A DNA stretch of 64,000 nucleotides, taken from assembly GCA_021786265.1 (NCBI GenBank), contig JAJYNP010000051.1:1-64000 (forward strand), given 5' to 3'. Position numbers and translations under genes: made by a program. Origin of the DNA: Chloroflexota bacterium (GTDB lineage: Bacteria; Chloroflexota; Limnocylindria; Limnocylindrales; CSP1-4). The notes beneath the pieces were generated by a model, which saw nothing but the letters and a program-made list of their open reading frames with translations, did not search any database and had not been told where the DNA came from. Positions 1 through 64,000 of this stretch are shown here, piece after piece (positions within the stretch are counted from its first letter, which is position 1; each line of letters opens with the position of its first letter).

Positions 1-69
1 GCCGCCACGCCGACCCCGCTCCAGGCCCGCGCCTTCGAACTCCTCGGGCTCTCACCCGCAGGCACGTAG
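1..69 (+). CDS. C-terminal tail of a plus-strand gene, possibly an IS transposase
   Basis: Frame 1 from the first base encodes about 22 residues (including TPTPLQARAFELLGLSPAGT) before a TAG stop at 67-69. The rest of the gene lies outside the window. A Pro/Gln-rich stretch followed by RAFELLGL resembles the ends of some IS1634/IS4-type transposases. This is recalled pattern similarity over a very short tail, so the family call is weak. The open frame and stop are certain. Confidence 0.35.
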   Translation, partial: AATPTPLQARAFELLGLSPAGT

Positions 70-128
70 GCAGAACGCGTCAGCGCAGGCCGTGCTCAGT
101 CGTGCTCGCGGTCCGCTGGAGCTTCGGT

Positions 129-2423
129 CTAGACCGCCACCACCTGGTTGCGGCCGGCCCGTTTCGCCATGAAGAGCCCGACGTCGGCCGAGCGCAGGAG
201 CGCCTCCTTCGTCGGCACGAGCGGATCGAGCGCGGCGCAGCCGGCGGAGACCGTCGCCTGCAGGGCGGTGCCGTCTGGCCCCGTGATGACGCGCTCCCCG
301 AACGCGGTACGGATCGATTCGGCCACCGCGACCGCGTCCTCGAGGCCGCAGCTCTCGAGGATCACCACGAACTCCTCTCCCCCGTAGCGCGCCACGAGGT
401 CGACCGACCGAACCCGCTCGCGGAGGACGCCGGCGAACGCGCGCAGGCCCTCATCGCCGGCCTGGTGGCCGTGCTCGCGGTTGAAGGCGCCGAAGTGGTC
501 CAGGTCGAACATGATCGCGGCGAGGGGGCCGCTCGCAGGGTGGCGACGCCAGCGGGCCAGCATGTGGTCGACCTCGGCGTCGAAATGGCGGCGGTTGTAC
601 AGGCCGGTCAGCGCATCGTGGATGGCGAGCTCGGAGACCTCCTCGAGCAGGTGGGCGTTGGCCACGGCCAGGGCCGCGTGCGCAGCCAGCAGGTCGGCCG
701 CCTCCCGCTCCAGGCCGCTGAAGGTTCGTGGCCTCGCGCGGCCGAGCACGAGGGCGCCGAGGACCGCGCCCTCGCGGATCAGCGGGACGGCGACGACCGC
801 CAGCGCGCCGGGAGCGGCGAGGTCCCGGACGGAGGCCGCGCAGTGCTCGCGTGGCAGGTCCTCGATCGCGACGGGTCCCTGGCTGGCGATCGCGCGGCCG
901 GCGGCACCGTTGCCGGGCCGGACCCGGCGTCCCACGACCGACGGGTTCGTCCCCTCCACTGCACGAACGATGTACTCCCCGCTGGCTCGATCGAGCGTGG
1001 TCAGCGAGACCAGGTCGCACGGCACCACCGACCCGACTCCCTCCACCAGCTTCGGCCAGAGCCGTTCCGTGTCGTGGATCGCGTTCACCGTGCGCCCGAA
1101 CTCGGTCAGCGCCGCGAACACGCGCGCCCGCTCGCGCAGCGCGTGCTGCTCGCGCCCGAGCAGCAGGGCATTGGCCAGCCGATCGGCCACGGCCAGGGCC
1201 AGCTGCAGGTCGCTTCCGGTGAGCGGAGCCTCCGCGGTGGACTCGACGTCGAGCACGCCCAGGGTCTCGCCCTCCGCCCGCAACGGCACGCAGATCTCGC
1301 TGCGCACCTCCGGGCTGTCCGCCCGGTAATCCGGGTCCCCGAGCACGTCGGCGACGAAGGCAGGCTGCCCGGTCCGGATCACCCGACCGATCACGCCCAC
1401 CGCCGGGTCGAAGTACTCCGGGACCGCCCCATACCCGAGCTGGGCGCCGAGGCGCCAGCGATCGCCCTCCCGGACCAGGAGCGTGAGGTGGCCGTAGCCC
1501 ATCTGGTCGGACAGCCCCCGGAGCACGGCGTGAAGGACATCGTCGGTCGGCCCGGCGCTGGCCAGGAGGCGCCCGACGGCCTCGATCCCCTGCAGCGCGT
1601 CGGAGGTCCGGCGCCGCTCGGTGATGTCCAGCCCGGTGCCGATGACATGCGTGACGGCGCCATCCCGGTCGACCAGGCAGCTGTTGGACCAGGCGATCAG
1701 GCGCAGGGCGCCGTCGCGCGTCCGCCAGTGGCCCTCGAACGTGTCGGGGAAGTCCCCGGCCTTCAGCGCCTCGAACGCGGCGCGCACGGCAGGCACCTCG
1801 GACTCGGGCAGGAGGCTGTCCCACACGAACTGCTCCACGACATCCGCGTACGCGTAGCCGCTCATCCGCTCGCAGGCGCGGTTGAAGCGGACGATGCGGC
1901 CCGTCGCGTCGAGCACGAGCACGAGTGCGCCCGCGGTGTCCACGATGGCGTCGACGAAGCGCTCCTGCTCGACCAGCGCGCGCTGCGCACGGACCGACGC
2001 GGTCATGTCCCGGCTGACCGAGACGCTGCCCACGAAGCGGCCGTCCTCGACGATCGGCTGCGCCGCGGATTCGATCCACATCTCCGTCCCGTCGCGCAGC
2101 CGCACCGTCCCCGTGCCGCGCCAGATCCGGCCCTCGCGGAGCGTGGCGAAGAACGTCGCGTCGTCGTCGCCCTCGATCCGGTACGGCAGGATCTCGCCGA
2201 ACGGGCGCCCGACCGCCTCGTCCGCGGGATACCCGAACAACCGCTCCGCGGACGGCGCCCAGAACGTGATGCGGTTCTCCGGATCTGTGGCGAAGACCGC
2301 GTCGTGAATGTGGGCCAGGATGATTTCCTGGACGAGCGGGCTGGCGCCTGCGCGGCCGGACTCCCGCCCCCTGCCCCGGCGCGCGTTCGCGGAGCCACGG
2401 GGCTCAGTCGGACCCGGAGACAT
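129..2423 (-). CDS. PAS-PAS-GAF-GAF-GGDEF diguanylate cyclase
   Basis: This 764-residue cytoplasmic signalling enzyme should make cyclic-di-GMP from two GTP. In order I see two PAS domains (about 35-150 and 152-275), two GAF domains (about 276-430 and 430-590) and a C-terminal GGDEF domain (about 600-764). The active-site motif is intact as GGEEF in VARYGGEEFVVIL. An RSVD inhibitory I-site sits five residues before it, so product feedback is likely. There is no membrane segment, so the inputs are probably soluble ligands, redox or light. The ATG at 2423 is preferred over an in-frame start 108 bases upstream because GCAGGAGA lies about 10 bases before it. The gene stands alone; no EAL or HD-GYP partner is nearby. 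Confidence 0.93.
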   Translation of the reverse strand: MSPGPTEPRGSANARRGRGRESGRAGASPLVQEIILAHIHDAVFATDPENRITFWAPSAERLFGYPADEAVGRPFGEILPYRIEGDDDATFFATLREGRIWRGTGTVRLRDGTEMWIESAAQPIVEDGRFVGSVSVSRDMTASVRAQRALVEQERFVDAIVDTAGALVLVLDATGRIVRFNRACERMSGYAYADVVEQFVWDSLLPESEVPAVRAAFEALKAGDFPDTFEGHWRTRDGALRLIAWSNSCLVDRDGAVTHVIGTGLDITERRRTSDALQGIEAVGRLLASAGPTDDVLHAVLRGLSDQMGYGHLTLLVREGDRWRLGAQLGYGAVPEYFDPAVGVIGRVIRTGQPAFVADVLGDPDYRADSPEVRSEICVPLRAEGETLGVLDVESTAEAPLTGSDLQLALAVADRLANALLLGREQHALRERARVFAALTEFGRTVNAIHDTERLWPKLVEGVGSVVPCDLVSLTTLDRASGEYIVRAVEGTNPSVVGRRVRPGNGAAGRAIASQGPVAIEDLPREHCAASVRDLAAPGALAVVAVPLIREGAVLGALVLGRARPRTFSGLEREAADLLAAHAALAVANAHLLEEVSELAIHDALTGLYNRRHFDAEVDHMLARWRRHPASGPLAAIMFDLDHFGAFNREHGHQAGDEGLRAFAGVLRERVRSVDLVARYGGEEFVVILESCGLEDAVAVAESIRTAFGERVITGPDGTALQATVSAGCAALDPLVPTKEALLRSADVGLFMAKRAGRNQVVAV

Positions 2424-2605
2424 GGCCCACGATTTCTCCTGCAGGTCCCGACACGGCAGATCGGTGCGCGTCGGAGGACCGTCCGCCCCGCAGAGAATGG
2501 CACGCGCACGGATTCGCCGCACGGTCGACATGCACTGGATCGACCCTCAAATGGACCGGCCGGTCCCGCTCGTTCGAGCAGCTCGGGGCAGCCGTGGGAC
2601 GTGCC

Positions 2606-4078
2606 CTATCCGGAGACGCTCACCGCGGTCACGCCCCGCATCGTGCCGACGAGCACCCGGCCGGCCCACAGCGTCGGCGAGGCGAAGTGCGGAACCGAGC
2701 CGATGCCGGCATGTGCGGCGGCCCTCCCCGTGGCCGGATCTAGCTGGTACAGCTCACCAGCCTCGAGGTCCAGGCTCCAGACGGCGCCACCACCCACGAC
2801 AGGGGACCCGTCGGCGCCCGACGCGGTGCGCCATGCGGCGTGAATCGAACCGTCCGACCCGATGCGGACCGCGCGCAGCCCGTCCTGGCACGGCACGAAC
2901 ACGGTGGTATCGAGCCGGGCCGCACCGCCGAACGCCGCGCAGACCGGGGCCGAGGCGACCTGTCCCCCGATGCCGCCGAGGGCGCCCTGCCGCAGGGTGT
3001 AGCCGGTGCCGCTCTTGCCCGAGATGAAGACCCAGCCACCCGGGACGAGCACCGGGCCGAGTGAGCCGAGGTCGGCGTCGGTCGCGTTGTCCTGCGCCCA
3101 GGTCGATGGGGCGAAGCGGGACAGCAGCCGGAGGGCGGGCGAGAGTTCCAGGACCGAGTCGCTCCCGTCGTAGGTCGTGGTGGAGCTCCCGTTGCCGACC
3201 GATACGTACACGTGGCCCGACCCGTCGATCGCCGGTCCCGCGGTCGCCCAGACCGCTCCCTCGCGCGCCGTGGGCACGCGGTACGAGATCGTCGGGCCCT
3301 GGCCTGTCGCCGGGACGCCCACGACCTCCCCCCGGTAGTTGCCGCAGTCGCCGGCGAGCCCCCCGAGGCCCACGTAGACGTACCCGTTTCCCACCGCGAG
3401 CGCCGGGCGCTGCTGGTGGGTCGCCGGATCGTCGCCGGGAAGGTCCACCCCACGCGACCAGCGGACCGTGCCGGCGGCAGGGTCCAGCGCGAAGAGGACG
3501 TGACGAGGACCCTGCACCTCCGCGGCCACGAAGAGCGAGCCGGTCACGGGATCGTACGCGGGGGTGCCGGTGATGCCGAGCGGGTCGATGTTGCCGCAGG
3601 GCAGCGTCGAGAGTGGGACCGGCGTCCCCAGGTGGCGCTGCCAGACCACGCGCCCGTCCGCGGGGTCCAGCGCGTAGACCGTGTCGTGCTCGGTGGCGGC
3701 GATCACGCGCCCGTCCACGACCAGGGGCTCGGCGTACACCGCGCCGTCGAGGGCCCGCGACCATGCCACGACCAGCCGGCCGTGCGGGGCAGGAAACGCC
3801 GGATCCATGCCGGTCCGTGCCGCGTCGCGATGGTAGACGGGCCAGTCCGCCGCGGTCGTGGCGCCGGAGGACGACGAAGCGGACGGCGGGCCGGTTGACG
3901 CAGCGGATGACGGACCGGGCGAGGAAGCCGGCGCGACGGAGGGAACGAGGGCCGAGGTGGCGCCCATGGTGGACGGAGCGGTGGTCGGTGCGGACGAGCG
4001 GCCGCACGCCGCGATCAGGAGCACCGCGAGCACGGCCGCCGGCGCGCCCCTCCGAACGCGGGGCCCGGCGAGCCTCAC
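2606..4078 (-). CDS. PQQ-type beta-propeller lipoprotein
   Basis: The protein has 490 residues. The start is VRLAGPRVRRGAPAAVLAVLLIAACG, a lipoprotein signal with the lipobox cysteine in LIAAC. A Ser/Ala/Pro/Thr-rich linker of about 60 residues follows, then a propeller with repeats such as VYALDPADGRVVWQRHL and LFALDPAAGTVRWSRG. These are the tryptophan-docking repeats of PQQ dehydrogenase-like and BamB-like proteins. No catalytic dehydrogenase features are evident, so a binding or scaffolding role outside the membrane is likelier than an enzyme. The GTG start overlaps the stop of the upstream sulfurtransferase gene (GTGA), which indicates translational coupling and decides the start within a much longer open frame. 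Confidence 0.85.
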   Translation of the reverse strand: MRLAGPRVRRGAPAAVLAVLLIAACGRSSAPTTAPSTMGATSALVPSVAPASSPGPSSAASTGPPSASSSSGATTAADWPVYHRDAARTGMDPAFPAPHGRLVVAWSRALDGAVYAEPLVVDGRVIAATEHDTVYALDPADGRVVWQRHLGTPVPLSTLPCGNIDPLGITGTPAYDPVTGSLFVAAEVQGPRHVLFALDPAAGTVRWSRGVDLPGDDPATHQQRPALAVGNGYVYVGLGGLAGDCGNYRGEVVGVPATGQGPTISYRVPTAREGAVWATAGPAIDGSGHVYVSVGNGSSTTTYDGSDSVLELSPALRLLSRFAPSTWAQDNATDADLGSLGPVLVPGGWVFISGKSGTGYTLRQGALGGIGGQVASAPVCAAFGGAARLDTTVFVPCQDGLRAVRIGSDGSIHAAWRTASGADGSPVVGGGAVWSLDLEAGELYQLDPATGRAAAHAGIGSVPHFASPTLWAGRVLVGTMRGVTAVSVSG

Positions 4079-4968
4079 CTCGGCAGTCCTCCCGGTTCCG
4101 GCCCCGTCGCCACGGGGTACCCCGCCCGGCTCCAGTCGCTCCAGGATCCGACGTAGAGGATGGGGTCGGGCAGGCCGGCCAGGCGCATCGCCAGTGCGTG
4201 ATGGAGGGCAGACGTGCCGCTCCCGCAGTACGTGACCACCAGCCTCGCGCCGTCCGCGCCGAGCTCGCGGAACCGCCTGGCGAGCGCGTCGGGCGGCAGA
4301 AACCGGCCATCCGGACCCAGGTTCGCCTCGAACGGCGCGCTGATCGCGGTCGGGACATGGCCAGCTGCCGGGTCGATCGGCTCCACCTCGCCGCGGTACC
4401 GCGCCGCCGCCCGTGCGTCGAGCACCACCACCTGCCCGAGCCGTTGCCGCAGGGCGTCCCGGTCGATCGTGCCGGTCCATCCGCCGCCGACATCGAGGCG
4501 CGAGGAAGGCCAGGCCGGGACCTCGGTGGTGAGCGGCCCACCGGCGTCGGCCCAGGCCCGCAGGCCTCCGTCGAGCACGAAGACATGCCGGTGGCCGAGG
4601 CGTTCGAGCATCCACCACAGTCGCGCGGCCACCCAGCCGCCCTGGTCGTCGTACCCCACCACGGTCTGGCGCGAGCCGATCCCCACGTCCTCCATGCGCC
4701 GGGCGAACGCGGCCGGCTCCGGCAGCGGATGGCGCCCGGGGCCCTGCGGCGCGCTGAGATCCTCGTCGAGGTCCAGATGGATGGCGCCCGGCAGATGCCC
4801 CGCCTCGTACGCCGCGCGGCCCTGTCCGGGCCGCCCCAGGTACCAGCGTGCGTCGACGATCCGCAGGTCGAGGTCGCCCATGCGGGCCAGCAGCGCGTCG
4901 GGCGCGATCAGCGGCGAGGAGGAGGCCACTCGACCGGATTGCTCGCGCGGCGCGGGCGCTTCGCTCAT
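4075..4968 (-). CDS. sseA: thiosulfate/3-mercaptopyruvate sulfurtransferase
   Basis: This 297-residue protein has two rhodanese domains. The N-terminal inactive domain runs from about 15 to 140, with RIVDARWYL and AGHLPGAIHLD. The C-terminal catalytic domain runs from about 155 to 285, with VVLDARAAARYRGE and the active-site loop VVTYCGSGTSA. The loop CGSGxxA is closer to mercaptopyruvate sulfurtransferases (CGSGVTA) than to thiosulfate types, but the substrate cannot be fixed by eye. It transfers sulfane sulfur to cyanide or thiols. The start MSEAPAPREQSG at 4968 follows a G-rich ribosome site. It lies 34 bases after the MTA phosphorylase gene, which links it to methylthio/sulfur salvage. 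Confidence 0.92.
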   Translation of the reverse strand: MSEAPAPREQSGRVASSSPLIAPDALLARMGDLDLRIVDARWYLGRPGQGRAAYEAGHLPGAIHLDLDEDLSAPQGPGRHPLPEPAAFARRMEDVGIGSRQTVVGYDDQGGWVAARLWWMLERLGHRHVFVLDGGLRAWADAGGPLTTEVPAWPSSRLDVGGGWTGTIDRDALRQRLGQVVVLDARAAARYRGEVEPIDPAAGHVPTAISAPFEANLGPDGRFLPPDALARRFRELGADGARLVVTYCGSGTSALHHALAMRLAGLPDPILYVGSWSDWSRAGYPVATGPEPGGLPR

Positions 4969-5002
4969 GGATCGACCCCCCGATCGACGCCCAGCCGGCG
5001 CA

Positions 5003-5989
5003 TCAGCCCGCGGGCAGCTCTCCGCCCAGCAGCAGCGCCAGCTCTCGCACCCGCTCCCGGTCGACCGCCGAGTGATCCGTCTGGATCGCACCCGACAGTG
5101 CCGACGCGCACGCGCACCGGTCGCGGCCGGGCGCTCCCGTGGTCGCGATCCGGCGCAGGATGGCCCTGGCCGACGCGACGTTGGCGCCGAGGTTCGCCAC
5201 CACCTGGGCGACGGTCACCGCCTCCTCGCCCTCGTGCCAGCAGTCGTAATCGGTGGCGTACGCGAGCATCCCGTAGCACAGTTCCGCCTCCCGGGCGAGC
5301 TTGGCCTCCGGGAGCCCGGTCATGCCGATCACGCTGGCGCCCCAGCTGCGGTACAGGTGCGACTCGGCCCGGGTCGAGAACTGGGGCCCTTCCATCGCGA
5401 CGTAGGTGCCGCCCCGGTGGACCCGCCGGGCCGCCGCCGTCCCGGCGGCAGCCCCATCCGCGTCCTCGAACACCGCCTCGGCCTCGTCGGCGAGGCGCGC
5501 CGACAGCACCGGGCAGAACGGGTCGGCGAACGCGACGTGCACCACCACACCACCGCCGTAGAGGGTGGCGGCACGGTCCTTCGTGCGGTCGATGAACTGG
5601 TCCGGCACCACCACGTCGCGCGGCCGGATCTCGTCCCGCATGGAGCCGCAGGCGGAGACGGCCACCACGGATCCCACGCCCAGCAGCTTGAGCGCGTAGA
5701 TGTTCGCCCGGTAGGGCACCTCCGACGGCGTAAGCCGGTGGCCGCGCCCGTGCCGCGGCAGGAACGCGATGCGAGTCGGGCCGAGCGACCCCACCACCAG
5801 CGCATCGGACGGCGGGCCATAGGGCGTCCCGGGGCGCACCTCGACCACGTCGCTCAGGCCCTCGATCTCGTAGAGGCCCGACCCGCCGATCACCGCCAGC
5901 CCGGCCTCTGCCAGCGCCGGGAGCCCCTGCCGCGCGCGTTCGGCCGCCGCGCGGGCCCGGGCCGACTCGAATCGCTCGTGCGGGATCAC
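5003..5989 (-). CDS. mtnP: S-methyl-5'-thioadenosine phosphorylase
   Basis: This 328-residue PNP/MTAP family-2 phosphorylase cleaves methylthioadenosine with phosphate into adenine and methylthioribose-1-phosphate. The N-terminal phosphate loop is AVIGGSGLYEIEGL and RHGRGHRLTPSEVPYRAN carries the conserved His. VSACGSMRDEIRPRDVVVPDQ and MEGPQFSTRAE line the ribose and base sites. ATDYDCW matches the Asp pair that binds 6-amino purines in human MTAP. A CAC motif in DRCACASAL sits near the C terminus, like the stabilising CXC disulfides of thermophilic archaeal enzymes. The GTG at 5989 has GGAGGA seven bases upstream and overlaps the PAP2 stop (GTGA). No other methionine-salvage genes are in view. 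Confidence 0.92.
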   Translation of the reverse strand: MIPHERFESARARAAAERARQGLPALAEAGLAVIGGSGLYEIEGLSDVVEVRPGTPYGPPSDALVVGSLGPTRIAFLPRHGRGHRLTPSEVPYRANIYALKLLGVGSVVAVSACGSMRDEIRPRDVVVPDQFIDRTKDRAATLYGGGVVVHVAFADPFCPVLSARLADEAEAVFEDADGAAAGTAAARRVHRGGTYVAMEGPQFSTRAESHLYRSWGASVIGMTGLPEAKLAREAELCYGMLAYATDYDCWHEGEEAVTVAQVVANLGANVASARAILRRIATTGAPGRDRCACASALSGAIQTDHSAVDRERVRELALLLGGELPAG

Positions 5990-7257
5990 CGCGCGGTCCT
6001 CCCACGCCTGACGACAGCGACCGCCACCAGCCACAGCCCCACCACGAGCACGGCCCAGGGCACGAGATACAGCCACGTTGCCGTGTCCCTCGCGTGCTCC
6101 ATGGTCTGCACGCCGTCCACGCCCGCCACCGCGATGACGGCACCGAGCACGAGGCGCGGCCACGAGACGGTGGACGGGAAGGTGGTGACCCACTCGCGGA
6201 CGCCACCCATGCTGCCCACGCCCAGCGTGTCGTCCCGCAGGCGGGCCAGGCGCCGCTGCACCGCCGGGGCCCGAACGATCAGGTAGTACGACACGTACGC
6301 GTAGGCCACGCCGCCGATGCAGTCGATCAGCCAGTGGTCGCCGGTGTACATGACCGAGAAGGCAACCAGCAGGGTGTAGGCGAACCCGATCCAGCCGATC
6401 TTGCCGAATGCCCGCCGCAGCACCAGGAACGACAGGAACGGGTAGCCCACGTGCAGCGACGGCCACGCCGCGAACCCGTTCGGGTTCACGTCGTAGAAGG
6501 TGTACGTGTAGATGTAGTCGGCCTTGAACCCGAAGAAGTTGGCAAGGGTGTCGAAGGCGCCGGGCTTGAGGTAGGAGATGACCGCGTGCCCGTCCGGCCC
6601 GTTGAGCGCGCCCACCTGCGCCGCGTACCACGGCGGGGCCGTGGGGATCAGCACGAAGGTCACGAAGCCCCACAGGCTCAGCAGGATCAGGGCAGCCACG
6701 AAGTCGTAGTAGTGCGCGCGCCGCCACACCCAGAGGATGAAGCCGGTCACGAGCGGCAGCGCGAAGTGGAGCATGTAGACGACCGTTGCCAGCTCCGCCA
6801 CGATGTCGACCCCGGTCGCCGGGTGGAACGCGTCCTGCAGGAGCTGCGACGGGATCCGCCCGAAGGCCACCAGCCGCTCGGCGGTGACCATGTCGGTGAT
6901 GTGGACCGGGAGGCCGACGTTGTCGGCCAGCCCTCGCATGAGCTCGTAGGCCAGGAACAGCGCGACGAACGGCAGCCAGTCCCGCAGGAAAAGCCGGCCC
7001 CGGCCCAGGAGGACGGCACCCAGCCCGAAGGCGACCGCCATCACGTCCGGCGTGATCTCGATGCCACGGAGGAACATCAGCAGCACGACGAGCGCGCTGT
7101 AGATCACCACGAGCGTCATCAGGAGCCGCTCGTTGCGCCTGCCGAGCGTGTGCACGGGCGCCTGGCCGGTCGGCGCTGCGTCGTGGGCGGCCGTGCCGGT
7201 CTCGGCGGTCGCGCCCAGCGCGTCGGCGCGTGCCGCGCCGGGTGTGTCGCCTGGCAT
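5986..7257 (-). CDS. PAP2-superfamily integral membrane protein
   Basis: This protein of about 423 residues has a hydrophilic N-terminal tail of about 40 residues and about ten membrane helices. It carries PAP2 phosphatase/transferase motifs: AAWPSLHVGYPFLSF (the SxxH motif) and YTGDHWLIDCIGG (the GxHxxxD motif). LIPTAPPWYAAQ is characteristic of the inositolphosphotransferase/Aur1-like branch, which often swaps phosphoalcohol head groups on lipids. The likely role is in membrane lipid remodelling at the outer face. It heads an operon with MTA phosphorylase, sulfurtransferase and the PQQ-type lipoprotein. Adjacent GTG (7260) and ATG (7257) codons both could serve as start and no convincing ribosome site separates them; ATG is listed. 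Confidence 0.85.
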   Translation of the reverse strand: MPGDTPGAARADALGATAETGTAAHDAAPTGQAPVHTLGRRNERLLMTLVVIYSALVVLLMFLRGIEITPDVMAVAFGLGAVLLGRGRLFLRDWLPFVALFLAYELMRGLADNVGLPVHITDMVTAERLVAFGRIPSQLLQDAFHPATGVDIVAELATVVYMLHFALPLVTGFILWVWRRAHYYDFVAALILLSLWGFVTFVLIPTAPPWYAAQVGALNGPDGHAVISYLKPGAFDTLANFFGFKADYIYTYTFYDVNPNGFAAWPSLHVGYPFLSFLVLRRAFGKIGWIGFAYTLLVAFSVMYTGDHWLIDCIGGVAYAYVSYYLIVRAPAVQRRLARLRDDTLGVGSMGGVREWVTTFPSTVSWPRLVLGAVIAVAGVDGVQTMEHARDTATWLYLVPWAVLVVGLWLVAVAVVRRGRTAR

Positions 7258-7360
7258 CACGATTGAGGAGCGTCCGTCATCTGGACCCCGAGCTGCGGAC
7301 TGGCGGAAGGGGAGACAGGCAGGCTGTCCGGCGGATTATGGCAAGGATCGCGCCGAGCCG

Positions 7361-8053
7361 TCATTGCGGGGACGATCGGCGGGCCCGCCGGCTGCGCCCG
7401 ACGGCGCGCCTGCCGGCACCCGGGAGCGGCCCAACGGCGCCGGCAAGGGCGCGGTCGCTGCCGGAGTCCTGGGACTCGAAGACGCGCGCCTCGAAGGCCT
7501 CGAGCATCCCGGCGCACCTGTCGAGCCACACGCGCGCCTCCTGCTGGTTGGGAGCGCCGAACCAGTCGCGCTCCCTCACCCGCTCGAACCAGGCGCAGAC
7601 CTTCTCGTAGTCGCTGCGGATCTCCTCCGCCTCTTCGTACGTGAAGTTCTGGCGGAACGTCTCGAACTCGATCTCCTTGGTGAAGTTCACCTCGCAGTCC
7701 TCGACGATCTCGGCATAGTGCCGCGAGGTCTGCTCGATGAACTGCGAGACGAGCTTCTGCTCTTCCTCGGGCGGGGGCCTCCGGAGCGGCAGCAGATGGT
7801 ACTCGCCGGCGGAGTCCTCGATCCGCCGGAGGATCGGTCGGAGATCGCGCCAGACCCGGGGGTTCTGCGGGAAGACGCACACCGATTGCTGCAGGTAGAC
7901 CGCACCCACCTTCTTCAGCATCCGCCACACGTAGACACGGTTCGCGGAGGGCTTCGCCGGCACCCGGTAGACCAGCACCATGAACCGCGGACGCGGTGAC
8001 CCCGCCGTCGAACTCCCGTCCCCCGCTGCCTGCCGAACCATCTGCCCGATCAT
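7361..8053 (-). CDS. ChrB N-terminal-domain-like protein (possible regulator)
   Basis: The protein is about 230 residues from the ATG at 8053, but other in-frame ATGs at 8041 and 7981 are possible. The core from MVLVYRVPAKPSANRVYVWR to VYLQQSVCVFP strongly resembles the N-terminal domain of ChrB, the chromate-responsive repressor found beside ChrA transporters. The middle is acidic and helical, with FTKEIEFETFRQNFTYEEAEE. The C-terminal ChrB domain appears to be missing and a basic tail replaces it. No helix-turn-helix is obvious to me. The gene is divergent from a COG4280-type membrane protein, the usual regulator/transporter layout, and a palindrome lies in the shared upstream region. Confidence 0.75.
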   Translation of the reverse strand: MIGQMVRQAAGDGSSTAGSPRPRFMVLVYRVPAKPSANRVYVWRMLKKVGAVYLQQSVCVFPQNPRVWRDLRPILRRIEDSAGEYHLLPLRRPPPEEEQKLVSQFIEQTSRHYAEIVEDCEVNFTKEIEFETFRQNFTYEEAEEIRSDYEKVCAWFERVRERDWFGAPNQQEARVWLDRCAGMLEAFEARVFESQDSGSDRALAGAVGPLPGAGRRAVGRSRRARRSSPQ

Positions 8054-8105
8054 ACGGCCTGCCCACCGGCCGGCCACTGGCGGTCCACACGGCGCCGCCG
8101 GCCGT

Positions 8106-8134
8106 TTGACCGCGCGAGGCCGAGCGACTACGAT
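8106..8134 (+). promoter_or_regulatory. sigma70-type promoter for the COG4280-type gene
   Basis: TTGACC (8106-8111) and TACGAT (8129-8134) are separated by exactly 17 bases. Transcription would begin near 8141, just before a palindrome and the ribosome site of the downstream gene. Confidence 0.6.
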
Positions 8135-8144
8135 CACGAATGTT

Positions 8145-8166
8145 TGATGTAGCAGGTATTACATCA
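8145..8166 (+). promoter_or_regulatory. operator-like palindrome at +5 to +26
   Basis: Perfect 7-base arms, TGATGTA (8145-8151) and TACATCA (8160-8166), flank an 8-base spacer. The pattern ATGTA-N8-TACAT resembles operators reported for PadR-like repressors, though I cannot test that link. The right arm touches the AGGAGG ribosome site at 8166-8171. Either a bound repressor or an RNA hairpin there could block expression. Confidence 0.6.
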
Positions 8167-8175
8167 GGAGGGCTG

Positions 8176-8940
8176 ATGCAGACGCTGGTGGCGGCGGCAC
8201 CCGCGTTCGTCGCGTCGGTGGTGGAGTTCGTCGAGGCGCTGACGATCGTGCTCGCCGTCGGCATGACTCGCCAGTGGCGATCCACCCTCGTGGGCGTGGT
8301 CGCGGCCATGGTGGCGCTGACGGTGATCGTGGGCGTGTTCGGCACGGCGATCGTGGTGTTCATCCCGATCGCGATTCTCCGCCTGGTCGTGGGCGCATTC
8401 CTGCTCGTGTTCGGGCTCCAATGGCTGTGCAAGGCGATCCTGCGTGCGACGGGAGCCAGGGCCAAGCACGACGAGGCGGCGATCTTCGAGCGCGAGGTCG
8501 CCCAGCTGCGGGCAGAGGCACCGGTCCCCGCGGAGGGCATGGACTGGATCAGCTTCACCGTGGCGTTCAAGGGCGTGCTCCTCGAGGGACTCGAGGTGGC
8601 CTTCATCGTGGTCACCTTCGGCGCCTCGGCAGGTCAGCTCGGCCCGGCCGCGCTGGGTGCCGCGATCGCGGGCGCGCTGGTCCTGGCGGTCGGCGCCGTG
8701 TTGCACCGGCCCCTCGCCCGCGTACCGGAGAACGGGCTGAAGTACGGGGTCGGGTTGATGCTCGTCACGTTCGGCACGTTCTGGGCCGGCGAGGGTGTCG
8801 GGATCGCCTGGCCCGGCAGCGACGCCGTGCTGCTGGTGCTCCTCGCGGCGTATCTGGCGGCGAGCCTGGTGGGTGTCTGGGCCGTGCGATCGCTGCTGCC
8901 GACGCGCCTCGTGGCCGCACCGGCGACGGTCCGGGAGTAG
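8176..8940 (+). CDS. COG4280-type predicted membrane transporter
   Basis: This 254-residue protein has about seven membrane helices. Two acidic repeats lie in helices: VEFVEALTIVLAVG near residue 16 and LLEGLEVAFIVVTFG near residue 140. They resemble each other, suggesting an internal duplication, and recall the REGLE motif of FTR1 iron permeases and the acidic motifs of GDT1/cation exchangers. This matches my recollection of COG4280, a family of unknown substrate. A cytoplasmic loop at about 90-130 is charged. The ATG at 8176, four bases after AGGAGG, is preferred to an in-frame ATG at 8140 that lies upstream of the operator. The gene is followed four bases later by a small membrane protein gene. 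Confidence 0.75.
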   Translation: MQTLVAAAPAFVASVVEFVEALTIVLAVGMTRQWRSTLVGVVAAMVALTVIVGVFGTAIVVFIPIAILRLVVGAFLLVFGLQWLCKAILRATGARAKHDEAAIFEREVAQLRAEAPVPAEGMDWISFTVAFKGVLLEGLEVAFIVVTFGASAGQLGPAALGAAIAGALVLAVGAVLHRPLARVPENGLKYGVGLMLVTFGTFWAGEGVGIAWPGSDAVLLVLLAAYLAASLVGVWAVRSLLPTRLVAAPATVRE

Positions 8941-8944
8941 GGCC

Positions 8945-9157
8945 GTGCGCTACCTGCGCTCTTTCGGCGCCTTCTGGTACGACTTCCTCGTCGGCGACCG
9001 CCCCGAGCTGTTCCTGGGTCCCATCGTGGCACTCGTCCTGGCGTGGGTGCTGGTTGACGCGGGCCTGCCCGGGGGAGGCACCGGAATCTTCCTGTTCGCA
9101 GCGGTGGTCGCCGTCGGCGCCCTCAGCCTGTACCTGACCGCGCGCCCGAAGGCGTAG
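8945..9157 (+). CDS. small two-helix membrane protein
   Basis: This 70-residue protein (GTG start) begins VRYLRSFGAFWYDFLVGDRPEL and has two hydrophobic helices, LFLGPIVALVLAWVLVDAGL and GIFLFAAVVAVGALSLYLTA. It starts four bases after the stop of the COG4280-type gene, so the two are almost certainly co-transcribed. It may be a small subunit or stabiliser of that transporter. No family is recognised. Confidence 0.7.
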   Translation: MRYLRSFGAFWYDFLVGDRPELFLGPIVALVLAWVLVDAGLPGGGTGIFLFAAVVAVGALSLYLTARPKA

Positions 9158-9227
9158 CCGAGGCCGGCACCGCCCGCCGGGTCAAGCCCGGGTCCCGGCT
9201 CATGGCGACCCCGAAGGTCGTGCCCCG

Positions 9228-10100
9228 TCAGCCGAGCGCCAGGGCGTCGTCCCCCGGGCCCGAGACGGGCCGCTCCGCAGCGGAGGCGTGCCACAGCGGC
9301 AGGCTGAACGAGATCGACGTGCCGCCGGTGGCGGGGCCGAGCCAGATCTCACCCCCGTGGGCTTCGATGAGGCGCCGGCAGACATAGAGGCCGATGCCGG
9401 AACCCGGGACTCCGGCGGTGCGTGCGCGGGCGCCCCGGTAGAAGGCCTCGAAGACGTGGGGGCGATCCCCGGGATCCACGCCGGGACCGTCGTCCTCCAC
9501 GCTCACGATCACGCTGTCGCGACCCTGGCGGGCGCGGATGGTCACCCCCGTCGAACCGGCGCCATGCCTCCGGGCATTCGTCACGAGGTTCCTGACCACG
9601 TGGAGAACCCACGCGGCGTCCACCTCGACGAGCGGCAGGCCGGGTGCGATGTCGCACGCGATTTCACCGGTCTCGCCCGCCGTCAGCTCGCGGACTGCAT
9701 GCTCGATCAGCCAGGAGACGGCGACCGGCTCGCGCTGCAGGGCCGGACGCTCGTCGTCCGCGAGGTTCACGAGCTCGTCGGCGCATTCGGTCAGCGTGGT
9801 GGCGGCTGAGATGATCCGCTCGAGGTACTGGCGGCGGGTCGGTGCATCCAGCGCCAGGTGCTGAAGGCTCTGGCTGTAGCCGCTGACGAGGGCGAGCGTG
9901 GAGCGGAGCTCGTGCGCGGCCGCGGCGGCGAGGATCGAGCGCAGCGTCTTCGCGGACACCCCGCGGTCCACGGCCGGCCAGGGTGCGGAGTCCCGGCTCC
10001 CGGCCGCCTGAGCCGCGGTCGGTGCCCCGGCGGGACCGGGCGATTCACCCAATGGCACCACGGGAAAGTCAGGCGGTGGCTGGTCGATCCTGAGGACCAT
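9228..10100 (-). CDS. soluble orphan histidine kinase
   Basis: This 290-residue protein has no membrane segment and no recognisable sensor domain; its first 70 residues are Pro/Ala-rich. The HisKA helix contains AAAAHELRSTLALVSGYSQSL with the phospho-acceptor His. The HATPase region has the N box VVRNLVTNARRHGAGS, the G1 box VEDDGPGVDPGDR, the F box HVFEAFYRG and the G2 box GSGIGLYVCRRLIEAHGG. It should autophosphorylate and pass phosphate to a response regulator that is not encoded nearby. ATG 10100 is chosen over 10163 because GGAGGAGG lies nine bases upstream. Its mRNA leader carries a promoter and a terminator hairpin (separate entries), so expression is probably set by attenuation. Confidence 0.88.
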   Translation of the reverse strand: MVLRIDQPPPDFPVVPLGESPGPAGAPTAAQAAGSRDSAPWPAVDRGVSAKTLRSILAAAAAHELRSTLALVSGYSQSLQHLALDAPTRRQYLERIISAATTLTECADELVNLADDERPALQREPVAVSWLIEHAVRELTAGETGEIACDIAPGLPLVEVDAAWVLHVVRNLVTNARRHGAGSTGVTIRARQGRDSVIVSVEDDGPGVDPGDRPHVFEAFYRGARARTAGVPGSGIGLYVCRRLIEAHGGEIWLGPATGGTSISFSLPLWHASAAERPVSGPGDDALALG

Positions 10101-10147
10101 GGAGGGGAGCCTCCTCCGGCTGCGACCCGGCTCGGCGGAAAACAAAA

Positions 10148-10174
10148 CCCGCCCCGAACACACGCCGGGGCGGG
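10148..10174 (-). terminator. intrinsic terminator inside the kinase leader (attenuator)
   Basis: A perfect 9-bp GC stem (CCCGCCCCG with CGGGGCGGG) has a 9-base loop. On the minus strand it is followed directly by TTTTGTTTT (10147-10139). It lies between a good promoter (10242-10214) and the kinase ribosome site, so transcripts for the kinase must read through it. Confidence 0.8.
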
Positions 10175-10196
10175 ACCTGTCCGAGTCATGGTCCCG
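10171..10196 (-). promoter_or_regulatory. alternative antiterminator stem
   Basis: In the minus-strand RNA, CGGGACC (10196-10190) can pair with GGTCCCG (10177-10171) over a 12-base loop. The 3' arm uses four bases (10171-10174) of the terminator's 5' arm, so the two structures exclude each other. This is the usual logic of protein- or ligand-controlled antitermination. Confidence 0.55.
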
Positions 10197-10213
10197 GAGC
10201 TTGGGCTGACCGC

Positions 10214-10242
10214 TTTCTAGCCGCCGCGAACACGATTGTCAA
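10214..10242 (-). promoter_or_regulatory. sigma70-type promoter of the histidine kinase
   Basis: On the minus strand TTGACA (10242-10237) and TAGAAA (10219-10214) are spaced by 17 bases. The start site would be near 10207, giving a leader of about 105 bases before the ATG at 10100. Confidence 0.7.
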
Positions 10243-10289
10243 GAGCGTACCGGCCCGTTGTCGGAGCGTACCGGCCAGGTGTACCGGCC
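10243..10289. repeat. three direct repeats abutting the -35 box (iteron-like)
   Basis: GAGCGTACCGGCC occurs at 10243-10255 and again at 10264-10276, exactly 21 bases (two helical turns) apart. A third variant ending GTGTACCGGCC lies at 10277-10289. The first copy touches the -35 hexamer of the kinase promoter, the expected place for activator or repressor sites. Confidence 0.65.
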
Positions 10290-10311
10290 CGGCGCACGAA
10301 CCGACCCGGTG

Positions 10312-10917
10312 TCAGCCTCCTCGCTCGACGCTCCCCCGTCCACCGCCCGGCGACGCGGGGAGTCGGGGTGAGCCTGCGGACTCGGCCATTTCCAGCGCAC
10401 ACGCTGGCCGGACCACGACGCTGTCGGCACACTCCAGCAGGGTCCACGCCCGGTCCGCGGTCTCGATGAACCCATATGCCACCAGGGGCCGCGGCAGTCG
10501 TTCCACCTCGGCGACCGGAAGATGGTCCAGCACGGGTCCGGGCGACAGGACCGTGCCGATCCCCGGTTCCCGCGGATGACCCTCGAGCGACCGGGCGAGG
10601 CCCGTCGAATCGAACGCGAAGACATGGAGCAGTGCGATCCGACCGAGCGCCGCCACGCGACTCGCCACCGCGGGGCGGCGCGTGATCACCACGTCCACCC
10701 CCAGGTCCACGGCCAGAAACCGGGCCGCGGCCGCGTCGGCGTTGAGCCCCTCGACGCTGTCGAGATCCACCGCCAGGGTCGTCGTCGCCGTGCCCGCGGC
10801 CACGATCAGCGTCATCAGGTCGAGATCGCGCAGGAGGACGCCGGCCTCGAGACCCTGGGGCGGCACGACCGCCTCGCGCCCGTTCGTGGCGACGAAGACC
10901 GGCGTCAGGAGGCGCAC
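10312..10917 (-). CDS. second, divergent GlpP-family antiterminator-like protein
   Basis: This 201-residue GTG-start protein begins seven bases after the upstream GlpP-like gene, with AGGTGAG before it. It keeps the GlpP layout of a short barrel: a strand at AGVLLRDLDLMTLIVA, LAVDLDSVEGLNADAAAARFLAVDLGVDVVITRRPAVASRVA, FAFDSTGL and the late glycine turn VAYGFIETADRAWTLLECADSVVV. The classic GlpP residues are more eroded than in its neighbour, and a 30-residue Ser/Gly/Arg tail is added. GlpP of Bacillus binds glycerol-3-phosphate and prevents termination in the glpD leader. Here the ligand and target are unknown, but an attenuator lies just downstream. A paralogue with changed specificity is plausible. 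Confidence 0.7.
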   Translation of the reverse strand: MRLLTPVFVATNGREAVVPPQGLEAGVLLRDLDLMTLIVAAGTATTTLAVDLDSVEGLNADAAAARFLAVDLGVDVVITRRPAVASRVAALGRIALLHVFAFDSTGLARSLEGHPREPGIGTVLSPGPVLDHLPVAEVERLPRPLVAYGFIETADRAWTLLECADSVVVRPACALEMAESAGSPRLPASPGGGRGSVERGG

Positions 10918-10924
10918 GGCTCGC

Positions 10925-11515
10925 TCACCTCAGGTCCACGGTCCACAGGTTCTCGGCGCTGGTGGTCACCCCGATGGCACCAGCGGTGAGTACGGCGCGT
11001 GCCTGCGCCTCGGTCCGGATGAACCCTCCGGCGAGCAGTGGGACGCCGAGGGAGGGCAGCAGCGCCCTGACCTCGGGCAGGATGACGCCCGGCAGCACCT
11101 CCACGATGTCCGCCCCCGACTTGGACGTGGCGCCGAGCGCGGCGTCGAGAAGACCGCGGCGTACCAGCAGCAGCCGGTGGATCGCGACCATGCCCTCGTG
11201 GCGGATGGCCGGCATGAGCTGGCCGTGCGAGCTGATCACCGCGTCGGCCCCGGCGTGGCCGAGCCACCGAACACCCGCCCGATCGGGACGAACGCCGTCG
11301 ATGAGATCCAGGTGAACGGCCACGAGCTTTCCGGCGGCGTGCACCCGCGCCACCAGCGGCCGCAGTTCGAGCCCGTCGGCGCGCAGCACGAACACGATGC
11401 CGACCGGGCTGGAGAGCGCGGCGTCCAGCCGGTCGTGATCGACGAGCGCCGCGCAGCACGGGGCCGCGAGCAGACGGGCGTGGAAGGCACGGACGTTCGG
11501 ATCGGAACGGATCAT
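10925..11515 (-). CDS. glpP: GlpP-family transcription antiterminator
   Basis: The protein has about 196 residues from MIRSDPNVRAFHARLLAAP; an ATG 12 bases earlier is also possible. It matches GlpP: PVGIVFVLRADGLELRPLVARVHAAGKLVAVHLDLIDGV, AGADAVISSHGQLMPAIRHEG, GATSKSGADIVEVLPGVILPEV and PLLAGGFIRTEAQARAVL. The length equals the Bacillus subtilis protein (about 192). GlpP senses glycerol-3-phosphate and binds leader RNA to stop intrinsic termination of glycerol genes. No glpF, glpK or glpD is in the window. The nearest leader with a terminator is that of the histidine kinase downstream. It sits in an operon with a second, more divergent copy. Confidence 0.82.
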   Translation of the reverse strand: MIRSDPNVRAFHARLLAAPCCAALVDHDRLDAALSSPVGIVFVLRADGLELRPLVARVHAAGKLVAVHLDLIDGVRPDRAGVRWLGHAGADAVISSHGQLMPAIRHEGMVAIHRLLLVRRGLLDAALGATSKSGADIVEVLPGVILPEVRALLPSLGVPLLAGGFIRTEAQARAVLTAGAIGVTTSAENLWTVDLR

Positions 11516-11644
11516 CGGCACCGGCATGCGGAGCACCGGGCGTCGCACGGCCGTACGGGACCGCGCCACGCCCCGCCGTCGGCGCATCGATCGCGGGACT
11601 CGGTGCTCGGGTCCGCCACCGAGGCCGCGGACGCCGGCTCGAGA

Positions 11645-12103
11645 TCAGGCACCCGCCGCCCCGAACATGGGGGCGAGGATCCGGTCCTCCTGCTCCAGGT
11701 GCGCACGCAGCGCGGCCGCCAGGTCGCGGAGATGTGCCCGGACGCTGCGGAGCTGCCGCCGTGTCGGCGCATGCCGCAGCAGGGTCCAGTCTGCCTCCAC
11801 CAGCAGGATCCGGCCACGGACCTGCTCCAGCTGCAGACGCAGGCGGCGGCTGGCCCGCGGCGTGCCGGCCACGCGGTCGATCACCGGGTGGCAGATCGCC
11901 TCCTCCCAGTCGAGGTACGGGAGGACGTGCTGCTCGATCGCGTCGAGCAGGCCACGCGCCGTTCCGCCGCCGAGCGCGACGACGACGTCGCCCGCCCCGT
12001 CCGCGGCCTGCAGGGTGCGAGCGACGACCTGGGCGATCTCATGCTGCTCCTGGCGCCACGTGCGCCGCACGGCGGACGCGGCACGACCCTCGGCCAGCGA
12101 CAT
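11645..12103 (-). CDS. haemerythrin-like HHE domain protein
   Basis: This 152-residue all-helical protein carries candidate metal ligands in WRQEQHEIAQVV, IEQHVLPYLDWEEAICHPVID and LRAHLEQEDRILAPMF, the pattern of HHE cation-binding/haemerythrin-like domains that hold a di-iron centre. Such proteins sense or store oxygen, nitric oxide or iron in the cytoplasm. The ATG at 12103 is set by GGAGGCAGGTGAG just upstream; the open frame extends further 5' but without coding character. The gene lies about 130 bases upstream of the GlpP pair on the same strand and may be co-transcribed. Confidence 0.78.
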   Translation of the reverse strand: MSLAEGRAASAVRRTWRQEQHEIAQVVARTLQAADGAGDVVVALGGGTARGLLDAIEQHVLPYLDWEEAICHPVIDRVAGTPRASRRLRLQLEQVRGRILLVEADWTLLRHAPTRRQLRSVRAHLRDLAAALRAHLEQEDRILAPMFGAAGA

Positions 12104-12230
12104 CTCACCTGCCTCCCGGCGATTCCAGCGTGCGTTGCCAGCGCGAATACTGGCGCATCGCGCGGCGCGCCGCCAGGGGCTTCGGTCACGGAACGCCGGC
12201 GGGAACCGTCTGAAACGCGCAGCTGCCGGC

Positions 12231-13658
12231 TCACCCGGGGGCACCGGGCTCCAGGCCCTCCTCGGCGAACATGCCCGCCCCGTCGAAGCGGATCGGGTGG
12301 GGCGGCTCGAGCAGCTCGCAGCCCGCCGCGAGCGCCTCGGGCAGTGCCGGCGCGCTGACATACAGCAGCTCCAGGTGCTTGGTGTCGCGGACCCGCACGA
12401 TCCGGGCCTCCTCCGGGACCACCCGCAGGCAGCAGGCCAGGGCCACCGCCAGCGCCTCGCGATCGGTGTCCACGGTCAGCGCCACCCGGGCACCCTCGGG
12501 GGTCTTGGCGGTGATGCAGTTCACGTAGGTCCTGGGCGCGTCCATCCGCTCGACCGCGCGGCGGAGCACCACGTCGGCCATGCCGATCCCGACCGCGTTG
12601 CCCTCGGTCTCCTCGGTCAGGTCGCGCACCACGATGCGCTGGATCGCCGGGGGGATGCCGGTGGACCCGGTGTAGTAGCGGCCGACCACGTTGGAGTCCA
12701 TGCCCAGGCCGCTGATGTCCTTGCCGATGCGATCGAGCACCAGCACGTCGATGGCCGCCAGGGGCAGGCGCGCCATGGCGTCGCGGGCCAGGCGCAACAG
12801 CTCGGGCTCGCGCGCGAGGATCCGCGCGGCGGGCACCGCCTCCAGGTGCACCAGGCGGGCGTGGCCGTTCTCCACCAGGGCCAGGCCGAAGGGGATCGGG
12901 GCATGTGCCAGGGTATACGTCGCGACCGCCGGGATCAGCTCGTGGAACGTGGCGAACCCCTGGCGGTGGAACGCGTCCGCGCCCTTCTGCTTGCCCAGGC
13001 CGATCGCGATCATCTTGGCCAAGCCGCTCTCGATCGCGCCGGTGAAGTCAGTGTGGGGCTTGACCCGGTTGATCGGCACGATCAGGTCGGCCTCCTCGAA
13101 GGCATGCCGGTCCAGGAACACCGGCACCCCCGGGCGCACCTCGCCGAGCTCGACCGTGGCCATGGAGGAGCGGATCTCGCAGTCCACCGTATCGGGCGTG
13201 ATGCCGTAGCTGGCGAGCACCTCGCGCTGGCCCTCTGCGGTGGCGCCGCCGTGGCTGCCCATGGCGGGCACGATGAAGACCTCGGCGCCGGCCTCGCGGA
13301 CCCACCCGACCGCCGCCGCCACCACCGCGTCGATGCGGTCGATGCCGCGGCTCCCCACGGCCAGGCAGACCCGCGCGCCGGGCACGATGGACGCGGCCAC
13401 CGGCGCCAGGGCGGCCCGCACGGCGGCGCGCACGTCCCCGACCTCGGCGGGGTCCAGGCGCTGGCGCACCAGGGCCCACGCGGGCAGGGTGCCGTCCAGG
13501 AACTCGGCGAACGGGGACTCCTCGTCGCCGGGGGTCGTGGCCCCCGTTTCGCCCAGGGTCGGCGGATCGCGCAGCGCCTCGTCGGGCACGTGCGGGCGCC
13601 GGTCCTCCGCGGGCGGCACACCGGTTCTCCCCTCGCCCGGGGGACCGGCCGGCCTCAT
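12231..13658 (-). CDS. LarA-like (DUF2088) racemase/epimerase-family protein
   Basis: This 475-residue protein is related to nickel-pincer lactate racemase. Features include VCLAVGSRGIDRIDAVV, the MGSHGGATAEGQ loop that replaces the LarA GTHR-type His motif, INRVKPHTDFTGAIESGLAKM and VLDRIGKDISGLGMDSNVVGR. The first 50 residues are Pro/Gly-rich and probably flexible. LarA homologues include epimerases of hydroxy- and sugar acids. Its place 25 bases after a KDG kinase gene and near a UxuB-like SDR argues for a C2 epimerase on a hexonate such as gluconate or mannonate. No larB, larC or larE genes for the pincer cofactor are seen here. GTG 13661 and ATG 13658 both sit behind GGAGAG; ATG is listed. 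Confidence 0.78.
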   Translation of the reverse strand: MRPAGPPGEGRTGVPPAEDRRPHVPDEALRDPPTLGETGATTPGDEESPFAEFLDGTLPAWALVRQRLDPAEVGDVRAAVRAALAPVAASIVPGARVCLAVGSRGIDRIDAVVAAAVGWVREAGAEVFIVPAMGSHGGATAEGQREVLASYGITPDTVDCEIRSSMATVELGEVRPGVPVFLDRHAFEEADLIVPINRVKPHTDFTGAIESGLAKMIAIGLGKQKGADAFHRQGFATFHELIPAVATYTLAHAPIPFGLALVENGHARLVHLEAVPAARILAREPELLRLARDAMARLPLAAIDVLVLDRIGKDISGLGMDSNVVGRYYTGSTGIPPAIQRIVVRDLTEETEGNAVGIGMADVVLRRAVERMDAPRTYVNCITAKTPEGARVALTVDTDREALAVALACCLRVVPEEARIVRVRDTKHLELLYVSAPALPEALAAGCELLEPPHPIRFDGAGMFAEEGLEPGAPG

Positions 13659-13683
13659 CACCCCACTCTCCGCGGCCGGGCCG

Positions 13684-14766
13684 TCATCGCTGGATGCGCG
13701 CCGAGCCGCCCTGCGCGAGCGCCCGCACCTGCGCGAGGGTGGCCATGGTGGTGTCGCCGGGGAAGGTGGTGAGGAGGGCGCCGTGGGCCCAGCCGAGGCG
13801 CAGCGCCGCCTCGGGCGCCTCCCCCGCCAGGAGCCCGTAGAAGAGGCCCGCGGCGAAGCCGTCGCCGCCCCCCACCCGGTCGTACACGTCGAGCTCCAGG
13901 GTGGGGGCGAGGTACGAGCGCCCGTTCGCCCAGGCCGCCGCGCTCCAGCTGTGACGGTTGGCCGAGTGCACCTCGCGCAGCGTGGTGGCCACCACCTTGA
14001 CGCGCGGGAAGCGGGCCACCACCTGCTCCATCATGGCCAGGAACGCGGAGGGATCGAGGCCCGAGGCGGCGGCCACCGCGGGCCCCGGGATACCCAGGCC
14101 CGCCTGCAGGTCCTCCTCGTTGCCCACCAGCACGTCGACCTGCTCGACCAGGCGGGCGAGCGCCGCCTGTGCCCGCGCCTGGCCTCCCTGGGGGGCCCAC
14201 AGCTTGGCCCGGTAGTTCAGATCGAAGCTGACCACCGCGCCCGCGGCGTGGGCGGCCGCCATGCCCTCGGCGATCAGCGCCGCCGTGGAGGGCGAGAGTG
14301 CGGCGAAGATGCCCCCGCTGTGGAACCAGCGCACCCCAGCGGCGACGATCGCGGGCCAGTCGAAGTCGCCGGGGCCCAGGCGCGCGGCCGCCTCGTCGGC
14401 GCGGTCGTAGAAGACGAGCGGGGCGCGCACCCCGAAGCCCCGGTCGCTGTACACGGTGGCGATGTTGGGCCCGCGCACCCCGTCGTGCTCGAAGCGGCGG
14501 TAGAAGGGGGCGACCCCCATGGCGCGGATCCGCGCATCCACGAGCTCGCCGATCGGATAGTCCACCATGGCGGTGGCGATCCCCGTGTGCAACCCGAAGC
14601 AGTCGGCGAGGTTCGCGGCGACGTTGTACTCGCCGCCCGAGACGTGGATAGTGGCCTCCCGGGCCCTGCGGAAGGGCACAATGCCGGGATCGAGGCGGAT
14701 CACCACGCCACCCAGCGAGAGGAAGTCGAGGGCCCCGGCTTCCGGGATGGCGAGTGGGTCGGCCAT
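13684..14766 (-). CDS. kdgK: PfkB-family sugar kinase, 2-keto-3-deoxygluconate kinase type
   Basis: This 360-residue ribokinase-fold enzyme contains the N-terminal substrate motif HVSGGEYNVAANLADCFG, the nucleotide strand DVLVGNEEDLQAGLG and the catalytic region YDRVGGGDGFAAGLFYGLL. Family members usually have GAGD; here it is GGGD, with the base Asp kept. It ends with TTFPGDTTMATLAQV, a tail typical of KDG kinases of this type. The expected reaction is ATP-dependent phosphorylation of 2-keto-3-deoxygluconate to KDPG. The ATG at 14766 has GGAGGA five bases upstream. It lies between the SDR (17 bases upstream) and LarA-like genes in one operon. A near-identical piece of its 3' end recurs at 56.3 kb. 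Confidence 0.87.
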   Translation of the reverse strand: MADPLAIPEAGALDFLSLGGVVIRLDPGIVPFRRAREATIHVSGGEYNVAANLADCFGLHTGIATAMVDYPIGELVDARIRAMGVAPFYRRFEHDGVRGPNIATVYSDRGFGVRAPLVFYDRADEAAARLGPGDFDWPAIVAAGVRWFHSGGIFAALSPSTAALIAEGMAAAHAAGAVVSFDLNYRAKLWAPQGGQARAQAALARLVEQVDVLVGNEEDLQAGLGIPGPAVAAASGLDPSAFLAMMEQVVARFPRVKVVATTLREVHSANRHSWSAAAWANGRSYLAPTLELDVYDRVGGGDGFAAGLFYGLLAGEAPEAALRLGWAHGALLTTFPGDTTMATLAQVRALAQGGSARIQR

Positions 14767-14783
14767 GGGGGTCCTCCGCTGCG

Positions 14784-15575
14784 TCAGATGGTCATGGCGG
14801 CGAACCCGCCGTCGACCGGGATGAGGGCGCCGGTCACGAACCCGGACGCCCGCTCCGAGGCGAGCCAGACGGCCGTGCCGACCAGCTCGTCCGGCTCGCC
14901 CAGGCGCCCCGCGGGCGTGTGCCCGAGGATCGCGCGGACGCGCTCCTCGGAGAGCAGCCGGCGGTTCTGCTCGGCGGGGAAGAACCCCGGGACGATGGCG
15001 TTGACCCGGATGCGATGGGGCGCCAGCTCGCGCGCGAGATAGCGGGTCAGGATGTTGACCCCCGCCTTCGAGACAGAGTAGGTCAGCACCCGCGAGAGGG
15101 GGATCTCCGAGCTGGTCGAGGAGATGTTGATGATGCTGCCGCCCCGGCCGCGCTCCACCATGGCGTGCCCGAAGACCTGGCAGGCCAGGAACGCCGAGGT
15201 CAGGTTCGTGTCGAGGATGGCGTGCCACTCCGCGAGGCCGATCTCGAAGAAGGGGGTGGCGCTGTTGACGCCCGCCGCGTTGACCAGGATGTCGACCGGC
15301 CCGAGCGCTCCCTCGACCTGCCGGCGCGCGTCCTCGAGCGCGCTTCGATCGCCCGCGTCGGCCAGGACGGCCGCGGCCGCCACCCCTTCGGCCCGCAGCG
15401 CCGCGACCCGCGCGTCGGCCCGCTCGCGCGAGCGGCCCAGCACCGCCACCGCCGCCCCGGCCGCGCCGAACCCATGGCACAGCGCCCCGCCCAGCACGCC
15501 GGTGCCGCCGATCACGGCCGCCACGTGGCCGGACAGGTCGAACAGCGCCGTGCCGCCCGGCGTCCCATCGGTCAT
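14784..15575 (-). CDS. SDR oxidoreductase, fructuronate/mannonate reductase-like
   Basis: This 263-residue classical short-chain dehydrogenase has the Rossmann motif VIGGTGVLGGALCHGFG, the NAAGVNS turn, the catalytic Ser in INISSTSSEIP and the YSVSK motif (TYSVSKAGVNIL). The end is GFVTGALIPVDGGFAAM. GGTGVLG instead of TGxxxGIG, together with SEIPLSRVLTYSVSK, recalls the YjmF/UxuB-type NAD-dependent mannonate oxidoreductases. That fits reduction of fructuronate ahead of KDG formation, although no UxuA dehydratase is in view. It is the first gene of the operon; a LacI-type operator covers its promoter 190 bases upstream. Confidence 0.82.
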   Translation of the reverse strand: MTDGTPGGTALFDLSGHVAAVIGGTGVLGGALCHGFGAAGAAVAVLGRSRERADARVAALRAEGVAAAAVLADAGDRSALEDARRQVEGALGPVDILVNAAGVNSATPFFEIGLAEWHAILDTNLTSAFLACQVFGHAMVERGRGGSIINISSTSSEIPLSRVLTYSVSKAGVNILTRYLARELAPHRIRVNAIVPGFFPAEQNRRLLSEERVRAILGHTPAGRLGEPDELVGTAVWLASERASGFVTGALIPVDGGFAAMTI

Positions 15576-15760
15576 CGCGCCTCCCTCCCCGTCATGCCCG
15601 TGGCGGTGGCGGGGACGGGCACCTCGACCGGCATCGCTTCACACGGGGATGACCATGTTCCACCTGGATGACTCCATGGATGGCGACGCGGCAAGCGCGG
15701 CATGTTCGCAGCGCCTCCCTTGCTCAGCTGGCCGTCCGTGGCCAGAGCCCTGATTGGAGA

Positions 15761-15784
15761 GTTCACTGAAACGCTACACTGAAC
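15761..15784. promoter_or_regulatory. LacI-type operator (site 1)
   Basis: This is a 24-base imperfect palindrome centred on a CpG at 15772/15773, with core TGAAACGCTACA and outer arms GTTCA/TGAAC. Nine of twelve positions per half match. It overlaps the -10 box of the SDR promoter. The core recurs at 27.3 and 27.56 kb. Confidence 0.6.
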
Positions 15785-15799
15785 GGAACACTCCGTCAA
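15771..15799 (-). promoter_or_regulatory. promoter of the SDR-kdgK-LarA operon
   Basis: On the minus strand TTGACG (15799-15794) and TAGCGT (15776-15771) are spaced by 17 bases. The -10 lies inside operator site 1, so a bound LacI-type protein would block it. Confidence 0.5.
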
Positions 15800-15847
15800 C
15801 GCGGCAACGCCAAGGCCCTGCGATGTCAGCTCAAGATAACCTTATCA

Positions 15848-15875
15848 TTGACGTCGCTTGGCGTTCTGGTATCGT
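15848..15875 (+). promoter_or_regulatory. probable promoter of the LacI-family gene
   Basis: TTGACG (15848-15853) and TATCGT (15870-15875) are 16 bases apart. The -35 shares the 11-mer TTGACGTCGCT with the promoter of the M20/ABC/nag operon. The -10 again has the TANCGY form, within 6-base inverted arms GTATCG/CGATAC (15869-15902), suggesting weak autoregulation. Confidence 0.4.
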
Positions 15876-15919
15876 TGCGAAATCGCTTTACTGGACCGAT
15901 ACACTCACGGTGGCTGGGA

Positions 15920-16990
15920 TTGGAACAGAAGCGCCGACGCGCAACGATCGAGCAAGTCGCCAAGCTGGCCGGCGTGTCGATCACGACAGTCTCCAACGTT
16001 CTCAACAACCGCACGGACGCCATGCGGCCTGCAACGCGGGTTCGTGTGCTGGAGGCTGCGCGTGCACTTGGCTACCACCCGAGCCAGGTAGCCCGCAGCC
16101 TGGCCATACGGCAGACGGCGACGATCGGCCTCGTCATCGCGGAGATCGCCACGCCGCTGTTCTTCAGCGCTGTGAGCGTCATCGAGCGGGTGGCGCGGCA
16201 GTCCAACTACAACGTCCTGCTCTGCCATGCGTCCACGGCCGACGAGGAACAGAACGCGCTCGATCTCCTGCAGGAGAAAGAAGTCGAAGGCGTCATCCTC
16301 CTGTCGACGTCGGACTACCGCGATGACAGCCTGCTCGACAGGTTGGCCAGCTCCATTCCGGTGGTGAGCATCAACCGTTCGGGCAGCGGAGGAGCCTTCG
16401 ACCGGATCACCTGGGACAACACGCAAGGGATCGCCTCCGCGGTCCGGCATCTCCATCGCCTGGGCCACCGACGGATCGCCTTCCTGCGTGGTCCCTCCGA
16501 CCGGAAGGGAACCGATGAACGTTTCCAGGGCTACCGGTTCGGCCTGGCTGAATGCGGGCTCGCGTTCATCGACGAGTATGTGGCTGCAGCCGACTACACG
16601 GCAGGTCCGGCCGATTGGCAGGCGGCCACGGAGCAGCTGCTGTCCGTGCCGACCCCACCGACGGCGGTCATCGCCTCGGACGACAGCGTGGCTGCCGTTG
16701 TGATGCGGACGGTGCAGAGCCGGGGCCTTCGTGTCCCGGGAGATGTGGCCGTCGTGGGGGTGGATGATCAGCCCTTTGCCCCGCTCCTGATGCCTGCACT
16801 CACGACGGTGCGCCTGCCGATCCAGGAGGCAGGTCAGCAGGCGATCACGCTCCTGTTCGAGCGGCTCCGTGACAGCTCCCGGGGGCCCGCTCGCGTGATG
16901 CTTCCGACAACGCTGGTCGTGCGCGAGTCCTGCGGGGCGGCACAGATGCGCACCGAGTCGGAGATCGCATGGCACGTCGGATCGGCATGA
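15920..16990 (+). CDS. LacI-family transcriptional regulator
   Basis: This 356-residue repressor-type regulator has an N-terminal HTH TIEQVAKLAGVSITTVSNVLNN and a hinge region GYHPSQVARSLAIRQT. A periplasmic-binding-like sensor domain starts at ATIGLVIAEIATPLFFSAV and includes AVIASDDSVAAVVM and VAVVGVDDQPFAPLLMPALTTV. The start is taken as TTG 15920 (read LEQKRRRATIEQVA), which puts the HTH at the usual distance from the N terminus and has GGTGG upstream. An in-frame TTG at 15848 would collide with the promoter. It lies between two divergent-facing catabolic operons that share operator-like boxes, so its effector is probably an amino-sugar or sugar-acid intermediate. Confidence 0.9.
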   Translation: MEQKRRRATIEQVAKLAGVSITTVSNVLNNRTDAMRPATRVRVLEAARALGYHPSQVARSLAIRQTATIGLVIAEIATPLFFSAVSVIERVARQSNYNVLLCHASTADEEQNALDLLQEKEVEGVILLSTSDYRDDSLLDRLASSIPVVSINRSGSGGAFDRITWDNTQGIASAVRHLHRLGHRRIAFLRGPSDRKGTDERFQGYRFGLAECGLAFIDEYVAAADYTAGPADWQAATEQLLSVPTPPTAVIASDDSVAAVVMRTVQSRGLRVPGDVAVVGVDDQPFAPLLMPALTTVRLPIQEAGQQAITLLFERLRDSSRGPARVMLPTTLVVRESCGAAQMRTESEIAWHVGSA

Positions 16991-17287
16991 GCGATCTCGC
17001 GCCGCACCTCGGGCGGTAGCCCGGGCCACGGCCACGTGCGGCACCAGCGACGGACCCCACCTCCGCGTGCCGTGGATGTGGGCGTTGGATGCATGCCGCG
17101 ATATGCCCGCGCCGCCGCCAAGCGCGAGCCGGCCACGCGACTGCGAGGTCGCGGGCGCATCGCCTGACAACCGTGCCCCGGAAGCGACGGACGAGGTCAC
17201 CCGCGCTGGGGCGCCACCAGGTCGACTTCCCCGACCACCGGTCAGGGCACCGCTCCCGCCCGTCCACGATCTGTGCGACCGCGTCGG
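16991..17287. other. convergent intergenic region, nothing recognised
   Basis: These 297 bases separate the 3' ends of the LacI-type gene and nagB. I see no gene, no strong terminator hairpin with a T-run and no repeat. Confidence 0.5.
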
Positions 17288-18130
17288 TCAGGCACCCCAT
17301 AGGCCATGCTCTCCGCCGACAGTTGCGGTAGAGGCAGGGGCCGGCCCTGGCCAGTCGGGCAGGAGGTTGGAGAGCGCCGCCTGGTCGACGTAGACCCGGA
17401 CATCAGGGTGCCGCCTCAGGAAGCTCGCCGGGCAGTCCCGGGAGACCGGTCCATCCAGCATGGCGGCGACGGCTGCCGCCTTGCGAACGCCGGTCACGAG
17501 CACGGCCACGTGCCGCGCGGTGAAGATCCGCGGAATGGTGACCGTCATGGCCTGCCGCGGCACCTGCTCCACGCACTCAAAGGCTCCGTCATGCACCTGC
17601 TGGTGCCGGCTCACGGAGTCCAGGGGCACGACCTTGACCATGAGTGAGTCGTCGAAGTCGGCGACGGCCGGATCGTTGAACGCGAGGTGCCCGTTCTCGC
17701 CCACGCCCAGAAACGCGATGTCGATCGTCGCCCCGGCGAGCAGGCCGGCGTATCGGGCACATTCGGCCTCGCCGTTGTCGGATGCGCAGTTCAGCAGGGC
17801 AACGCTGCCCGGATCCACGGCGCCAAATAGCCGGTGCCGCAGCCATTGGCCGAACGACGCCGGGTGCCCGATCGGCAGGCCAACGTACTCGTCGAGCTGG
17901 AAGGCGTCGATGCGCGACCAGGCAATCCCCGCCTCGGCGCGTAACCGTCCCAGGAACGCCTCCTGGCTCAACGCCGCAGCGAACAGTGCTCGGACCCTCG
18001 GTTGCCTCCGCAGCAGCTCCCGAAGTAACGAGGCCGCCCCGGCCGCCGCCGCCCCGGCAGCGCCGTCCGCCGTGGCCGCCGCGATCACCGTCAGTCGATC
18101 ACCCACCTGGCTACGTCCCTCTGCCGTCAC
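17288..18130 (-). CDS. nagB: glucosamine-6-phosphate deaminase
   Basis: This 280-residue enzyme converts glucosamine-6-phosphate to fructose-6-phosphate and ammonia. Motifs are FQLDEYVGLPIGHPASFGQWL (the DEY catalytic loop), IDIAFLGVGENGHLAFNDP (active-site Asp/His region) and VPRQAMTVTIPRIFTARHVAVLVTG. The N terminus, with ADGAAGAAAAGAASLL, replaces the usual SxxVAE helix. The GTG start at 18130 overlaps the nagA stop (GTGA). It is the last gene of the nine-gene amino-sugar operon. Confidence 0.9.
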   Translation of the reverse strand: MTAEGRSQVGDRLTVIAAATADGAAGAAAAGAASLLRELLRRQPRVRALFAAALSQEAFLGRLRAEAGIAWSRIDAFQLDEYVGLPIGHPASFGQWLRHRLFGAVDPGSVALLNCASDNGEAECARYAGLLAGATIDIAFLGVGENGHLAFNDPAVADFDDSLMVKVVPLDSVSRHQQVHDGAFECVEQVPRQAMTVTIPRIFTARHVAVLVTGVRKAAAVAAMLDGPVSRDCPASFLRRHPDVRVYVDQAALSNLLPDWPGPAPASTATVGGEHGLWGA

Positions 18131-19374
18131 GGTTCTGCCCCAACTGCGAGGGCGGTCGCTGTCGACCGCTGAAAGACCGTCGTCCCTGCGACGACCGTCT
18201 GTTCCACCTGGACGTCGCCGGTCTCCGGCTGGATTCGAAACGCGACGAGATCCGCCGTCCCGCCCTCGCGGAGGTACCCGCTGCTGCCGACACGGTCCGG
18301 TGGGAGCAGCGCCGCCGGGTTGGACGTCGAGAGCCGGACGGCATCGGCGAGCGAGAGCCCGGCATGTCGCATGACCAAGGCGATCGACTGCTCCACCGTC
18401 ACGGTGGAGCCGGCCAGGTACGAGGTTCCCGCCAGCACGAGCCGCCCATCCGGGGTCAGCTCCAGTTCGGTGCCAAACCCCCGGTACCGCCCCGGGGGCA
18501 TGCCGGCGAGCGCGACGGCATCGCTGACCGCGATGCTCCTGGCCGTGCCTTTGGCCCGCAGCATGCTTCGGACCACCGCCCCCGGGAGATGCCGCCCGTC
18601 GAGGATGAAGGTCGCGGCGAGGCGGTCTTCCGCAAGCTGCTCCCAGATGTAGTTGGGGTGGCGCTGGATCGACGCGTGCGCGCCGTTCCCCAGGTGCGTG
18701 GACAGCGAGGCGCCGGCCTCGACCGCCGCACGGATCTGGCCAGCGGTCGCGCCCGTGTGCCCGACCGAGACGACGATGCCCTCCGAGGACAGCGCGTCGA
18801 TGTAGTCGAGCGCACCGGGCAGTTCCGGGGCCAGGGTCACGATGCCGATGAGGCCGGTGGCAGCCGCCTGCCAGCGTCGGTACTCCGCGAGGTCCGGGGG
18901 ACGAACGTGGACCAGCGGATGGACGCCGCGTGGGCCGTCTTCGCTCGAGATGTGTGGCCCCTCGACGTGGATCGCCACGATCGAATGGGCAACGAGCGTG
19001 TCGAGCCTGCGGGCCGCGGCGACCAGCTCCAGGCACCGCAGCATGTTGTCCTCGGAGTCGGTGCAGATGGTCGGGCAGAGGCGCGTCACTCCGTGGTTCC
19101 ACAGCGCCCGAACCGCAGCCACCACCTCGGCCGGATCGCTGCCTGCGGTGTTGAAGTCGTGGCCACCGTAGCCGTTGACCTGAAGGTCGATCAGCCCGGC
19201 CGAGACCCACACGGGAGGGGCCGTGTCGGTCGACTCGATGCTGGTGACGGTTCCTCCCTGCCATCGAATGCAGACCGGGATCCCCGACTCGGCGAGATAC
19301 CCTTCGATCGAGTGCGTCGGTGACGGAACGGCGCTTGTGCCGGATGCCGCTGCGCCCCGAGGTCGGTCGTGCAT
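18127..19374 (-). CDS. nagA: N-acetylglucosamine-6-phosphate deacetylase
   Basis: This 415-residue amidohydrolase removes acetate from GlcNAc-6-phosphate. It has VSAGLIDLQVNGYGGHDFN, the metal ligand Glu in AIHVEGPHIS, VVSVGHTGATAGQI, STHLGNGAHASIQRHPNY (usually HLFNAM) and the catalytic Asp in IAVSDAVALAGMPPG. The unusual HLGNGAH variant suggests a distinct subgroup, so the substrate could be a related N-acetyl-hexosamine phosphate. The ATG at 19374 overlaps the stop of the SIS gene (TGATG). No GlcNAc kinase or PTS gene accompanies it. Confidence 0.88.
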   Translation of the reverse strand: MHDRPRGAAASGTSAVPSPTHSIEGYLAESGIPVCIRWQGGTVTSIESTDTAPPVWVSAGLIDLQVNGYGGHDFNTAGSDPAEVVAAVRALWNHGVTRLCPTICTDSEDNMLRCLELVAAARRLDTLVAHSIVAIHVEGPHISSEDGPRGVHPLVHVRPPDLAEYRRWQAAATGLIGIVTLAPELPGALDYIDALSSEGIVVSVGHTGATAGQIRAAVEAGASLSTHLGNGAHASIQRHPNYIWEQLAEDRLAATFILDGRHLPGAVVRSMLRAKGTARSIAVSDAVALAGMPPGRYRGFGTELELTPDGRLVLAGTSYLAGSTVTVEQSIALVMRHAGLSLADAVRLSTSNPAALLPPDRVGSSGYLREGGTADLVAFRIQPETGDVQVEQTVVAGTTVFQRSTATALAVGAEP

Positions 19375-20126
19375 CACAGCTTCCGGACCCGCGATGCGTA
19401 CTGCGCCAGCAGGCTCTTGTTCGCCTCGTCGCCGCCGGGGCTGTTGCCACTCCTCCAGACCGGAACGGCTTCGCCGTGCCGCACCAGCTCGGCACCCGTC
19501 TCCATCATCAGCGCGTTAAGGACGAACGCGTTGGCGAAGGTGGACGTCGCACCCATTCGCTCCTCCACTCCCGGCACGCGCACGACGGCGTCACCCATCG
19601 GGACCTTGGAGTCGATGACGATGTCGGCGAGGTCGCAGAGGTTGCGCCGACTCGGGTGCCGTGCCGGATGATCCGGTGGCAGCGCGCGCTGGAGCGAGAC
19701 CGAGGTCACAGCCACGGACGTGATCTCGTGGTCGCGGCAGTACTGTGCCGCGTCCACGGTGGCAGCGTTGATGCCGTAGGCATTGACGATGACGAGCAGC
19801 TCGCCCGGCGCAAGCCCCCACGAGGCGAGGATCGCTTGCGCGTAGCCCGGGACTCGCTCGATGGCCGTCGACCGGCGCGCCCCGGACATCAGCGCGAACC
19901 CTTCATCGAGCACACCGTCCATGACGGCAAGCCCGCCCGCGCGCCAGAGCGATTCCTCGACGGCCATCATCGAGTGGGAGCCGGTGCCCAGCACGTGGAC
20001 CAGTCGACCATCCCGGATCTGCGCGGCCATCGCTCGCGCCGCACGCGTGATCGAATCGTGCTCTTCCGTGGCGATGCGCGCGACGAGATCCGCAAGGTCG
20101 TTCGAGTACGTTTCCAGGAGCGTCAT
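19374..20126 (-). CDS. SIS-domain sugar isomerase-like protein (UPF0309 type)
   Basis: This 250-residue SIS-fold protein begins MTLLETYSNDLADLVARI. Motifs include HVLGTGSHSMMAVEESLWRAGG, GELLVIVNAYGINAATVDAAQ, DIVIDSKVPMGDAVVRVPG and GATSTFANAFVLNALM. All match the UPF0309 family of phosphosugar-binding proteins found in amino-sugar loci. Its reaction is unknown; isomerisation or sensing of a sugar phosphate is likely. The ATG at 20126 is chosen because AGAGGA lies seven bases before it; an upstream ATG at 20156 is also in frame. It is translationally linked to nagA. Confidence 0.82.
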   Translation of the reverse strand: MTLLETYSNDLADLVARIATEEHDSITRAARAMAAQIRDGRLVHVLGTGSHSMMAVEESLWRAGGLAVMDGVLDEGFALMSGARRSTAIERVPGYAQAILASWGLAPGELLVIVNAYGINAATVDAAQYCRDHEITSVAVTSVSLQRALPPDHPARHPSRRNLCDLADIVIDSKVPMGDAVVRVPGVEERMGATSTFANAFVLNALMMETGAELVRHGEAVPVWRSGNSPGGDEANKSLLAQYASRVRKL

Positions 20127-20152
20127 CGTCGATTCCTCTGTTTCCTCATGCG

Positions 20153-20347
20153 TCATCGCACATCGTCGAGGTGACGCGCGCGTCGGAGCACGGCCGCCGA
20201 GGTCCCGCGCAGGTTCGATCGAGCCCGGTCACCGGCTTCAGCCACGGCCGCTCGAACCTCCGGAAGCCCTGCGAGGCTGGCAACGAAAACCACTGTGTCT
20301 TCTGCTCCCTCCACACCAGGCGCCGGGTCGTTCTGCCGGTCGGGCAA
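20153..20347 (-). CDS. uncertain small ORF between dppF-like and SIS genes
   Basis: A TTG-start frame of 64 residues (PDRQNDPAPGVEGAEDT..., Ala/Arg-rich C-terminal half) fills the gap after the ABC ATPase gene. Its TGA overlaps an upstream ATG of the SIS frame. No family is recognised and no ribosome site is obvious. It may be a real short protein, a remnant, or merely an open frame in GC-rich DNA. Confidence 0.25.
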   Translation of the reverse strand: MPDRQNDPAPGVEGAEDTVVFVASLAGLPEVRAAVAEAGDRARSNLRGTSAAVLRRARHLDDVR

Positions 20348-20348
20348 T

Positions 20349-21281
20349 TCACCGTGCCTTCTCGATGTCCAACATGTCGCGCGGATCCTCGCGCGCCACC
20401 CAGTGATCAGCGCCGACCTCGTCGAACATCACGGGCTCGGGGTGCGTGCCGGCACGCCACACTGGACTCGGGAGATCGGCGCCGCCGGCCTCGAGGCGAC
20501 GGCGCCTCGCCGGATCCGGTATCGGGACCGCTTCCATCAGCGTTTGCGTGTACGGGTGACGCGGGTTCTCGAAGACGGCCCGTCTCGAGCCGTACTCGAC
20601 CACCTGGCCCAGGCAGAGCACCGCCACGCGATGCGCCATCCTCTCCACCACCCCCAGGTCGTGACTGATGAACAGCAGCGAGACCCGGAACGCCTCCTGC
20701 AGGTCGAGCAGCAGGTTCACGATGCTTGCCTGGATCGACACGTCGAGCGCAGAGGTCGGCTCGTCGGCCACGATCAGCCTCGGCTGCAGGGCCATCGCTC
20801 GAGCGATGCAGATCCGTTGCCGTTGGCCCCCCGAGAACTCGTGGGGGAACCGGTCGACATCCGCGCGGCTCAGGCCGACCATCTCGAAGAGCCCGGCCAC
20901 GCGCTCGCGCGTTTCCGGGCGCGGATACGCGCGATGGATCCGCAGGGGCTCGCTGACCGAGAAGCCAACCGTCTCCCGCGGATTCAGACTGCCGAACGGG
21001 TCCTGCGACACGAGCCCGAGGTCGCGCCGGGCCCTGCGCAGCTCCCGCCCGCGCAGGGCCGTGATGTCCCTGCCGTCGAACTCCACGCTGCCCGCATCAG
21101 GGGAGGTGAGCCCCAGAACGACACGGCCGAGCGTGGTCTTGCCGCAGCCGCTCTCCCCCACGACGCCGAGCGTCTCGCCGGCGCGCAGCTGCAGGCTCAC
21201 GCCCGCGAGCGCAAAGAGCACGTTGCCGCCGGGCAACCTGTACCGTTTCGTCACCCCACGGACGTCAAGGAGCACGCTCAT
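20349..21281 (-). CDS. peptide/oligosaccharide ABC transporter ATPase (DppF type)
   Basis: This 310-residue ATPase has Walker A GVVGESGCGKTTLGR, the Q loop SQDPFGSLNPRETVGF, signature FSGGQRQRICIARAM, Walker B LIVADEPTSALD and switch His FISHDLGVVERMAHR. The C-terminal VFENPRHPYTQTLMEAVP is the oligopeptide-type regulatory extension. The final 25 residues, through DHWVAREDPRDMLDIEKAR, are unusually extended. It pairs with the DppD-type ATPase upstream through an ATGA overlap and energises import. Confidence 0.9.
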   Translation of the reverse strand: MSVLLDVRGVTKRYRLPGGNVLFALAGVSLQLRAGETLGVVGESGCGKTTLGRVVLGLTSPDAGSVEFDGRDITALRGRELRRARRDLGLVSQDPFGSLNPRETVGFSVSEPLRIHRAYPRPETRERVAGLFEMVGLSRADVDRFPHEFSGGQRQRICIARAMALQPRLIVADEPTSALDVSIQASIVNLLLDLQEAFRVSLLFISHDLGVVERMAHRVAVLCLGQVVEYGSRRAVFENPRHPYTQTLMEAVPIPDPARRRRLEAGGADLPSPVWRAGTHPEPVMFDEVGADHWVAREDPRDMLDIEKAR

Positions 21282-22126
21282 GCGCCGGCACCGATACTGA
21301 ACCGCATGGGTCCATCCCGGCCCGCCATGCTGCCGAGACGAGGAACGGCCGCAAGCAGGGTTCGCGTGTACGCGGCCTCAGGCTCGCGGAATATCCGCTC
21401 GACCGGACCCTCCTCGACGATGCGTGCCCGCTGCATGACCATGACGCGGTCGGCGATCTGGGCGACCACGCCCATGTTGTGGCTGATGAACAGGACGGCC
21501 ATCGCGAACTCTTCCTGCAGCACCTGCATCAGGCCCAGTACCTGCTCCTGGATGGTCACGTCCAGGGCGGTGGTCGGTTCATCGGCGATGAGCACCTTCG
21601 GCTCGCAGGCGAGCGCCATGGCGATCACGACCCGTTGCCGCATGCCCCCCGACAGCTCATGGGGGTACTGCCGCACGACACGACGTGCGTCGGGAATCCG
21701 CACCCGGGTCAGCATCTCGGTCGCGCCCTTCAGCGCGTCCCGCCGGCTCAGCTTCCTGTGTATCCGGAGGACCTCTGCCACCTGGTCGCCGATGCTCAGG
21801 ACCGGATTGAGCGAGGCAAGCGGATCCTGGAAGATCATCGAGATCTCCCGCCCCCGAATCGATCGCATCTCCCGCCTGGACAGCTGCGTGAGGTCGACCT
21901 TCCCTCGGTCGGCCCGAAGGAGAACGCGTCCACCGGTGATCTCCGCGCCTGGCACCAGATCGATGAGCCGCATGATCGAAAGCGCCGTCACCGACTTGCC
22001 CGAGCCGGACTCGCCGACAAGTGCGAGCGTCTCGTGCGGGGCCAGATCGAACGACACGTCGTCCACCACGGTCGTGTCACCGAACACGACGGACAGGCTG
22101 CGAACCTGCAGAACGGCGCCGTTCAT
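21278..22126 (-). CDS. peptide/oligosaccharide ABC transporter ATPase (DppD type)
   Basis: This 282-residue partner ATPase has Walker A ALVGESGSGKSVTALSIM, IFQDPLASLNPVLSIGDQ, signature LSGGMRQRVVIAMALA, Walker B VLIADEPTTALD and FISHNMGVVAQIADR. It is about 40 residues shorter than typical DppD: the C-terminal part ends soon after YTRTLLAAVPRLGS and lacks the Cys-rich motif that can bind Fe-S in some members. ATGA overlaps link it to both neighbours. Confidence 0.9.
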   Translation of the reverse strand: MNGAVLQVRSLSVVFGDTTVVDDVSFDLAPHETLALVGESGSGKSVTALSIMRLIDLVPGAEITGGRVLLRADRGKVDLTQLSRREMRSIRGREISMIFQDPLASLNPVLSIGDQVAEVLRIHRKLSRRDALKGATEMLTRVRIPDARRVVRQYPHELSGGMRQRVVIAMALACEPKVLIADEPTTALDVTIQEQVLGLMQVLQEEFAMAVLFISHNMGVVAQIADRVMVMQRARIVEEGPVERIFREPEAAYTRTLLAAVPRLGSMAGRDGPMRFSIGAGA

Positions 22127-23007
22127 GACTGCCTGAGTCGCGGATTGAGGGCGTCATTCAGCCCATCGGCGAGCAGGCCCACTCCGAGAACCGTCACGAA
22201 GATCGCCAGGCCGGCAAACGTCGTGGGCCAGGGGTCGTAGAGCAGGGCCGACCGGTTGAAAGCCAGCATCAATCCCCAGCTTGGCTGGTTGGGATCGACG
22301 AGCCCAACGAAGCTGAGTCCGGCTGCGACGAGGATCGCGCCTGCAACGGCGAGGCTCGCCATGACCAGCAGGGGTGACAGGGCGTTGGGCAGGATCACGC
22401 GCCACATCAGGTAGGAGTCGCTGGCCCCCACGACGCGCGCCGACGTCACGAAGTCCAGCTCCCGCAGCCGCAGGAACTCGGCCCTGGCGACCCGCGCCGT
22501 CATGGGCCAGCTCAGGGCCCCGATCACTGCCGCGATGTTGAGATCCGTGGCTGGCACGAACGCGAGAATCGCGATCGCGAACAGGATCAGGGGAATCACC
22601 AGGACCAGTTCGGTCACTCGCATCAGGATCGCGTCGATCCAGCCGCCGAAGAACCCTGCGAGACCTCCCACGGTGGTCCCCACGAGCACGCTGATTGCCG
22701 CCGCGAGCACCCCGACGGCCAGGGTGGGCGGCCCGCCGACGAGCAGTTGCGCGAGCGTGTCGCGCCCCACGGAGTCGGTTCCGAGCAGGGGCGCACCGGG
22801 AGTGAGCGGAGGGATGAGCGGCGCCGCCACCCTGGCGTCCGCATGGCCGCCGTACAAGAACGGCCCTGCCGCCGAACCGAGGAGCACCAGTCCGAGAAGG
22901 ATCAGCCCCGCGAGTGCCGCGCGGTCGGTCACGATCGAACGAACGACCGCAACCGTGCGACCGCGAGCGCCCCACCGCCTGCCGGCTTCCACGTCCGCCG
23001 CGCTCAT
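22123..23007 (-). CDS. ABC transporter permease (DppC type)
   Basis: This 294-residue inner-membrane permease has an N-terminal helix near 30-50, then LLGTDSVGRDTLAQLLVGG, five further helices and the ATPase-coupling EAA-like loop REFLRLRELDFVTSARVVGAS with PNALSPLLVMASL. The ATG at 23007 overlaps the stop of the DppB-type gene (ATGA). The long open frame upstream is antisense-like noise. Confidence 0.9.
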   Translation of the reverse strand: MSAADVEAGRRWGARGRTVAVVRSIVTDRAALAGLILLGLVLLGSAAGPFLYGGHADARVAAPLIPPLTPGAPLLGTDSVGRDTLAQLLVGGPPTLAVGVLAAAISVLVGTTVGGLAGFFGGWIDAILMRVTELVLVIPLILFAIAILAFVPATDLNIAAVIGALSWPMTARVARAEFLRLRELDFVTSARVVGASDSYLMWRVILPNALSPLLVMASLAVAGAILVAAGLSFVGLVDPNQPSWGLMLAFNRSALLYDPWPTTFAGLAIFVTVLGVGLLADGLNDALNPRLRQS

Positions 23008-23990
23008 CTGGACGACGTCGCCCCGACCCGGATCCTGGGGTCCACGACGCCGTACAGGGCGTCTGTGACGAAGTTGGCCACGATCACGGCCGCGGAGCCG
23101 ATGACGAAGATGCCGACCAGGAGCGGTGTGTCGCGAGATGACACGCCCTGCAGCGCGAGCGGGCCGATCCCCGGCCACGAGAAAACGGTCTCCACCAGTA
23201 TGGCGCCGGACACCATCGTCCCGACCTGCAGGCCGGCCAGGGTCAGTACCGGCAGCAACGCGTTTCGCAGCGCATGCCTGAAGACGACCGACAGATCGCT
23301 GGCCCCTTTGGCATGCGCAGTCCTGATGTAGTCGGAGTGCATGACCTCGAGCATGCTCGCGCGTGCCGTCCTCGCGTACGTTCCGACCCAGGCAAGCGTG
23401 AGAGTCATAGCCGGAAGGGTCAGATGCGCCACCAGGTCTCCCAGCTGATTCAGGAACCCGGTCGGCGGAATGGCGGAGGTCATCCCGGAAACCGGGAACA
23501 CCCGGATGGCCGAGGCGAACACGACCAGCAGCACGATGGCGATCCAGAAGGGGGGCGCCGAGTAGCCCGCGATCGACAGGATCGTCACCACCCGACTGAC
23601 CGCGCCGCGCGGGTTCTGCGCGGCGATGACGCCGGCCAGGGTGCCCACGACGGAAGACAGCACGAAGGCGGTGAGCGCGAGGATGATCGTGTTCAGCAGC
23701 GCTCCCAGCACCAGCCCCGTCACCGACCGGCCGTAATAGAACGAGACACCGAAATTCCCTTGCAGGACCTGCAGAAACCAGGTTGCCGCCTGGATGTACC
23801 ACGGCCGATCCAGTCCGAACTGATGCGTCAGCTCTGCCTGCATCTGTGGCGACAGCGACGCACCGGAGGCTCCCTCGATGGCGGTGATCGGTCCGCCGGG
23901 CGCCAGGTAGAGCAGCAGGTACGAGAGCACGACGACAGCAACAATGAGAACCACGGCGTTTGCCAGGCCCCCGGCGATCCTGCGGACCAT
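23004..23990 (-). CDS. ABC transporter permease (DppB type)
   Basis: This 328-residue permease has six predicted helices. The N-terminal ALVNAVVLIVAVV-like helix precedes a periplasmic segment with AELTHQFGLDRPWYIQAATW. The coupling loop contains ARTARASMLEVMHSDYIRTAHAKGAS and RHALRNALLPVLTL. It forms the membrane channel with the DppC-type protein. AGGTAGG lies upstream of the ATG. A 196-base gap separates it from the binding-protein gene, a common spot for RNA processing; I see no gene there. Confidence 0.9.
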   Translation of the reverse strand: MVRRIAGGLANAVVLIVAVVVLSYLLLYLAPGGPITAIEGASGASLSPQMQAELTHQFGLDRPWYIQAATWFLQVLQGNFGVSFYYGRSVTGLVLGALLNTIILALTAFVLSSVVGTLAGVIAAQNPRGAVSRVVTILSIAGYSAPPFWIAIVLLVVFASAIRVFPVSGMTSAIPPTGFLNQLGDLVAHLTLPAMTLTLAWVGTYARTARASMLEVMHSDYIRTAHAKGASDLSVVFRHALRNALLPVLTLAGLQVGTMVSGAILVETVFSWPGIGPLALQGVSSRDTPLLVGIFVIGSAAVIVANFVTDALYGVVDPRIRVGATSSR

Positions 23991-24186
23991 GTGCTACCTA
24001 CCTGCGCCCGCTGACGGGCAGCGTCCGCTGCGCAAACGACACATCACTGGGCAGCGGGTCGCGATCGGACGCCTCGCCCGGAGAGCGGTCCAATCGTGCC
24101 GCGGCATGGGGTGGCAGCCGACTGACGACCCGGTGACGCGATGTCCCACGGATGGCCGCCGGCCGCCTCCCGATGCCGTGCACACG

Positions 24187-25827
24187 CTAGTTCGCGGCGG
24201 ACAGGTCGTAGAAGGGAGCCATCACGCCCCACGGACCGGTGGGCAGCCCGGCGATGCCAGCCTTCGCGATGACGTGGAAGCTCTCGGTCGTCAGGAACCG
24301 GATGGGAACGTCCTGCGTGATGATGTGCTGGAACTGGTCGTAGTCGCTCTGCCGCTTGGCCTGATCAACCTCCGAGGCTGCTGCCGTGAGCAGCTGGTCG
24401 ACCTGCGGATTGCAGTACTGCGACATGTTCGCGAACATGACACCCGGACGGATGTTCGAGCAGAGGTACGTTCGGGCGACGCCGATGGACGGGTCGCCCC
24501 AGTTGAACACGTCGTTGATGAAGATGTCGTACTTGTAGTTGGAGACGAGCGGGTATTCCGAGGCGGCCGGACCCTCCCGCAGCGTGATGCCGATACCGAT
24601 CTGGGCCAGCTGGGACTTGAGCTCCTGCGCCAGGAGTGTCGAGTAGGCGGGCGGGTTGAGGTTATCCACGTCGAGTGTGAGGTTGAACCGCGTCCCGTCG
24701 GCGCCCCGTGGATATCCTGCCGAGTCGAGCAGCTGGTTGGCTTTCTGGGGGTCGTACGGATAGGTCACCACCGCCGACGCGTTGAACTCCGGAAGGCCGG
24801 GGGCGATCGGTCCGGGTGCAGGCTTGGTCACGCCGTGCTGCAGGTCCTTGATGATCGCGTTCACGTCGGTCCCGTAGGCAATGGCCTGACGCACGGCGAC
24901 ATCCTGGAGGTACTTCGCCTTCGTATTGAACTCGAGCCAGTTGATCCCGCCAATCGCCTCGCCGCCCACCGGGGAAACCTGAACGTTCTTGTTCCCCTGC
25001 AAGTTGGCGACGATACCCGGGTCCTCGATGTCCGCCATCTGCGCCTCCCCGGACGAGAGGGCGATCGCCATGGTGTTCTCGTCGGAGTACTGCTTGATGA
25101 CGAGCTGCTTGACGAGCGTCCAGTTCTTCATGAAGAAGTCCGGGTTGGGCGCGAGAACGATCTGCTCGTTCGGTGTGTATGACACCAGGCGATACGGGCC
25201 AGAGGACACGACGTTCTGCATCATCCTCGGGTCGGTCTTGAGATCGGTGGAATTGCCATAGATGTGCTCAGGCAGAATCGGCAGCAGCGGTGGCGTCATG
25301 GCCACGAAGAGCGCCGGATCCGGATGGCTCAGGTGGATCACCGCCGTGGCCGGATCACTGGTGTCCACGGAAGCGACCGCCCCGAACAGCTGCGGGCCGA
25401 AGCCGTGATACTTCTTCACCTGGCTGATCGAGAAGGCGATGTCGGCCGACGTAATCGGCTGCCCGTCACTGAATTTCGCACTCGGATCAATGTGAAGCGT
25501 CACGGTGAGGCCATCGGGCGACACGCTCCAGCTCTTCGCGACGTACGGCTGGGGCTGCGACAGGCTCGACGGGACCAGCACCGGGCTGGCAAAGAGCTGG
25601 GCGCTGATCTCGGCGACCTGCCGGCCTGACTGCTGGCATGCGCAGAGCACGTTCGGTACCGACAACGTGCCCACGACGAGACTCGAGAGCGTCGCGGGCG
25701 GACCGCCTGACGAGCCTGCGGTGCCACCTGATGATGCGGCACCGCTCGATGGCGTCGCTGCACTGGTACACGCCATCGTGGACAGCAACGCCGCGAGAAT
25801 GATCGCCGCCAGGTTGACTCGTTTCAT
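24187..25827 (-). CDS. extracellular solute-binding lipoprotein, family 5
   Basis: This 546-residue lipoprotein has the signal MKRVNLAAIILAALLSTMAC and a Ser/Gly/Thr linker. A DppA/OppA fold follows: YVAKSWSVSPDGLTVTLHI, GQPITSADIAFSISQVK, VVSSGPYRLVSYTPNEQIVL and DVAVRQAIAYGTDVNAII. Family 5 proteins bind peptides, nickel-haem or oligosaccharides. Here the operon partners (M20 hydrolase, NagA, NagB, SIS) favour a glycopeptide or N-acyl amino-sugar. ATG 25827 has GGAGG ten bases upstream; the open frame continues 69 bases further 5' without signal character. Confidence 0.9.
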   Translation of the reverse strand: MKRVNLAAIILAALLSTMACTSAATPSSGAASSGGTAGSSGGPPATLSSLVVGTLSVPNVLCACQQSGRQVAEISAQLFASPVLVPSSLSQPQPYVAKSWSVSPDGLTVTLHIDPSAKFSDGQPITSADIAFSISQVKKYHGFGPQLFGAVASVDTSDPATAVIHLSHPDPALFVAMTPPLLPILPEHIYGNSTDLKTDPRMMQNVVSSGPYRLVSYTPNEQIVLAPNPDFFMKNWTLVKQLVIKQYSDENTMAIALSSGEAQMADIEDPGIVANLQGNKNVQVSPVGGEAIGGINWLEFNTKAKYLQDVAVRQAIAYGTDVNAIIKDLQHGVTKPAPGPIAPGLPEFNASAVVTYPYDPQKANQLLDSAGYPRGADGTRFNLTLDVDNLNPPAYSTLLAQELKSQLAQIGIGITLREGPAASEYPLVSNYKYDIFINDVFNWGDPSIGVARTYLCSNIRPGVMFANMSQYCNPQVDQLLTAAASEVDQAKRQSDYDQFQHIITQDVPIRFLTTESFHVIAKAGIAGLPTGPWGVMAPFYDLSAAN

Positions 25828-25853
25828 CTGTCGATTGCCTCCGCGCCTGGACC

Positions 25854-27104
25854 TCACCGGACGTTGAAATAGCGAAGGATCGCCAACGCTAGACACCGGG
25901 TACTGGCCACCAGAGTGGCGATGGTCACGTTCTCGTTGGCAAGATGAGCGTTGACCGGCTGCGTTTCAGCGACCGGCCCGGGCAAGTTGACGCAGGGAAT
26001 GCCTTCGTAGGCCAGGTAGTGGGTATCGGTGGTGCCGATGGTGAGCGGGCCTGACTCACCCGGCTCTCTCACCTTCAGGTGCAGGCCGGTCAGCTGGTGA
26101 TATGCCGCCGAGACGGCCATGACCACGGGGTCGTCGAGCTTGGTGTGATAGCCGGGACGGTGATCGGGAACCTCGAGTTCCCACGCGAAATCGGGGTCGT
26201 CGGACTGGAGCTTCGCCAGGACTGCCCGCAGCTCCACCCACACGGTTTCGGGGTCCTGGTCGGGTACCAGGCGCGCGTCGACCAGCAGGCGACATCGGTC
26301 GGGCAGCTGGGCCGTCAACGTACCACCCCACCCCGACTCGACTCGCAGCACCTGCCAGTAGGGCCGGCCCCAGAGCGGATGCTCCGGATAGCTGGGTTGG
26401 TGTCGGTCCAGCGCGTTGATGAGCTTCGCGGCCTTGGTCACCGCGTTGACCCCTTCGTGGGACCAGGGCGGCATGCTCGCATGGGCCGTGCGCCCCTTCA
26501 CGGTAACAACGCCGTACGTGCGGCCACCGAATGACTCGAAGAGCGCCTGACCGTCGAAGGGGTCCGCTCCGATGCAGGCATCGATCGTGCGATGCAGCCC
26601 CGACCGGATGAGCTGACGCATCCCGAGCATCAGACCCTCCTCGTCGGCAACGAGAGCGACCACGAGGTCCCCGGGCAGGGTGACACCGGCGTCCAGGATG
26701 GCCTTCGCGGCGAGCGTCACGATGGCGCAGCCGGCCTTGTCGTCGTGTGCCCCTCTTCCGAACACGTGCCCGTCGCGGATCTCTCCGGCAAAGGGATCGC
26801 AGACCCACGTGGCTCGGTCAGCCAGATCGACGGGGGCGGTGTCCATGTGGGCAGTGGTCAGCAGGCGGGGACGCCTGCTCCGTCCCGGGATCGTCGCGAC
26901 GAGATTCGCTCGGCCGGGGTGTCCCTCGATACCCTGGACCAGGACTTCCGGGAAGCCCCACCCGCGCATCCGCCCCGCCACGTGCTCCGCGATTGCCTGC
27001 TCGTCCCGGCCAACGGTCGGGATCCGGATCAGTTCCTGGGTCAGGCGGACGATCTCTTCCTCATGGATCGCATCGAGAACGCGTGACTCGAGGGAAGAGA
27101 ACAT
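25854..27104 (-). CDS. M20-family metallohydrolase (deacylase/peptidase)
   Basis: This 416-residue ArgE/DapE/ACY1-type enzyme has metal-ligand motifs LLTTAHMDTAPVD, VFGRGAHDDKAGCAIV and VALVADEEGLMLGM. A dimerisation domain contains VVTVKGRTAHASMPPWSHEG, and the late His region is PCVNLPGPVAETQPVNAHLANE. It hydrolyses an amide of an amino acid or amino sugar using two zinc ions. The ATG at 27104 has CGAGG six bases upstream; the 115 extra residues possible upstream are compositionally noncoding and run through the promoter. It is the first gene of the amino-sugar/ABC operon and lacks a signal peptide, so it acts on imported substrate. Confidence 0.88.
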   Translation of the reverse strand: MFSSLESRVLDAIHEEEIVRLTQELIRIPTVGRDEQAIAEHVAGRMRGWGFPEVLVQGIEGHPGRANLVATIPGRSRRPRLLTTAHMDTAPVDLADRATWVCDPFAGEIRDGHVFGRGAHDDKAGCAIVTLAAKAILDAGVTLPGDLVVALVADEEGLMLGMRQLIRSGLHRTIDACIGADPFDGQALFESFGGRTYGVVTVKGRTAHASMPPWSHEGVNAVTKAAKLINALDRHQPSYPEHPLWGRPYWQVLRVESGWGGTLTAQLPDRCRLLVDARLVPDQDPETVWVELRAVLAKLQSDDPDFAWELEVPDHRPGYHTKLDDPVVMAVSAAYHQLTGLHLKVREPGESGPLTIGTTDTHYLAYEGIPCVNLPGPVAETQPVNAHLANENVTIATLVASTRCLALAILRYFNVR

Positions 27105-27314
27105 ACTGAACCTCGGGGTGGTCGGCAGGAGTCGCTTCGTGGCCGCAGGCTGTCGCGCCGACGACACGGCAGCAGACGGCTCGTCAAACAGGTACGACGG
27201 TCTTTTCGATACGACTCCCCCTCTGGAGACGGTCTGGATCGCCCTCCGGTCTTGCCGGAATGACACCGGTGCCCCCGGCGTTGGACCGAGAGCGCGTTCA
27301 CTGGAGGGCTCCAC

Positions 27315-27347
27315 TAAAGCGTTACAGTAGTCTAGCAGCGACGTCAA
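27315..27347 (-). promoter_or_regulatory. promoter plus LacI-type operator (site 2) of the M20/ABC/nag operon
   Basis: On the minus strand TTGACG (27347-27342) and TAACGC (27324-27319) are spaced by 17 bases. The -10 is embedded in the operator-like TGTAACGCTTTA (27326-27315). This is the same arrangement as upstream of the SDR operon. The leader to the ATG at 27104 would be about 208 bases. Confidence 0.55.
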
Positions 27348-27793
27348 GCGCATGGACGGCGGTGGAACATGTTCGCCACAGTTCCGTGCCCTCTTACTCC
27401 CCGGAGACGAGGCTGCAGTCCGACGACGATCCTGGATCGGCATCCACATGTGCCTTCACCGCGTGCCTCCGGTGGATTCCTCTGGCCTCGGAGCCGCCCG
27501 GGACAGGCGCCAGGTGACCCCCGAAACCGCCTCCGACAGGTCATCGTCCAGCTGCTTACGGAAACGCTTTACCTTAGCGTTCCAAGTCCCTCTCAAGCGT
27601 ACCTGCGTTTCCCGGGTGCTGGCGCCCGGGGACCAGGCGACTGAGGTATTCGCCCCGGGACGGCGACAGGGAGACGGTCACGGGCCCGGGTGTCGGCATC
27701 CCTCCGCAGGGCGAGGTGGGTCCGCGATGGCTCCACCGGTCGACCCTGTCGGGATGTCGACCCCGCGAGCGGTCGGCCCGGGGTCGCAGGCGG
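27348..27793. other. non-coding spacer with an auxiliary LacI-type box (site 3)
   Basis: I find no gene between the M20 promoter and the 3' end of the DMT transporter gene. GGAAACGCTTTA at 27560-27571 shares AACGCTTTA with site 2, and an inverted half AGCGTTCC follows at 27576-27583. Lying about 246 bases from site 2, it could be a looping operator. Confidence 0.4.
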
Positions 27794-28756
27794 TCACGCC
27801 GGGTTCGTTCGGTGCCCCGTCCATCGCGTGTGCACCACCGGGCCGAGCGAGGCGACCAGCATTGAGATGAAGATCGCGGCCGCGCCCAGCGCTGCCCTCG
27901 GCGACAGCGTCTCGCCGAGCCAGAGCCAGGCAAACAGCAGCGCAAAGGCGGGCTGCATCGTGTAGACGAGCGCGGTCCGCGTCGCGCTCGCCCGCCGCTG
28001 GGCCCAGCTCTGGAGTACCCAGACGAGCCCCAGGTTGATGGCCCCCTGCTGCACGGTGATCGCGATCACATCCGGCGTGAGCGTGCGAGGAATCCGGTCG
28101 AACAGGGCCGCGCCCGCGAGGCAGGCGAGGAGCGCGCCGACCACCTGCATCGTCCCGAGGGCACGCGGATCGATTCGGTTTGCGAGGCGTCCAGTGAGCA
28201 CGATCTGCAGCGCGAACCCCACGCTGGAGATGAGCACCAGCAGGTCGCCGGGCCCGACCGCGAGCGTGTCGGCCAGGGAGATGAGCGCGACACCGAGCGA
28301 TGCGATCAGCACGCTTGCCACGGTCCACGGCCCGGGACGCTCGCCGAGCAGCGGGATCGCAAGCAAGGGCGTCATCACGATCGGGAGACCGCTGAGGAAG
28401 CCGCCGACCGACGCGGTCGTCAGCACGAGGCCGGCGCTCTGGGTCATCATGGCCCCCCCGAGGACCAGGCCGACGCCGCCGGCGATGAGCAGTTCGCGTC
28501 GCGGCGTGCGTCGAACCTGGGGCCAGAAGAGCGGCAGCAGCACCAGCACCGCGACCCCGAAGCGGAAGACGTTGAAGATCGCCGAGCCCATCTCGCGCGT
28601 TGCGATCTTCTGGAGCGTAAAGCCCGTGCCCCATACCGCCGTGATACCGAGCAGCACGAGGTTGGCGGCCACATCGCCTCGCCGTGGCACCGACCCTGCG
28701 CGCTCGTGCATCGCGCGGCCGGCAGCGCGATCAGTCCCGGCGGGCTCGACAAGCAA
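27794..28756 (-). CDS. EamA/DMT-family metabolite exporter
   Basis: This 320-residue protein has ten helices in two five-helix repeats. The first EamA repeat is LVLLGITAVWGTGFTLQK through LAIPLLGERPGPWTVASVLIASLGVALIS. The second is LLVLISSVGFALQIVLTG through LFAWLWLGETLSPRAALGAAAIF. Such proteins export amino acids, nucleosides or drugs. The TTG at 28756 has GAGGAGG nine bases upstream and is preferred to ATG 28711, which has none. It is divergent from an IclR-type gene across a perfect palindrome and is probably its target. Confidence 0.88.
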   Translation of the reverse strand: MLVEPAGTDRAAGRAMHERAGSVPRRGDVAANLVLLGITAVWGTGFTLQKIATREMGSAIFNVFRFGVAVLVLLPLFWPQVRRTPRRELLIAGGVGLVLGGAMMTQSAGLVLTTASVGGFLSGLPIVMTPLLAIPLLGERPGPWTVASVLIASLGVALISLADTLAVGPGDLLVLISSVGFALQIVLTGRLANRIDPRALGTMQVVGALLACLAGAALFDRIPRTLTPDVIAITVQQGAINLGLVWVLQSWAQRRASATRTALVYTMQPAFALLFAWLWLGETLSPRAALGAAAIFISMLVASLGPVVHTRWTGHRTNPA

Positions 28757-28779
28757 GCGATGCAGCCTCCTCGATGGAC

Positions 28780-28796
28780 GTTGTCATCTTGACAAC
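28780..28796. promoter_or_regulatory. perfect 17-base palindromic operator
   Basis: GTTGTCA and TGACAAC flank a 3-base centre between the divergent DMT and IclR-type genes. It covers the -35 box of the plus-strand promoter, suiting autoregulation by the IclR-type protein. Confidence 0.65.
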
Positions 28797-28810
28797 ATCG
28801 TCCCTAATAT
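28781..28810 (+). promoter_or_regulatory. promoter of the IclR-type gene
   Basis: TTGTCA (28781-28786) and TAATAT (28805-28810) are 18 bases apart. TAATAT is the best -10 hexamer in this GC-rich stretch. Confidence 0.55.
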
Positions 28811-28915
28811 GGCAACGTGTGCTCGGCGATGCTAGGGCGGTGACCCGCCGGGTGTCAACGCGCGGCGCCCTCGGGCGACGACCGAGTGGCACCGAGGCCA
28901 GCGTGCGGTGAGGTG

Positions 28916-29743
28916 ATGGCGCGATCCAGACCCCGATCGAGCGGCGGAGACGGGCAGGCGGATTCAGCCGCGGTCAGCGGCGGGGAGGCCACGCCGCGCT
29001 ACACGGGTGCCCTGGCGAAGGCAGCCCGGATCCTGGCGGCCTTCGAGGATGCACGGTGGCTTGGTGCGTCGGAGCTTGCCGCGCGCATCGGAGTCGACCG
29101 CAGCACCACGCACCGGCTTGCGCACGCCATGGTCGAACTGGGCTGGCTGCGGCAGGATCCGGAGACCAGGCGCTACCGGCTCGGACTGCGGTTATGGGAG
29201 CTGGGGGCGCTGGCGATCGCCGACCTCGAGGTCCGCAGCGTTGCGCTCCCAAGCATGCGCGAGGTCGTGTCGAAGACCGGGGAGAGTTGTGACCTGGCGG
29301 TGCTGGACGGTGCCGACATCGTCTACATCGAGAAGATCGACGGCACCCGCGAGGTACGGGCCTACACCTGGATCGGGGAGCGGGTGCCGGCCCACGCGGT
29401 CGCGATGGGAAAGGTGCTCCTGTCGTGTCTGACGCCGTCGGAGCGCCGACGACGGCTGCCCGATCCCCTGCCGCGTTTCACGGATCGCACCGCGGCGTCG
29501 CTGACCGAGCTGGAGGAGCGCTGCGCGGATGTCGTGCGGCTTGGCTACGCGATCAACGTCGGGGAGCACAATCCAGAAGCAGGAGGGCTCGCCGTTCCTG
29601 TGTTCGACCGTCGTGGTCACTGCGTTGCTGCACTTGGCATCAACGTCCCCTCCATCCGAATGTCCCCCGGCTACGTCGCTGCCCTGGCGCCGCTCCTGGT
29701 CGCCGCTGGGCGCGCGGTGTCACGCGAGCTGGGTTACGGTTGA
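28916..29743 (+). CDS. IclR-family transcriptional regulator
   Basis: This 275-residue regulator has a winged HTH (AARILAAFEDARWLGASELAARIGVDRSTTHRLAHAMVELGWL) at about 37-85. The IclR effector domain follows, with ALPSMREVVSKTGESCDLAVLDG, VPAHAVAMGKVLLSCL and GYAINVGEHNPEAGGLAVPVFD. The first 30 residues are Arg/Ser/Gly-rich. Upstream GTG (28913) and ATG (28916) codons compete close to GAGGTG, so the exact start is uncertain. Its likely target is the divergent DMT exporter and itself. Confidence 0.9.
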   Translation: MARSRPRSSGGDGQADSAAVSGGEATPRYTGALAKAARILAAFEDARWLGASELAARIGVDRSTTHRLAHAMVELGWLRQDPETRRYRLGLRLWELGALAIADLEVRSVALPSMREVVSKTGESCDLAVLDGADIVYIEKIDGTREVRAYTWIGERVPAHAVAMGKVLLSCLTPSERRRRLPDPLPRFTDRTAASLTELEERCADVVRLGYAINVGEHNPEAGGLAVPVFDRRGHCVAALGINVPSIRMSPGYVAALAPLLVAAGRAVSRELGYG

Positions 29744-29748
29744 GGGCG

Positions 29749-30056
29749 TCAACCCACCGGGCGCCCCGCCAGGCTGGACGCGAGTGATCTCCGGGTGAAG
29801 GCGAGGTCGGGGATGTCTTCGCTGCCCCGCTCTTGAATGTCCAAACGCTGCCCGCCTGGTTCACGTTGGAGGCGTACGCCGCTGAGGACCCCCGAGCGAG
29901 CTCATCGTCGTCGGTGGTGATCCGCGCACACATCCTGTCCCCCGCGCTCGTGCCCACCACGTGCTCGATGTCGACGCCGCGGTTGGCCAGCGCGCGGGTC
30001 ACGTGGGCGAGCTCGCCCACGCAGTACTCGAGCTGGATCGCGAACGGTCGACCCAT
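29749..30056 (-). pseudogene. ACT-domain gene, apparently frameshifted
   Basis: The ATG at 30056 has GGAGG five bases upstream. The first 55 residues are a good ACT domain: MGRPFAIQLEY, VGELAHVTRALANRGVDIEHV, MCARITTDDDELA. After a G5 run (29893-29889) the same frame becomes low-quality sequence that would overlap the convergent IclR-type gene by about 100 bases. Switching frame there gives a continuation containing GVLSGVRLQREPGG and stops at 29749, just past the IclR stop. That suggests a one-base shift, either mutation or assembly error. ACT proteins bind amino acids. Confidence 0.5.
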
Positions 30057-30386
30057 GGCTGCCTCCGCCGGCCGCTCTCCCCCGGGGCGCACCCATCTTC
30101 CCTCGGTGGCCAGGCCCACCAGTCCTCGCTCGAGGTCGGGTCGATCACCGGGAGTCGCCCGATGCGTCAAGAAGGGCACGGGACTCCTCGGGCGAGAGCC
30201 GTTGGACTGGGAGGACCCCCGCCACAGGTCACCGGGCGGCGGGCGCCACCGCTGGCGCTCCCGCGGGCCAGCCGGAACCCGGACCGGCGGAGTATCAGGA
30301 TAGTTTCAGTCGATCGCGATATACCGATCCGATGAAGCGCCAGGTATCCCGCGGGCGCGGCTGCCGGAGGCTCGGGAGGTCCGACG
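30057..30386. other. intergenic region, nothing recognised
   Basis: These 330 bases separate the ACT-domain start from the next plus-strand gene. I see no coding frame with family features and no strong hairpin with a T-run. Confidence 0.4.
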
Positions 30387-30716
30387 ATGAAGCGACACCT
30401 GGCGCTCCTCGTGGCGGTGGCCGCACAGCTCGCGGATGCCGTGACGTTCGCGGTTGCCGTTCGCGCGGGGGTGCCGCTCGCCGATGAGGCCAACCCGATC
30501 GCCCGCGCGATCTACCCGGTGATCGGCCTCGGCGGCGTGGTGGACCTGAAGCTGGCCGGGCTGGCCGTCCTCGTCCTGCTGCTGGCCCTCTCGGAGCGGC
30601 TGCGGATCGGCCGCTCCGGCGGGCTCCGCCTGGTCGTGGTCGGGGGCGCGCTGATCGCGATTGCCGGCGTGGTCGGGGCCCTGGCGAACGTTGGCGCAGC
30701 TCTCTCGGTGGCATAG
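30387..30716 (+). CDS. small three-helix membrane protein
   Basis: This 109-residue protein has three hydrophobic helices: LALLVAVAAQLADAVTFAVAV, GLGGVVDLKLAGLAVLVLLL and LRLVVVGGALIAIAGVVGAL. The motif LADAVTF followed by DEANPIARAIYP is reminiscent of DUF5658-like proteins, which I cannot confirm. GGGAGG lies seven bases before the ATG. It precedes the pxp genes by about 150 bases and is probably independent. Confidence 0.65.
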   Translation: MKRHLALLVAVAAQLADAVTFAVAVRAGVPLADEANPIARAIYPVIGLGGVVDLKLAGLAVLVLLLALSERLRIGRSGGLRLVVVGGALIAIAGVVGALANVGAALSVA

Positions 30717-30862
30717 CGCCCGACCGGAGGGCTGCTGCGATCCGGCACTGTCCCCCGTCGCGCGGGCACCTGCCGGCGTGCCCTGACGGAGGCCTGCCCG
30801 AGACAGCAGCAGGGAACCCGGTCAGCCTCGCCCGGATGGGTCGGGACGCGTACGATGACGCC

Positions 30863-31627
30863 GTGGCTGCCCGGATCGACCTGAACGCCGACGTGGGCGA
30901 GAGCCTGGGCCCATGGCAGATGGGCGCCGATGCCACCCTGATCCCCCTCGTTACGTCCGCCAACGTTGCCTGCGGATTCCATGCGGGCGACCCGCTCACC
31001 ATCCGGCGGACGGTCCGGCTGGCCCTCGACGCGCGGGTGGCGGTCGGCGCGCATCCCGGGTTCCCGGATCTCGTCGGGTTCGGGCGCCGCCCCCTGGCGA
31101 TGGCTCCCGAGGAGCTGGAGGCGTCCGTCCTCTACCAGGTGGCCGCGCTCGCCGGGATCGTCCGTGCAGAGGGCGGCCGGCTGGCGCACGTGAAGGCCCA
31201 CGGGGCGCTCTATCACCACGTCGCGGCCGATGCGGCGGCCGCGACCGCGTTCGCGACCGCCATCGCCCGGCTCGATCCGGGGCTCCTCGTGGTGGCGCCT
31301 CCGGGCGCCGCCCTCCTCGACGCGGCCTCGCATCTCGGTCTGCGGACCCTGACGGAGGGGTTCGCGGACCGGGTCTACGAAGCCGACGGGCGCCTCCGCC
31401 GACGCGACCTGCCCGGTGCGCTCAACGGCGACCCGGACGGCGCCGCCGCCCAGGCGGTCGCGATCGCACGCGACGGCCTGGCGATCGCCGCCGACGGCTC
31501 CACGGTTGCGGTCCCGGCGGACACCATCTGCATCCACGGCGACACGCCAGGGGCGCCTGCGATCGCGGCCGCAATCCGACGGGCCCTCGCCACGGCGGGC
31601 ATCGAGGCGCGGGCGGCCGGTGACTGA
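30863..31627 (+). CDS. pxpA: 5-oxoprolinase subunit A
   Basis: This 254-residue LamB/YcsF-family subunit is part of the ATP-dependent 5-oxoprolinase that opens pyroglutamate to glutamate. It has RIDLNADVGESLGPWQMG, ANVACGFHAGDPLTI, VGAHPGFPDLVGFGRR, HVKAHGALYHHVAAD and TICIHGDTPGAPAIA. The GTG at 30863 places IDLNADVGE at the usual N-terminal position; an in-frame ATG at 30836 would add nine residues. It overlaps pxpB by eight bases. Confidence 0.92.
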   Translation: MAARIDLNADVGESLGPWQMGADATLIPLVTSANVACGFHAGDPLTIRRTVRLALDARVAVGAHPGFPDLVGFGRRPLAMAPEELEASVLYQVAALAGIVRAEGGRLAHVKAHGALYHHVAADAAAATAFATAIARLDPGLLVVAPPGAALLDAASHLGLRTLTEGFADRVYEADGRLRRRDLPGALNGDPDGAAAQAVAIARDGLAIAADGSTVAVPADTICIHGDTPGAPAIAAAIRRALATAGIEARAAGD

Positions 31628-32300
31628 CGCCGCCGGTGCGCGACACCCGCTGCGTGTCGACCGGGTGGGCGATGCAGCCCTCCTGGTCACGCTCGATGAG
31701 AAACTTGACCTCCGGGTCAACTCGTGGGCGCACCGCGCGGCCGCCGCCCTTGCGGCCCGCCGTTCGTCGATGCCCGGACTCGGTGTCCCAGTTCCCGGGC
31801 ACGCCAGCGTACTCGTCCCGTTCGACCCCGATCTCTGCGCCGAGGAGACGCTCCGGTCGATCCTGGAGGCCACGGTCGGCGAGGCCGCCTCCGCCCGAAG
31901 CTCCACCGCAGGCGCGGTTCACGAGATCGTCGTGCGGTACGGGGGTCTCGACGGACCGGACCTGCCCGAGGTCGCGGACCGCACGGGGCTCTCCGAGGCC
32001 GACGTCGTCAGGCTCCACGCCGGCGTCGAGTACCGCGTCCTCGTCCTCGGCTTCGTTCCCGGCTTCCCGTACCTGGGCCTCGTCCCGGCGCAACTCGAGC
32101 TTCCCCGTCGCATGACCGCGCGAGTCCGGGTGCCGGCGGGGAGCGTCGCGATCACCGGCCGCCAGACCTGCGTCTACCCCTTCGAGACGCCCGGCGGCTG
32201 GCATCTCATCGGGCGGACCGACGCGTGGCTCTGGGATGCTCGCCGTGATCCCCCGACGCTCCTCGCCCCCGGCGACCGGGTCCGGTTCGTGCCGGCCTGA
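31620..32300 (+). CDS. pxpB: 5-oxoprolinase subunit B (KipI-like)
   Basis: This 226-residue protein has the KipI/allophanate-hydrolase subunit 1 fold: RVGDAALLVTLDE, HEIVVRYGG-type strand, DLPEVADRTGLSEADVVRLH, LVLGFVPGFPYLGLVPAQL, RMTARVRVPAGSVAITGRQT and YPFETPGGWHLIGRT. It couples with PxpC in the carboxylase-like half of the oxoprolinase complex. The GTG start lies inside the end of pxpA. Confidence 0.92.
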   Translation: MTDAAGARHPLRVDRVGDAALLVTLDEKLDLRVNSWAHRAAAALAARRSSMPGLGVPVPGHASVLVPFDPDLCAEETLRSILEATVGEAASARSSTAGAVHEIVVRYGGLDGPDLPEVADRTGLSEADVVRLHAGVEYRVLVLGFVPGFPYLGLVPAQLELPRRMTARVRVPAGSVAITGRQTCVYPFETPGGWHLIGRTDAWLWDARRDPPTLLAPGDRVRFVPA

Positions 32301-32303
32301 ACC

Positions 32304-33284
32304 GTGCTGGAAGTCGTCGACCCCGGCCTCCTGCTGACCCTGCAGGATCACGGCCGGACCGGGCTCGCCCACCTCGGGGTCCCGCCCTCCGGGGCCTGCG
32401 ACCCCTGGGGGCTCGCGGTCGCGAACCTCCTCGCCGGCGCTCCTGCGGGCGGCGTCGCGGTGGAGGTCACGCTCGGCGGCGCGCAGCTCCGCGCGGTCGA
32501 GACATGCGCGATCGCGTTCGCCGGGGCCGACCTCGGCGCCGAGCGCGACGACGGGCTGCTTCTCCGGGCGGAGGCGGTCCACTTCCTGCCGGCCGGGTCG
32601 CGGATCCACTTTGCGGGGTCGAGCACGGGGATGCGGGCATACATCGGCTTCGCCGGCGGGGTCGCGGCCAGGGCGGTCCTCGGGTCCGCCGCGACCTGCC
32701 TCCCGGGCAGCCTCGGAGGGATCGACGGCCGCGCGCTTCGTGCCGGGGACAGGCTGGAACCGGGCCGCGGCGGCGACCTGGGCGCCACCGACCGTGCGTG
32801 GCCGTCGCGCATGGCCCCGCACCCTGCCCTCGCTCGGGGCCCGATCCGTTTCATCCCCGGTCCCGATCTCCGCCACCTGCCGCCCGGCACGATGGAATCG
32901 CTCGCCGCGTCGGCGTGGAGGGTAGCTCCGGCGAGCGACCGGATGGGGCTCCGGCTCGACGGCGCCGCCCTGCCGGCGGGCCGCGAGATCCTCTCGCATC
33001 CGGTGGTCCCTGGTTCGATCCAGGTGCCCGGCGACGGCTGTCCCCTGGTCCACCTGGTCGACGGGCCGACGATCGGTGGCTATCCCGTGGTCGGAGTCGT
33101 GCCACGCTGGGAGTGGCCCCGCCTCGGCCAGCTGCGGCCCGGCGACCCGGTGACCTTCGAACCGCAGGACGCGGCTGAGGCGCGAGCCGCGTGGCGCGAG
33201 CAGCAGCGGCGCCTCGTGGCCGCCGCGGACGCGATCCATGCCGACGCGATCTGGTATCGCCTCGCGGACTGCGCGGGCGGCTGA
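32304..33284 (+). CDS. pxpC: 5-oxoprolinase subunit C (biotin-dependent carboxylase-like)
   Basis: This 326-residue KipA/allophanate-hydrolase subunit 2-family protein starts at GTG 32304, three bases after pxpB: LEVVDPGLLLTLQDHGRTGLAHLGVPPSGACD. Further motifs are FAGSSTGMRAYIGFAGGV, FIPGPDLRHLPPG, SDRMGLRLDGAALPA, SIQVPGDGCPLVHLVDGPTIGGYPVVG and WPRLGQLRPGDPVTF. It completes PxpABC, which recycles spontaneously formed 5-oxoproline. Confidence 0.92.
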   Translation: MLEVVDPGLLLTLQDHGRTGLAHLGVPPSGACDPWGLAVANLLAGAPAGGVAVEVTLGGAQLRAVETCAIAFAGADLGAERDDGLLLRAEAVHFLPAGSRIHFAGSSTGMRAYIGFAGGVAARAVLGSAATCLPGSLGGIDGRALRAGDRLEPGRGGDLGATDRAWPSRMAPHPALARGPIRFIPGPDLRHLPPGTMESLAASAWRVAPASDRMGLRLDGAALPAGREILSHPVVPGSIQVPGDGCPLVHLVDGPTIGGYPVVGVVPRWEWPRLGQLRPGDPVTFEPQDAAEARAAWREQQRRLVAAADAIHADAIWYRLADCAGG

Positions 33285-33295
33285 CGGCCCGGGAC

Positions 33296-33333
33296 CGGGC
33301 CGCATGAAGATGAACGGGCCGCATGAAGATGAA
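33296..33333. repeat. two perfect adjacent 19-bp repeats
   Basis: CGGGCCGCATGAAGATGAA occurs at 33296-33314 and again at 33315-33333. The pair lies between pxpC and a dehydrogenase remnant and looks like a slippage or deletion scar. Confidence 0.85.
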
Positions 33334-33424
33334 GCGGAGCCCGCCGCCCACGGGGGACCGGAGCATCGATGGGTGGACAACTCGCCGGCCGCTTCACTGC
33401 GCGGCGGCGACCCGCAGGGCCCGG

Positions 33425-33631
33425 GTAGTCGAGGAGATCCGGGCGAGCGATCCGGGTTACGGCTGGCAGCACGAGGCGGTCGAGGTCGGTCGCTGCCTGT
33501 GCACGGGCCCCCTCGAGAGCCCCACGATGCCGCTCGACGAGTCGGTCGCGATCATGCGGACCCTGGACGAGATCCGCCGCCAGATCGGCCTCCGCTACCC
33601 GTTCAAGCCACGCGGCGCCGACCTGGCCTGA
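33425..33631 (+). pseudogene. C-terminal remnant of a Gfo/Idh/MocA-type dehydrogenase
   Basis: About 68 residues remain, from VVEEIRASDPGYGWQHEAVEVG through the hallmark tail LESPTMPLDESVAIMRTLDEIRRQIGLRYPF, before a TGA. Intact family members are about 330-380 residues, so the Rossmann domain is lost. The frame upstream is not dehydrogenase-like and carries a tandem 19-bp duplication. The end overlaps the convergent HTH gene by 37 bases. Confidence 0.7.
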
Positions 33632-34149
33632 TCGCCCCGGGCCAGGGACCGGCCGCCGGGTGCCGATGCCCGTCGATGTCCCCCGATGACCGCCAGGAGC
33701 GACCGGTCGAGTGCGGCGATTGCCGCCTCCATCAGCTCCGTCGCCTGGGTGGCGTCGAGAGCCCCGCGGCGGGACAGGGCGGCGATCTCCCGGAGAAACG
33801 GGTCCCGGGCCTGCAGGAACAGCTCGACGGTCTCCCCCATCGGGCAACCATGCGCCGCCGCGACACGGTCGTGCTCGGCCGCGGCCGACTCCGCGTCGCG
33901 CAGGCACGCCTGCCGGTCGTCCGGTGCCGTCGCGGAAGGCGAGGACGTCGCGTCCGGCAGGAGCCCCAGCACGGCTGAGCGCGCCAGCCGGCGATGACCA
34001 CCCGGCGTCGTGAACGCCGTCACGGCCCCCGCATCGCACCAGCGACGAAGGGTTGCCGATGAGACGCCGACGAGCGCGCTCGCCTGGCTGGTCGTGAGCC
34101 ACTCCTCGTGATGCGCGTCGCCCCCGACGTCCCCCGGCGCCCGGTCCAT
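33595..34149 (-). CDS. MerR/excisionase-type HTH DNA-binding protein
   Basis: The protein has about 184 residues. The HTH at about 20-62, WLTTSQASALVGVSSATLRRWCDAGAVTAF followed by TPGGHRRLARSAVLGLL, is the BldC/excisionase-like form with the GGHRR wing. The C-terminal two thirds is helical, with AESAAAEHDRVAAAHGCPMGE and RDPFLREIAALSRRGALDATQATELMEAAIAALDRS; it resembles the helical sensor part of B12-binding MerR proteins but lacks a B12 motif. ATG 34149 sits in a large palindrome; starts at 34260/34263 would overlap the cytochrome gene. Neither has a clear ribosome site. Confidence 0.7.
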   Translation of the reverse strand: MDRAPGDVGGDAHHEEWLTTSQASALVGVSSATLRRWCDAGAVTAFTTPGGHRRLARSAVLGLLPDATSSPSATAPDDRQACLRDAESAAAEHDRVAAAHGCPMGETVELFLQARDPFLREIAALSRRGALDATQATELMEAAIAALDRSLLAVIGGHRRASAPGGRSLARGDQARSAPRGLNG

Positions 34150-34172
34150 CCGCCTGGCGGCCAGGCGGATGG
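34146..34172. promoter_or_regulatory. 27-base perfect palindrome at the HTH gene start
   Basis: Arms of 12 bases (CCATCCGCCTGG and its exact complement) flank a 3-base CGG centre. It includes the candidate ATG at 34149 and lies between the ten-haem cytochrome gene and the HTH gene. There is no T-run, so an operator or mRNA hairpin is likelier than a terminator. Confidence 0.6.
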
Positions 34173-34234
34173 CCGCTGGCAACGGTGGGCTCCCTGTCGC
34201 CCCGGGCGCCTGCGCAGTGCCAGCGCCGGCGAGG

Positions 34235-35911
34235 CTACGGCGGCGTGAGCGCGGCGGCATCATCGTGGCGGAGTGCGCCCGTCTGCCCGCTCCCGGCCGG
34301 GCCTACGGGGAGCACCTCGTCCGAGTGGCACTGGGCACAGTACGCGGGCTGGTGGCAGTAGGCGCACGCTGCGGCGCCGACCTGCCGGGCCACGTTCGCA
34401 TGGTTCAGAACCATGCCATCGTGGGACACCTTGACCGCCGGCGTCTGGTGGCAGTTCTGGCAGTACGTCCTGGTGTGACAGGCGCCGCACGACTGGTTGG
34501 CGGGATCGTCGGACGTGACGCTCGTCTTGTGGTCGAAGACCCAGAGCCGGTCGTTGTGGCTGGCCGGGCGCTGGCCGATCAGGACGCCGGACTCGATGCT
34601 TCCGATCTGGGGGAACGTGTGGCACGTCGCGCACTGCGAGGGGATCGTCTCGCCCGAGAGCGCGCCGTTGACCACCTTGTAGTGCGCCCCGTCGTGACAG
34701 CGGAAGCAGCCAGGCGCGGTCTGGTGGCCGATGTTGTTGGGATACGTCGCCTGCGTGACGCGCATGTCCGGCGTCGCCACCAGCCGATAGATGGTCCGGA
34801 GGCTCGTGATGGCGTTGTCGATCACCGTGCGCTGCTCGGCGGCGACCAGTGGATAGCGCTGCGCGTAGAAGTCGCGCAGGCCGGCGATCGCGCGATTCGC
34901 ATCGGCCTCCGAGGCGTACTCCGCTGACAGGCGGTCGCTTGCCTCGCGCTTGATCCAGGGCAGCTGCGTGCTGATCTCACCGCTGTCGATCCGGTCGTCG
35001 ATCGACTCGTCGATGCCGGGCACACCGTGCCCGACCCGGTTGTGACAGTCGATGCAGTCCATTCGCCGGAGACCTCCCGAGCGAAGGCGCTCGATATCGG
35101 GCGCAACGTCGGACGAGACGGTCACGGCCTCCGCGGCAATGAACTCCTCCCGCTCCCCGGTCGGCTCCACGATCGCCACGTAGTCGATCTTCTGGGCGCG
35201 CTCGTCGGCGGCCGCGTACTCGACGTCCGACGCGATGTGCCAGTGCACCCCGCGTGGGGTCGCGTCCTCGCCGGCGCCGCCTCCCCCATCGGCGGCTCCG
35301 ATAGCTCCGCCAGCGCTCGACCCCCCGCCCGCGGCAGAGCTCCCACCGCCCGCGGAGGAGTGGCCGCTGCTCCCGGCGCTCCCGCTGCTCCGGGCGGGAG
35401 TCGACCCGAACCCGAAGGGCCGCACGACGAGGGCGATGGCGTCCCGTGTCGTCGTCTCGTCAGGCTGGTAGCGGTTCTGGAGGACGAGCTTGATCGGACC
35501 GCCGTTGGCGATGAGCGGCCCGATGTCGTGACACTTGAGGCAGGTGAGACTGGTCGGCGGCAGGAGGGCGTGGTCGGGCGCCGGGATCGGCCTGGGGAAC
35601 GTCCCCGTCAGGACCTGGAAGAGCTGCTTCGTGCCGTTCATCTTTGCCTTGACCCAGCCGGCGGTACCGGGCTCCGTGTGGCACTCGACGCACGCGACCT
35701 CGCGGTGGGGCGACATCTCGTACGCCTTGAGCTCCGGGCCCATGGTGTGGCAGCGACCGCAGAAGTCGGCCGTCTCGGTCCATTGCACCGCGACGACGGT
35801 GCCGATCGTGAAGGCCGCGCCGAAGGCCGCGACGAGGATGAACACGATGAACAGCCCGCGGCGGCTGGAGAGCGGCGGGTGGGGGATGCGCCTGAGGGCG
35901 CGCGCGATCAC
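34235..35911 (-). CDS. NapC/NirT-like membrane-anchored decahaem cytochrome c
   Basis: This 558-residue protein has a single N-terminal anchor helix, GLFIVFILVAAFGAAFTIGTVVAV, followed by NapC-type haem sites CGRCH and CVECH. Ten CxxCH motifs in all: CGRCH, CVECH, CLKCH, CIDCH, CFRCH, CATCH, CGACH, CQNCH, CAYCH and CAQCH. A Gly/Ser linker (about 175-210) splits the NapC-like head from the rest. Head domains of this type take electrons from quinol; the extra haems would extend a wire into the periplasm. The GTG at 35911 overlaps the TlpA-like stop. It is the last cytochrome-related gene of the maturation operon. Confidence 0.88.
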   Translation of the reverse strand: MIARALRRIPHPPLSSRRGLFIVFILVAAFGAAFTIGTVVAVQWTETADFCGRCHTMGPELKAYEMSPHREVACVECHTEPGTAGWVKAKMNGTKQLFQVLTGTFPRPIPAPDHALLPPTSLTCLKCHDIGPLIANGGPIKLVLQNRYQPDETTTRDAIALVVRPFGFGSTPARSSGSAGSSGHSSAGGGSSAAGGGSSAGGAIGAADGGGGAGEDATPRGVHWHIASDVEYAAADERAQKIDYVAIVEPTGEREEFIAAEAVTVSSDVAPDIERLRSGGLRRMDCIDCHNRVGHGVPGIDESIDDRIDSGEISTQLPWIKREASDRLSAEYASEADANRAIAGLRDFYAQRYPLVAAEQRTVIDNAITSLRTIYRLVATPDMRVTQATYPNNIGHQTAPGCFRCHDGAHYKVVNGALSGETIPSQCATCHTFPQIGSIESGVLIGQRPASHNDRLWVFDHKTSVTSDDPANQSCGACHTRTYCQNCHQTPAVKVSHDGMVLNHANVARQVGAAACAYCHQPAYCAQCHSDEVLPVGPAGSGQTGALRHDDAAALTPP

Positions 35912-36534
35912 CCGGTGAGTCCATCCAGCGCGGCTCGCATCGACTGCGGGTCGAGGCTGCCGATCCTGAGCTTGACGAGCCTGCCCGAGGAGTCGATGAA
36001 GAAGTGGGACGGGATGCCGAGGATGCGGTACTCGGCGGCCAGCCGTTCGTCAGGGTCGGGGACCGTGAGGTAGCTGATGCCGACCCGCGTCGCGTAATCG
36101 CGGACGGCAGCGGCGTCCTCCGACATGTACACCTGGAGCACCACGAGCCCGCGCCCCTCGAAGCTGCGGTACGCAGCCTCGATGTCCGGGTTCTCGGCGC
36201 GGCACGGCTGGCACCAGCTGGCGCCGAACGTCAGCCAGACCGGGCGCCCGACGTAGTCCCTCAGGCGGACCTGGCGCCCGTCGCCGGTAGTCGCCGTGAA
36301 GTCGGGCGCGAGCGTGCCGGCGACCGGAGCCGCGCCCGACGCCGTGCCGCTGACCGACACGGCGGTCAGGCCACCGGCTGCCGTCGCCGATGCGCCCCGA
36401 TCGGAGAGGACGGCCGCCGCCAGGATGACCGCCGCCGTGACCGCCGGAACGAGCAGGGTCGTGATCGTGCCAGCCCGCCGGCGACCGGTCGCGTGCTCGC
36501 CGGCGGTCGGCGCCTGAACTCCCATCGCTCGCAT
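35908..36534 (-). CDS. TlpA/ResA-like membrane-anchored thioredoxin
   Basis: This 208-residue protein has an N-terminal anchor (LLVPAVTAAVILAAAVL) and a thioredoxin domain, APDFTATTGDGRQVRLRDYVGRPVWLTFGASWCQPCRAENP, with the redox pair in WCQPC. The distal cis-Pro region is GIPSHFFIDSSGRLV. ResA-type proteins reduce the CxxCH cysteines of apocytochromes outside the membrane, using electrons from CcdA, which is encoded four genes upstream in the operon. Confidence 0.9.
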   Translation of the reverse strand: MRAMGVQAPTAGEHATGRRRAGTITTLLVPAVTAAVILAAAVLSDRGASATAAGGLTAVSVSGTASGAAPVAGTLAPDFTATTGDGRQVRLRDYVGRPVWLTFGASWCQPCRAENPDIEAAYRSFEGRGLVVLQVYMSEDAAAVRDYATRVGISYLTVPDPDERLAAEYRILGIPSHFFIDSSGRLVKLRIGSLDPQSMRAALDGLTG

Positions 36535-36570
36535 GTCCCGGGCTCCGTTCTGCCGTCCGTGGCCGGTGGA

Positions 36571-37479
36571 CTAGTTCAGCCCGCTGTAGCTGTGAAGACC
36601 ACCGAAGAAGAGGTTGCCGAAGTACGTGAACAGGGTCGCGGCGAACCCGACGACCAGGAGCCAGGCGGCCCGCGATCCGCGCCAGCCACGGACGACCCGG
36701 GCATGGAGGTACGCGCCATAGATCAGCCACGTCACGAGCGACGCCGTCTCCTTCGGATCCCAGCTCCAGTAGCTGCCCCAGGCGACGTCCGCCCACACCG
36801 CGCCGAGCACGATGGTCAGGGTGAGGAACGGGAAGCCGATCACGACGGAGCGGTACGAGATCTCGTCGAGCACCTCGGGACGCGGCAGCCCGCGCCGGCC
36901 TGTCTCCGGCTGGGCCAGGTGGAGGACCGCGGCCGCAAACGCGACGGAGAACGTTCCGTAGGCGACGATCGCGACGGCGACGTGGACAGTGAGGAGGAGG
37001 TTGTTCTGGAGCGCCGGTACGAGCGGCTCGGAGACGGAGGGGATCGTCGTGGCGTACAACAGCAGTGCCAGCGCGACCGGAAGCGCGATCAGCCCGAGGA
37101 CGCGCTGGCGGTAGCGGTGCTCGAAGTACAGGTACACACCCGTGACGCCCCACGCGAAGGCGACGGAGAACTCGTACATGTTGGCGAACGGACCGTGGCC
37201 CACCGCGATCGTGCGGAACAGGAGGGATGCGGTCAGGAAGGCGAACGTGAGCCACGCGATCAGCGTCCCGTAGGTCGCCATCCCGCTCGGGCCGCGCGTC
37301 ACGATCGTCACCGAGGCGGTGCCGGCCACCGGAGCCGCACCTCCGCCCGCCCCGGCTGGAGCAAGGGCCGTGCGCCGGTGCGCGATGCGCACGGAGACGA
37401 ACGCGGCCCCGTAGCAGAGGAGCGCGAGTGCCGCCGACAGGAGGCCGGCGACGAAGCTGTATTCCGACATCTTGAACAT
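36571..37479 (-). CDS. ccsA: System II cytochrome c assembly protein CcsA/ResC
   Basis: This 302-residue protein has about eight helices. The haem-handling WWD motif is AWGSYWSWDPKETASLVTWL, and GPFANMYEFSVAFAWG carries an upstream motif. Family His candidates occur in NNLLLTVHVAVAIVAYG and YGAYLHAR. With ResB it exports haem and ligates it to CxxCH. GGAAGGGACGGAG precedes the ATG. It lies 16 bases after the ResB gene. Confidence 0.92.
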   Translation of the reverse strand: MFKMSEYSFVAGLLSAALALLCYGAAFVSVRIAHRRTALAPAGAGGGAAPVAGTASVTIVTRGPSGMATYGTLIAWLTFAFLTASLLFRTIAVGHGPFANMYEFSVAFAWGVTGVYLYFEHRYRQRVLGLIALPVALALLLYATTIPSVSEPLVPALQNNLLLTVHVAVAIVAYGTFSVAFAAAVLHLAQPETGRRGLPRPEVLDEISYRSVVIGFPFLTLTIVLGAVWADVAWGSYWSWDPKETASLVTWLIYGAYLHARVVRGWRGSRAAWLLVVGFAATLFTYFGNLFFGGLHSYSGLN

Positions 37480-37495
37480 GGCTCCGTCCCTTCCT

Positions 37496-38962
37496 TCAGC
37501 TCTCTGCCCGACCCGCGAGGTCCAGGCGAAGGTCCTCGATGAGGCGCTGGAATTCGGACTGAAACGCGACGTCGTGGCGCACCAGCGCGCCGATCCGGAC
37601 GTCGCTGCCGTCGCGGCGGCCGCTGATCTGTGCCCAGATCCGCCGGTTCGGGAAGAAGAACACGAGGCAGACGCCGAGCATGAGGGCGATCGCGCCGGAC
37701 CAGACGAGGATGGCGCCCGGGTCGCGCGCCACGATGAGCCCGGTGAACTGGCGCTCCCGGATGAACGTGACGCTCAGCGGCCCGATCGTCGCCGGCTTGC
37801 CCTGGTCGATCACCTTGAGGTCGACGGGTGTCTGCGACCCGGCCTGGTAGACCTCCACCTGGATCTGGCCGGGCTTGATGGTCGGGCTCACCTCGCCTGA
37901 AGCCGCGGCGACGACGAGGATCCGCAGGCCGCGGTCGGCCAGCGTGATCTGCCCGACACGCTCGCTGTCGTCGCTCGATCCGTAGAGGAGCGGGACGCCG
38001 CGATCGAACAGCACCAGGCCGTTCCCGTCCGCGATCCGGACGGCCGCCGCCGGCCCGAAGAACGACTGGTAGAAGCTGACGTCGCCGTAGCGCAGTGGCT
38101 GGTTCACCCGCACGGTCTGTGCCGCTACCTGCTTCCCGTCACGGTACAGGACGATGCCGCTGGCGTAGTCGCTCGGTGCCCCGGTCTCGGCGTTGTAGGA
38201 ATCGGTGAATGCCGTGGCCTCGAGGGTCAGACCGGTCCCGTTGCCCACGTCGACCCGCGAGCCGATCGGCGCCGCGAAGTCGGCGTTCCGGAAGCCGAAG
38301 CTCGTCCCGATGACGACCCCGGCGAGGACCAGGACGAGGCTGAGGTGCGCGACGACCGTCCCGAACGGAGCCCACCGGAAGCGATCCGCGTAGACATGGA
38401 TGCGGTCACCCTCTCCGGCCACCACGGCTCGGTACCGGCGGCGGCGCAACGCCGCGACGGCACGGTCCGCCGTCACCTGGGTCGGCTCCTCGCCGGCGAT
38501 CGTCGCGCCCATCGCGGCGTGGTCGAAGAACGCCGGGCTCATCTCGAGGCGAGGCCGGGTGGCCTGGCGCCAGAGGTGCGGCGCCCGGTTCACCGAGCAG
38601 GCGACAACGCTCGTCATCAGCAGCGCGACGAGGCCCCGGAACCAGACCGAGCCGAACATCGAGAAGAAGCCGAGCGCGTCGAAGATGCCCGTCCAGCCGC
38701 CGTACCTGGGCCGGACCGAATCGAGCCAGGCAGCGTACGCAGCCGGATCGCCCGACAGGCCGGGCGGCGCCTGGACGACCAGCGTCCCGATCAGCCCGAG
38801 CACGGCGACCCCGAGGATCAGTGCGAGACCGGTGCGCATCGAGATGAACACGTGCCAGACCCGCTGGAGCAGATCGGACGGCGAGATCGCGAGCGCGCCG
38901 TCGAGATCGTCCATCGGTTCCGCGGGTGTCGCGATCGGCCGGCCACGGACCGTCTCATTCAT
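37496..38962 (-). CDS. resB: System II cytochrome c assembly protein ResB/Ccs1
   Basis: This 488-residue protein has the ResB layout. Helices lie near 40-65 (SMRTGLALILGVAVLGLIGTL), 105-125 and 205-225. A large outward domain contains GDVSFYQSFFGPAAAVRI and RERQFTGLIVARDPGAILVW, and a last helix is MLGVCLVFFFPNRRIW. HVFISMRTG and the early YGGWTGIFDALGFFSMFGSVWF are family hallmarks. It chaperones apocytochrome and works with CcsA. AGGTG lies eight bases before the ATG. Confidence 0.92.
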   Translation of the reverse strand: MNETVRGRPIATPAEPMDDLDGALAISPSDLLQRVWHVFISMRTGLALILGVAVLGLIGTLVVQAPPGLSGDPAAYAAWLDSVRPRYGGWTGIFDALGFFSMFGSVWFRGLVALLMTSVVACSVNRAPHLWRQATRPRLEMSPAFFDHAAMGATIAGEEPTQVTADRAVAALRRRRYRAVVAGEGDRIHVYADRFRWAPFGTVVAHLSLVLVLAGVVIGTSFGFRNADFAAPIGSRVDVGNGTGLTLEATAFTDSYNAETGAPSDYASGIVLYRDGKQVAAQTVRVNQPLRYGDVSFYQSFFGPAAAVRIADGNGLVLFDRGVPLLYGSSDDSERVGQITLADRGLRILVVAAASGEVSPTIKPGQIQVEVYQAGSQTPVDLKVIDQGKPATIGPLSVTFIRERQFTGLIVARDPGAILVWSGAIALMLGVCLVFFFPNRRIWAQISGRRDGSDVRIGALVRHDVAFQSEFQRLIEDLRLDLAGRAES

Positions 38963-38974
38963 CCTCGGGACACC

Positions 38975-39739
38975 TCACGAGAGCGGGCCGACCAGCCCGG
39001 ACAGGCGCACGAACGTGTTGGTGATCATCAGGAACCCCACGGAGGCGAGCATCGCGCCGGTCGCCGCGGAGACGAGCCGGTGGTGATCGCGAAGCCAGCC
39101 GAGACGGGCACTCACGGCGGTGGCGCCCACCGCCACGAGGACGAAGGGGATCGCGAGGCCCGCCGCGTACGCCACGAGGAGGACGGTGCCCTGGGCGACG
39201 CTCGCGCTCACCGATGCCAGGCCGATGATCCCGCCGAGGATCGGGCCGATGCACGGCGTCCACCCGGCCGCGAAGACGATGCCGAGCAGGGCGGATCGGG
39301 CGTAGCTGGGCGACCGGTCCGCGGGGATGCCCGCGCCGCCGAACCGGACCGCGCCGGCAGAGCCGAGACCGGCCGCGCCCGTCGCGAACGGTCCGATCGG
39401 CAGGCGGACCTCCCGGTACAGGGCGGCCACGTCGATGAGCCCCGCCACGTGCAGTCCCATGAAGACGAGCACTGCGCCACCTGCCTGCCTCAGGAGGCCC
39501 GCGTAGTCGCGGAAGACGTATCCGACAAGCCCGATCGAGATCCACAACCCGATGAACACGGCCGAGAAGCCGAGCACGAAAGCGAGAGCCTGGACGAGCG
39601 CGGTTCTCCGGCGCGCCGCCCCGTCCGGCGTGGTACCCACCATGTATCCCACGTACGCGGGGACGAGCGGGAGGCAGCAGGGCGACGCGAACGAGACGAT
39701 CCCGCCGAGGAACGCGACCAGGATCCCGACCCCGCCCAT
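38975..39739 (-). CDS. ccdA: thiol-disulfide interchange membrane protein CcdA
   Basis: This 254-residue protein has six helices. The two redox cysteines are in FLGGIVSFASPCCLPLVPAYVGYM (an extra Cys follows the usual one) and FAAGWTPCIGPILGGII. It shuttles reducing power across the membrane to the TlpA/ResA-like partner. A loop of about 35 residues between halves (AAGLGSAGAVRFGGAGIPADRSP) is longer than in most. The ATG at 39739 is just past the stop of the TPR gene, so translation is probably coupled. Confidence 0.9.
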   Translation of the reverse strand: MGGVGILVAFLGGIVSFASPCCLPLVPAYVGYMVGTTPDGAARRRTALVQALAFVLGFSAVFIGLWISIGLVGYVFRDYAGLLRQAGGAVLVFMGLHVAGLIDVAALYREVRLPIGPFATGAAGLGSAGAVRFGGAGIPADRSPSYARSALLGIVFAAGWTPCIGPILGGIIGLASVSASVAQGTVLLVAYAAGLAIPFVLVAVGATAVSARLGWLRDHHRLVSAATGAMLASVGFLMITNTFVRLSGLVGPLS

Positions 39740-39744
39740 CGCCG

Positions 39745-40803
39745 TCAGCGGCCGCCCGACGGCAGGGCCGACGACGTCGGGGCGGCGGACGCCGGCGCAC
39801 CTGGCGCGTTCGGCACGCTCGGCGCGCTCGAGCTGGTTGCAGGCACGCCCGAGGATGGAGCCGACGGCGACGAGCCCGCGCCACTCGCGGCCGGGCTGGC
39901 CGGCGCCAGGCTCGTGAGGTGGGTCTGGACCGTCCTGGCCACGTCGGTCGTGGGATCGATCTCGATGACCTTGTCCCACATCGCCCGGACCTGGGCCATG
40001 TCGGGCGGGTCGGTGCTGAGGTAGACGTACCCGAGGTCGTAGTAGGCCTCCTGGTTGGTGGGCGCGATCGCGATGACCGCCCGCCAGTCGGTCTCGGCCC
40101 CCGCCAGGTCGCCCTGGTTGAACTTCGCGGCGCCCAGCCCGAGGAGCGCATTGACGTTCTGCGGGTCGACCGCCAGCACCCTGGACATCCAGGTCGCCGC
40201 GACCTGGTAGTCGCGCGCCGTGAAGTAGATGTCGCCGAGCTCGGTCAACGCGGCGATGTCCTTCGGGTCCTGCTGGATCTGTCCCATCAGCTGGGCCACG
40301 CGCGCCGTGTCGATGCCGGCGGATGCCCCTGGAGCCGGGGTGCCGCTGAAACCGGGCACGGTCGGTGCGCCTGCCGCGTAGACGATGTAGCCGACGGTGA
40401 GGACCCCGACCAGCGCCAGTGCGGCCGCGAGCGCCCGCATGACCGGCCCGGGACGGCGCCTGACGACAGCCTCCACCACGTTCAGGCGACCGACTCCATC
40501 GCCGGCCGACGGGCCCGCACCGGCGATGGCGCCCTCTCCGGCCCCCGGATCGAGCGGGAGCGCACGCTCGAGATCGGCCGCCGGATCGGACAGCAGGGCG
40601 TAGGCCTGGTCGACCAGCGCCTCCTGGTGCCGCACCCAGCTGCTCAGGCCGGCCGGCGCACCGGCCAGGTACTGCGCGATGTCGTCGCGCGCGGTCTCGA
40701 TCTCCTGCCTGGTGGCCCGCGCGGTCAGCCCGAGCCGGGCCAGCATCTCCTGCTCCACGCGGACGGCCCCATCGTGTCGCGTCGGCTTCGTGTCGGCGGT
40801 CAT
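39745..40803 (-). CDS. TPR protein of the cytochrome maturation operon
   Basis: This 352-residue protein has a cytoplasmic helical N-terminal domain (about 20-85, LARLGLTARATRQEIETARDDIAQYLAG, resembling J-domain-like or early TPR helices) and one membrane helix, MRALAAALALVGVLTVGYIVYAAG. It has outer TPR units (KDIAALTELGDIYFTARDYQVAATWMSRVLAVDPQN and NALLGLGAAKFNQGDLAGAETDWRAV) and an Ala/Pro/Ser tail. It may be the local CcmH/NrfG-like chaperone for apocytochromes. ATG 40803 has GAGGA eight bases upstream. It starts the operon TPR-ccdA-resB-ccsA-tlpA-decahaem cytochrome. Confidence 0.82.
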   Translation of the reverse strand: MTADTKPTRHDGAVRVEQEMLARLGLTARATRQEIETARDDIAQYLAGAPAGLSSWVRHQEALVDQAYALLSDPAADLERALPLDPGAGEGAIAGAGPSAGDGVGRLNVVEAVVRRRPGPVMRALAAALALVGVLTVGYIVYAAGAPTVPGFSGTPAPGASAGIDTARVAQLMGQIQQDPKDIAALTELGDIYFTARDYQVAATWMSRVLAVDPQNVNALLGLGAAKFNQGDLAGAETDWRAVIAIAPTNQEAYYDLGYVYLSTDPPDMAQVRAMWDKVIEIDPTTDVARTVQTHLTSLAPASPAASGAGSSPSAPSSGVPATSSSAPSVPNAPGAPASAAPTSSALPSGGR

Positions 40804-41065
40804 CGTGCCGGTCCTCGTGTCAGGCCGAGCGCTCGGTCCGGTCCATCTGGCCTCCCTGCCCTGCGGCGATCGATCGCCCCGGAGCGCCGGTCGTCGCCTG
40901 GGGGGATTGTCGATTTGAGCGATTTCGCGGGCCATCCGCCGGGCGTCACGTTTCCGATAGATGCCAGGCGGCGCGGCACGTGACGGAGCCGACCAGGGTA
41001 CAGGCGCGGCTGTATCGACCGGACGGTGCCCGGGTCTGCCCGGCGTCAGCGCCGGTCGGCGGCGG

Positions 41066-44000
41066 TCAGTAGTCTTCGCCGTGGTGGCTCTTGCCGTGGC
41101 AGGTCAGCGTGCAGCTCCCCCCGCCGCTGCTCGAGCGGATCCAGCTCAGCGTTCCTCCGTCAGGCGTCACGTCGGGCGCGAAGACCACCAGCCCGCCGTC
41201 CGTCCCCGTCTGCCACGTCCCCGTCCGGAAGTCGTTGCGCGACGCGGTCGAGTGGATCCGGAAGTGGCACTCGGCGCAGATCGCGTTCCCGCCCCCGTGG
41301 CCGGCGGTGTCGATCGACGTCCCCCCGGGTCCCATGCCGGACAACCCGCTCACGTGGAGCCCGTGGAAGCTGAAGTTCGTGTCCGTCCGCCAGTCGCCGC
41401 TGACGTCGCGGTACGGTGCCTCGGCGTGGCAGAGGTAGCAGAGCGCGAAATCGGTCGCGTCGTACGCGGCGTGGCCCTGCTCGAGCACCCGGTCGCGGTA
41501 GCTGGCCAGCAGCAGGCCGCGATAGGGGCCCGCGTGTGGGGCCAGGTCGGAGCCCGCCGACGGCGGAGTGTCGGCGCCAGGTGCGAGCGGATCGCTGTGG
41601 CAGTTCGCGCAGCGCACGGTGCTGCCCGTCGTGAACGTCCAGAGCTTGAAGGGCGACGTCCCGCTCAGGCTGCCGGCCATCGCGCTCGTCGTGTTCTTCC
41701 CGGGCGCCTCCACGGGGTGATACGAGAGGTTCGCCGGGTTCAACTCGACGCCCTTGTCGATCGCCCACCGCGATGGAGCCCCGGCCTGCGGCGCCGGCAG
41801 CGTCGTGAAGCCGGCGTGGCACTTCAGGCACAGCTGGTACTCGCGAGTCGCCGGCGCGGACTTGCCGTCAAGGAACGTGTAGGACGGGGCGGAGCCTGCG
41901 ACCCCGTTCACGACAGCCACCCCGGAGATCCCGTCCTCGCGCCCGGACAGCGTCCAGCCTGTGCTCGTCTGCGTGCTGTCGGCGCTCGACGCGCGGTGGG
42001 GCTCGTGGCAGTCCACGCACTCGGCGTGGCGGTTCAGGATGGGCTGCCCGGCCGCGTCCTGGAACTCGTTCTGGTCGGCTCGCGTGTGGCTCGAGGGTGA
42101 GAGCGCGTCGTGCCGGTAGATCGAGGCGGTCGCGGCGTCGTTGGCGGGGACGGACGCGTCCGCGTACTGGGCCGCCACGTTCGTGCTCGCGCCAGTGCCG
42201 TCATGGCAGGAGAGGCACAGGTTCGCCTGGGGAGCGGTCGTCGCCAGCAGGTTCGGGCCCTGGGCGACGTGCGAGCGGTGGCATGCGCCGCAGGTATCGC
42301 TGGTGAGCGAGTAGGCCGTGTGCGGGCTGACGAACGTGCCCGCCGCGGCTGCGGCGGCCGTCGACACGAGCGAGGCGGTCATCGCCGGCAACACCGTCGC
42401 GGGAGAGGAGGCAACTGCGGGTGAGGCGGCCTTCGATGGGGACTCTGCCGGCGCGTCGAGCGCATACCTCACGCCTCGGTCCGCCCCGGAGACGGAGCCG
42501 GGCTTCAGCGCGTACTCGACGCCGCTCGCGGATGCCGATCCCTCGATCGGGAGCTGGCTCTCGGCATACGAGGCCGAGGCGCTCCCGGCACCGACCCCAT
42601 CGGGCGGCGATCCCGCCACGGGCACCCCGACCCGCTGACCTGGCGTGAGTTCCACCGCCGGCTTCGGCCCCATGTGCAACCACGCCGTCCGGGCCCCCGT
42701 GAAGTCGCGGCCGGCGTCGGTCACACGGAACTCGTAGAGCCCCGAGTAGGCCGCATCGACGGTCGCCCTCACGCTGAACTCGATCTCGGTGTACGAGAGC
42801 GGCGCAAGTGAAAAGGTCTGCAGCGGGTTCTGGCCCATCGAATGGATCCCCGCCGCCGGCAGCTGGTCGCCGCTGTCCGTGTCGTGCGAGTGCAGCTGGT
42901 CGCCGGGAATCACCTCGGACTCGGGGCCCAGCTGCGTGCCCTGGCCGCCGGACAGGCGCTGCCATTCCCTGGTGACGTAGAACGGCGCGCCATTGGTCCG
43001 CTTCGACGACGGGACCGAAGAGAACGTCCCGTTCCCGGTCGCGCGGACCTCGAGTTGGGGCGCCCAGTCGACAGGGGTGGAGTCCGCGTTCCGGACCTGG
43101 AAGCGGATCCGAAACGCCAGATAGCGCTGCTGCGCTAGGATCGCCGCATCCTCGGACAGGTAGACCGGCATGAGCGAGACCTCGTCGACCTCGGCGAGCG
43201 TGGCGTGACCGACGACGACGAGCGGCGCGACCAGGACGGTGATCGGCAGGGTCGTAGCCTGGCCGCCGCGATGTCCGAAGCGGGCCTGGAAGCGGGACGT
43301 GAACGCGGGGCGGCCGTCATCAGGCGAGATGAGCGGTGCGCGCAGGACGATCCGGTGCGCGGACGAGGTGCCGGCAGGGACGGTCCGCGCGGACCACGCG
43401 ATCTCACCGGTCGACGTGTCGACCGTGCCGCCGTCGGCATCGACCACCTGCCAGCCGGGTGGGGTCAGCTCGACGAGGCGCGCGTCGCGCAGCTTCCTGA
43501 GGGCCCTGGTGTCCACCTCGACGGCGAGCAGGCCACCAGGCTCCACGCGGTGCCGGCCCGAGTCGGGCGCGTCGGTGGCCTGGGCGACCTCCCCGTCGGT
43601 GGGGCCGGCGACCACGATCTCCACGACCCCGTACATGCCGGGGCCCGGGATCCCGGCGACGAGGTCGCCACCGACGGTCGTGGTCGCAATAACCGACCAG
43701 GCACCATCGAAGCGCGCGATGCGCAGATCGGCCGGGTCGGCGTCGCCGAGGTCGATCGATGCGGTCGGGACTCTCAACGCGACCCGACCATCGAACGCGG
43801 TCAGCGGCACGCCCGAGCTCGCGTCGGCGGCTCCCAGTGCGTACTGCGCGAGCGGCGGCGCACCGTCGTAGTCCGGCAGCCCGCCCGTGAGCCGGAGGCT
43901 GAACGCCGCCGGTGATGGAACGGCGCCGGGACTCACCTGGACCCATGCGCCGGCATCATGGATCGTTCCGCCTCCCGGCCCGACGGTGCCCGGCGGCAGC

Positions 44001-44476
44001 GGCGTCGGCGAGGGCGAGGGGTCGGGCGAGGCGGACGGGTCGGGCGCGGGACTTGCCGACGGGTCGGGCACAGGTGTCGGTTCCGGCCCCTGGCTCGCCG
44101 TGGGATCGGGCGCGGGGGTCGGATCAGGCACGGGCGTGGGGTCCGGCACCGGGCTCGGGGTGGGGTCAGGCGAGGTGGCCGGGTCGGGAAACGGAGTGGG
44201 GTCCGGCACCGGGGTCGGGGTGGGGTCGGGCACCGGGGTCGGCCCCGGATCCGGCACCGGCGACGGTGTCGGCACCGGGCTCGGGGTGGGGTCGGGCACC
44301 GGGGTCGGCGCCGGATCGACCGCGGGCGAGGCCGACAGGTCGGCGGTCAGGGCGGCGACGCGGGCAGGGCCGGCTGGGAGGAACGCGACCCCGAGCGTGG
44401 CGACGAGGGTCGCCACCACGAGCAGGGGCCGCGCATGCCGGCCACCACCGCGGGCCGGCACGCTCAGGGTCGCCAT
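41066..44476 (-). CDS. giant secreted multihaem cytochrome with Pro-rich stalk
   Basis: The protein has 1136 residues. A signal peptide (ARPLLVVATLVATLGVAFLPAGPA) leads to about 130 residues of PDPTP/PVPDPTP repeats. Several beta-rich regions without haem (about 165-740) follow. The C-terminal 400 residues hold seven CxxCH sites, CGACH, CLSCH, CVDCH, CLKCH, CANCH, CYLCH and CAECH, and a terminal CTLTCH (CX3CH). GACHRSH and DCHEPH are typical doubled-CxxCH partners. The Pro/Asp/Thr stalk looks cell-wall- or surface-spanning. This is a candidate extracellular electron conduit. ATG 44476 is chosen by signal-peptide position; the ribosome site is weak. Confidence 0.82.
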   Translation of the reverse strand: MATLSVPARGGGRHARPLLVVATLVATLGVAFLPAGPARVAALTADLSASPAVDPAPTPVPDPTPSPVPTPSPVPDPGPTPVPDPTPTPVPDPTPFPDPATSPDPTPSPVPDPTPVPDPTPAPDPTASQGPEPTPVPDPSASPAPDPSASPDPSPSPTPLPPGTVGPGGGTIHDAGAWVQVSPGAVPSPAAFSLRLTGGLPDYDGAPPLAQYALGAADASSGVPLTAFDGRVALRVPTASIDLGDADPADLRIARFDGAWSVIATTTVGGDLVAGIPGPGMYGVVEIVVAGPTDGEVAQATDAPDSGRHRVEPGGLLAVEVDTRALRKLRDARLVELTPPGWQVVDADGGTVDTSTGEIAWSARTVPAGTSSAHRIVLRAPLISPDDGRPAFTSRFQARFGHRGGQATTLPITVLVAPLVVVGHATLAEVDEVSLMPVYLSEDAAILAQQRYLAFRIRFQVRNADSTPVDWAPQLEVRATGNGTFSSVPSSKRTNGAPFYVTREWQRLSGGQGTQLGPESEVIPGDQLHSHDTDSGDQLPAAGIHSMGQNPLQTFSLAPLSYTEIEFSVRATVDAAYSGLYEFRVTDAGRDFTGARTAWLHMGPKPAVELTPGQRVGVPVAGSPPDGVGAGSASASYAESQLPIEGSASASGVEYALKPGSVSGADRGVRYALDAPAESPSKAASPAVASSPATVLPAMTASLVSTAAAAAAGTFVSPHTAYSLTSDTCGACHRSHVAQGPNLLATTAPQANLCLSCHDGTGASTNVAAQYADASVPANDAATASIYRHDALSPSSHTRADQNEFQDAAGQPILNRHAECVDCHEPHRASSADSTQTSTGWTLSGREDGISGVAVVNGVAGSAPSYTFLDGKSAPATREYQLCLKCHAGFTTLPAPQAGAPSRWAIDKGVELNPANLSYHPVEAPGKNTTSAMAGSLSGTSPFKLWTFTTGSTVRCANCHSDPLAPGADTPPSAGSDLAPHAGPYRGLLLASYRDRVLEQGHAAYDATDFALCYLCHAEAPYRDVSGDWRTDTNFSFHGLHVSGLSGMGPGGTSIDTAGHGGGNAICAECHFRIHSTASRNDFRTGTWQTGTDGGLVVFAPDVTPDGGTLSWIRSSSGGGSCTLTCHGKSHHGEDY

Positions 44477-44556
44477 GTCACGTACGCCTTCGTCGGGCGA
44501 GGATCCCGCGGTGGCCAGCAGTCGAAACCGTCGACCACCGCGGGGTTCTGGTCGGG

Positions 44557-45774
44557 TCAGGGAACGCCGGGCGTCGGCAGCGGGCCGACGTACGTCCCGG
44601 CCGTCACCGTACCGGTTGGGTCGTGGCATGCCTGGCAGGTGCCACGGTTGTCGATCTTGAGGAGGCGGCTGTCCGTCTCGGCCGTCGCTGTCGGGCTGGT
44701 GCCGCCCGGATACGCCTGGTGGGTCGAGTTGAATCCCGTCATCTGTGCGTTCGAGCCGTGCGCGACATGGCAGGTCGTGCAGGCGACTCGCGACGTCCCG
44801 TGGCGGTACTTGTAGATCGAGTCGCCGGTGTCAAAGTCGTACGCGGTCGAGAGATAGCGCGTGTGACACTGGCTGCACCACGCAGTGATCTGGGTGTTGA
44901 AGTTCGCCGGATCGCCGTTCGGAGCATCGTTTCCGCCCGACGAAGAGCTCCAGGGCACCTTGCGGTGGAAGTAATCGCCGGTCGTGTTCGCGTAGCCCCC
45001 CGTGGCGACCTGGCTGGCCGTCAGGAGGTAGCTCGGTCCCGCGGTCTGGATGACCGTGTAGTTCCGGACATCGCCGGGCGACACGGCCGGCGCGTCGGTC
45101 ACGGGTGCCGCCGTGGCAGCCACCGTGAACGTCCCGCTGGTCTCCCCTGAACCCGGGATCGGGTTGAGGATCCGGTACTGGCCGTTGCCGTGAGGATTGT
45201 GGCAGCTCGTGCACTCCAGCGTCATCGTGCCGCCCGGACTCGCGGACGTGCTGACGGCACCGTTGCCCCAAGCCACCGCGGGCGCCGGGGCCGCGGTGAT
45301 GTCCATGTGGACGGACGTCACGGCCTGGCCGGCGATCGCGCCGCTGCCGTCGGTCTTCACGGGCACTTTCGACAGCTCGCGAACGCTGCTGCCCGACAGG
45401 TACGCGTAGCGCGAGACCTGGTCCGAGCCGATCGCGGCCGTCTCGAACCCGCCGCCGCGAAGGGCGCCGAGGATGACGCCACCTCGCCCGCCGTCCGAGG
45501 CCAGGGTGTACTGCACGCCGTTTGCCACGTTCGTGGTCGCGCCCGCGCTGCTCGCACCGTGACACGTGAGGCACAGCGCCGGTTCCTCCTCGACGAGGAG
45601 AGGCACGGCCTGGGCCGTGTGCGCCCGGTGACAGCCGGCGCAGCTGTCGGCGTTGATCCCGCCCGTGCCGTTGTTGACGGCCGCGACGTGCGGGCCGCCA
45701 TCGGCCAGGACCGGAACAGCGGCCAGGAGCAGCCAGACGGCGCCGCCCGCGAGGAGGAGCGCCCATCGTCTCAC
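44557..45774 (-). CDS. secreted hexahaem cytochrome c
   Basis: The protein has 405 residues. The GTG at 45774 sits behind a near-perfect AAAGGAGGTG site, which settles the start inside a longer open frame. A signal peptide (WALLLAGGAVWLLLAAVPVLADGG) is followed by six CxxCH sites: CAGCH, CLTCH, CTSCH, CSQCH, CTTCH and CQACH. SCAGCHRAHTAQAVPLL and CTTCHVAHGSN are doubled-CxxCH-type units. The central 130 residues lack haem and may fold as a beta domain. It is likely a periplasmic partner of the giant cytochrome encoded 80 bases downstream. Confidence 0.87.
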   Translation of the reverse strand: MRRWALLLAGGAVWLLLAAVPVLADGGPHVAAVNNGTGGINADSCAGCHRAHTAQAVPLLVEEEPALCLTCHGASSAGATTNVANGVQYTLASDGGRGGVILGALRGGGFETAAIGSDQVSRYAYLSGSSVRELSKVPVKTDGSGAIAGQAVTSVHMDITAAPAPAVAWGNGAVSTSASPGGTMTLECTSCHNPHGNGQYRILNPIPGSGETSGTFTVAATAAPVTDAPAVSPGDVRNYTVIQTAGPSYLLTASQVATGGYANTTGDYFHRKVPWSSSSGGNDAPNGDPANFNTQITAWCSQCHTRYLSTAYDFDTGDSIYKYRHGTSRVACTTCHVAHGSNAQMTGFNSTHQAYPGGTSPTATAETDSRLLKIDNRGTCQACHDPTGTVTAGTYVGPLPTPGVP

Positions 45775-45886
45775 TGTCCCCACCTCCTTTCGTTGCTGCT
45801 GGACGTGGTGATCCGCGCCCGCCCTGCGAGCTCGTGGTCGATCGTGGTCCTCCCTCCTGTTCCGCTCATGGTTGACGTTCGCCCTC

Positions 45887-47113
45887 TCAGAAAGTCCAGA
45901 CCTGGACGCGGTTGTTGTCCCAGTCGGCCACGTAGACACGCGCACGGCCGTCCACGGCGACACCGTTGGGGAACTCGAACGCACCGTCGTCCGTGCCCTG
46001 GACGCCGAACCGGCCGATGTACCTCGGGCTCCGGTCTCCGGGCGCAAGGGCCTGGTAGAGCTGCACGGCGTGGGCCGTGGTGTCGACGACGTACACGCGT
46101 CCCGCGTCGTCGACCGCCGCCCCGCGCGGCAGGCCCAGGTCGCCCTCGGCGGGGCCACGACGTATGACCGCGATCTGGCGCCCCGCCGGGTCGAAGACGA
46201 CCAGCCTGCCGTTGTTGCTGTCGGTGACGTAGACGTTGTCGGCGGCATCGACGGCCACGCCGTTCGGGAAGTTGAGCTCTCCCGCCGCGCCGATGGACCG
46301 AACGAGGGTGCCGTCGGCACCGAAGACGTGGATCCGGTTGGGGCCGCCGACGTCGGTGACGAACAGGTCGCCGCGCGCGTCGAACCCCAGGCCGAGCGGC
46401 TGCCAGCCATCGAGGCTCGGACCCGGGTCGAACGTCCTCCGATATCGCCCATCCGCGGAGTAGACGTAGATGGATCCCGTCGGCCGATCGCTCACGTATA
46501 CGTCCCCGCTCCGAGGCTCGACCGCGACGTAGACGGGCACGTGGATGGCGCCGGTCGATGCGGGTGGACGCGCCACGCCAAGTGTCCGACCCGATCCGTC
46601 GAAGATCAGCACTCCGGGATCCCGGGAGGTCTGGGTCACGTAGATCCGGCTCCCGTCGGCGCTGACGGCGACCCCGGTCGGCGCGGTGACACCGTAGACG
46701 CTGAACGCGTAGTGGGGGATCTGCTCCACGGTGATGACCGGCAGCGGCAGCTGGGTGATCGGCTTGCGGTTGAGCAGGTACCAGCCCGAGACGACCACGA
46801 ACACGGCACACATGCTCGTCAGCAGGATGAGCAGCGCCTTCCGGCGACGGCTCAGGGGCGCCGCGTCGTCGGCACCGGGACCTGCCCGGGCAGCTTCAGC
46901 CGGCGTGGCAACCTCGGTCGGCGCCGCGGCGGCACTCAGCGTGGCAGCATTCGCCGTCGCGGGTCCTCCGCCTGCCCCCGGGGCTGCCTCTGACGGCGGC
47001 TCGACGGTGGGCTCCCCGGCAGTCGCGGAGGTGTCATCAGGTGCACCTGCCTCCTCGGCCGGGGGGTCGGTCAGGCCTGCATCCACCGGCGTGGGCTCGA
47101 ACTCGCTCGTCAT
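45887..47113 (-). CDS. membrane-anchored NHL-repeat beta-propeller
   Basis: This 408-residue protein has an Ala/Pro/Glu-rich cytoplasmic tail of about 90 residues, one helix (ALLILLTSMCAVFVVVSGWYLL) and then six NHL blades outside. Typical blades are PTGVAVSADGSRIYVTQTS, LNFPNGVAVDAADNVYVTDSNNGRLVVFD and FEFPNGVAVDGRARVYVADWDNNRVQVW. It has no haem site. Such proteins appear beside multihaem cytochromes in several lineages, possibly as scaffold or docking platforms. The ATG is one base after the TPR gene stop (TGAGATG). Confidence 0.87.
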   Translation of the reverse strand: MTSEFEPTPVDAGLTDPPAEEAGAPDDTSATAGEPTVEPPSEAAPGAGGGPATANAATLSAAAAPTEVATPAEAARAGPGADDAAPLSRRRKALLILLTSMCAVFVVVSGWYLLNRKPITQLPLPVITVEQIPHYAFSVYGVTAPTGVAVSADGSRIYVTQTSRDPGVLIFDGSGRTLGVARPPASTGAIHVPVYVAVEPRSGDVYVSDRPTGSIYVYSADGRYRRTFDPGPSLDGWQPLGLGFDARGDLFVTDVGGPNRIHVFGADGTLVRSIGAAGELNFPNGVAVDAADNVYVTDSNNGRLVVFDPAGRQIAVIRRGPAEGDLGLPRGAAVDDAGRVYVVDTTAHAVQLYQALAPGDRSPRYIGRFGVQGTDDGAFEFPNGVAVDGRARVYVADWDNNRVQVWTF

Positions 47114-47114
47114 C

Positions 47115-48083
47115 TCACGCACCCGGGCTCGCGACGGCCAACGGTGCGACGCTCGGTGGCGCCCCGCCCACCCGGCTGAGACCGCTGACCGCGTTGAAGT
47201 CCGTTGGATCCGCGTGCAGCACGCGCGTGTAGTACGCGGCGGCCGCCTCTCTGTCGCCCGCGTCCTCCGCGATGAGCGCGAGCCCCAGCAGGGCGTCCGT
47301 GGCGTGCGAGCCGGTCGTGAGGGGCTCCAGGGCCGCCTTCGCCTCCGCCGGGCGCTTCTCGCAGAAGGCGTCCATGGCGTTCGCGTACCGCTCGCCCTGC
47401 TCATCGCCCCCGCCCGCGTAGGCACGGGCGAGCTGTGCATACGGCTCGCACCACCCGACCGGGACCATGGCGATCACGCGGCGAAGCGGTTCGATTGCGC
47501 CCGCCAGGTCGCCGAGCTGGATCCGGGCGGCCGCGTACAGGTTCAGCGCGTCCGCGTCGGCCGGGTTGATCGCGATCGCCTTCTCGAGCTGTTCGACGGC
47601 GCGACTCGGCGCCGCGCGCGCGAGCTCGATCGCCCCGAGGTTGTAGTACGCGCTCTCGAGCTGCGGGTCGATGCGTTCCATCTCGGTCCCGGTGGCCGCG
47701 TCCACCAGCGCCTGGTAGTCCGCGGCGGCCGCAGCCAGGTCACCGATCGCCTGGTACGCCTGCCCACGTCCGAGCAGGGCGAGCCGGTTCGTGGCCTGGC
47801 CCCGGAGCACTTCGTCGTACTGTGCCGCCGCGTCCCGGTAACGCTTCGCCTCCAGGTACGCCGTGGCGAGGGCAATCCGCGCACCGACGGCGTTCGGCGC
47901 CGCGCGCACCGCTTCCTCGGCCGCCACGATCCCACGCTGAGCCAGGCTGGGCCCGGGGTCACGGTACTGGTCGAAGAAGTAGAGGACGGCGAGCAGAGGC
48001 ACGCCGACGGCAAGGACGGCAACCATGCCGGTAACGAGCCGCCGGCTGCCCCGATCACCCCGCGGCCGGATCGCGCGCGTCAT
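47115..48083 (-). CDS. TPR-repeat membrane protein
   Basis: This 322-residue protein has one N-terminal anchor (LVTGMVAVLAVGVPLLAVLYFF) and about six TPR units: AVGARIALATAYLEAKRYRDAAAQYDEVL, NRLALLGRGQAYQAIGDLAAAAADYQAL and later repeats. It is the first gene of the operon TPR-NHL-hexahaem-giant cytochrome. GGAGGAAGG precedes the ATG. A chaperone or assembly role for the exported cytochromes is inferred from position. Confidence 0.85.
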   Translation of the reverse strand: MTRAIRPRGDRGSRRLVTGMVAVLAVGVPLLAVLYFFDQYRDPGPSLAQRGIVAAEEAVRAAPNAVGARIALATAYLEAKRYRDAAAQYDEVLRGQATNRLALLGRGQAYQAIGDLAAAAADYQALVDAATGTEMERIDPQLESAYYNLGAIELARAAPSRAVEQLEKAIAINPADADALNLYAAARIQLGDLAGAIEPLRRVIAMVPVGWCEPYAQLARAYAGGGDEQGERYANAMDAFCEKRPAEAKAALEPLTTGSHATDALLGLALIAEDAGDREAAAAYYTRVLHADPTDFNAVSGLSRVGGAPPSVAPLAVASPGA

Positions 48084-48391
48084 CCTTCCTCCACGTCACC
48101 TCGGAGGGGCCTGGGCCCCCGCGCCGTCGGAAGGGCGATGACACCGGCGCGGAGGCCCGACACCCCGTCAACGATGTTCGTGTCCGAGGGCCACCGATCC
48201 CATCCGTCGGGCGATAGAGATCCGGTAGAGACTCGGTGGCCAGAGCAGGGCGCGCGACGGGCCTCCGGGGTATATCCACGTGCAGCAGGGAGGCTCTATC
48301 CGAGGCCTCCGCCGTGTGACCGGTTATCCGCCTGCGCCGCCGGCGGCACGCTCCTCGGAACGAGCGGCGGGACGATCACCCGCCGTCAGGC
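48084..48391. other. intergenic region upstream of the TPR/cytochrome operon
   Basis: This stretch of about 308 bases must hold the promoter of the minus-strand operon. A TATACC-like -10 is present at about 48271-48276 but no convincing -35 accompanies it. I see no gene. Confidence 0.3.
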
Positions 48392-48802
48392 TCAGCCGCC
48401 TGCCGGCAGGACCGTGACGGCCAGGGTCAGCGACACGGCAACCAGACCGGTAACCGAGGTGCCGGCCACACGCCGCGCGCGGCGGATCGCCCGGAGGATG
48501 CCTCCCGGCCGGGCGGGGATCTCGTCGCGCTGGTACGAGTACATCAGTCCGGTGTCCATGCCGAACTCGATGAAGAGCGTGCCGGGAGAGAGATCCAGGA
48601 GATCGGCGGGCGCGGGGTGGACACCGCGCTCCACGATGACGACATCCGGCGCGCGCTCCACGACGTCCGCCTCCACGTCCGTGCACACCGCAACGGCGCA
48701 CACGTCCAGGTCGGGTTCGGCAGACAGCATCCGAGCGAGCCCCTCGCCGAGCAGCGGGTGCGAGTAGAGGATGACCACGGAGATCGGGCGCGTGACTGGC
48801 AC
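48392..48802 (-). CDS. degenerate receiver-like domain with C-terminal membrane helix
   Basis: The protein has 136 residues. VTRPISVVILYSHPLLGEGLARMLSAEPDLDVCAVAV reads like the first half of a NarL-type receiver. The strand that should carry the phospho-Asp reads DVVIVERGVHPAP, without that Asp. The domain is cut short, then a basic segment and a final helix GTSVTGLVAVSLTLAVTVLP follow. It cannot be a normal response regulator. A membrane-tethered pseudo-receiver that titrates the neighbouring NarL-type system is possible. GTG 48802 has AGGAA eight bases upstream. Confidence 0.65.
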   Translation of the reverse strand: MPVTRPISVVILYSHPLLGEGLARMLSAEPDLDVCAVAVCTDVEADVVERAPDVVIVERGVHPAPADLLDLSPGTLFIEFGMDTGLMYSYQRDEIPARPGGILRAIRRARRVAGTSVTGLVAVSLTLAVTVLPAGG

Positions 48803-49000
48803 TCCAGCGCTTCCTCGGGTCCGGGCAGTTCGGCCTCGCCCAGTCGTGCCCTGCCGGCGCGCATCGTGCGCGCTCGCTCGCGCCCCGACTATCCCCGATC
48901 CGGCACACGCGTCCGGGAAGCGTGCTCTATCGATGGACATCCTGCGACCGTCCGGGAGGACGCGCGTGCCGCCGTCGCGCCCCCGCAGCGCGGTGCCCTG

Positions 49001-49753
49001 TCAGCCGGCGTGGCGGGCGAGCCCCTGCCGCACGACGTACGCCGCGGCCTGGATGCGGTTCTCGAGCTGGAGCTTCTCGAGGGCGTTGTGGACGTGGTTC
49101 TTGACCGTGCCCTCGGTGATCGACAGCCTGGCCCCGATCTCCTTGTTGGAGAGCCCGTCGGCCACGAGCTGCACGATCTCGAGCTCGCGCCGCGTCAACC
49201 CCGGTCCGGCGGGCTCGTCGACCGCGACCGGCCGGAGCCGCCCGACGGGAGATGCGTCGCCCGCGCCGGCTCCACGGACCTCGTCCCGTCGGCCCGCCCG
49301 GACCTCCGCGAGCAGACGGCCCGCGATCGCAGGAGAGAGGGGCGTCTCGTCGCGCATGACCGCCCGCAGGAGATCGTACAGCTGGTCCGGGCGGAGGTCC
49401 TTCAGCAGGTAGCCATGCGCCCCGAACCGGATCGCGTCGAACAGGTGATCGTCCGCGTCCGAGACGGTGAGCATCACGACCTTGATGCCGGGCAGCTGAT
49501 CGCGGATGAGCCGGACCGCCTCCACCCCGTTCATGACCGGCATCTGCACGTCCATGACCACGAGGTCGGGTTGCAGCCGGTGCGCCATCTCGACCGCCTC
49601 GAGCCCGTTCTCGGCCTCGCCAACGACGGCGAGCTCGGGCTGCTCCCCGATGAGCGTCGCGATCGCCCGCCGGAAGAGCGGCTGATCGTCGGCCAGCAGG
49701 ATCCGGATCCGATCGGGCGGCTTCACGCCGCGGCCGACTGGCTCAGCCGGCAT
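49001..49753 (-). CDS. NarL/LuxR-family response regulator
   Basis: The protein has 250 residues. The receiver (about 10-130) has acidic DD in ILLADDQPLFRRA, phospho-Asp in LVVMDVQMPVMNG, Thr in VMLTVSDAD and Lys in YLLKDLRP. The LuxR HTH (about 185-245) is LTRRELEIVQLVADGLSNKEIGARLSITEGTVKNHVHNALEKL. The ATG at 49753 has GGAGGTG six bases upstream and overlaps the end of the kinase gene by 11 bases. With that kinase it probably controls the adjacent respiratory operons. Confidence 0.93.
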   Translation of the reverse strand: MPAEPVGRGVKPPDRIRILLADDQPLFRRAIATLIGEQPELAVVGEAENGLEAVEMAHRLQPDLVVMDVQMPVMNGVEAVRLIRDQLPGIKVVMLTVSDADDHLFDAIRFGAHGYLLKDLRPDQLYDLLRAVMRDETPLSPAIAGRLLAEVRAGRRDEVRGAGAGDASPVGRLRPVAVDEPAGPGLTRRELEIVQLVADGLSNKEIGARLSITEGTVKNHVHNALEKLQLENRIQAAAYVVRQGLARHAG

Positions 49754-51557
49754 GGCCCACCTCCACGAGCGACGGTCGCGGCGCCGCGACCCGTGGGACG
49801 CAGGCCACGACCCGGGTGCCCCGGCCGGGTATCGACTCGATCGAGAGGACCCCACCGGCGAGCCCCATCCGTTCGCGCATGGTCTGGAGGCCGAAGCGCG
49901 CGCCTTCGAGCAGCACCCCTGCGACGTCGAACCCGTGGCCGGCATCCTCGATCGTGAAGGACACTGTCGATTCGTCGCTCTCGACGCGCACGACTGCGGA
50001 GCCGACGCGGGCGTGCTTGCGGACGTTCGTGAGCGCCTCCTGGATGACGCGGATCACCTGCACCTCGGCTCCCGGCGCGATTCCCGGTGCCTCGTCGAGG
50101 CTGGTCTCCAGCGTCGCGCGGACGCCGGACTGATGGCTGTACTTCTCGAGGTAGGCACGGAGGCTCTCGAGCAGGCCTCGATCGCCGCGGCTGGATTCGC
50201 GCAGTCCGAGGATGGCCTCCCGCACGTCGCGATACCCGTCCTCGCTCAGGTTCGCGAGGTCCGCCAGCTCCGCGACGGCATCGGCGGGCTCGATCACGCC
50301 GATCCGCGAGCCGAGGGCCCGCAGCCGGAGATGGGTGGCGCCGAGGACCTGCGCAAGGCTGTCGTGCATCTCGCGGGCGATCCGGTCGCGCTCCGCGAGG
50401 ATGGCCCCCTGCCGCTCGTTGTCCCGCATCCGGGCGCTCGTGATCGCGATCGCCGCCAGCTCGGCCAGCGTCTGGAGATAGCCGCGCTCGCGGCTGCTGA
50501 ACGGCAGCTGCGCGGCCCGGCCGACCCACAGCTCACCGAGCGGACCCTCGGGGTTCGACAGCGGGATCCGGACGCTGGCCGCGCCGCGGTTCGGGTCCAG
50601 CGTGCCGCACACAACCGGGTGCCCCTCGAGGTCGCCGAACCGGTCCTCGTCGGCGCTGATGCACACCGTCCCGTCGGCGAGCGTGATGCCGCGTGCCGAC
50701 GCCCCCAGCTGCAGGAGCGGCGACGTCACCGCGTTCAGGTTGATCACGGCGTCGTCCGCGCGGGGCATGTCGCGCGCGTGCCGGACGACCGCGCCGAGCA
50801 CGTCCCCCAGCGCCTTCTGATTCGAGATCCGGAGCAGCACGTCGTACAGTGCGTGCCCCTCTGCCTTGCGGCGCTGGAGATCGGCGACGAGCTGTCCGAT
50901 CTGGATGGAGCACGCGAGCTGGTGCCCGATGTTCTGGAGGGTGGCCGAGGTGAGGAGGTCCGGCTCGCCCACGCCCTCGGGCAGATGAAGTCGGAGCCGT
51001 CCCACGATCGACTGCCCGCGGGTCAGCGGGATGTCGATCAGGTGCGGCTGGTCCGAGCCGATCGCGCTCACCGACGCGTGCGGCGCGAGGTTGAGCTCGC
51101 GCTCCAGCCCGGTCTCCGGCTGGCCGTCGTGCGCGAAGACCACGACGGAGGCGCCGGTGGCACCGGTCCGGTCGACCACAGCCTGGAGGGCCGCGTCGAG
51201 GATCGACTCCACCCCGAGCTCGCCCTGGATCGCGGTGGAGACGGCGTTGATCGCGGTCAGTTCGCGGTTCTGGCGGACGATCCTTCGTTCGGCCTGCCGG
51301 ACCAGGTGGAACATGCCGAGCGCGAAGGCGACGACCCCGATCGCCGTGACCGCGGCGATCGCCACGTGCTCGGCCCGCTGGAGCGGGTCGTTCTCGATCA
51401 CCACGAACCGGAACGACTCGACCAGGACCAGGAAGAGGATCGGCAGCCCGATCCCCAGCCACGTGAGGCTGCGGAAATCGGCCGTGACGCTCGGCCCCGG
51501 GCCGTCGCGATCGCCCTTTGCTCGATGCTCGTTGCGCTGCTCGGTCGCCGCGGGCAC
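49743..51557 (-). CDS. NarL-cognate GAF histidine kinase (HisKA_3)
   Basis: This 604-residue membrane kinase has helices near 35-55 (TWLGIGLPILFLVLVESFRFVV) and 68-90. Two GAF-like domains follow (about 115-260 and 280-430). The HisKA_3 dimerisation helix is AERDRIAREMHDSLAQVLGATHLRLRAL with the phospho-His. The ATPase has IQEALTNVRKHARVGSA and GFGLQTMRERMGL-type boxes (RFGLQTMRERMGLAGG). GTG 51557 sits five bases after GGGAGG, which fixes the start in a much longer open frame. It is divergent from the NrfD operon. Confidence 0.9.
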   Translation of the reverse strand: MPAATEQRNEHRAKGDRDGPGPSVTADFRSLTWLGIGLPILFLVLVESFRFVVIENDPLQRAEHVAIAAVTAIGVVAFALGMFHLVRQAERRIVRQNRELTAINAVSTAIQGELGVESILDAALQAVVDRTGATGASVVVFAHDGQPETGLERELNLAPHASVSAIGSDQPHLIDIPLTRGQSIVGRLRLHLPEGVGEPDLLTSATLQNIGHQLACSIQIGQLVADLQRRKAEGHALYDVLLRISNQKALGDVLGAVVRHARDMPRADDAVINLNAVTSPLLQLGASARGITLADGTVCISADEDRFGDLEGHPVVCGTLDPNRGAASVRIPLSNPEGPLGELWVGRAAQLPFSSRERGYLQTLAELAAIAITSARMRDNERQGAILAERDRIAREMHDSLAQVLGATHLRLRALGSRIGVIEPADAVAELADLANLSEDGYRDVREAILGLRESSRGDRGLLESLRAYLEKYSHQSGVRATLETSLDEAPGIAPGAEVQVIRVIQEALTNVRKHARVGSAVVRVESDESTVSFTIEDAGHGFDVAGVLLEGARFGLQTMRERMGLAGGVLSIESIPGRGTRVVACVPRVAAPRPSLVEVGHAG

Positions 51558-51600
51558 GTGTCCCTCCCGCCCACGCACCGGGAGGACGGACCCAACGGCC

Positions 51601-51615
51601 GCGTTCAATGAACGC
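51601..51615. promoter_or_regulatory. perfect palindrome between kinase and NrfD operon
   Basis: GCGTTCA-A-TGAACGC (7-base perfect arms) lies 44 bases upstream of the kinase start. A 10-base palindrome CGCGATCGCG overlaps its end (51613-51622). It is a candidate site for the NarL-type regulator. Confidence 0.5.
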
Positions 51616-51824
51616 GATCGCGTCGAACGCCCTCCCGACATCGGTCGAGAGGGAGGGTACAGGCCACACAGGGGGCGGAATGAGTGACGCTCGGCCCACC
51701 CCATGGGGGCCATCGGTCGCCACGCCCGCCTGTCGATCGGCGGTATCGGCGGCGTCTCGCGCACCGTAGCGTGACCGCGAAGGGCGCCCCTGCTGCCGGG
51801 CAGGTCTGGAACAAGGAACACACC

Positions 51825-52136
51825 ATGGACAGCATTGGTGTGCAGATCGGCGTCCTGCTCGCGGTGCTCCTGCTCGTCGAACGGCTCGTGGCCGCGCGGC
51901 GCAGGGACGGCAGGCGCGGCATTGCGCCGGTGCTCACGTGGCTCGTGTTGACCGCCGTCGTGCTCTGGTGTGGCGCGCTGCTGGCCTTTGCGGCGGTCCA
52001 TGCGCTGCTGTTCGCGCTCGGGCCTGACGCCGCGACCGCAGGCGCGGTCGTATGCGGCGCTGCCCTCATCGCGACCCCGTTCGCGCTCGCCGTGATCATC
52101 CGGCGGAACATGCGCCACGTATCGGCCGGCGGCTGA
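51825..52136 (+). CDS. small three-helix membrane protein, first gene of NrfD operon
   Basis: The protein has 103 residues and three helices: IGVQIGVLLAVLLLVERLVA, VLTWLVLTAVVLWCGALLAFAAV and AGAVVCGAALIATPFALAVII, with a basic loop between the first two. AAGGA lies seven bases before the ATG. It ends seven bases before the hexahaem cytochrome gene. No family is recognised; a subunit or assembly factor of the complex is inferred. Confidence 0.72.
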   Translation: MDSIGVQIGVLLAVLLLVERLVAARRRDGRRGIAPVLTWLVLTAVVLWCGALLAFAAVHALLFALGPDAATAGAVVCGAALIATPFALAVIIRRNMRHVSAGG

Positions 52137-52143
52137 CCCCGAC

Positions 52144-52809
52144 GTGCGCGGCCAGGGCCCGGTGACCGAGAGCGGGCACTCCGAAGGCGCCGGGCGGCAG
52201 CCCCGCTGGTGGCATGCCGCGCGCACGGGGTTCCGTGCCGCGGTCGGGGTGGCCGTCATCTCCGTCGTCATGGGCGGAGCGGCGTTCGCCGCGTCGAGCC
52301 TGTACCAGCGGTACGGGGTGCCGCACATCCAGGTCGACGCCCGGGCGTGGATGGGGCGGGCAACGACGTACTCGCTGGATGCCTGCCTGCAGTGCCACGG
52401 CGACATCTCGGCCGCCCGGGAGGCTGGTGCCCATGCGGACCTCATCTGCCAGGCCTGTCACGTGCCGTCCGTCGCCCATCCCGGTTCGGTCCCGGGCGTG
52501 CTGGTGCACCTGCCCGTGCTGGGAAGCTCGATCTGCGTCACCTGCCACGGCACGACTCCGGGCCGGGAGCCGGGGTTCCCGCAGGTCGATCCCTCGGATC
52601 ACTACCGCGGGGCCGCGTGCCTCCGCTGCCACGACCCGCACACGGCTGCGGCCAGCAGACCTCCCGAGGTGACCCATCCACTCGCCGGCCTGCCGACGTG
52701 CACCACATGTCACGCGCCGGACGGTCTGATGAAGACGCCCGCCGACCACGAGCTCGCCGACGATGCCGTCTGCCTCTCCTGCCACGCGTCCGGGGCGAAC
52801 CGTCAATGA
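52144..52809 (+). CDS. hexahaem c-type cytochrome subunit
   Basis: This 221-residue GTG-start protein has an uncleaved-looking N-terminal helix (TGFRAAVGVAVISVVMGGAAFAASS) followed by six CxxCH sites: CLQCH, CQACH, CVTCH, CLRCH, CTTCH and CLSCH. Small, closely spaced haems suggest a periplasmic wire anchored near the membrane. Its TGA overlaps the ATG of the ferredoxin-like gene (ATGA). It probably serves as the electron donor or acceptor side of the NrfD complex. Confidence 0.87.
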   Translation: MRGQGPVTESGHSEGAGRQPRWWHAARTGFRAAVGVAVISVVMGGAAFAASSLYQRYGVPHIQVDARAWMGRATTYSLDACLQCHGDISAAREAGAHADLICQACHVPSVAHPGSVPGVLVHLPVLGSSICVTCHGTTPGREPGFPQVDPSDHYRGAACLRCHDPHTAAASRPPEVTHPLAGLPTCTTCHAPDGLMKTPADHELADDAVCLSCHASGANRQ

Positions 52810-53834
52810 CCACAGAGCGGCCGATGGACAAGCGCCAGCAGCCCGAGCCGGCGACACTCGATCCTGCGGCGCCCGAGCCCACACCCGTTCAGTCCCCACC
52901 GCCGGGCCCCCCGTCCGCCGAGCCCGTGCCGCTCGATCATGCACCCGCGGGAGCCGCACCTGCCGGTCACCGTGACGAACCGTCACCGCGGGGACTGTCG
53001 CGCCGGCAGATCCTGAAGCTCGGCGCCGCGGCAGTGCCGTCTCTCGTCGGCGCAGCAGGGATCTTCGGGTGGCTCACGGTCCTCGCCCGGGACGGCACTG
53101 CCCGGGACGGCACGTCGGCTGCCGACGCCGTCCTCGCCGGGTACGACGCGACCGCTCACCGCTGGGGTTTCGTGGTCGACGCGTCGGCGTGCATCGGGTG
53201 CGGCACCTGCGTCGTCGCATGCAAGCAGGAGAACGGCGTGCCGCTCGATGCCGAGCACACGCGGACCTGGATCGAACGGCACACGCTGGCCACCGACGGG
53301 ACCATCCGGGTCGACTCCCCGGACGCCGGTATCCACGGCTTCCCCGCGGCGCCGACCGGGACCGGCGCCGCGTCGGTGGAGGATGCCGTCGTCGTCGCCA
53401 GCCGTTTCGTCCCGCGACTGTGCATGCAGTGCGAGGCCTCGCCGTGCACGGAGATCTGTCCGGTCGGCGCCACGTACCGAACCGCCGACGGGGTCGTCCT
53501 GATCGACGCGGATCGCTGCATCGGGTGCGGGTACTGCGTGGTCGCCTGCCCGTACGGGGCCCGGTACCTCGTGCCGGCCGGGCAACGCACGCCGCGGGGG
53601 ACGGCCGGCGTGGCGGACAAGTGCACGTTCTGCTACCACCGCATCGCCCGTGGCCTGCAGCCGGCGTGCGTCGAGGTCTGCCCGGTCGGCGCACGCATGT
53701 TCGGCGACCTGAGCGATCCGTCGAGCCGCGTCAGCACCATCCTGCGGGAGAGCAACACGAAGGTGATGAAGGCGGCCCTGGGCACGCGGCCGCGCGTGCA
53801 CTACCTGGGGCTCGAAGGCGAGGACCTGGGATGA
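52806..53834 (+). CDS. Tat-exported four-cluster [4Fe-4S] ferredoxin-like subunit
   Basis: The protein has 342 residues. After a 65-residue Pro/Glu-rich extension comes a twin-arginine signal, LSRRQILKLGAAAVPSLVGAAG. Four cluster motifs of the NrfC/HybA/DsrO type follow: CIGCGTCVVACK, CMQCEASPCTEICP, CIGCGYCVVACP and CTFCYHRIARGLQPACVEVCP. It should sit outside the membrane and relay electrons between NrfD and cytochromes. It overlaps NrfD by ATGA. Confidence 0.93.
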   Translation: MTTERPMDKRQQPEPATLDPAAPEPTPVQSPPPGPPSAEPVPLDHAPAGAAPAGHRDEPSPRGLSRRQILKLGAAAVPSLVGAAGIFGWLTVLARDGTARDGTSAADAVLAGYDATAHRWGFVVDASACIGCGTCVVACKQENGVPLDAEHTRTWIERHTLATDGTIRVDSPDAGIHGFPAAPTGTGAASVEDAVVVASRFVPRLCMQCEASPCTEICPVGATYRTADGVVLIDADRCIGCGYCVVACPYGARYLVPAGQRTPRGTAGVADKCTFCYHRIARGLQPACVEVCPVGARMFGDLSDPSSRVSTILRESNTKVMKAALGTRPRVHYLGLEGEDLG

Positions 53835-55396
53835 GCGTCCGCGTCTCCGGCCGTCGCCTGCCGGCCGATGTCCGCCTGGCGTGGCGCGCCGTCCGCGTCG
53901 AGGTGCTCGAGCTGCCGCGCGGGCTCTGGATGTGGCTGGGCCTTCTCGGCGTCCTGGCTCTGCTCGGCGCAATCGCCGCGGCCCGCAGCCTGCCCCCCGG
54001 CGACAAGGGAGTGGGCACGACACCGACCTTCGAATGGGGCGTCCTGATCGCCGGCTACGTCTTCTTCGCGATCACGACGAGTGGGCTCTGCCTCGCATCG
54101 TCGCTCGGCACCGTCTTCGGGATCGATCGCTTCCGCCCGCTCGAGCGACGGCACGCCGTCCTCGCGGTGCTCTGTCTCACCACGGCGTTCGGAATCATCG
54201 CCCTCGACCTCCACTACCCGGTGCGGATAGTCTTCGGCGCGGTGTTCAACCCCACGCCATCCTCGCCCATGTGGTGGATGGGCGTGTTCTACGGGATCTA
54301 CTTCGGCTCGCTGCTCCTCGAGGTGTGGAGCATGTTCCGGGGTCACGCCCGGATCCACGGGTTCGCCTGCCTCTTCTCGTCGTGCATGGCCGTCATCGCC
54401 CCGGCGACGCTCGGCGCCGTCTTCGGCGTCCTGGCCGCACGACCCCTGTGGCACGGACCGTTCACCCCCGTGCTGATGGTCGCGTCGGCCTTCCTCTCCG
54501 GCACGGCGCTGCTGGGCATCGTGTTCTGGGCGGTCGTCCGGTTCCACCTCACGGGCTTCGAGCGAGCCGGCACGACGGCGATCCCGGCCATCCGCGCCGT
54601 CCTCACGATCGGGCTCGTCATCGTCGCCGTCCTCGTCGCGCGGGGGATCGGCGCCGGATACGCCACGGGAGACCCTGGGCTTGCCCGGGCGACCGGGGCG
54701 CTGGTCACCGGCCCGCTGGCAGCACAGTTCTGGGGCGTGCGGGTGATCGGTGGCCTCCTGATCCCCCTGATCCTCGTCGCGTTGCCGTGGACGAGGACGG
54801 CCGAGGGCCTGTTCGCGGCCGCGAGCCTGGCGATCGTCGGCGTGTTCGCGGACCGGCTGACGTTCGTGGCCGCCGGGCAGATCGCGCCAACGACCGCGGT
54901 GTCCGGCGTGGTCTCCGCACCGTACGCCGCGTACACGCCGTCGCTCGTCGAGATCGGCATCCTCCTCGGCGCGGCCGCGGTCGTGACGATCGGCTATACG
55001 CTCGCGGAGCGCTACCTCGACCTCGGCGAGACGGACGTCCACGCCGTACTCTCGCTGACGGCGATCCGGGGCTACCGCGAGCGACTCAGGGGTGGGGTGG
55101 GCTGGGCGGTCGCGGCGGTCCTCCGGCCGGCCGGGACCGGACCGAGCGGCGACGTACGCCCGATGCTCGCTGGGCCCGAGCCCGAGACGAAGCCCGAAGT
55201 CGCGGAGTCCGTTGCGGAGGTCCCAGGGGTCGAGGCGCCGCAGGAGGTCGCAGTCGCCGGTGAAACAGCCGCGCCCGGGTACGAGCACGCCGTCCCCGTG
55301 GCCCCGGTGGTCGGCGTCACGCCGGCGGTCGAGCCTTCCGGCCCGTTGTCAGCGGCGCCGACGCGCGAGTCGGAGACCCTCGGAGACGATCCATGA
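53831..55396 (+). CDS. nrfD: NrfD/PsrC-family quinone-interacting membrane subunit
   Basis: The protein has 521 residues and about ten helices, from LWMWLGLLGVLALLGAIAAA to LVEIGILLGAAAVVTIGYTL. NrfD-type features include FEWGVLIAGYVFFAITTSGLCLASSLGTVFG and FRPLERRHAVLAVLCLTTAFG. A hydrophilic Pro/Glu/Val-rich tail of about 110 residues is unusual. NrfD/PsrC proteins bind quinone and exchange electrons with the Fe-S subunit. No molybdenum or other catalytic subunit gene follows. Confidence 0.9.
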   Translation: MSVRVSGRRLPADVRLAWRAVRVEVLELPRGLWMWLGLLGVLALLGAIAAARSLPPGDKGVGTTPTFEWGVLIAGYVFFAITTSGLCLASSLGTVFGIDRFRPLERRHAVLAVLCLTTAFGIIALDLHYPVRIVFGAVFNPTPSSPMWWMGVFYGIYFGSLLLEVWSMFRGHARIHGFACLFSSCMAVIAPATLGAVFGVLAARPLWHGPFTPVLMVASAFLSGTALLGIVFWAVVRFHLTGFERAGTTAIPAIRAVLTIGLVIVAVLVARGIGAGYATGDPGLARATGALVTGPLAAQFWGVRVIGGLLIPLILVALPWTRTAEGLFAAASLAIVGVFADRLTFVAAGQIAPTTAVSGVVSAPYAAYTPSLVEIGILLGAAAVVTIGYTLAERYLDLGETDVHAVLSLTAIRGYRERLRGGVGWAVAAVLRPAGTGPSGDVRPMLAGPEPETKPEVAESVAEVPGVEAPQEVAVAGETAAPGYEHAVPVAPVVGVTPAVEPSGPLSAAPTRESETLGDDP

Positions 55397-56181
55397 TCCG
55401 GCGGGCACTCGCTCGATACGGATACTGGCTCGCCGTCGCCGCCCTGGCCACGGCGACGTGCGGACTGGGCGCCTTCCTGTTCGTCGACGCCGTCCTCCCC
55501 GAATTCGCCCACACCGGCGCGCACCCGGCCGTCGCGGAGCCGAGCCCGTCGCCGGGATCTCCATCCGCCTCGCCGGTCGCCGGCGTGATGCCGGGAATGG
55601 GCGGGGCCGTCCCAGCCAACGCCGACTGCAGTGCATGCCACCTGACCAACGCCGGGGCGATCGGGCTGCGCCCTATCCCCGCGATGGGTCACCCGCTCGA
55701 CGGCTGGACGAAGTGCACATCGTGCCACTCGACCCAGAGCCTCGTCGCCACGGCACCCGGCCACACCGGGATCCACGCGACGGCGTGCCTGACGTGCCAC
55801 AAGCCCGGCAACCTGCCCGCCCCGCTCTCACGGCCCCACCGAGAGCGGCAGAACACGGCGTGCCTCGACTGTCACGGCTCGACGGCACCACTGCCGGTGG
55901 ACATGGCGCACCGAACCGAGCAGGTGTGCTGGCTGTGCCACCGCCTGCCGGACGCGCAGCCGCCAATCCCTGCCCATGCGACTGTGTCGGGGGAGAGCGA
56001 CTGTCTCACGTGCCACGTCGCCGCGAAGGTCGGCGCCCTGCCGGCCGACCACGAGACCAGGACGGCCTCCGAGTGTCTCCTCTGCCACGACCTGCCTCGC
56101 CCGAGCGAGACCCCTCGCTCGGGGGGTTCGCCAGGCCCGAGCGACGTGCGGCGAGACGCCCGGAGTGGCAAGAACGGGTGA
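55393..56181 (+). CDS. membrane-anchored heptahaem c-type cytochrome subunit
   Basis: This 262-residue protein has an N-terminal helix (YWLAVAALATATCGLGAFLFV) and a Pro/Ser linker. Seven CxxCH sites follow: CSACH, CTSCH, CLTCH, CLDCH, CWLCH, CLTCH and CLLCH. The last 35 residues are Arg/Ser/Gly-rich. Its ATG overlaps the NrfD stop, making a five-gene operon in which the two haem subunits flank the Fe-S/NrfD core. Confidence 0.88.
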   Translation: MIRRALARYGYWLAVAALATATCGLGAFLFVDAVLPEFAHTGAHPAVAEPSPSPGSPSASPVAGVMPGMGGAVPANADCSACHLTNAGAIGLRPIPAMGHPLDGWTKCTSCHSTQSLVATAPGHTGIHATACLTCHKPGNLPAPLSRPHRERQNTACLDCHGSTAPLPVDMAHRTEQVCWLCHRLPDAQPPIPAHATVSGESDCLTCHVAAKVGALPADHETRTASECLLCHDLPRPSETPRSGGSPGPSDVRRDARSGKNG

Positions 56182-56344
56182 CCGGATCCCCGCCGGTCCA
56201 GCACGCGGAGGACCCGCGCAGCCCGGTCGGCACGCACATGTCTGCGGGCGCGCGGCGTTCCCCCGATCATCTCCATGCACTGCAGCAGCGCCAGAAGGTC
56301 GGGGCTGTCCGCGGCCGGCGGATCGGTAGGGAGGCCCGCCGCGG

Positions 56345-56409
56345 GCGCCCGCACCTGCGCGAGAGTGGCCATGCTGGTGTCGCCGGGGAAGGTGGTGAAG
56401 ACGACCCCG
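56345..56409 (-). pseudogene. tail remnant of a KDG-kinase gene (minus strand)
   Basis: The minus strand encodes VFTTFPGDTSMATLAQVRAPAAG, matching the end of the kinase at 13.7 kb (TTFPGDTTMATLAQVRAL). By eye the DNA at 56345-56400 matches 13719-13774 at 53 of 56 positions. Only about 22 codons survive, with no stop in place. Confidence 0.7.
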
Positions 56410-56484
56410 GGCGACACCAGCATGGTGACGCGGGACGAGGTGGAGCGGATCGCCCGTGGCGGCACGGCCCGCGTTCGTCGCTGA
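56401..56484 (+). pseudogene. tail remnant of a second KDG-kinase gene (plus strand)
   Basis: The plus strand encodes TTPGDTSMVTRDEVERIARG and GTARVRR before a TGA at 56482-56484. It aligns with the kinase end TTFPGDTTMATLAQVRALAQ/GGSARIQR. It is joined back-to-back with the opposite-strand remnant across GGTGTCGCC/GGCGACACC inverted arms. Confidence 0.7.
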
Positions 56485-56581
56485 GGCGCCGCCGCCGGCG
56501 CGGTCAACCCAGCCAGCTCCGGATGTGCCCGGTGTCCCGCGCACCGAGCGGCGGGCCCCACCGGTGGGCGATGATCTCCCC

Positions 56582-57568
56582 ATGCTCGACCACCCGCCCG
56601 CACCCCCCACGGCGCATGACCCAGCCACCGGCCCCTTCGTCCAGACCGTGACCGGAAGAATCCCCGCCAGCCGGCTGGGATTCACGCTGCCCCATGAGCA
56701 CACCGGCCTCGAGCTCTGGCATATCCAGAATCGCTGGGACTACTGGGAGCTCATCCGGGACGAGAACGTCATCGCCCCGGAGCTCGAGCGGTTCCGTGAC
56801 CTGGGCGGTACCTGCCTCGTCGACGTCACCAACCACGGCCTGGGGCGCGACGCGGCCCGCCTGCGCCGCCTCTCGGAGCGGACCGGACTGCCCATCGTGA
56901 TGGGCGCCGGCTGGTACCGGCAGGCGTACTACCCGCCCGAGGCCCTGATCGACCGCCGGACCGTCGACGAGCTGGCCGATGAGCTGATCCGGGAATTCCA
57001 CGAAGGCGTGGGCGACACCGGCATCCGGCCGGGGATCATCGGCGAGATCGGCACTGACAAGCCGTGGATGTCCGCCCAGGAGGAGCGCGTCTTCCGGGCC
57101 GTCGCGCGCGCCGCGAAGGCCACCGGCATGGCCGTCACCACCCATGCCGCCCAATCGGCCGTGGGCCTGGTGCAGCTCCGCGTCCTCCTCGAGGAGGGGC
57201 TCGATCCCACCCGGATCGTGATCGGCCACGCCGATTCGTACCCGTACCTCGAGTACCACCTCGCGCTGCTCGAGCGCGGTGCCTCGATCGAGTTCGACTT
57301 CCTGGGGATGGACTTCTCGCGCGTGGATGCGGCGATGGAGCCTCGCGGTGCGCAGATCCTGCGGGAGCTGCTCGATCGCGGGCACGTGGACCACCTGCTC
57401 CTCTCCCAGGACGTCTGCCACACGCTGCAGCTCCACGCGTTCGGCGGCAACGGGTACACCTACCTGCAGGAGACGTACCTGCCCCGCCTCCGTGCGGCAG
57501 GGGTCCCCGACGAGGCGATCGACCGGATGGCCATCGAGAACCCGCGGCGGGTGCTCTCGATCGCCTGA
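56582..57568 (+). CDS. phosphotriesterase-family metal-dependent hydrolase
   Basis: This 328-residue TIM-barrel amidohydrolase has the HxH pair in GFTLPHEHTGLEL and a bridging acid in IRPGIIGEIGTDKPW. Metal ligands are in VTTHAAQSA and IVIGHADSYPYLEYH, and the catalytic Asp is in LLLSQDVCHTLQLHAFGGNGY. The family covers lactonases and phosphotriesterase homology proteins. The neighbouring kinase remnants hint at a former sugar-acid lactone pathway. ATG 56582 is chosen for homology length; the ribosome site is unclear. Confidence 0.85.
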   Translation: MLDHPPAPPTAHDPATGPFVQTVTGRIPASRLGFTLPHEHTGLELWHIQNRWDYWELIRDENVIAPELERFRDLGGTCLVDVTNHGLGRDAARLRRLSERTGLPIVMGAGWYRQAYYPPEALIDRRTVDELADELIREFHEGVGDTGIRPGIIGEIGTDKPWMSAQEERVFRAVARAAKATGMAVTTHAAQSAVGLVQLRVLLEEGLDPTRIVIGHADSYPYLEYHLALLERGASIEFDFLGMDFSRVDAAMEPRGAQILRELLDRGHVDHLLLSQDVCHTLQLHAFGGNGYTYLQETYLPRLRAAGVPDEAIDRMAIENPRRVLSIA

Positions 57569-57790
57569 GCCGCGGCGCCTCGGCGTCGCGGCCGCGCGGA
57601 ACCTGACGATCTGCGTCACCGGCCGTGACCAACGGGTGGTGGCTGCGGGACCCGGGACGCGCGACGGTATCGATGGTCGTCGCGTCCCCCGGTCTGGGTG
57701 CCCGGGTGCCCGAGGGCCGGGGTCAATCACCGTGTGCGATGCACGGCGCAGCGTGGGTGACGACATGCGGAAGAGCACACGACGGCACGA

Positions 57791-57860
57791 CGGGCTGGCC
57801 GGACCCGGCGGGCTGGCCGGACCCGGCGGGCTGGCCGGACCCGGCGGGCTGGCGGGGCCG
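57791..57860. repeat. 18-bp tandem repeat, three perfect copies plus a partial
   Basis: CGGGCTGGCCGGACCCGG is repeated at 57791, 57809 and 57827, with a degraded fourth copy at 57845-57860. It lies in the 309-base gap upstream of the zinc-ribbon gene, ending 17 bases before its start. The rest of the gap holds no recognisable gene. Frame-preserving length suggests it could also be translated if a longer frame were used. Confidence 0.85.
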
Positions 57861-57877
57861 CTGTCAGGGAGGGACCG

Positions 57878-58423
57878 GTGAATCTCCTGCGCCGGGCCGC
57901 ACCGGCCAGGAGCGTGGAGTCGGCCCGTGTGTGCCTCGAGTGCGGGGTCCCCGCCCCGGTCTCGGGCGGCTCGTTCTGCCGGCGCTGCGGGCTCCCATAC
58001 GGGTCGGCCCCCCGCCCGTTCCGCTCGCCGTCCTGCCCCGTCTGCTACCAGACGTCGGCCGACGACGGTCGCTTCGACTCGCTGGTGGGCGGCGAGCGCG
58101 CCGACCTCGTGCGTCACCTTGCCGAACACGAGCGCCGCCCCGTCGGCGACGACGAGTACCTCGAAGGGCTCCGCGAGGGCGACCTGGCCAGGGTCGGCCG
58201 CTGGACCGTCCCGTTCGATCTGCTGCGCCGGTACCTCGTCCTCGGCGTCATCGACGGGGCCAGGTCGCGGCGGGTCATGCACAACGCGCTGCTGATGGCG
58301 ATGAGCCAGGTCAGACGCTGGGGTCCGGACGGTGTCGTCGTGGGCGACCGTCCGGAATTCGCCGAAGCTCGCGCGACGCTGGCCGAGGTGATGGAGCGGT
58401 ATCACCGCCCGACCAGGATGTAG
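57878..58423 (+). CDS. zinc-ribbon protein of unknown function
   Basis: This 181-residue protein starts at a GTG with GGGAGG about six bases upstream. An N-terminal zinc ribbon has CLECG and CRRCG pairs, and a further CPVC lies in SPSCPVCYQTS. The remainder is acidic and helical, with LVRHLAEHERRPVGDDEYLEGL, WTVPFDLLRRYLVLGVIDG and ARATLAEVMERYH. No enzyme family is recognised; a nucleic-acid or protein-binding role is possible. Confidence 0.7.
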   Translation: MNLLRRAAPARSVESARVCLECGVPAPVSGGSFCRRCGLPYGSAPRPFRSPSCPVCYQTSADDGRFDSLVGGERADLVRHLAEHERRPVGDDEYLEGLREGDLARVGRWTVPFDLLRRYLVLGVIDGARSRRVMHNALLMAMSQVRRWGPDGVVVGDRPEFAEARATLAEVMERYHRPTRM

Positions 58424-58450
58424 CCGCCCACCGGAAGCGCCCGGCGACTC

Positions 58451-58915
58451 CTATCCCCGGGCGAGACGGTACCGTCGCGGCGGCGAGCCGGCGAAGGTCC
58501 GCAGCAGCGCCAGGAGCTGCGGCTCGGTCAGCGGCGCGTGGCGTCGCGCCTCGATCCGCCGGTGGGTCCCGTGGGCCAGGTCGTGGCCGCGCAGGGAACG
58601 GGCCAGGCGCTCCACCACGACGCCGTCGCCGAGGAGCAGGAGATCCTCGTCCGGCAGCGCGGCCTCGACCTCATCGAGGAACGCCCGGAGATGATCCAGC
58701 CGGTGGCCGTCGCGCGCCGAGCGCGGACCGCTGCCCCCGTGACGTTCACCGCCCCGCTCGGTCACCTGTCCGGTCGACCGATGGTGCGCCGGGACGGTGG
58801 AGTCGATGCGGCGCCGCTCGGTGGCGTCGGGGCCCAGGCCGAGGATCGTCGCAGACGACGTGTCGATCCAGACTGCAGTGACGTGGGAAGTGGCCATCGC
58901 TGCGGAACCTGCCAT
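58451..58915 (-). CDS. eRF1-like small protein (translation-associated family)
   Basis: The protein has 154 residues. AVWIDTSSATILGL at the start, HLRAFLDEVEAALPDEDLLLLGDGVVVERLARSLRG in the middle and APLTEPQLLALLRTF at the end follow the pattern of small proteins related to archaeal release-factor domains, in which a strand-Gly-Pro/Asp-Gly turn follows the helical DexxLL segment. The ATG at 58915 has GGGGAGG nine bases upstream. Its function is unknown; a stress or hibernation-type ribosome role is only an inference. Confidence 0.6.
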   Translation of the reverse strand: MAGSAAMATSHVTAVWIDTSSATILGLGPDATERRRIDSTVPAHHRSTGQVTERGGERHGGSGPRSARDGHRLDHLRAFLDEVEAALPDEDLLLLGDGVVVERLARSLRGHDLAHGTHRRIEARRHAPLTEPQLLALLRTFAGSPPRRYRLARG

Positions 58916-59097
58916 GGCAGTGCGCCTCCCCGAATGGTCGGGACGCTGCCGACCGTGCCTGCCACACCCTCCTGCGTCGTTCTAGCACCGCCGGTCCCGG
59001 GGCACAACGTCCATCGGGCCGTCTGTCGGATCGCCCATCGAGACGCCGCGCCGTCCCTGCCGCTCGGTCCCGTCCCCGCCCACCGGTCGCGACTCGA

Positions 59098-59451
59098 TCA
59101 GCAGGTCACGTGCAGTACCGCGTTCACGTCCTTCGACGGGCACGACCGGATCAGGTCGCAGGCTTCCGCGGTCGGCAGAGTCACGAGCTCGACGCCACGT
59201 CGCCTCGCTTCGTCGACCACTTCGCGCATCACGGGCAGGGCGCCGTGTGCCCCCGTCCCGACGATGAGCCGGCGGCCTCCCCAGGGGATTGCCTCGGCGG
59301 CGGAGAGCGGCGTGTGTCCGTACGCATCGCGATACGGCCTGGAGCGTTTCTTCTTCCGTTTCCGAACCTGGCCCTGCTCGATGACGACATCCTCGTCATA
59401 GCGCCGGCCGTCGATCTCGAGGGTTCCGAACCCGAGCAGCCGTGCCTTCAT
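59098..59451 (-). CDS. Mth938-like domain protein
   Basis: This 117-residue protein matches the Mth938/DUF498 fold: LGFGTLEIDGRRYDEDVVI, LSAAEAIPWGGRRLIVGTGAHGALPVMREV, RRGVELVTLPTAEACDLI and NAVLHVTC. The family includes NDUFAF3-like proteins but has no clear enzymatic role in bacteria. ATG 59451 with CGAGGA close upstream is preferred to the GTG at 59466. Confidence 0.85.
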   Translation of the reverse strand: MKARLLGFGTLEIDGRRYDEDVVIEQGQVRKRKKKRSRPYRDAYGHTPLSAAEAIPWGGRRLIVGTGAHGALPVMREVVDEARRRGVELVTLPTAEACDLIRSCPSKDVNAVLHVTC

Positions 59452-59672
59452 GCGGTCCTCGCTCACGTGCGGCCGGCCAACGACCCGTCATCCGTGCGGT
59501 CGAGCGGCTCCGCCTGGGCCCTGTCAGTCGAATCATGCCGCAGGACACGCTGCGGTGCGCGTGTGCACCGCAGCACACGCGCCGCCCGTTCCGCCTGGAC
59601 TGCCGAACGCCTACCATGCTCGCGCGGCCCGGGCGGTTCGGAGGGAGCGACGGGCGCGGAGGAGGCGCACGC

Positions 59673-61031
59673 ATGACGGCACAGGCGTGGTCCCCGACGG
59701 CCAGGGTCCGTCGGGGACTGGCGAGGGCACTCGTGGTGGCAGCGGCGCTCATGCTGCTCGTCCCGCAGCTGGCCGCCGCCGGCGGATCGACCTTCACCAC
59801 CTCCCGGACCCTCGGGTTCACGAGCGGTGACGACTGGGAGCCCGCGATCACGGCCGATGCGCACGGTCACGTGTACGCGATGTGGACGCACTACGGGACA
59901 GACCCCGCGTGCCCGGGCTGCGGGAGCCCCCACAGCGAGATCCAGGTCTCATCTGACGGCGGCAGGACCTGGTCGTTGCCGCGGCCGCTCTACCCCACCA
60001 CGACCCGGGAGGACGACCCGCAGATCGTCGTGGACCCCGTGAGCGGCACCACCGTCTACGCCGCCTTCATGCTGAACAACAAGGCGAGCGAGATGGTCCT
60101 GCGCTCGGACGACTTCGGGCAGACCTGGTCGGCCGCCCTGGTCGAGACGCTCCAGAAGGGGATCGACAAGGACATCCTGGCCGCGCGGGGCGACGACGTC
60201 TACGTCGCGTTCCACTCCGGCCAGATGATCTACGTCTCCGCTTCCCACGACGGGGGCGTCTCCTGGACGCTGAACAGGCCCATCCAGAACACGAACTCCC
60301 AGTTCGGCTACTCGCTCGTCAGCGGTGGGGCGGTGGACAGCCACGGCACCGTCTACTTCGCCTGGGAGGGCTACCTGCAGAACGGCAAGGCGGCCAGTGC
60401 CGCCAACCTGTACGTGACGCGCTCGGCGGACGGTGGTGCGACGTGGACCACGTCGCCGGTCGCCTTCTCGCAGGCGGTCCTGCCCTGCAACTGCGGGGGC
60501 TGGAACTTCTGGGGGCCGCAGATGGCGCTCGCGGTCGACGATCTCGATCGGCTCTACGTGCTCTACAACGCGGCCGGCGCGCAGTACGGCGTGGGGCGCG
60601 TGTATTTCGAGCGTTCCGACGATGGCGGCTCCACCTGGAGCACCCCGACCGACGTCTCCCTGGCCCCGGCTGGGTCGAACAACGCGTTCCCCGCGATGGT
60701 CGCCCGGGGAGATGGGGAGGTGCGCATCGCCTGGATGGACGACCGCAACGGCCACGATGCGGGCGGCAACGACCCCGGCGCGCGCTGGAACACCTGGTAC
60801 CGGACCTCGACGGACGGCGGCGCGACGTGGTCGCCGGAGACGCGGCTCTCGCAATCCGTTCCCGGGTACGGCTACGCCTTTGCCACGCCGGCTGACGGGT
60901 ACCTCCAGCCGTACGGCGACTACTTCGAGCTGGCGGTCGACGGTGCCGGGCGTACCCATGCGCTGTGGGGCGAGGGGTACAGCTATGCCGGCCCCGGCAA
61001 CGTGTGGTACGCGCGCGGTCCGAAGTCCTGA
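59673..61031 (+). CDS. secreted Asp-box (sialidase-like) beta-propeller
   Basis: The protein has 452 residues. A signal peptide (LARALVVAAALMLLVPQLAAAGG) is followed by a six-blade propeller with repeated Asp-boxes: SSDGGRTWS, SHDGGVSWT, SADGGATWT, SDDGGSTWS and STDGGATWS. The catalytic Arg triad and Tyr/Glu of true sialidases cannot be identified with confidence, so glycan binding or hydrolysis is open. The ATG has GGAGGAGG seven bases upstream. Its 3' end may overlap the next gene. Confidence 0.85.
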   Translation: MTAQAWSPTARVRRGLARALVVAAALMLLVPQLAAAGGSTFTTSRTLGFTSGDDWEPAITADAHGHVYAMWTHYGTDPACPGCGSPHSEIQVSSDGGRTWSLPRPLYPTTTREDDPQIVVDPVSGTTVYAAFMLNNKASEMVLRSDDFGQTWSAALVETLQKGIDKDILAARGDDVYVAFHSGQMIYVSASHDGGVSWTLNRPIQNTNSQFGYSLVSGGAVDSHGTVYFAWEGYLQNGKAASAANLYVTRSADGGATWTTSPVAFSQAVLPCNCGGWNFWGPQMALAVDDLDRLYVLYNAAGAQYGVGRVYFERSDDGGSTWSTPTDVSLAPAGSNNAFPAMVARGDGEVRIAWMDDRNGHDAGGNDPGARWNTWYRTSTDGGATWSPETRLSQSVPGYGYAFATPADGYLQPYGDYFELAVDGAGRTHALWGEGYSYAGPGNVWYARGPKS

Positions 61032-62503
61032 GCGAGGGACGCAACACGCCAGACGCCATCGTCGTCGGGTCCGGCCCGAACGGACTGGCGGCCGCCATCA
61101 CACTTGCGCGTGCCGGCAGGTCCGTGGTCGTGTACGAGGCCCGGGCGACACCCGGCGGTGGCATGCGGAGCGCCGGGCTGACCCTCCCCGGTTTCGTCCA
61201 CGATGTCTGCTCGACGATCCAGGGTGTCTCCGTCGCATCGCCATTCTTCCGCGACCTCGACCTCACGCGCCTCGGCGTCGAGCTCGTCCACCCCGAGATC
61301 CCGCTGGCTCATCCCCTGGACGGCGGGCGCGCGGTGTTGCTCGAGCGCTCCGTGGCCGCAACTGCCGGCTCGCTGGCAGCCGCGACCGGCGGCGCAGCGG
61401 CCCGGATCCACGATCCCGCGGCTTACCGGCATCTTCTCGGTCCGCTTGTCCGCGACGCCGGCGAGATCCTGCCGCTGGTGCTGGGACCGATCGTGCGTCT
61501 GCCGTCGCACCCCGTCTCTGCGGCCCGCTTCGGGATCTCGGCGATGCGGTCCGCCGCCGGGCTGGCGCGCGGCCACTTCGATGGCGATGCGGCCTCCGCG
61601 CTGGTCGCCGGCCTCGGCGCGCACTCGATGGTCCCGCTCGACCGGCCGGCCACGGCCGCCTTCGCGCTCGTGCTGGCGATCACCGCGCATGCCCACGGCT
61701 GGCCGCTCGTCCGGGGCGGCACGCAGCGACTGGCCGATGCGCTTGCCGCCGAGCTGGTCCGCCTCGGGGGCGAGATCGTGACGGACACCCCGGTGGCGTC
61801 GATCCGCCAGCTCCCGCCGGCGAAGGTCGTCCTGTTCGACACGTCGCCCCGCGCACTCGCGGCGATCGCGCGCGACCGCCTGCCGGCTCCCTACCGGCGA
61901 CGACTGGAGCGCTTCCGGTACGGGTCGGGTGTCTTCAAGATCGACTGGGCGCTCGACGGGCCGATCCCGTGGGCCGGCGAGGGGGTCGACCGGACCGGGA
62001 CCGTCCACCTCGGGGGCACCATGCAGGAGATCGTCCAGTCCGAGGACGCCGTCGCGCACGGGCGGCACCCCGAGCGACCGTTCGTCATCTTCGTCCAGGC
62101 GACTCGGTTCGACCCCTCGCGCGCGCCGGAGGGCCGGCACACCGGCTGGGCGTACTGCCACGTCCCCGGCGGGTCGACGGTGGACATGACGGACCGGATC
62201 GAGGCGCAGGTGGAACGCTTTGCGCCCGGCTTCCGGGACCGGATCCTCGCGCGCTCGGTGCGCGGGCCCGCGGACCTCGAAGCGTACGACCCCAACTACG
62301 TCGGTGGCGACATCAATGGCGGGCTGCAGGACCTTCGGCAGCTGTTCACCCGGCCGGTGGCGCGCCTGGACCCGTACGCGACGCCGGCCCGCGGCATCTA
62401 CCTCTGCTCGTCGTCGACCCCACCGGGGGGCGGTGTCCACGGGATGTGTGGCGTGTTCGCGGCCAGGTCCGCGCTGCGACGCGAGTTCGCCGGCCGCGAC
62501 TGA
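61004..62503 (+). CDS. phytoene-desaturase-like FAD-dependent oxidoreductase
   Basis: The protein has up to 499 residues. The FAD motif is AIVVGSGPNGLAAAITLARAGRSVVVYEA, followed by PGGGMRSAGLTLPGFVHDVCSTIQG. The late FAD region is ARGIYLCSSSTPPGGGVHGMCGVFAA. This is the COG1233 carotenoid/retinol desaturase-like group; the substrate is unknown. The start is uncertain: no ATG lies near the FAD motif, GTG 61004 overlaps the propeller gene by 28 bases, and CTG 61028 would start at its stop. Confidence 0.85.
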   Translation: MVRARSEVLSEGRNTPDAIVVGSGPNGLAAAITLARAGRSVVVYEARATPGGGMRSAGLTLPGFVHDVCSTIQGVSVASPFFRDLDLTRLGVELVHPEIPLAHPLDGGRAVLLERSVAATAGSLAAATGGAAARIHDPAAYRHLLGPLVRDAGEILPLVLGPIVRLPSHPVSAARFGISAMRSAAGLARGHFDGDAASALVAGLGAHSMVPLDRPATAAFALVLAITAHAHGWPLVRGGTQRLADALAAELVRLGGEIVTDTPVASIRQLPPAKVVLFDTSPRALAAIARDRLPAPYRRRLERFRYGSGVFKIDWALDGPIPWAGEGVDRTGTVHLGGTMQEIVQSEDAVAHGRHPERPFVIFVQATRFDPSRAPEGRHTGWAYCHVPGGSTVDMTDRIEAQVERFAPGFRDRILARSVRGPADLEAYDPNYVGGDINGGLQDLRQLFTRPVARLDPYATPARGIYLCSSSTPPGGGVHGMCGVFAARSALRREFAGRD

Positions 62504-62523
62504 TCGCCGCCGGGCCGTCGCCG

Positions 62524-63957
62524 TCAGAGCCGCAACTTCTGCTCGACGTATCGGCCCATCGCCCGGAGCGCCGCGTCCGCGGAACGGAACACCGGGACGC
62601 CCCGCTCCTCGATCGCCTGCGCCATCGGGTCGTAGAGGGCGCCGCTGTCGATGGAGACGACGATCGGCTTGTCCGTGTCCGGGAGCACCCGCACGAGGCG
62701 GTTCGGCAGGCTCCCGTCCGACGCGATCTCGCCGGGCAGCGTGGCGGTCGCGGCGGTGAGCGGGACGGTCGAGCAGAGCACCAGGTCGACGCCCGGGTCC
62801 GCGAGGAAGGCCCGCAGGGCGTCCTCGTGCACCTCGTCGTCCGCCATGGGCGTCAGGTCGAGGGGGTTGCGGACGTCCACGAGCGATTCGGCCCGCCCCT
62901 TCGCGAGCGCCGCCTGCAGGGTCGCCCGGGTCCGGGGTGCGATCTCCGCCAGCTCCAGGTCCCAGCCCTCCCCGCGCAGCGCGTCGGCCATCCCCACCGC
63001 CTCGTACCCGGCGTTCGACATCGCCGCCAGCCGGCGGCCGCGCCAGGCCCGCTGCCCCGCCAGCGCGCTGATCCTGAGCAGGTCGAGGAACTCGTCGAAC
63101 GTGCCGGCCACGAGCCCGCCTGCCTGGCGGACGATCGCCTCGCACACGTCGTGGTCACCGGCGATCGACGCCGTGTGCCCGCTGGTGGCGTGCTTGCCCT
63201 CGGCCGTGCGGCCCGCCTTGTAGAAGACGACGTCCCGGCCATCGCCGGTGATCTCGCGGACGGCCCGCGCGAACGCCAGGCCGTCGCCGTCCCGGAAGCC
63301 CTCCACGTAGACTGCCAGGCAACGCACCTCCGGGTCGTCCGCCAGGTGGCGAGCCCAGTCCCCGATGGTCAGGTCGACCTGGTTGCCGGTGGAGATCGCG
63401 TAGCGCGGGCTGAGCCAGGCGAGCTTGCTCAGCCGCGTGATCATGAACGCGCCCGACTGGCTGACGATCGCGACGTTCGACGGCCCCTCGGCGCGGACCG
63501 GCAGCTTGGCCCGGGGGATGAACAGGGTGTGGTACCGGCCGGGCCGCGAGACGATGCCGAGACAGTTGCCGCCGTTCACGACCAGCGGGAGCCGCCGCTC
63601 GCGACCGCATTGCACCGCCGCGCGCAGGCGCCCCTCCAGGATCTCACCGCCCGCCTTCTCCGCCATCCCCCCGGGGATCACGATGACACCGACCGCCCGG
63701 TCGCGCTCGACCAGCTCCTCGATGACCGCGGGCACCTGGTCGGCCGCCAGCGCCACGATGAAGAGGTCGACGCGCTCGGGCAGGTCGCCGATGCTGCGGA
63801 CGCAGGCCACCCCGTCGATCTCGGCGCAGTCGGGACGCACCACGTACAGGCGGCCCGCGTCGAAGCCCGCCGCCCTCACGTTGTCCAGGATGACCCGGCC
63901 CGTGTTCGTGCCCCTGGCCGACACGCCGACGACGGCGATGCTCCGTGGGTGCAGCAT
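62524..63957 (-). CDS. ADP-forming acyl/acetyl-CoA synthetase alpha-type protein (5' end may lie outside window)
   Basis: At least 477 residues are present. A CoA-binding Rossmann domain, MLHPRSIAVVGVSARGTNTGRVILDN, and two succinyl-CoA-ligase-like domains contain NGGNCLGIVSRPGRYHTLFIP, VSQSGAFMITRLSKLAW and TGNQVDLTIGDWA. The phospho-His candidate is in ATSGHTASIAGDHD. The family makes ATP from acyl-CoA. The frame stays open from 63957 to the window edge and reads RPLASLGAMLHPRSIAVVG, similar to normal family N termini, so the true start may be upstream of the window. No beta subunit gene is seen. Confidence 0.85.
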   Translation of the reverse strand: MLHPRSIAVVGVSARGTNTGRVILDNVRAAGFDAGRLYVVRPDCAEIDGVACVRSIGDLPERVDLFIVALAADQVPAVIEELVERDRAVGVIVIPGGMAEKAGGEILEGRLRAAVQCGRERRLPLVVNGGNCLGIVSRPGRYHTLFIPRAKLPVRAEGPSNVAIVSQSGAFMITRLSKLAWLSPRYAISTGNQVDLTIGDWARHLADDPEVRCLAVYVEGFRDGDGLAFARAVREITGDGRDVVFYKAGRTAEGKHATSGHTASIAGDHDVCEAIVRQAGGLVAGTFDEFLDLLRISALAGQRAWRGRRLAAMSNAGYEAVGMADALRGEGWDLELAEIAPRTRATLQAALAKGRAESLVDVRNPLDLTPMADDEVHEDALRAFLADPGVDLVLCSTVPLTAATATLPGEIASDGSLPNRLVRVLPDTDKPIVVSIDSGALYDPMAQAIEERGVPVFRSADAALRAMGRYVEQKLRL

Positions 63958-64000
63958 CGCGCCCAGGGATGCGAGCGGCCGTGCCAGGGGCAGCCGCGAC

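Follow-up and report, generated by a model that had tools for sequence, protein, structure and literature searches.

In Bacillus subtilis, GlpP together with glycerol-3-phosphate relieves the terminators of glpD, glpFK and glpT, according to two reports (PMC9604022, PMC7430163), and the GlpP glycerol regulon was said in 2013, in a Thermotoga study (PMC3750489), to be unstudied by comparative genomics. The Chloroflexota leaders described here, starting from one in a window of 64,000 nucleotides (the whole stretch of DNA that was analysed), resemble the B. subtilis leaders in having a promoter, a conditional terminator in the 5' leader, a GlpP-family protein and glycerol genes downstream, but differ in a separate conserved hairpin that overlaps the terminator, two tandem GlpP genes, and a histidine kinase as a target. 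In the BglG/LicT/SacY family, which is unrelated to GlpP, the antiterminator hairpin overlaps the terminator; here too a protein would hold an antiterminator overlapping the terminator, but the RNA target is short, a hairpin whose loop is conserved. EutW is paired with EutV in the ANTAR example, where the regulator acts on RNA, whereas here the order is reversed and an RNA switch would make the kinase. LicT is described as a protein that holds an antiterminator hairpin (PMC7430163), and ANTAR antiterminators as a junction of two-component signalling with antitermination (PMC3369931, PMC3369936). No report of a kinase under GlpP was found in the open-access literature, as represented mostly by titles and the beginnings of abstracts.

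The leader in the window lies entirely on the minus strand, and its parts agree to the base with the initial annotation: the promoter is as stated (-35 element TTGACA, 10242-10237, kept in the near-group leaders; 17-base spacer; -10 element TAGAAA, 10219-10214, with 16-18 base spacing in near relatives), the intrinsic terminator occupies 10174-10148 (10 pairs, 9 of them GC, loop of 7; -20.8 kcal/mol when folded alone) with a T-rich tail at 10147-10139, and an alternative 7-bp stem (10196-10171, CGGGACC/GGTCCCG) pairs 10196-10190 with 10177-10171, bases 10174-10171 being common to both stems. This second hairpin, which possesses a conserved loop, is the presumed GlpP site. A ribosome-binding site (GGAGGAG, 10117-10111) comes only past the terminator and is followed by the kinase ATG at 10100; the interval between the T-run and this ATG is no more than 38 bases, too short for an additional promoter. 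As read from the sequence, the order is a promoter (by consensus only), a terminator, a ribosome site and then the gene. Repeated GCCGGTAC(A/G)C units are found between the glpP2 stop and the promoter (10240-10300).

Folding of growing transcripts predicts that the antiterminator forms first (-12.7 kcal/mol for the transcript to base 10171) and is displaced by the completed terminator arm. With four shared bases, this folding order, and conservation in 27 distinct leaders, the antiterminator hairpin is predicted to exclude the terminator. In the proposed mechanism, RNA polymerase would start at the TTGACA/TAGAAA promoter and by default, on folding energies only, the terminator would displace the earlier hairpin and the transcript would end before the kinase gene; GlpP (GlpP1, perhaps with GlpP2) carrying glycerol-3-phosphate would hold the GGAC/GUCC hairpin, and the held hairpin would block the terminator, with the result that the kinase would be made.

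Taken as a single sequence, the leader is not beyond chance: the region 6000-16000 contains two terminator-like sites compared to 1.9 +/- 1.7 in shuffles, the fold z-scores of the leader (-1.08 and -1.89) are near chance, and a sigma-70 promoter scan that demands T at the last position of the -10 element misses the leader promoter. It is conservation in relatives that makes the leader significant.

Both genes upstream belong to the GlpP family, as the initial annotation had stated. The first, glpP1 (10925-11587, minus strand; PF04309, 1.6e-39), probably starts at 11527 as its relatives do, the closest of which (P0001) aligns without the first 20 residues; its family profile matches the solved GlpP proteins 3kts (2.3e-36) and 1vkf (9.3e-24). 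The second, glpP2 (10312-10917, minus strand; PF04309, 1.7e-12), encodes a divergent paralog that stays above the PF04309 cut-off although it has other residues in place of GG and TTS, two stretches found without variation in 20 aligned GlpP1 rows; GlpP2 may be unable to bind the ligand, if these stretches have the ligand role that we infer for them. The glpP2 genes of P0122 and P0124 extend further, encoding YALDK, and in the L001 locus the extension runs across the -35 element. Named homologs are mainly from Chloroflexota, several of them from Candidatus Limnocylindrales, and the viral contigs searched contained no relative.

The tandem glpP1-glpP2 arrangement was found in all 12 relatives fetched (eight loci from genome contigs and four further genomes from a search of the class, in which 10 of 177 genomes encode GlpP2). 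In 13 of 13 glpP1-glpP2 loci, the window included, glpP2 is followed by one and the same leader, made up of a TTGACA promoter, a GGAC/GUCC hairpin and a terminator that overlaps it; the overlapping stems are kept, which bears out the attenuator proposed in the initial annotation. In the relatives it precedes the kinase gene in five (L001-L004 and L029; six of 13 with the window), the glycerol facilitator gene glpF in five (L021, L022, L025, L027, L028), and, in two (L023, L024), a hydrolase gene whose product matches AXE1 weakly. All 14 near leaders have TTGACA and, at a spacing of 16-18 bases, a -10-like word, by a script that required TTGA and took the best -10 partner; among the distant leaders described below, TTGACA lies within 60 bases upstream in seven of 17 and is not found there in the other 10.

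Covariation is evident in the terminator, where four of eight pairs have changes on both sides, 92.7% of cells are paired (12 rows) and the score is equaled by none of 500 shuffles; the antiterminator stem is kept in the 12 near rows through identical letters, without a double change and with five of 72 cells unpaired. Over 30 leaders (27 distinct), 93.2% of its pair cells are paired; among the 27, which were gathered by a model containing the motif or by neighborhood and so favor the motif, three core pairs are invariant, the outermost pair fails in nine, and covariation is confined to one pair (GC in 12, GU in seven, AU in eight). Loss of the alternative stem where the gene order is kept, which would have spoken against attenuation, is not what the relatives reveal: the inner five pairs are present in five of five kinase-bearing relatives, the outer pair failing in L029, and each of the seven non-kinase relatives has at most one stem mismatch, which falls at the A-U position in L024 and in L028 and at the outer pair in L022.

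The hairpin lies 137 bases past the glpP2 stop on the same strand, and a lone terminator is unremarkable by shuffles, as would be expected if it were merely the terminator of a glpP1-glpP2 operon, with the kinase expressed by read-through or not at all and no switch. Such a plain terminator, however, would not account for the promoter upstream of the hairpin in all 14 near leaders, for the conservation of the overlapping hairpin and its loop, or for the presence of the same leader without a preceding glpP (before dhaK in G083) or without an intact glpP (before glpD in G481, G491 and G496). Because a promoter precedes the hairpin and the same leader occurs elsewhere, this explanation was rejected as highly improbable.

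A covariance model (R1) was built from 12 leaders and searched over the 177 genomes; at E <= 0.05 it has 15 matches, spread over 14 genomes, and 11 of the matches lie in the 10 GlpP genomes. One, before dhaK of G083 (a gene absent from training), had an E value of 4e-11. The second leader of this genome (L021:12162-12225) precedes the gene cluster dhaK-dhaL-glpP1-glpP2-glpF-glpK, in which dhaL is named from its resemblance. The other four matches, outside the GlpP genomes, scored 23-33 bits. Three of these weak matches (G174, G170, G179) were rejected as GlpP leaders, as they resemble terminators before aminoacyl-tRNA synthetase genes with what we take to be the T-box motif; the match in G166 has no link to a T-box or an aminoacyl-tRNA synthetase. 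A phylum search centered on G008 returned mostly the same Chloroflexota genomes. Among 29 distant Chloroflexota GlpP loci, each the best GlpP match of its genome and together covering 29 of the 36 GlpP-positive genomes out of 400, R1 matches 22 (17 at E <= 0.03 and five at 0.36-0.89), and the 19 distant matches listed have the same GGAC-loop-GUCC hairpin and terminator.

A second model (R2), built from 20 leaders and searched over the 400 genomes, has matches at E <= 0.01 in 40 genomes. Fifty of its 71 matches were examined, after sites repeated on two loci and four of six near-identical genomes were dropped; the genes behind them are glpP (14), glpF (13), kinase (6), glpD (5), hydrolase (3), glpK (2) and dhaK (1), with none of these behind the remaining six. 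Hence 44 of the 50 leaders (24 of 30 excluding R2 training sites) stand before the kinase or hydrolase gene, glpP or one of the glycerol genes; the six that do not score at most 28.7 bits, and three accepted sites score equally low (27.5-28.5 bits). The association with GlpP that the initial annotation had drawn from adjacency consequently exceeds adjacency, with the same leader before glpF, glpK, glpD, glpP and dhaK in other Chloroflexota. The hydrolase under a GlpP leader, an alpha/beta-hydrolase found in three genomes (L023:5824-7764; L024:4575-6455; L156 of G412), is possibly a glycerolipid esterase, and a further alpha/beta-hydrolase gene lies downstream of glpP in L150 (G216).

The switch might instead be read by something other than GlpP, either by glycerol-3-phosphate directly as a riboswitch or by another RNA-binding protein, and both the conserved loop and the strong glpD leaders in three related genomes with no intact GlpP by PF04309 (G481, G491, G496) would suit such a reader. 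Fragments of the GlpP C-terminus were observed within a few kb of the glpD leader in two of these genomes (G491:C1:5180072-5180176; G496:C9:725359-725466), which look as if GlpP had been lost while the leader stayed. Against a different reader, 32 of the 40 R2-positive genomes encode GlpP (31 of the 36 GlpP-positive genomes, plus G008), and five of the eight that do not encode it intact have weak matches (at most 28.7 bits) with no glycerol gene found behind them; the five GlpP-positive genomes outside the R2 list (G003, G308, G322, G341, G432) include one (G003) known to carry the leader, and the two genome draws may differ. The conserved part is also short for a ligand-binding RNA, and B. 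subtilis GlpP acts in just such a way (PMC9604022, PMC7430163). A reader other than GlpP is accordingly considered very unlikely, and the leader is interpreted with considerable confidence as a switch for transcription antitermination of the GlpP type, the binding of GlpP and the response to glycerol-3-phosphate being presumed.

The RNA itself is unlike that of Bacillaceae, judging from one Cytobacillus glpP-glpF-glpK-glpD locus (L233), in which R2 finds nothing at E 5. Close to the terminator's left arm, the glpF (L233:6534-6702) and glpD (L233:9041-9215) leaders of this locus both contain a word resembling AGAGANNANGAGA, which is perhaps the Bacillaceae GlpP site. Because the Cytobacillus leaders look different, the claim is that the Chloroflexota leader works like B. 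subtilis GlpP antitermination, and not that the RNA is the same. Eight plasmid GlpP loci (from Enterococcus, Streptomyces, Vescimonas, Klebsiella, Paenibacillus, Peptoclostridium and Cytobacillus) contain no convincing leader, the best match (16.6 bits, E 0.03, L118) being about 3.7 kb from glpP, and a letter-pattern search of two of the plasmid loci found none. At the gathering score, Rfam has no match in the window and only a tRNA in 10 related loci, by which a known Rfam leader was rejected as the identity of the element. It is taken to be a GlpP-type leader RNA absent from Rfam, with a kinase, in a group of uncultured Chloroflexota, as its unexpected target.

The kinase gene (9228-10100, minus strand) encodes 290 amino acids with Pfam HisKA and HATPase_c domains, and evidently lacks a sensor: HisKA begins at residue 54 of 290 with nothing before it by Pfam, whereas in the three full-length relatives scanned HisKA begins at about residue 300-350, preceded by a PAS match. 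It is an orphan, as had been claimed, with no glycerol-type regulator beside it and only a 30% match in the window, 39 kb away. Genes for a ChrB-like protein (7361-8137, minus strand) and an iron-permease-like protein (OFeT_1; 8140-8940, plus strand) lie next to it.

In the search of the class, five kinase orthologs rank first and full-length kinases next (35-48% identity). In 15 of 15 full-length loci (L187-L200, L231), a DhaL-like protein and a regulator are encoded alongside the kinase, and glpF or dhaK is also on the available stretch in 12 of the 15, the other three (L189, L191, L195) being short contigs or a contig end. The four regulators called by Pfam all consist of a receiver and Trans_reg_C, and the kinase of OTHER_L214 adjoins glpF-dhaK. 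No description of such a system (DhaL-like protein, PAS-type kinase and OmpR-type regulator near glycerol/dihydroxyacetone genes) was found in the literature.

A first kinase tree left the sister group of the sensorless kinases unresolved. In a 43-row tree (midpoint root) that omits OTHER_L210, L219 and the long-branched L217, L202, L206 and L212 and adds nine proteins, the 12 sensorless rows (the window and 11 others) form one clade (100/97), which is nested in a 30-row clade (100/100) with the 15 full-length glycerol-type kinases and three metagenome proteins of unseen genomic context. By this phylogeny, the sensorless kinase is a cousin of the two-component kinase of the glycerol operon.

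The window kinase keeps the phospho-accepting His, the Glu and the N, G1 and G2 boxes, but the H-E/D-x-x-T/N motif followed by Pro is absent from it: HELRST replaces the HELRTP or HDLRTP of 15 of 15 full-length relatives. Sixteen sensorless proteins of 288-303 amino acids are predicted in public data (P0241-P0256, of which P0241 is 99% identical to the window kinase), and in all 16 the Pro is replaced by Thr, with Ser at the T/N position in 12, Thr in two and Ala in two; Ala is also found in L029. Two of them (P0255, P0256) have Arg for the phospho-accepting His, and altered nucleotide-binding (G) boxes. Judged by these residues, phosphotransfer is not conserved throughout the sensorless family. 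The contig of P0256 and that of the GlpP2 protein P0142 are given with identical size (7217).

In one study (PMC3510030), sensorless CrdS, a kinase without its input domain, is described as constitutively active, and the T/N residue of the HisKA motif H-E/D-x-x-T/N as required for the phosphatase reaction and dispensable for the kinase reaction, no serine at that position being seen among the variants. CrdS is a laboratory construct, whereas the kinase family here is natural, with Ser at the T/N position and Thr for the next Pro. Given the role reported for the T/N residue and the HELRST of the window, it is plausible that the kinase is controlled through its dose and is only a weak phosphatase; and because the kinase has no sensor domain, the switch would set the kinase dose and stand in for the missing sensor.

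The Arg at the phospho-acceptor in two proteins and the substitutions at the T/N and Pro positions are also what would be seen if the protein did not act by phosphotransfer and instead partnered or titrated the full-length kinase or its regulator, or if it were drifting towards loss. This is considered unlikely, given that the window protein keeps its His, its Glu and the N, G1 and G2 boxes and that 16 sensorless proteins of 288-303 amino acids are predicted.

The favored, though speculative, output of the kinase is the system of DhaL-like protein, full-length kinase and OmpR-type regulator found beside glpF-dhaK-dhaL-glpK in related genomes. In three of the five kinase-bearing genomes (G003, G004, G005), a glpF-dhaK-dhaL-glpK operon (dhaL by resemblance) is on another contig, and neither R1 nor R2 finds a leader at these glpF operons (R2: L079-L084). 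In G002, glpF is on a short contig, likewise without a leader, and in G001 and G002, assemblies of 2.1-2.2 Mb that are possibly incomplete, glpK has only weak matches. G002, G003 and G005 each encode the glycerol-type regulator (E about 1e-118 to 1e-125), whereas the search did not find it in G001 or in G004, another assembly in that size range and possibly incomplete; it is absent by score (best 1e-62 to 4e-67) from G006, G053, G058, G083 and G168, the genomes of the class that have the leader before glpF or the hydrolase. An element, TTTCGACGATGTCTTGAGATT, is conserved upstream of glpF in G002-G005 (L079:1504, L080:3512, L081:8351, L083:1109) and is a candidate regulator site; it also occurs in L198, and with more differences in L193.

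In the sensorless kinases the interface helix reads SGYSQSL, unlike the (S/T)AYVDTL of the glycerol-operon two-component kinases of the same genomes (L187-L189), and is closer to that of the kinases of other genomes (L190-L195); the G005 regulator in turn differs in the matching helix from the regulators of other genomes. Such differences are as expected of insulated paralogs, and these genomes encode many other regulators, so that the switch could be as described and the kinase nevertheless signal to a regulator unrelated to glycerol. On the other side, the closest relatives by the tree are kinases of glycerol operons, and the next-best regulators of these genomes match the glycerol type far less well. 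We give an unrelated regulator a substantial chance, somewhat short of even. The glycerol two-component system as the target is put forward as a speculative suggestion that may well prove wrong.

The fullest reading that can be offered, more tentative still, is that the RNA switch has replaced the sensor of the kinase, GlpP with glycerol-3-phosphate setting no more than the level of a kinase that has no sensor and probably little phosphatase activity, and that would feed a DhaL-kinase-regulator two-component system driving the relocated glpF-dhaK-dhaL-glpK operon. A two-component relay would thereby have taken the place of direct GlpP control over glpF, and some lineages would have gone on to turn the protein into a pseudokinase acting by binding.

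For GlpP, the comparison provides a leader RNA family that can be recognized by sequence across Chloroflexota, with predicted targets that include the kinase, dhaK and the hydrolase. For two-component signalling, it would indicate how an RNA switch that senses a metabolite may come to be wired into such a system, and it identifies a kinase family in which one may trace, stepwise, how the sensor was lost, how the phosphatase motif changed and how the phospho-accepting His disappeared.
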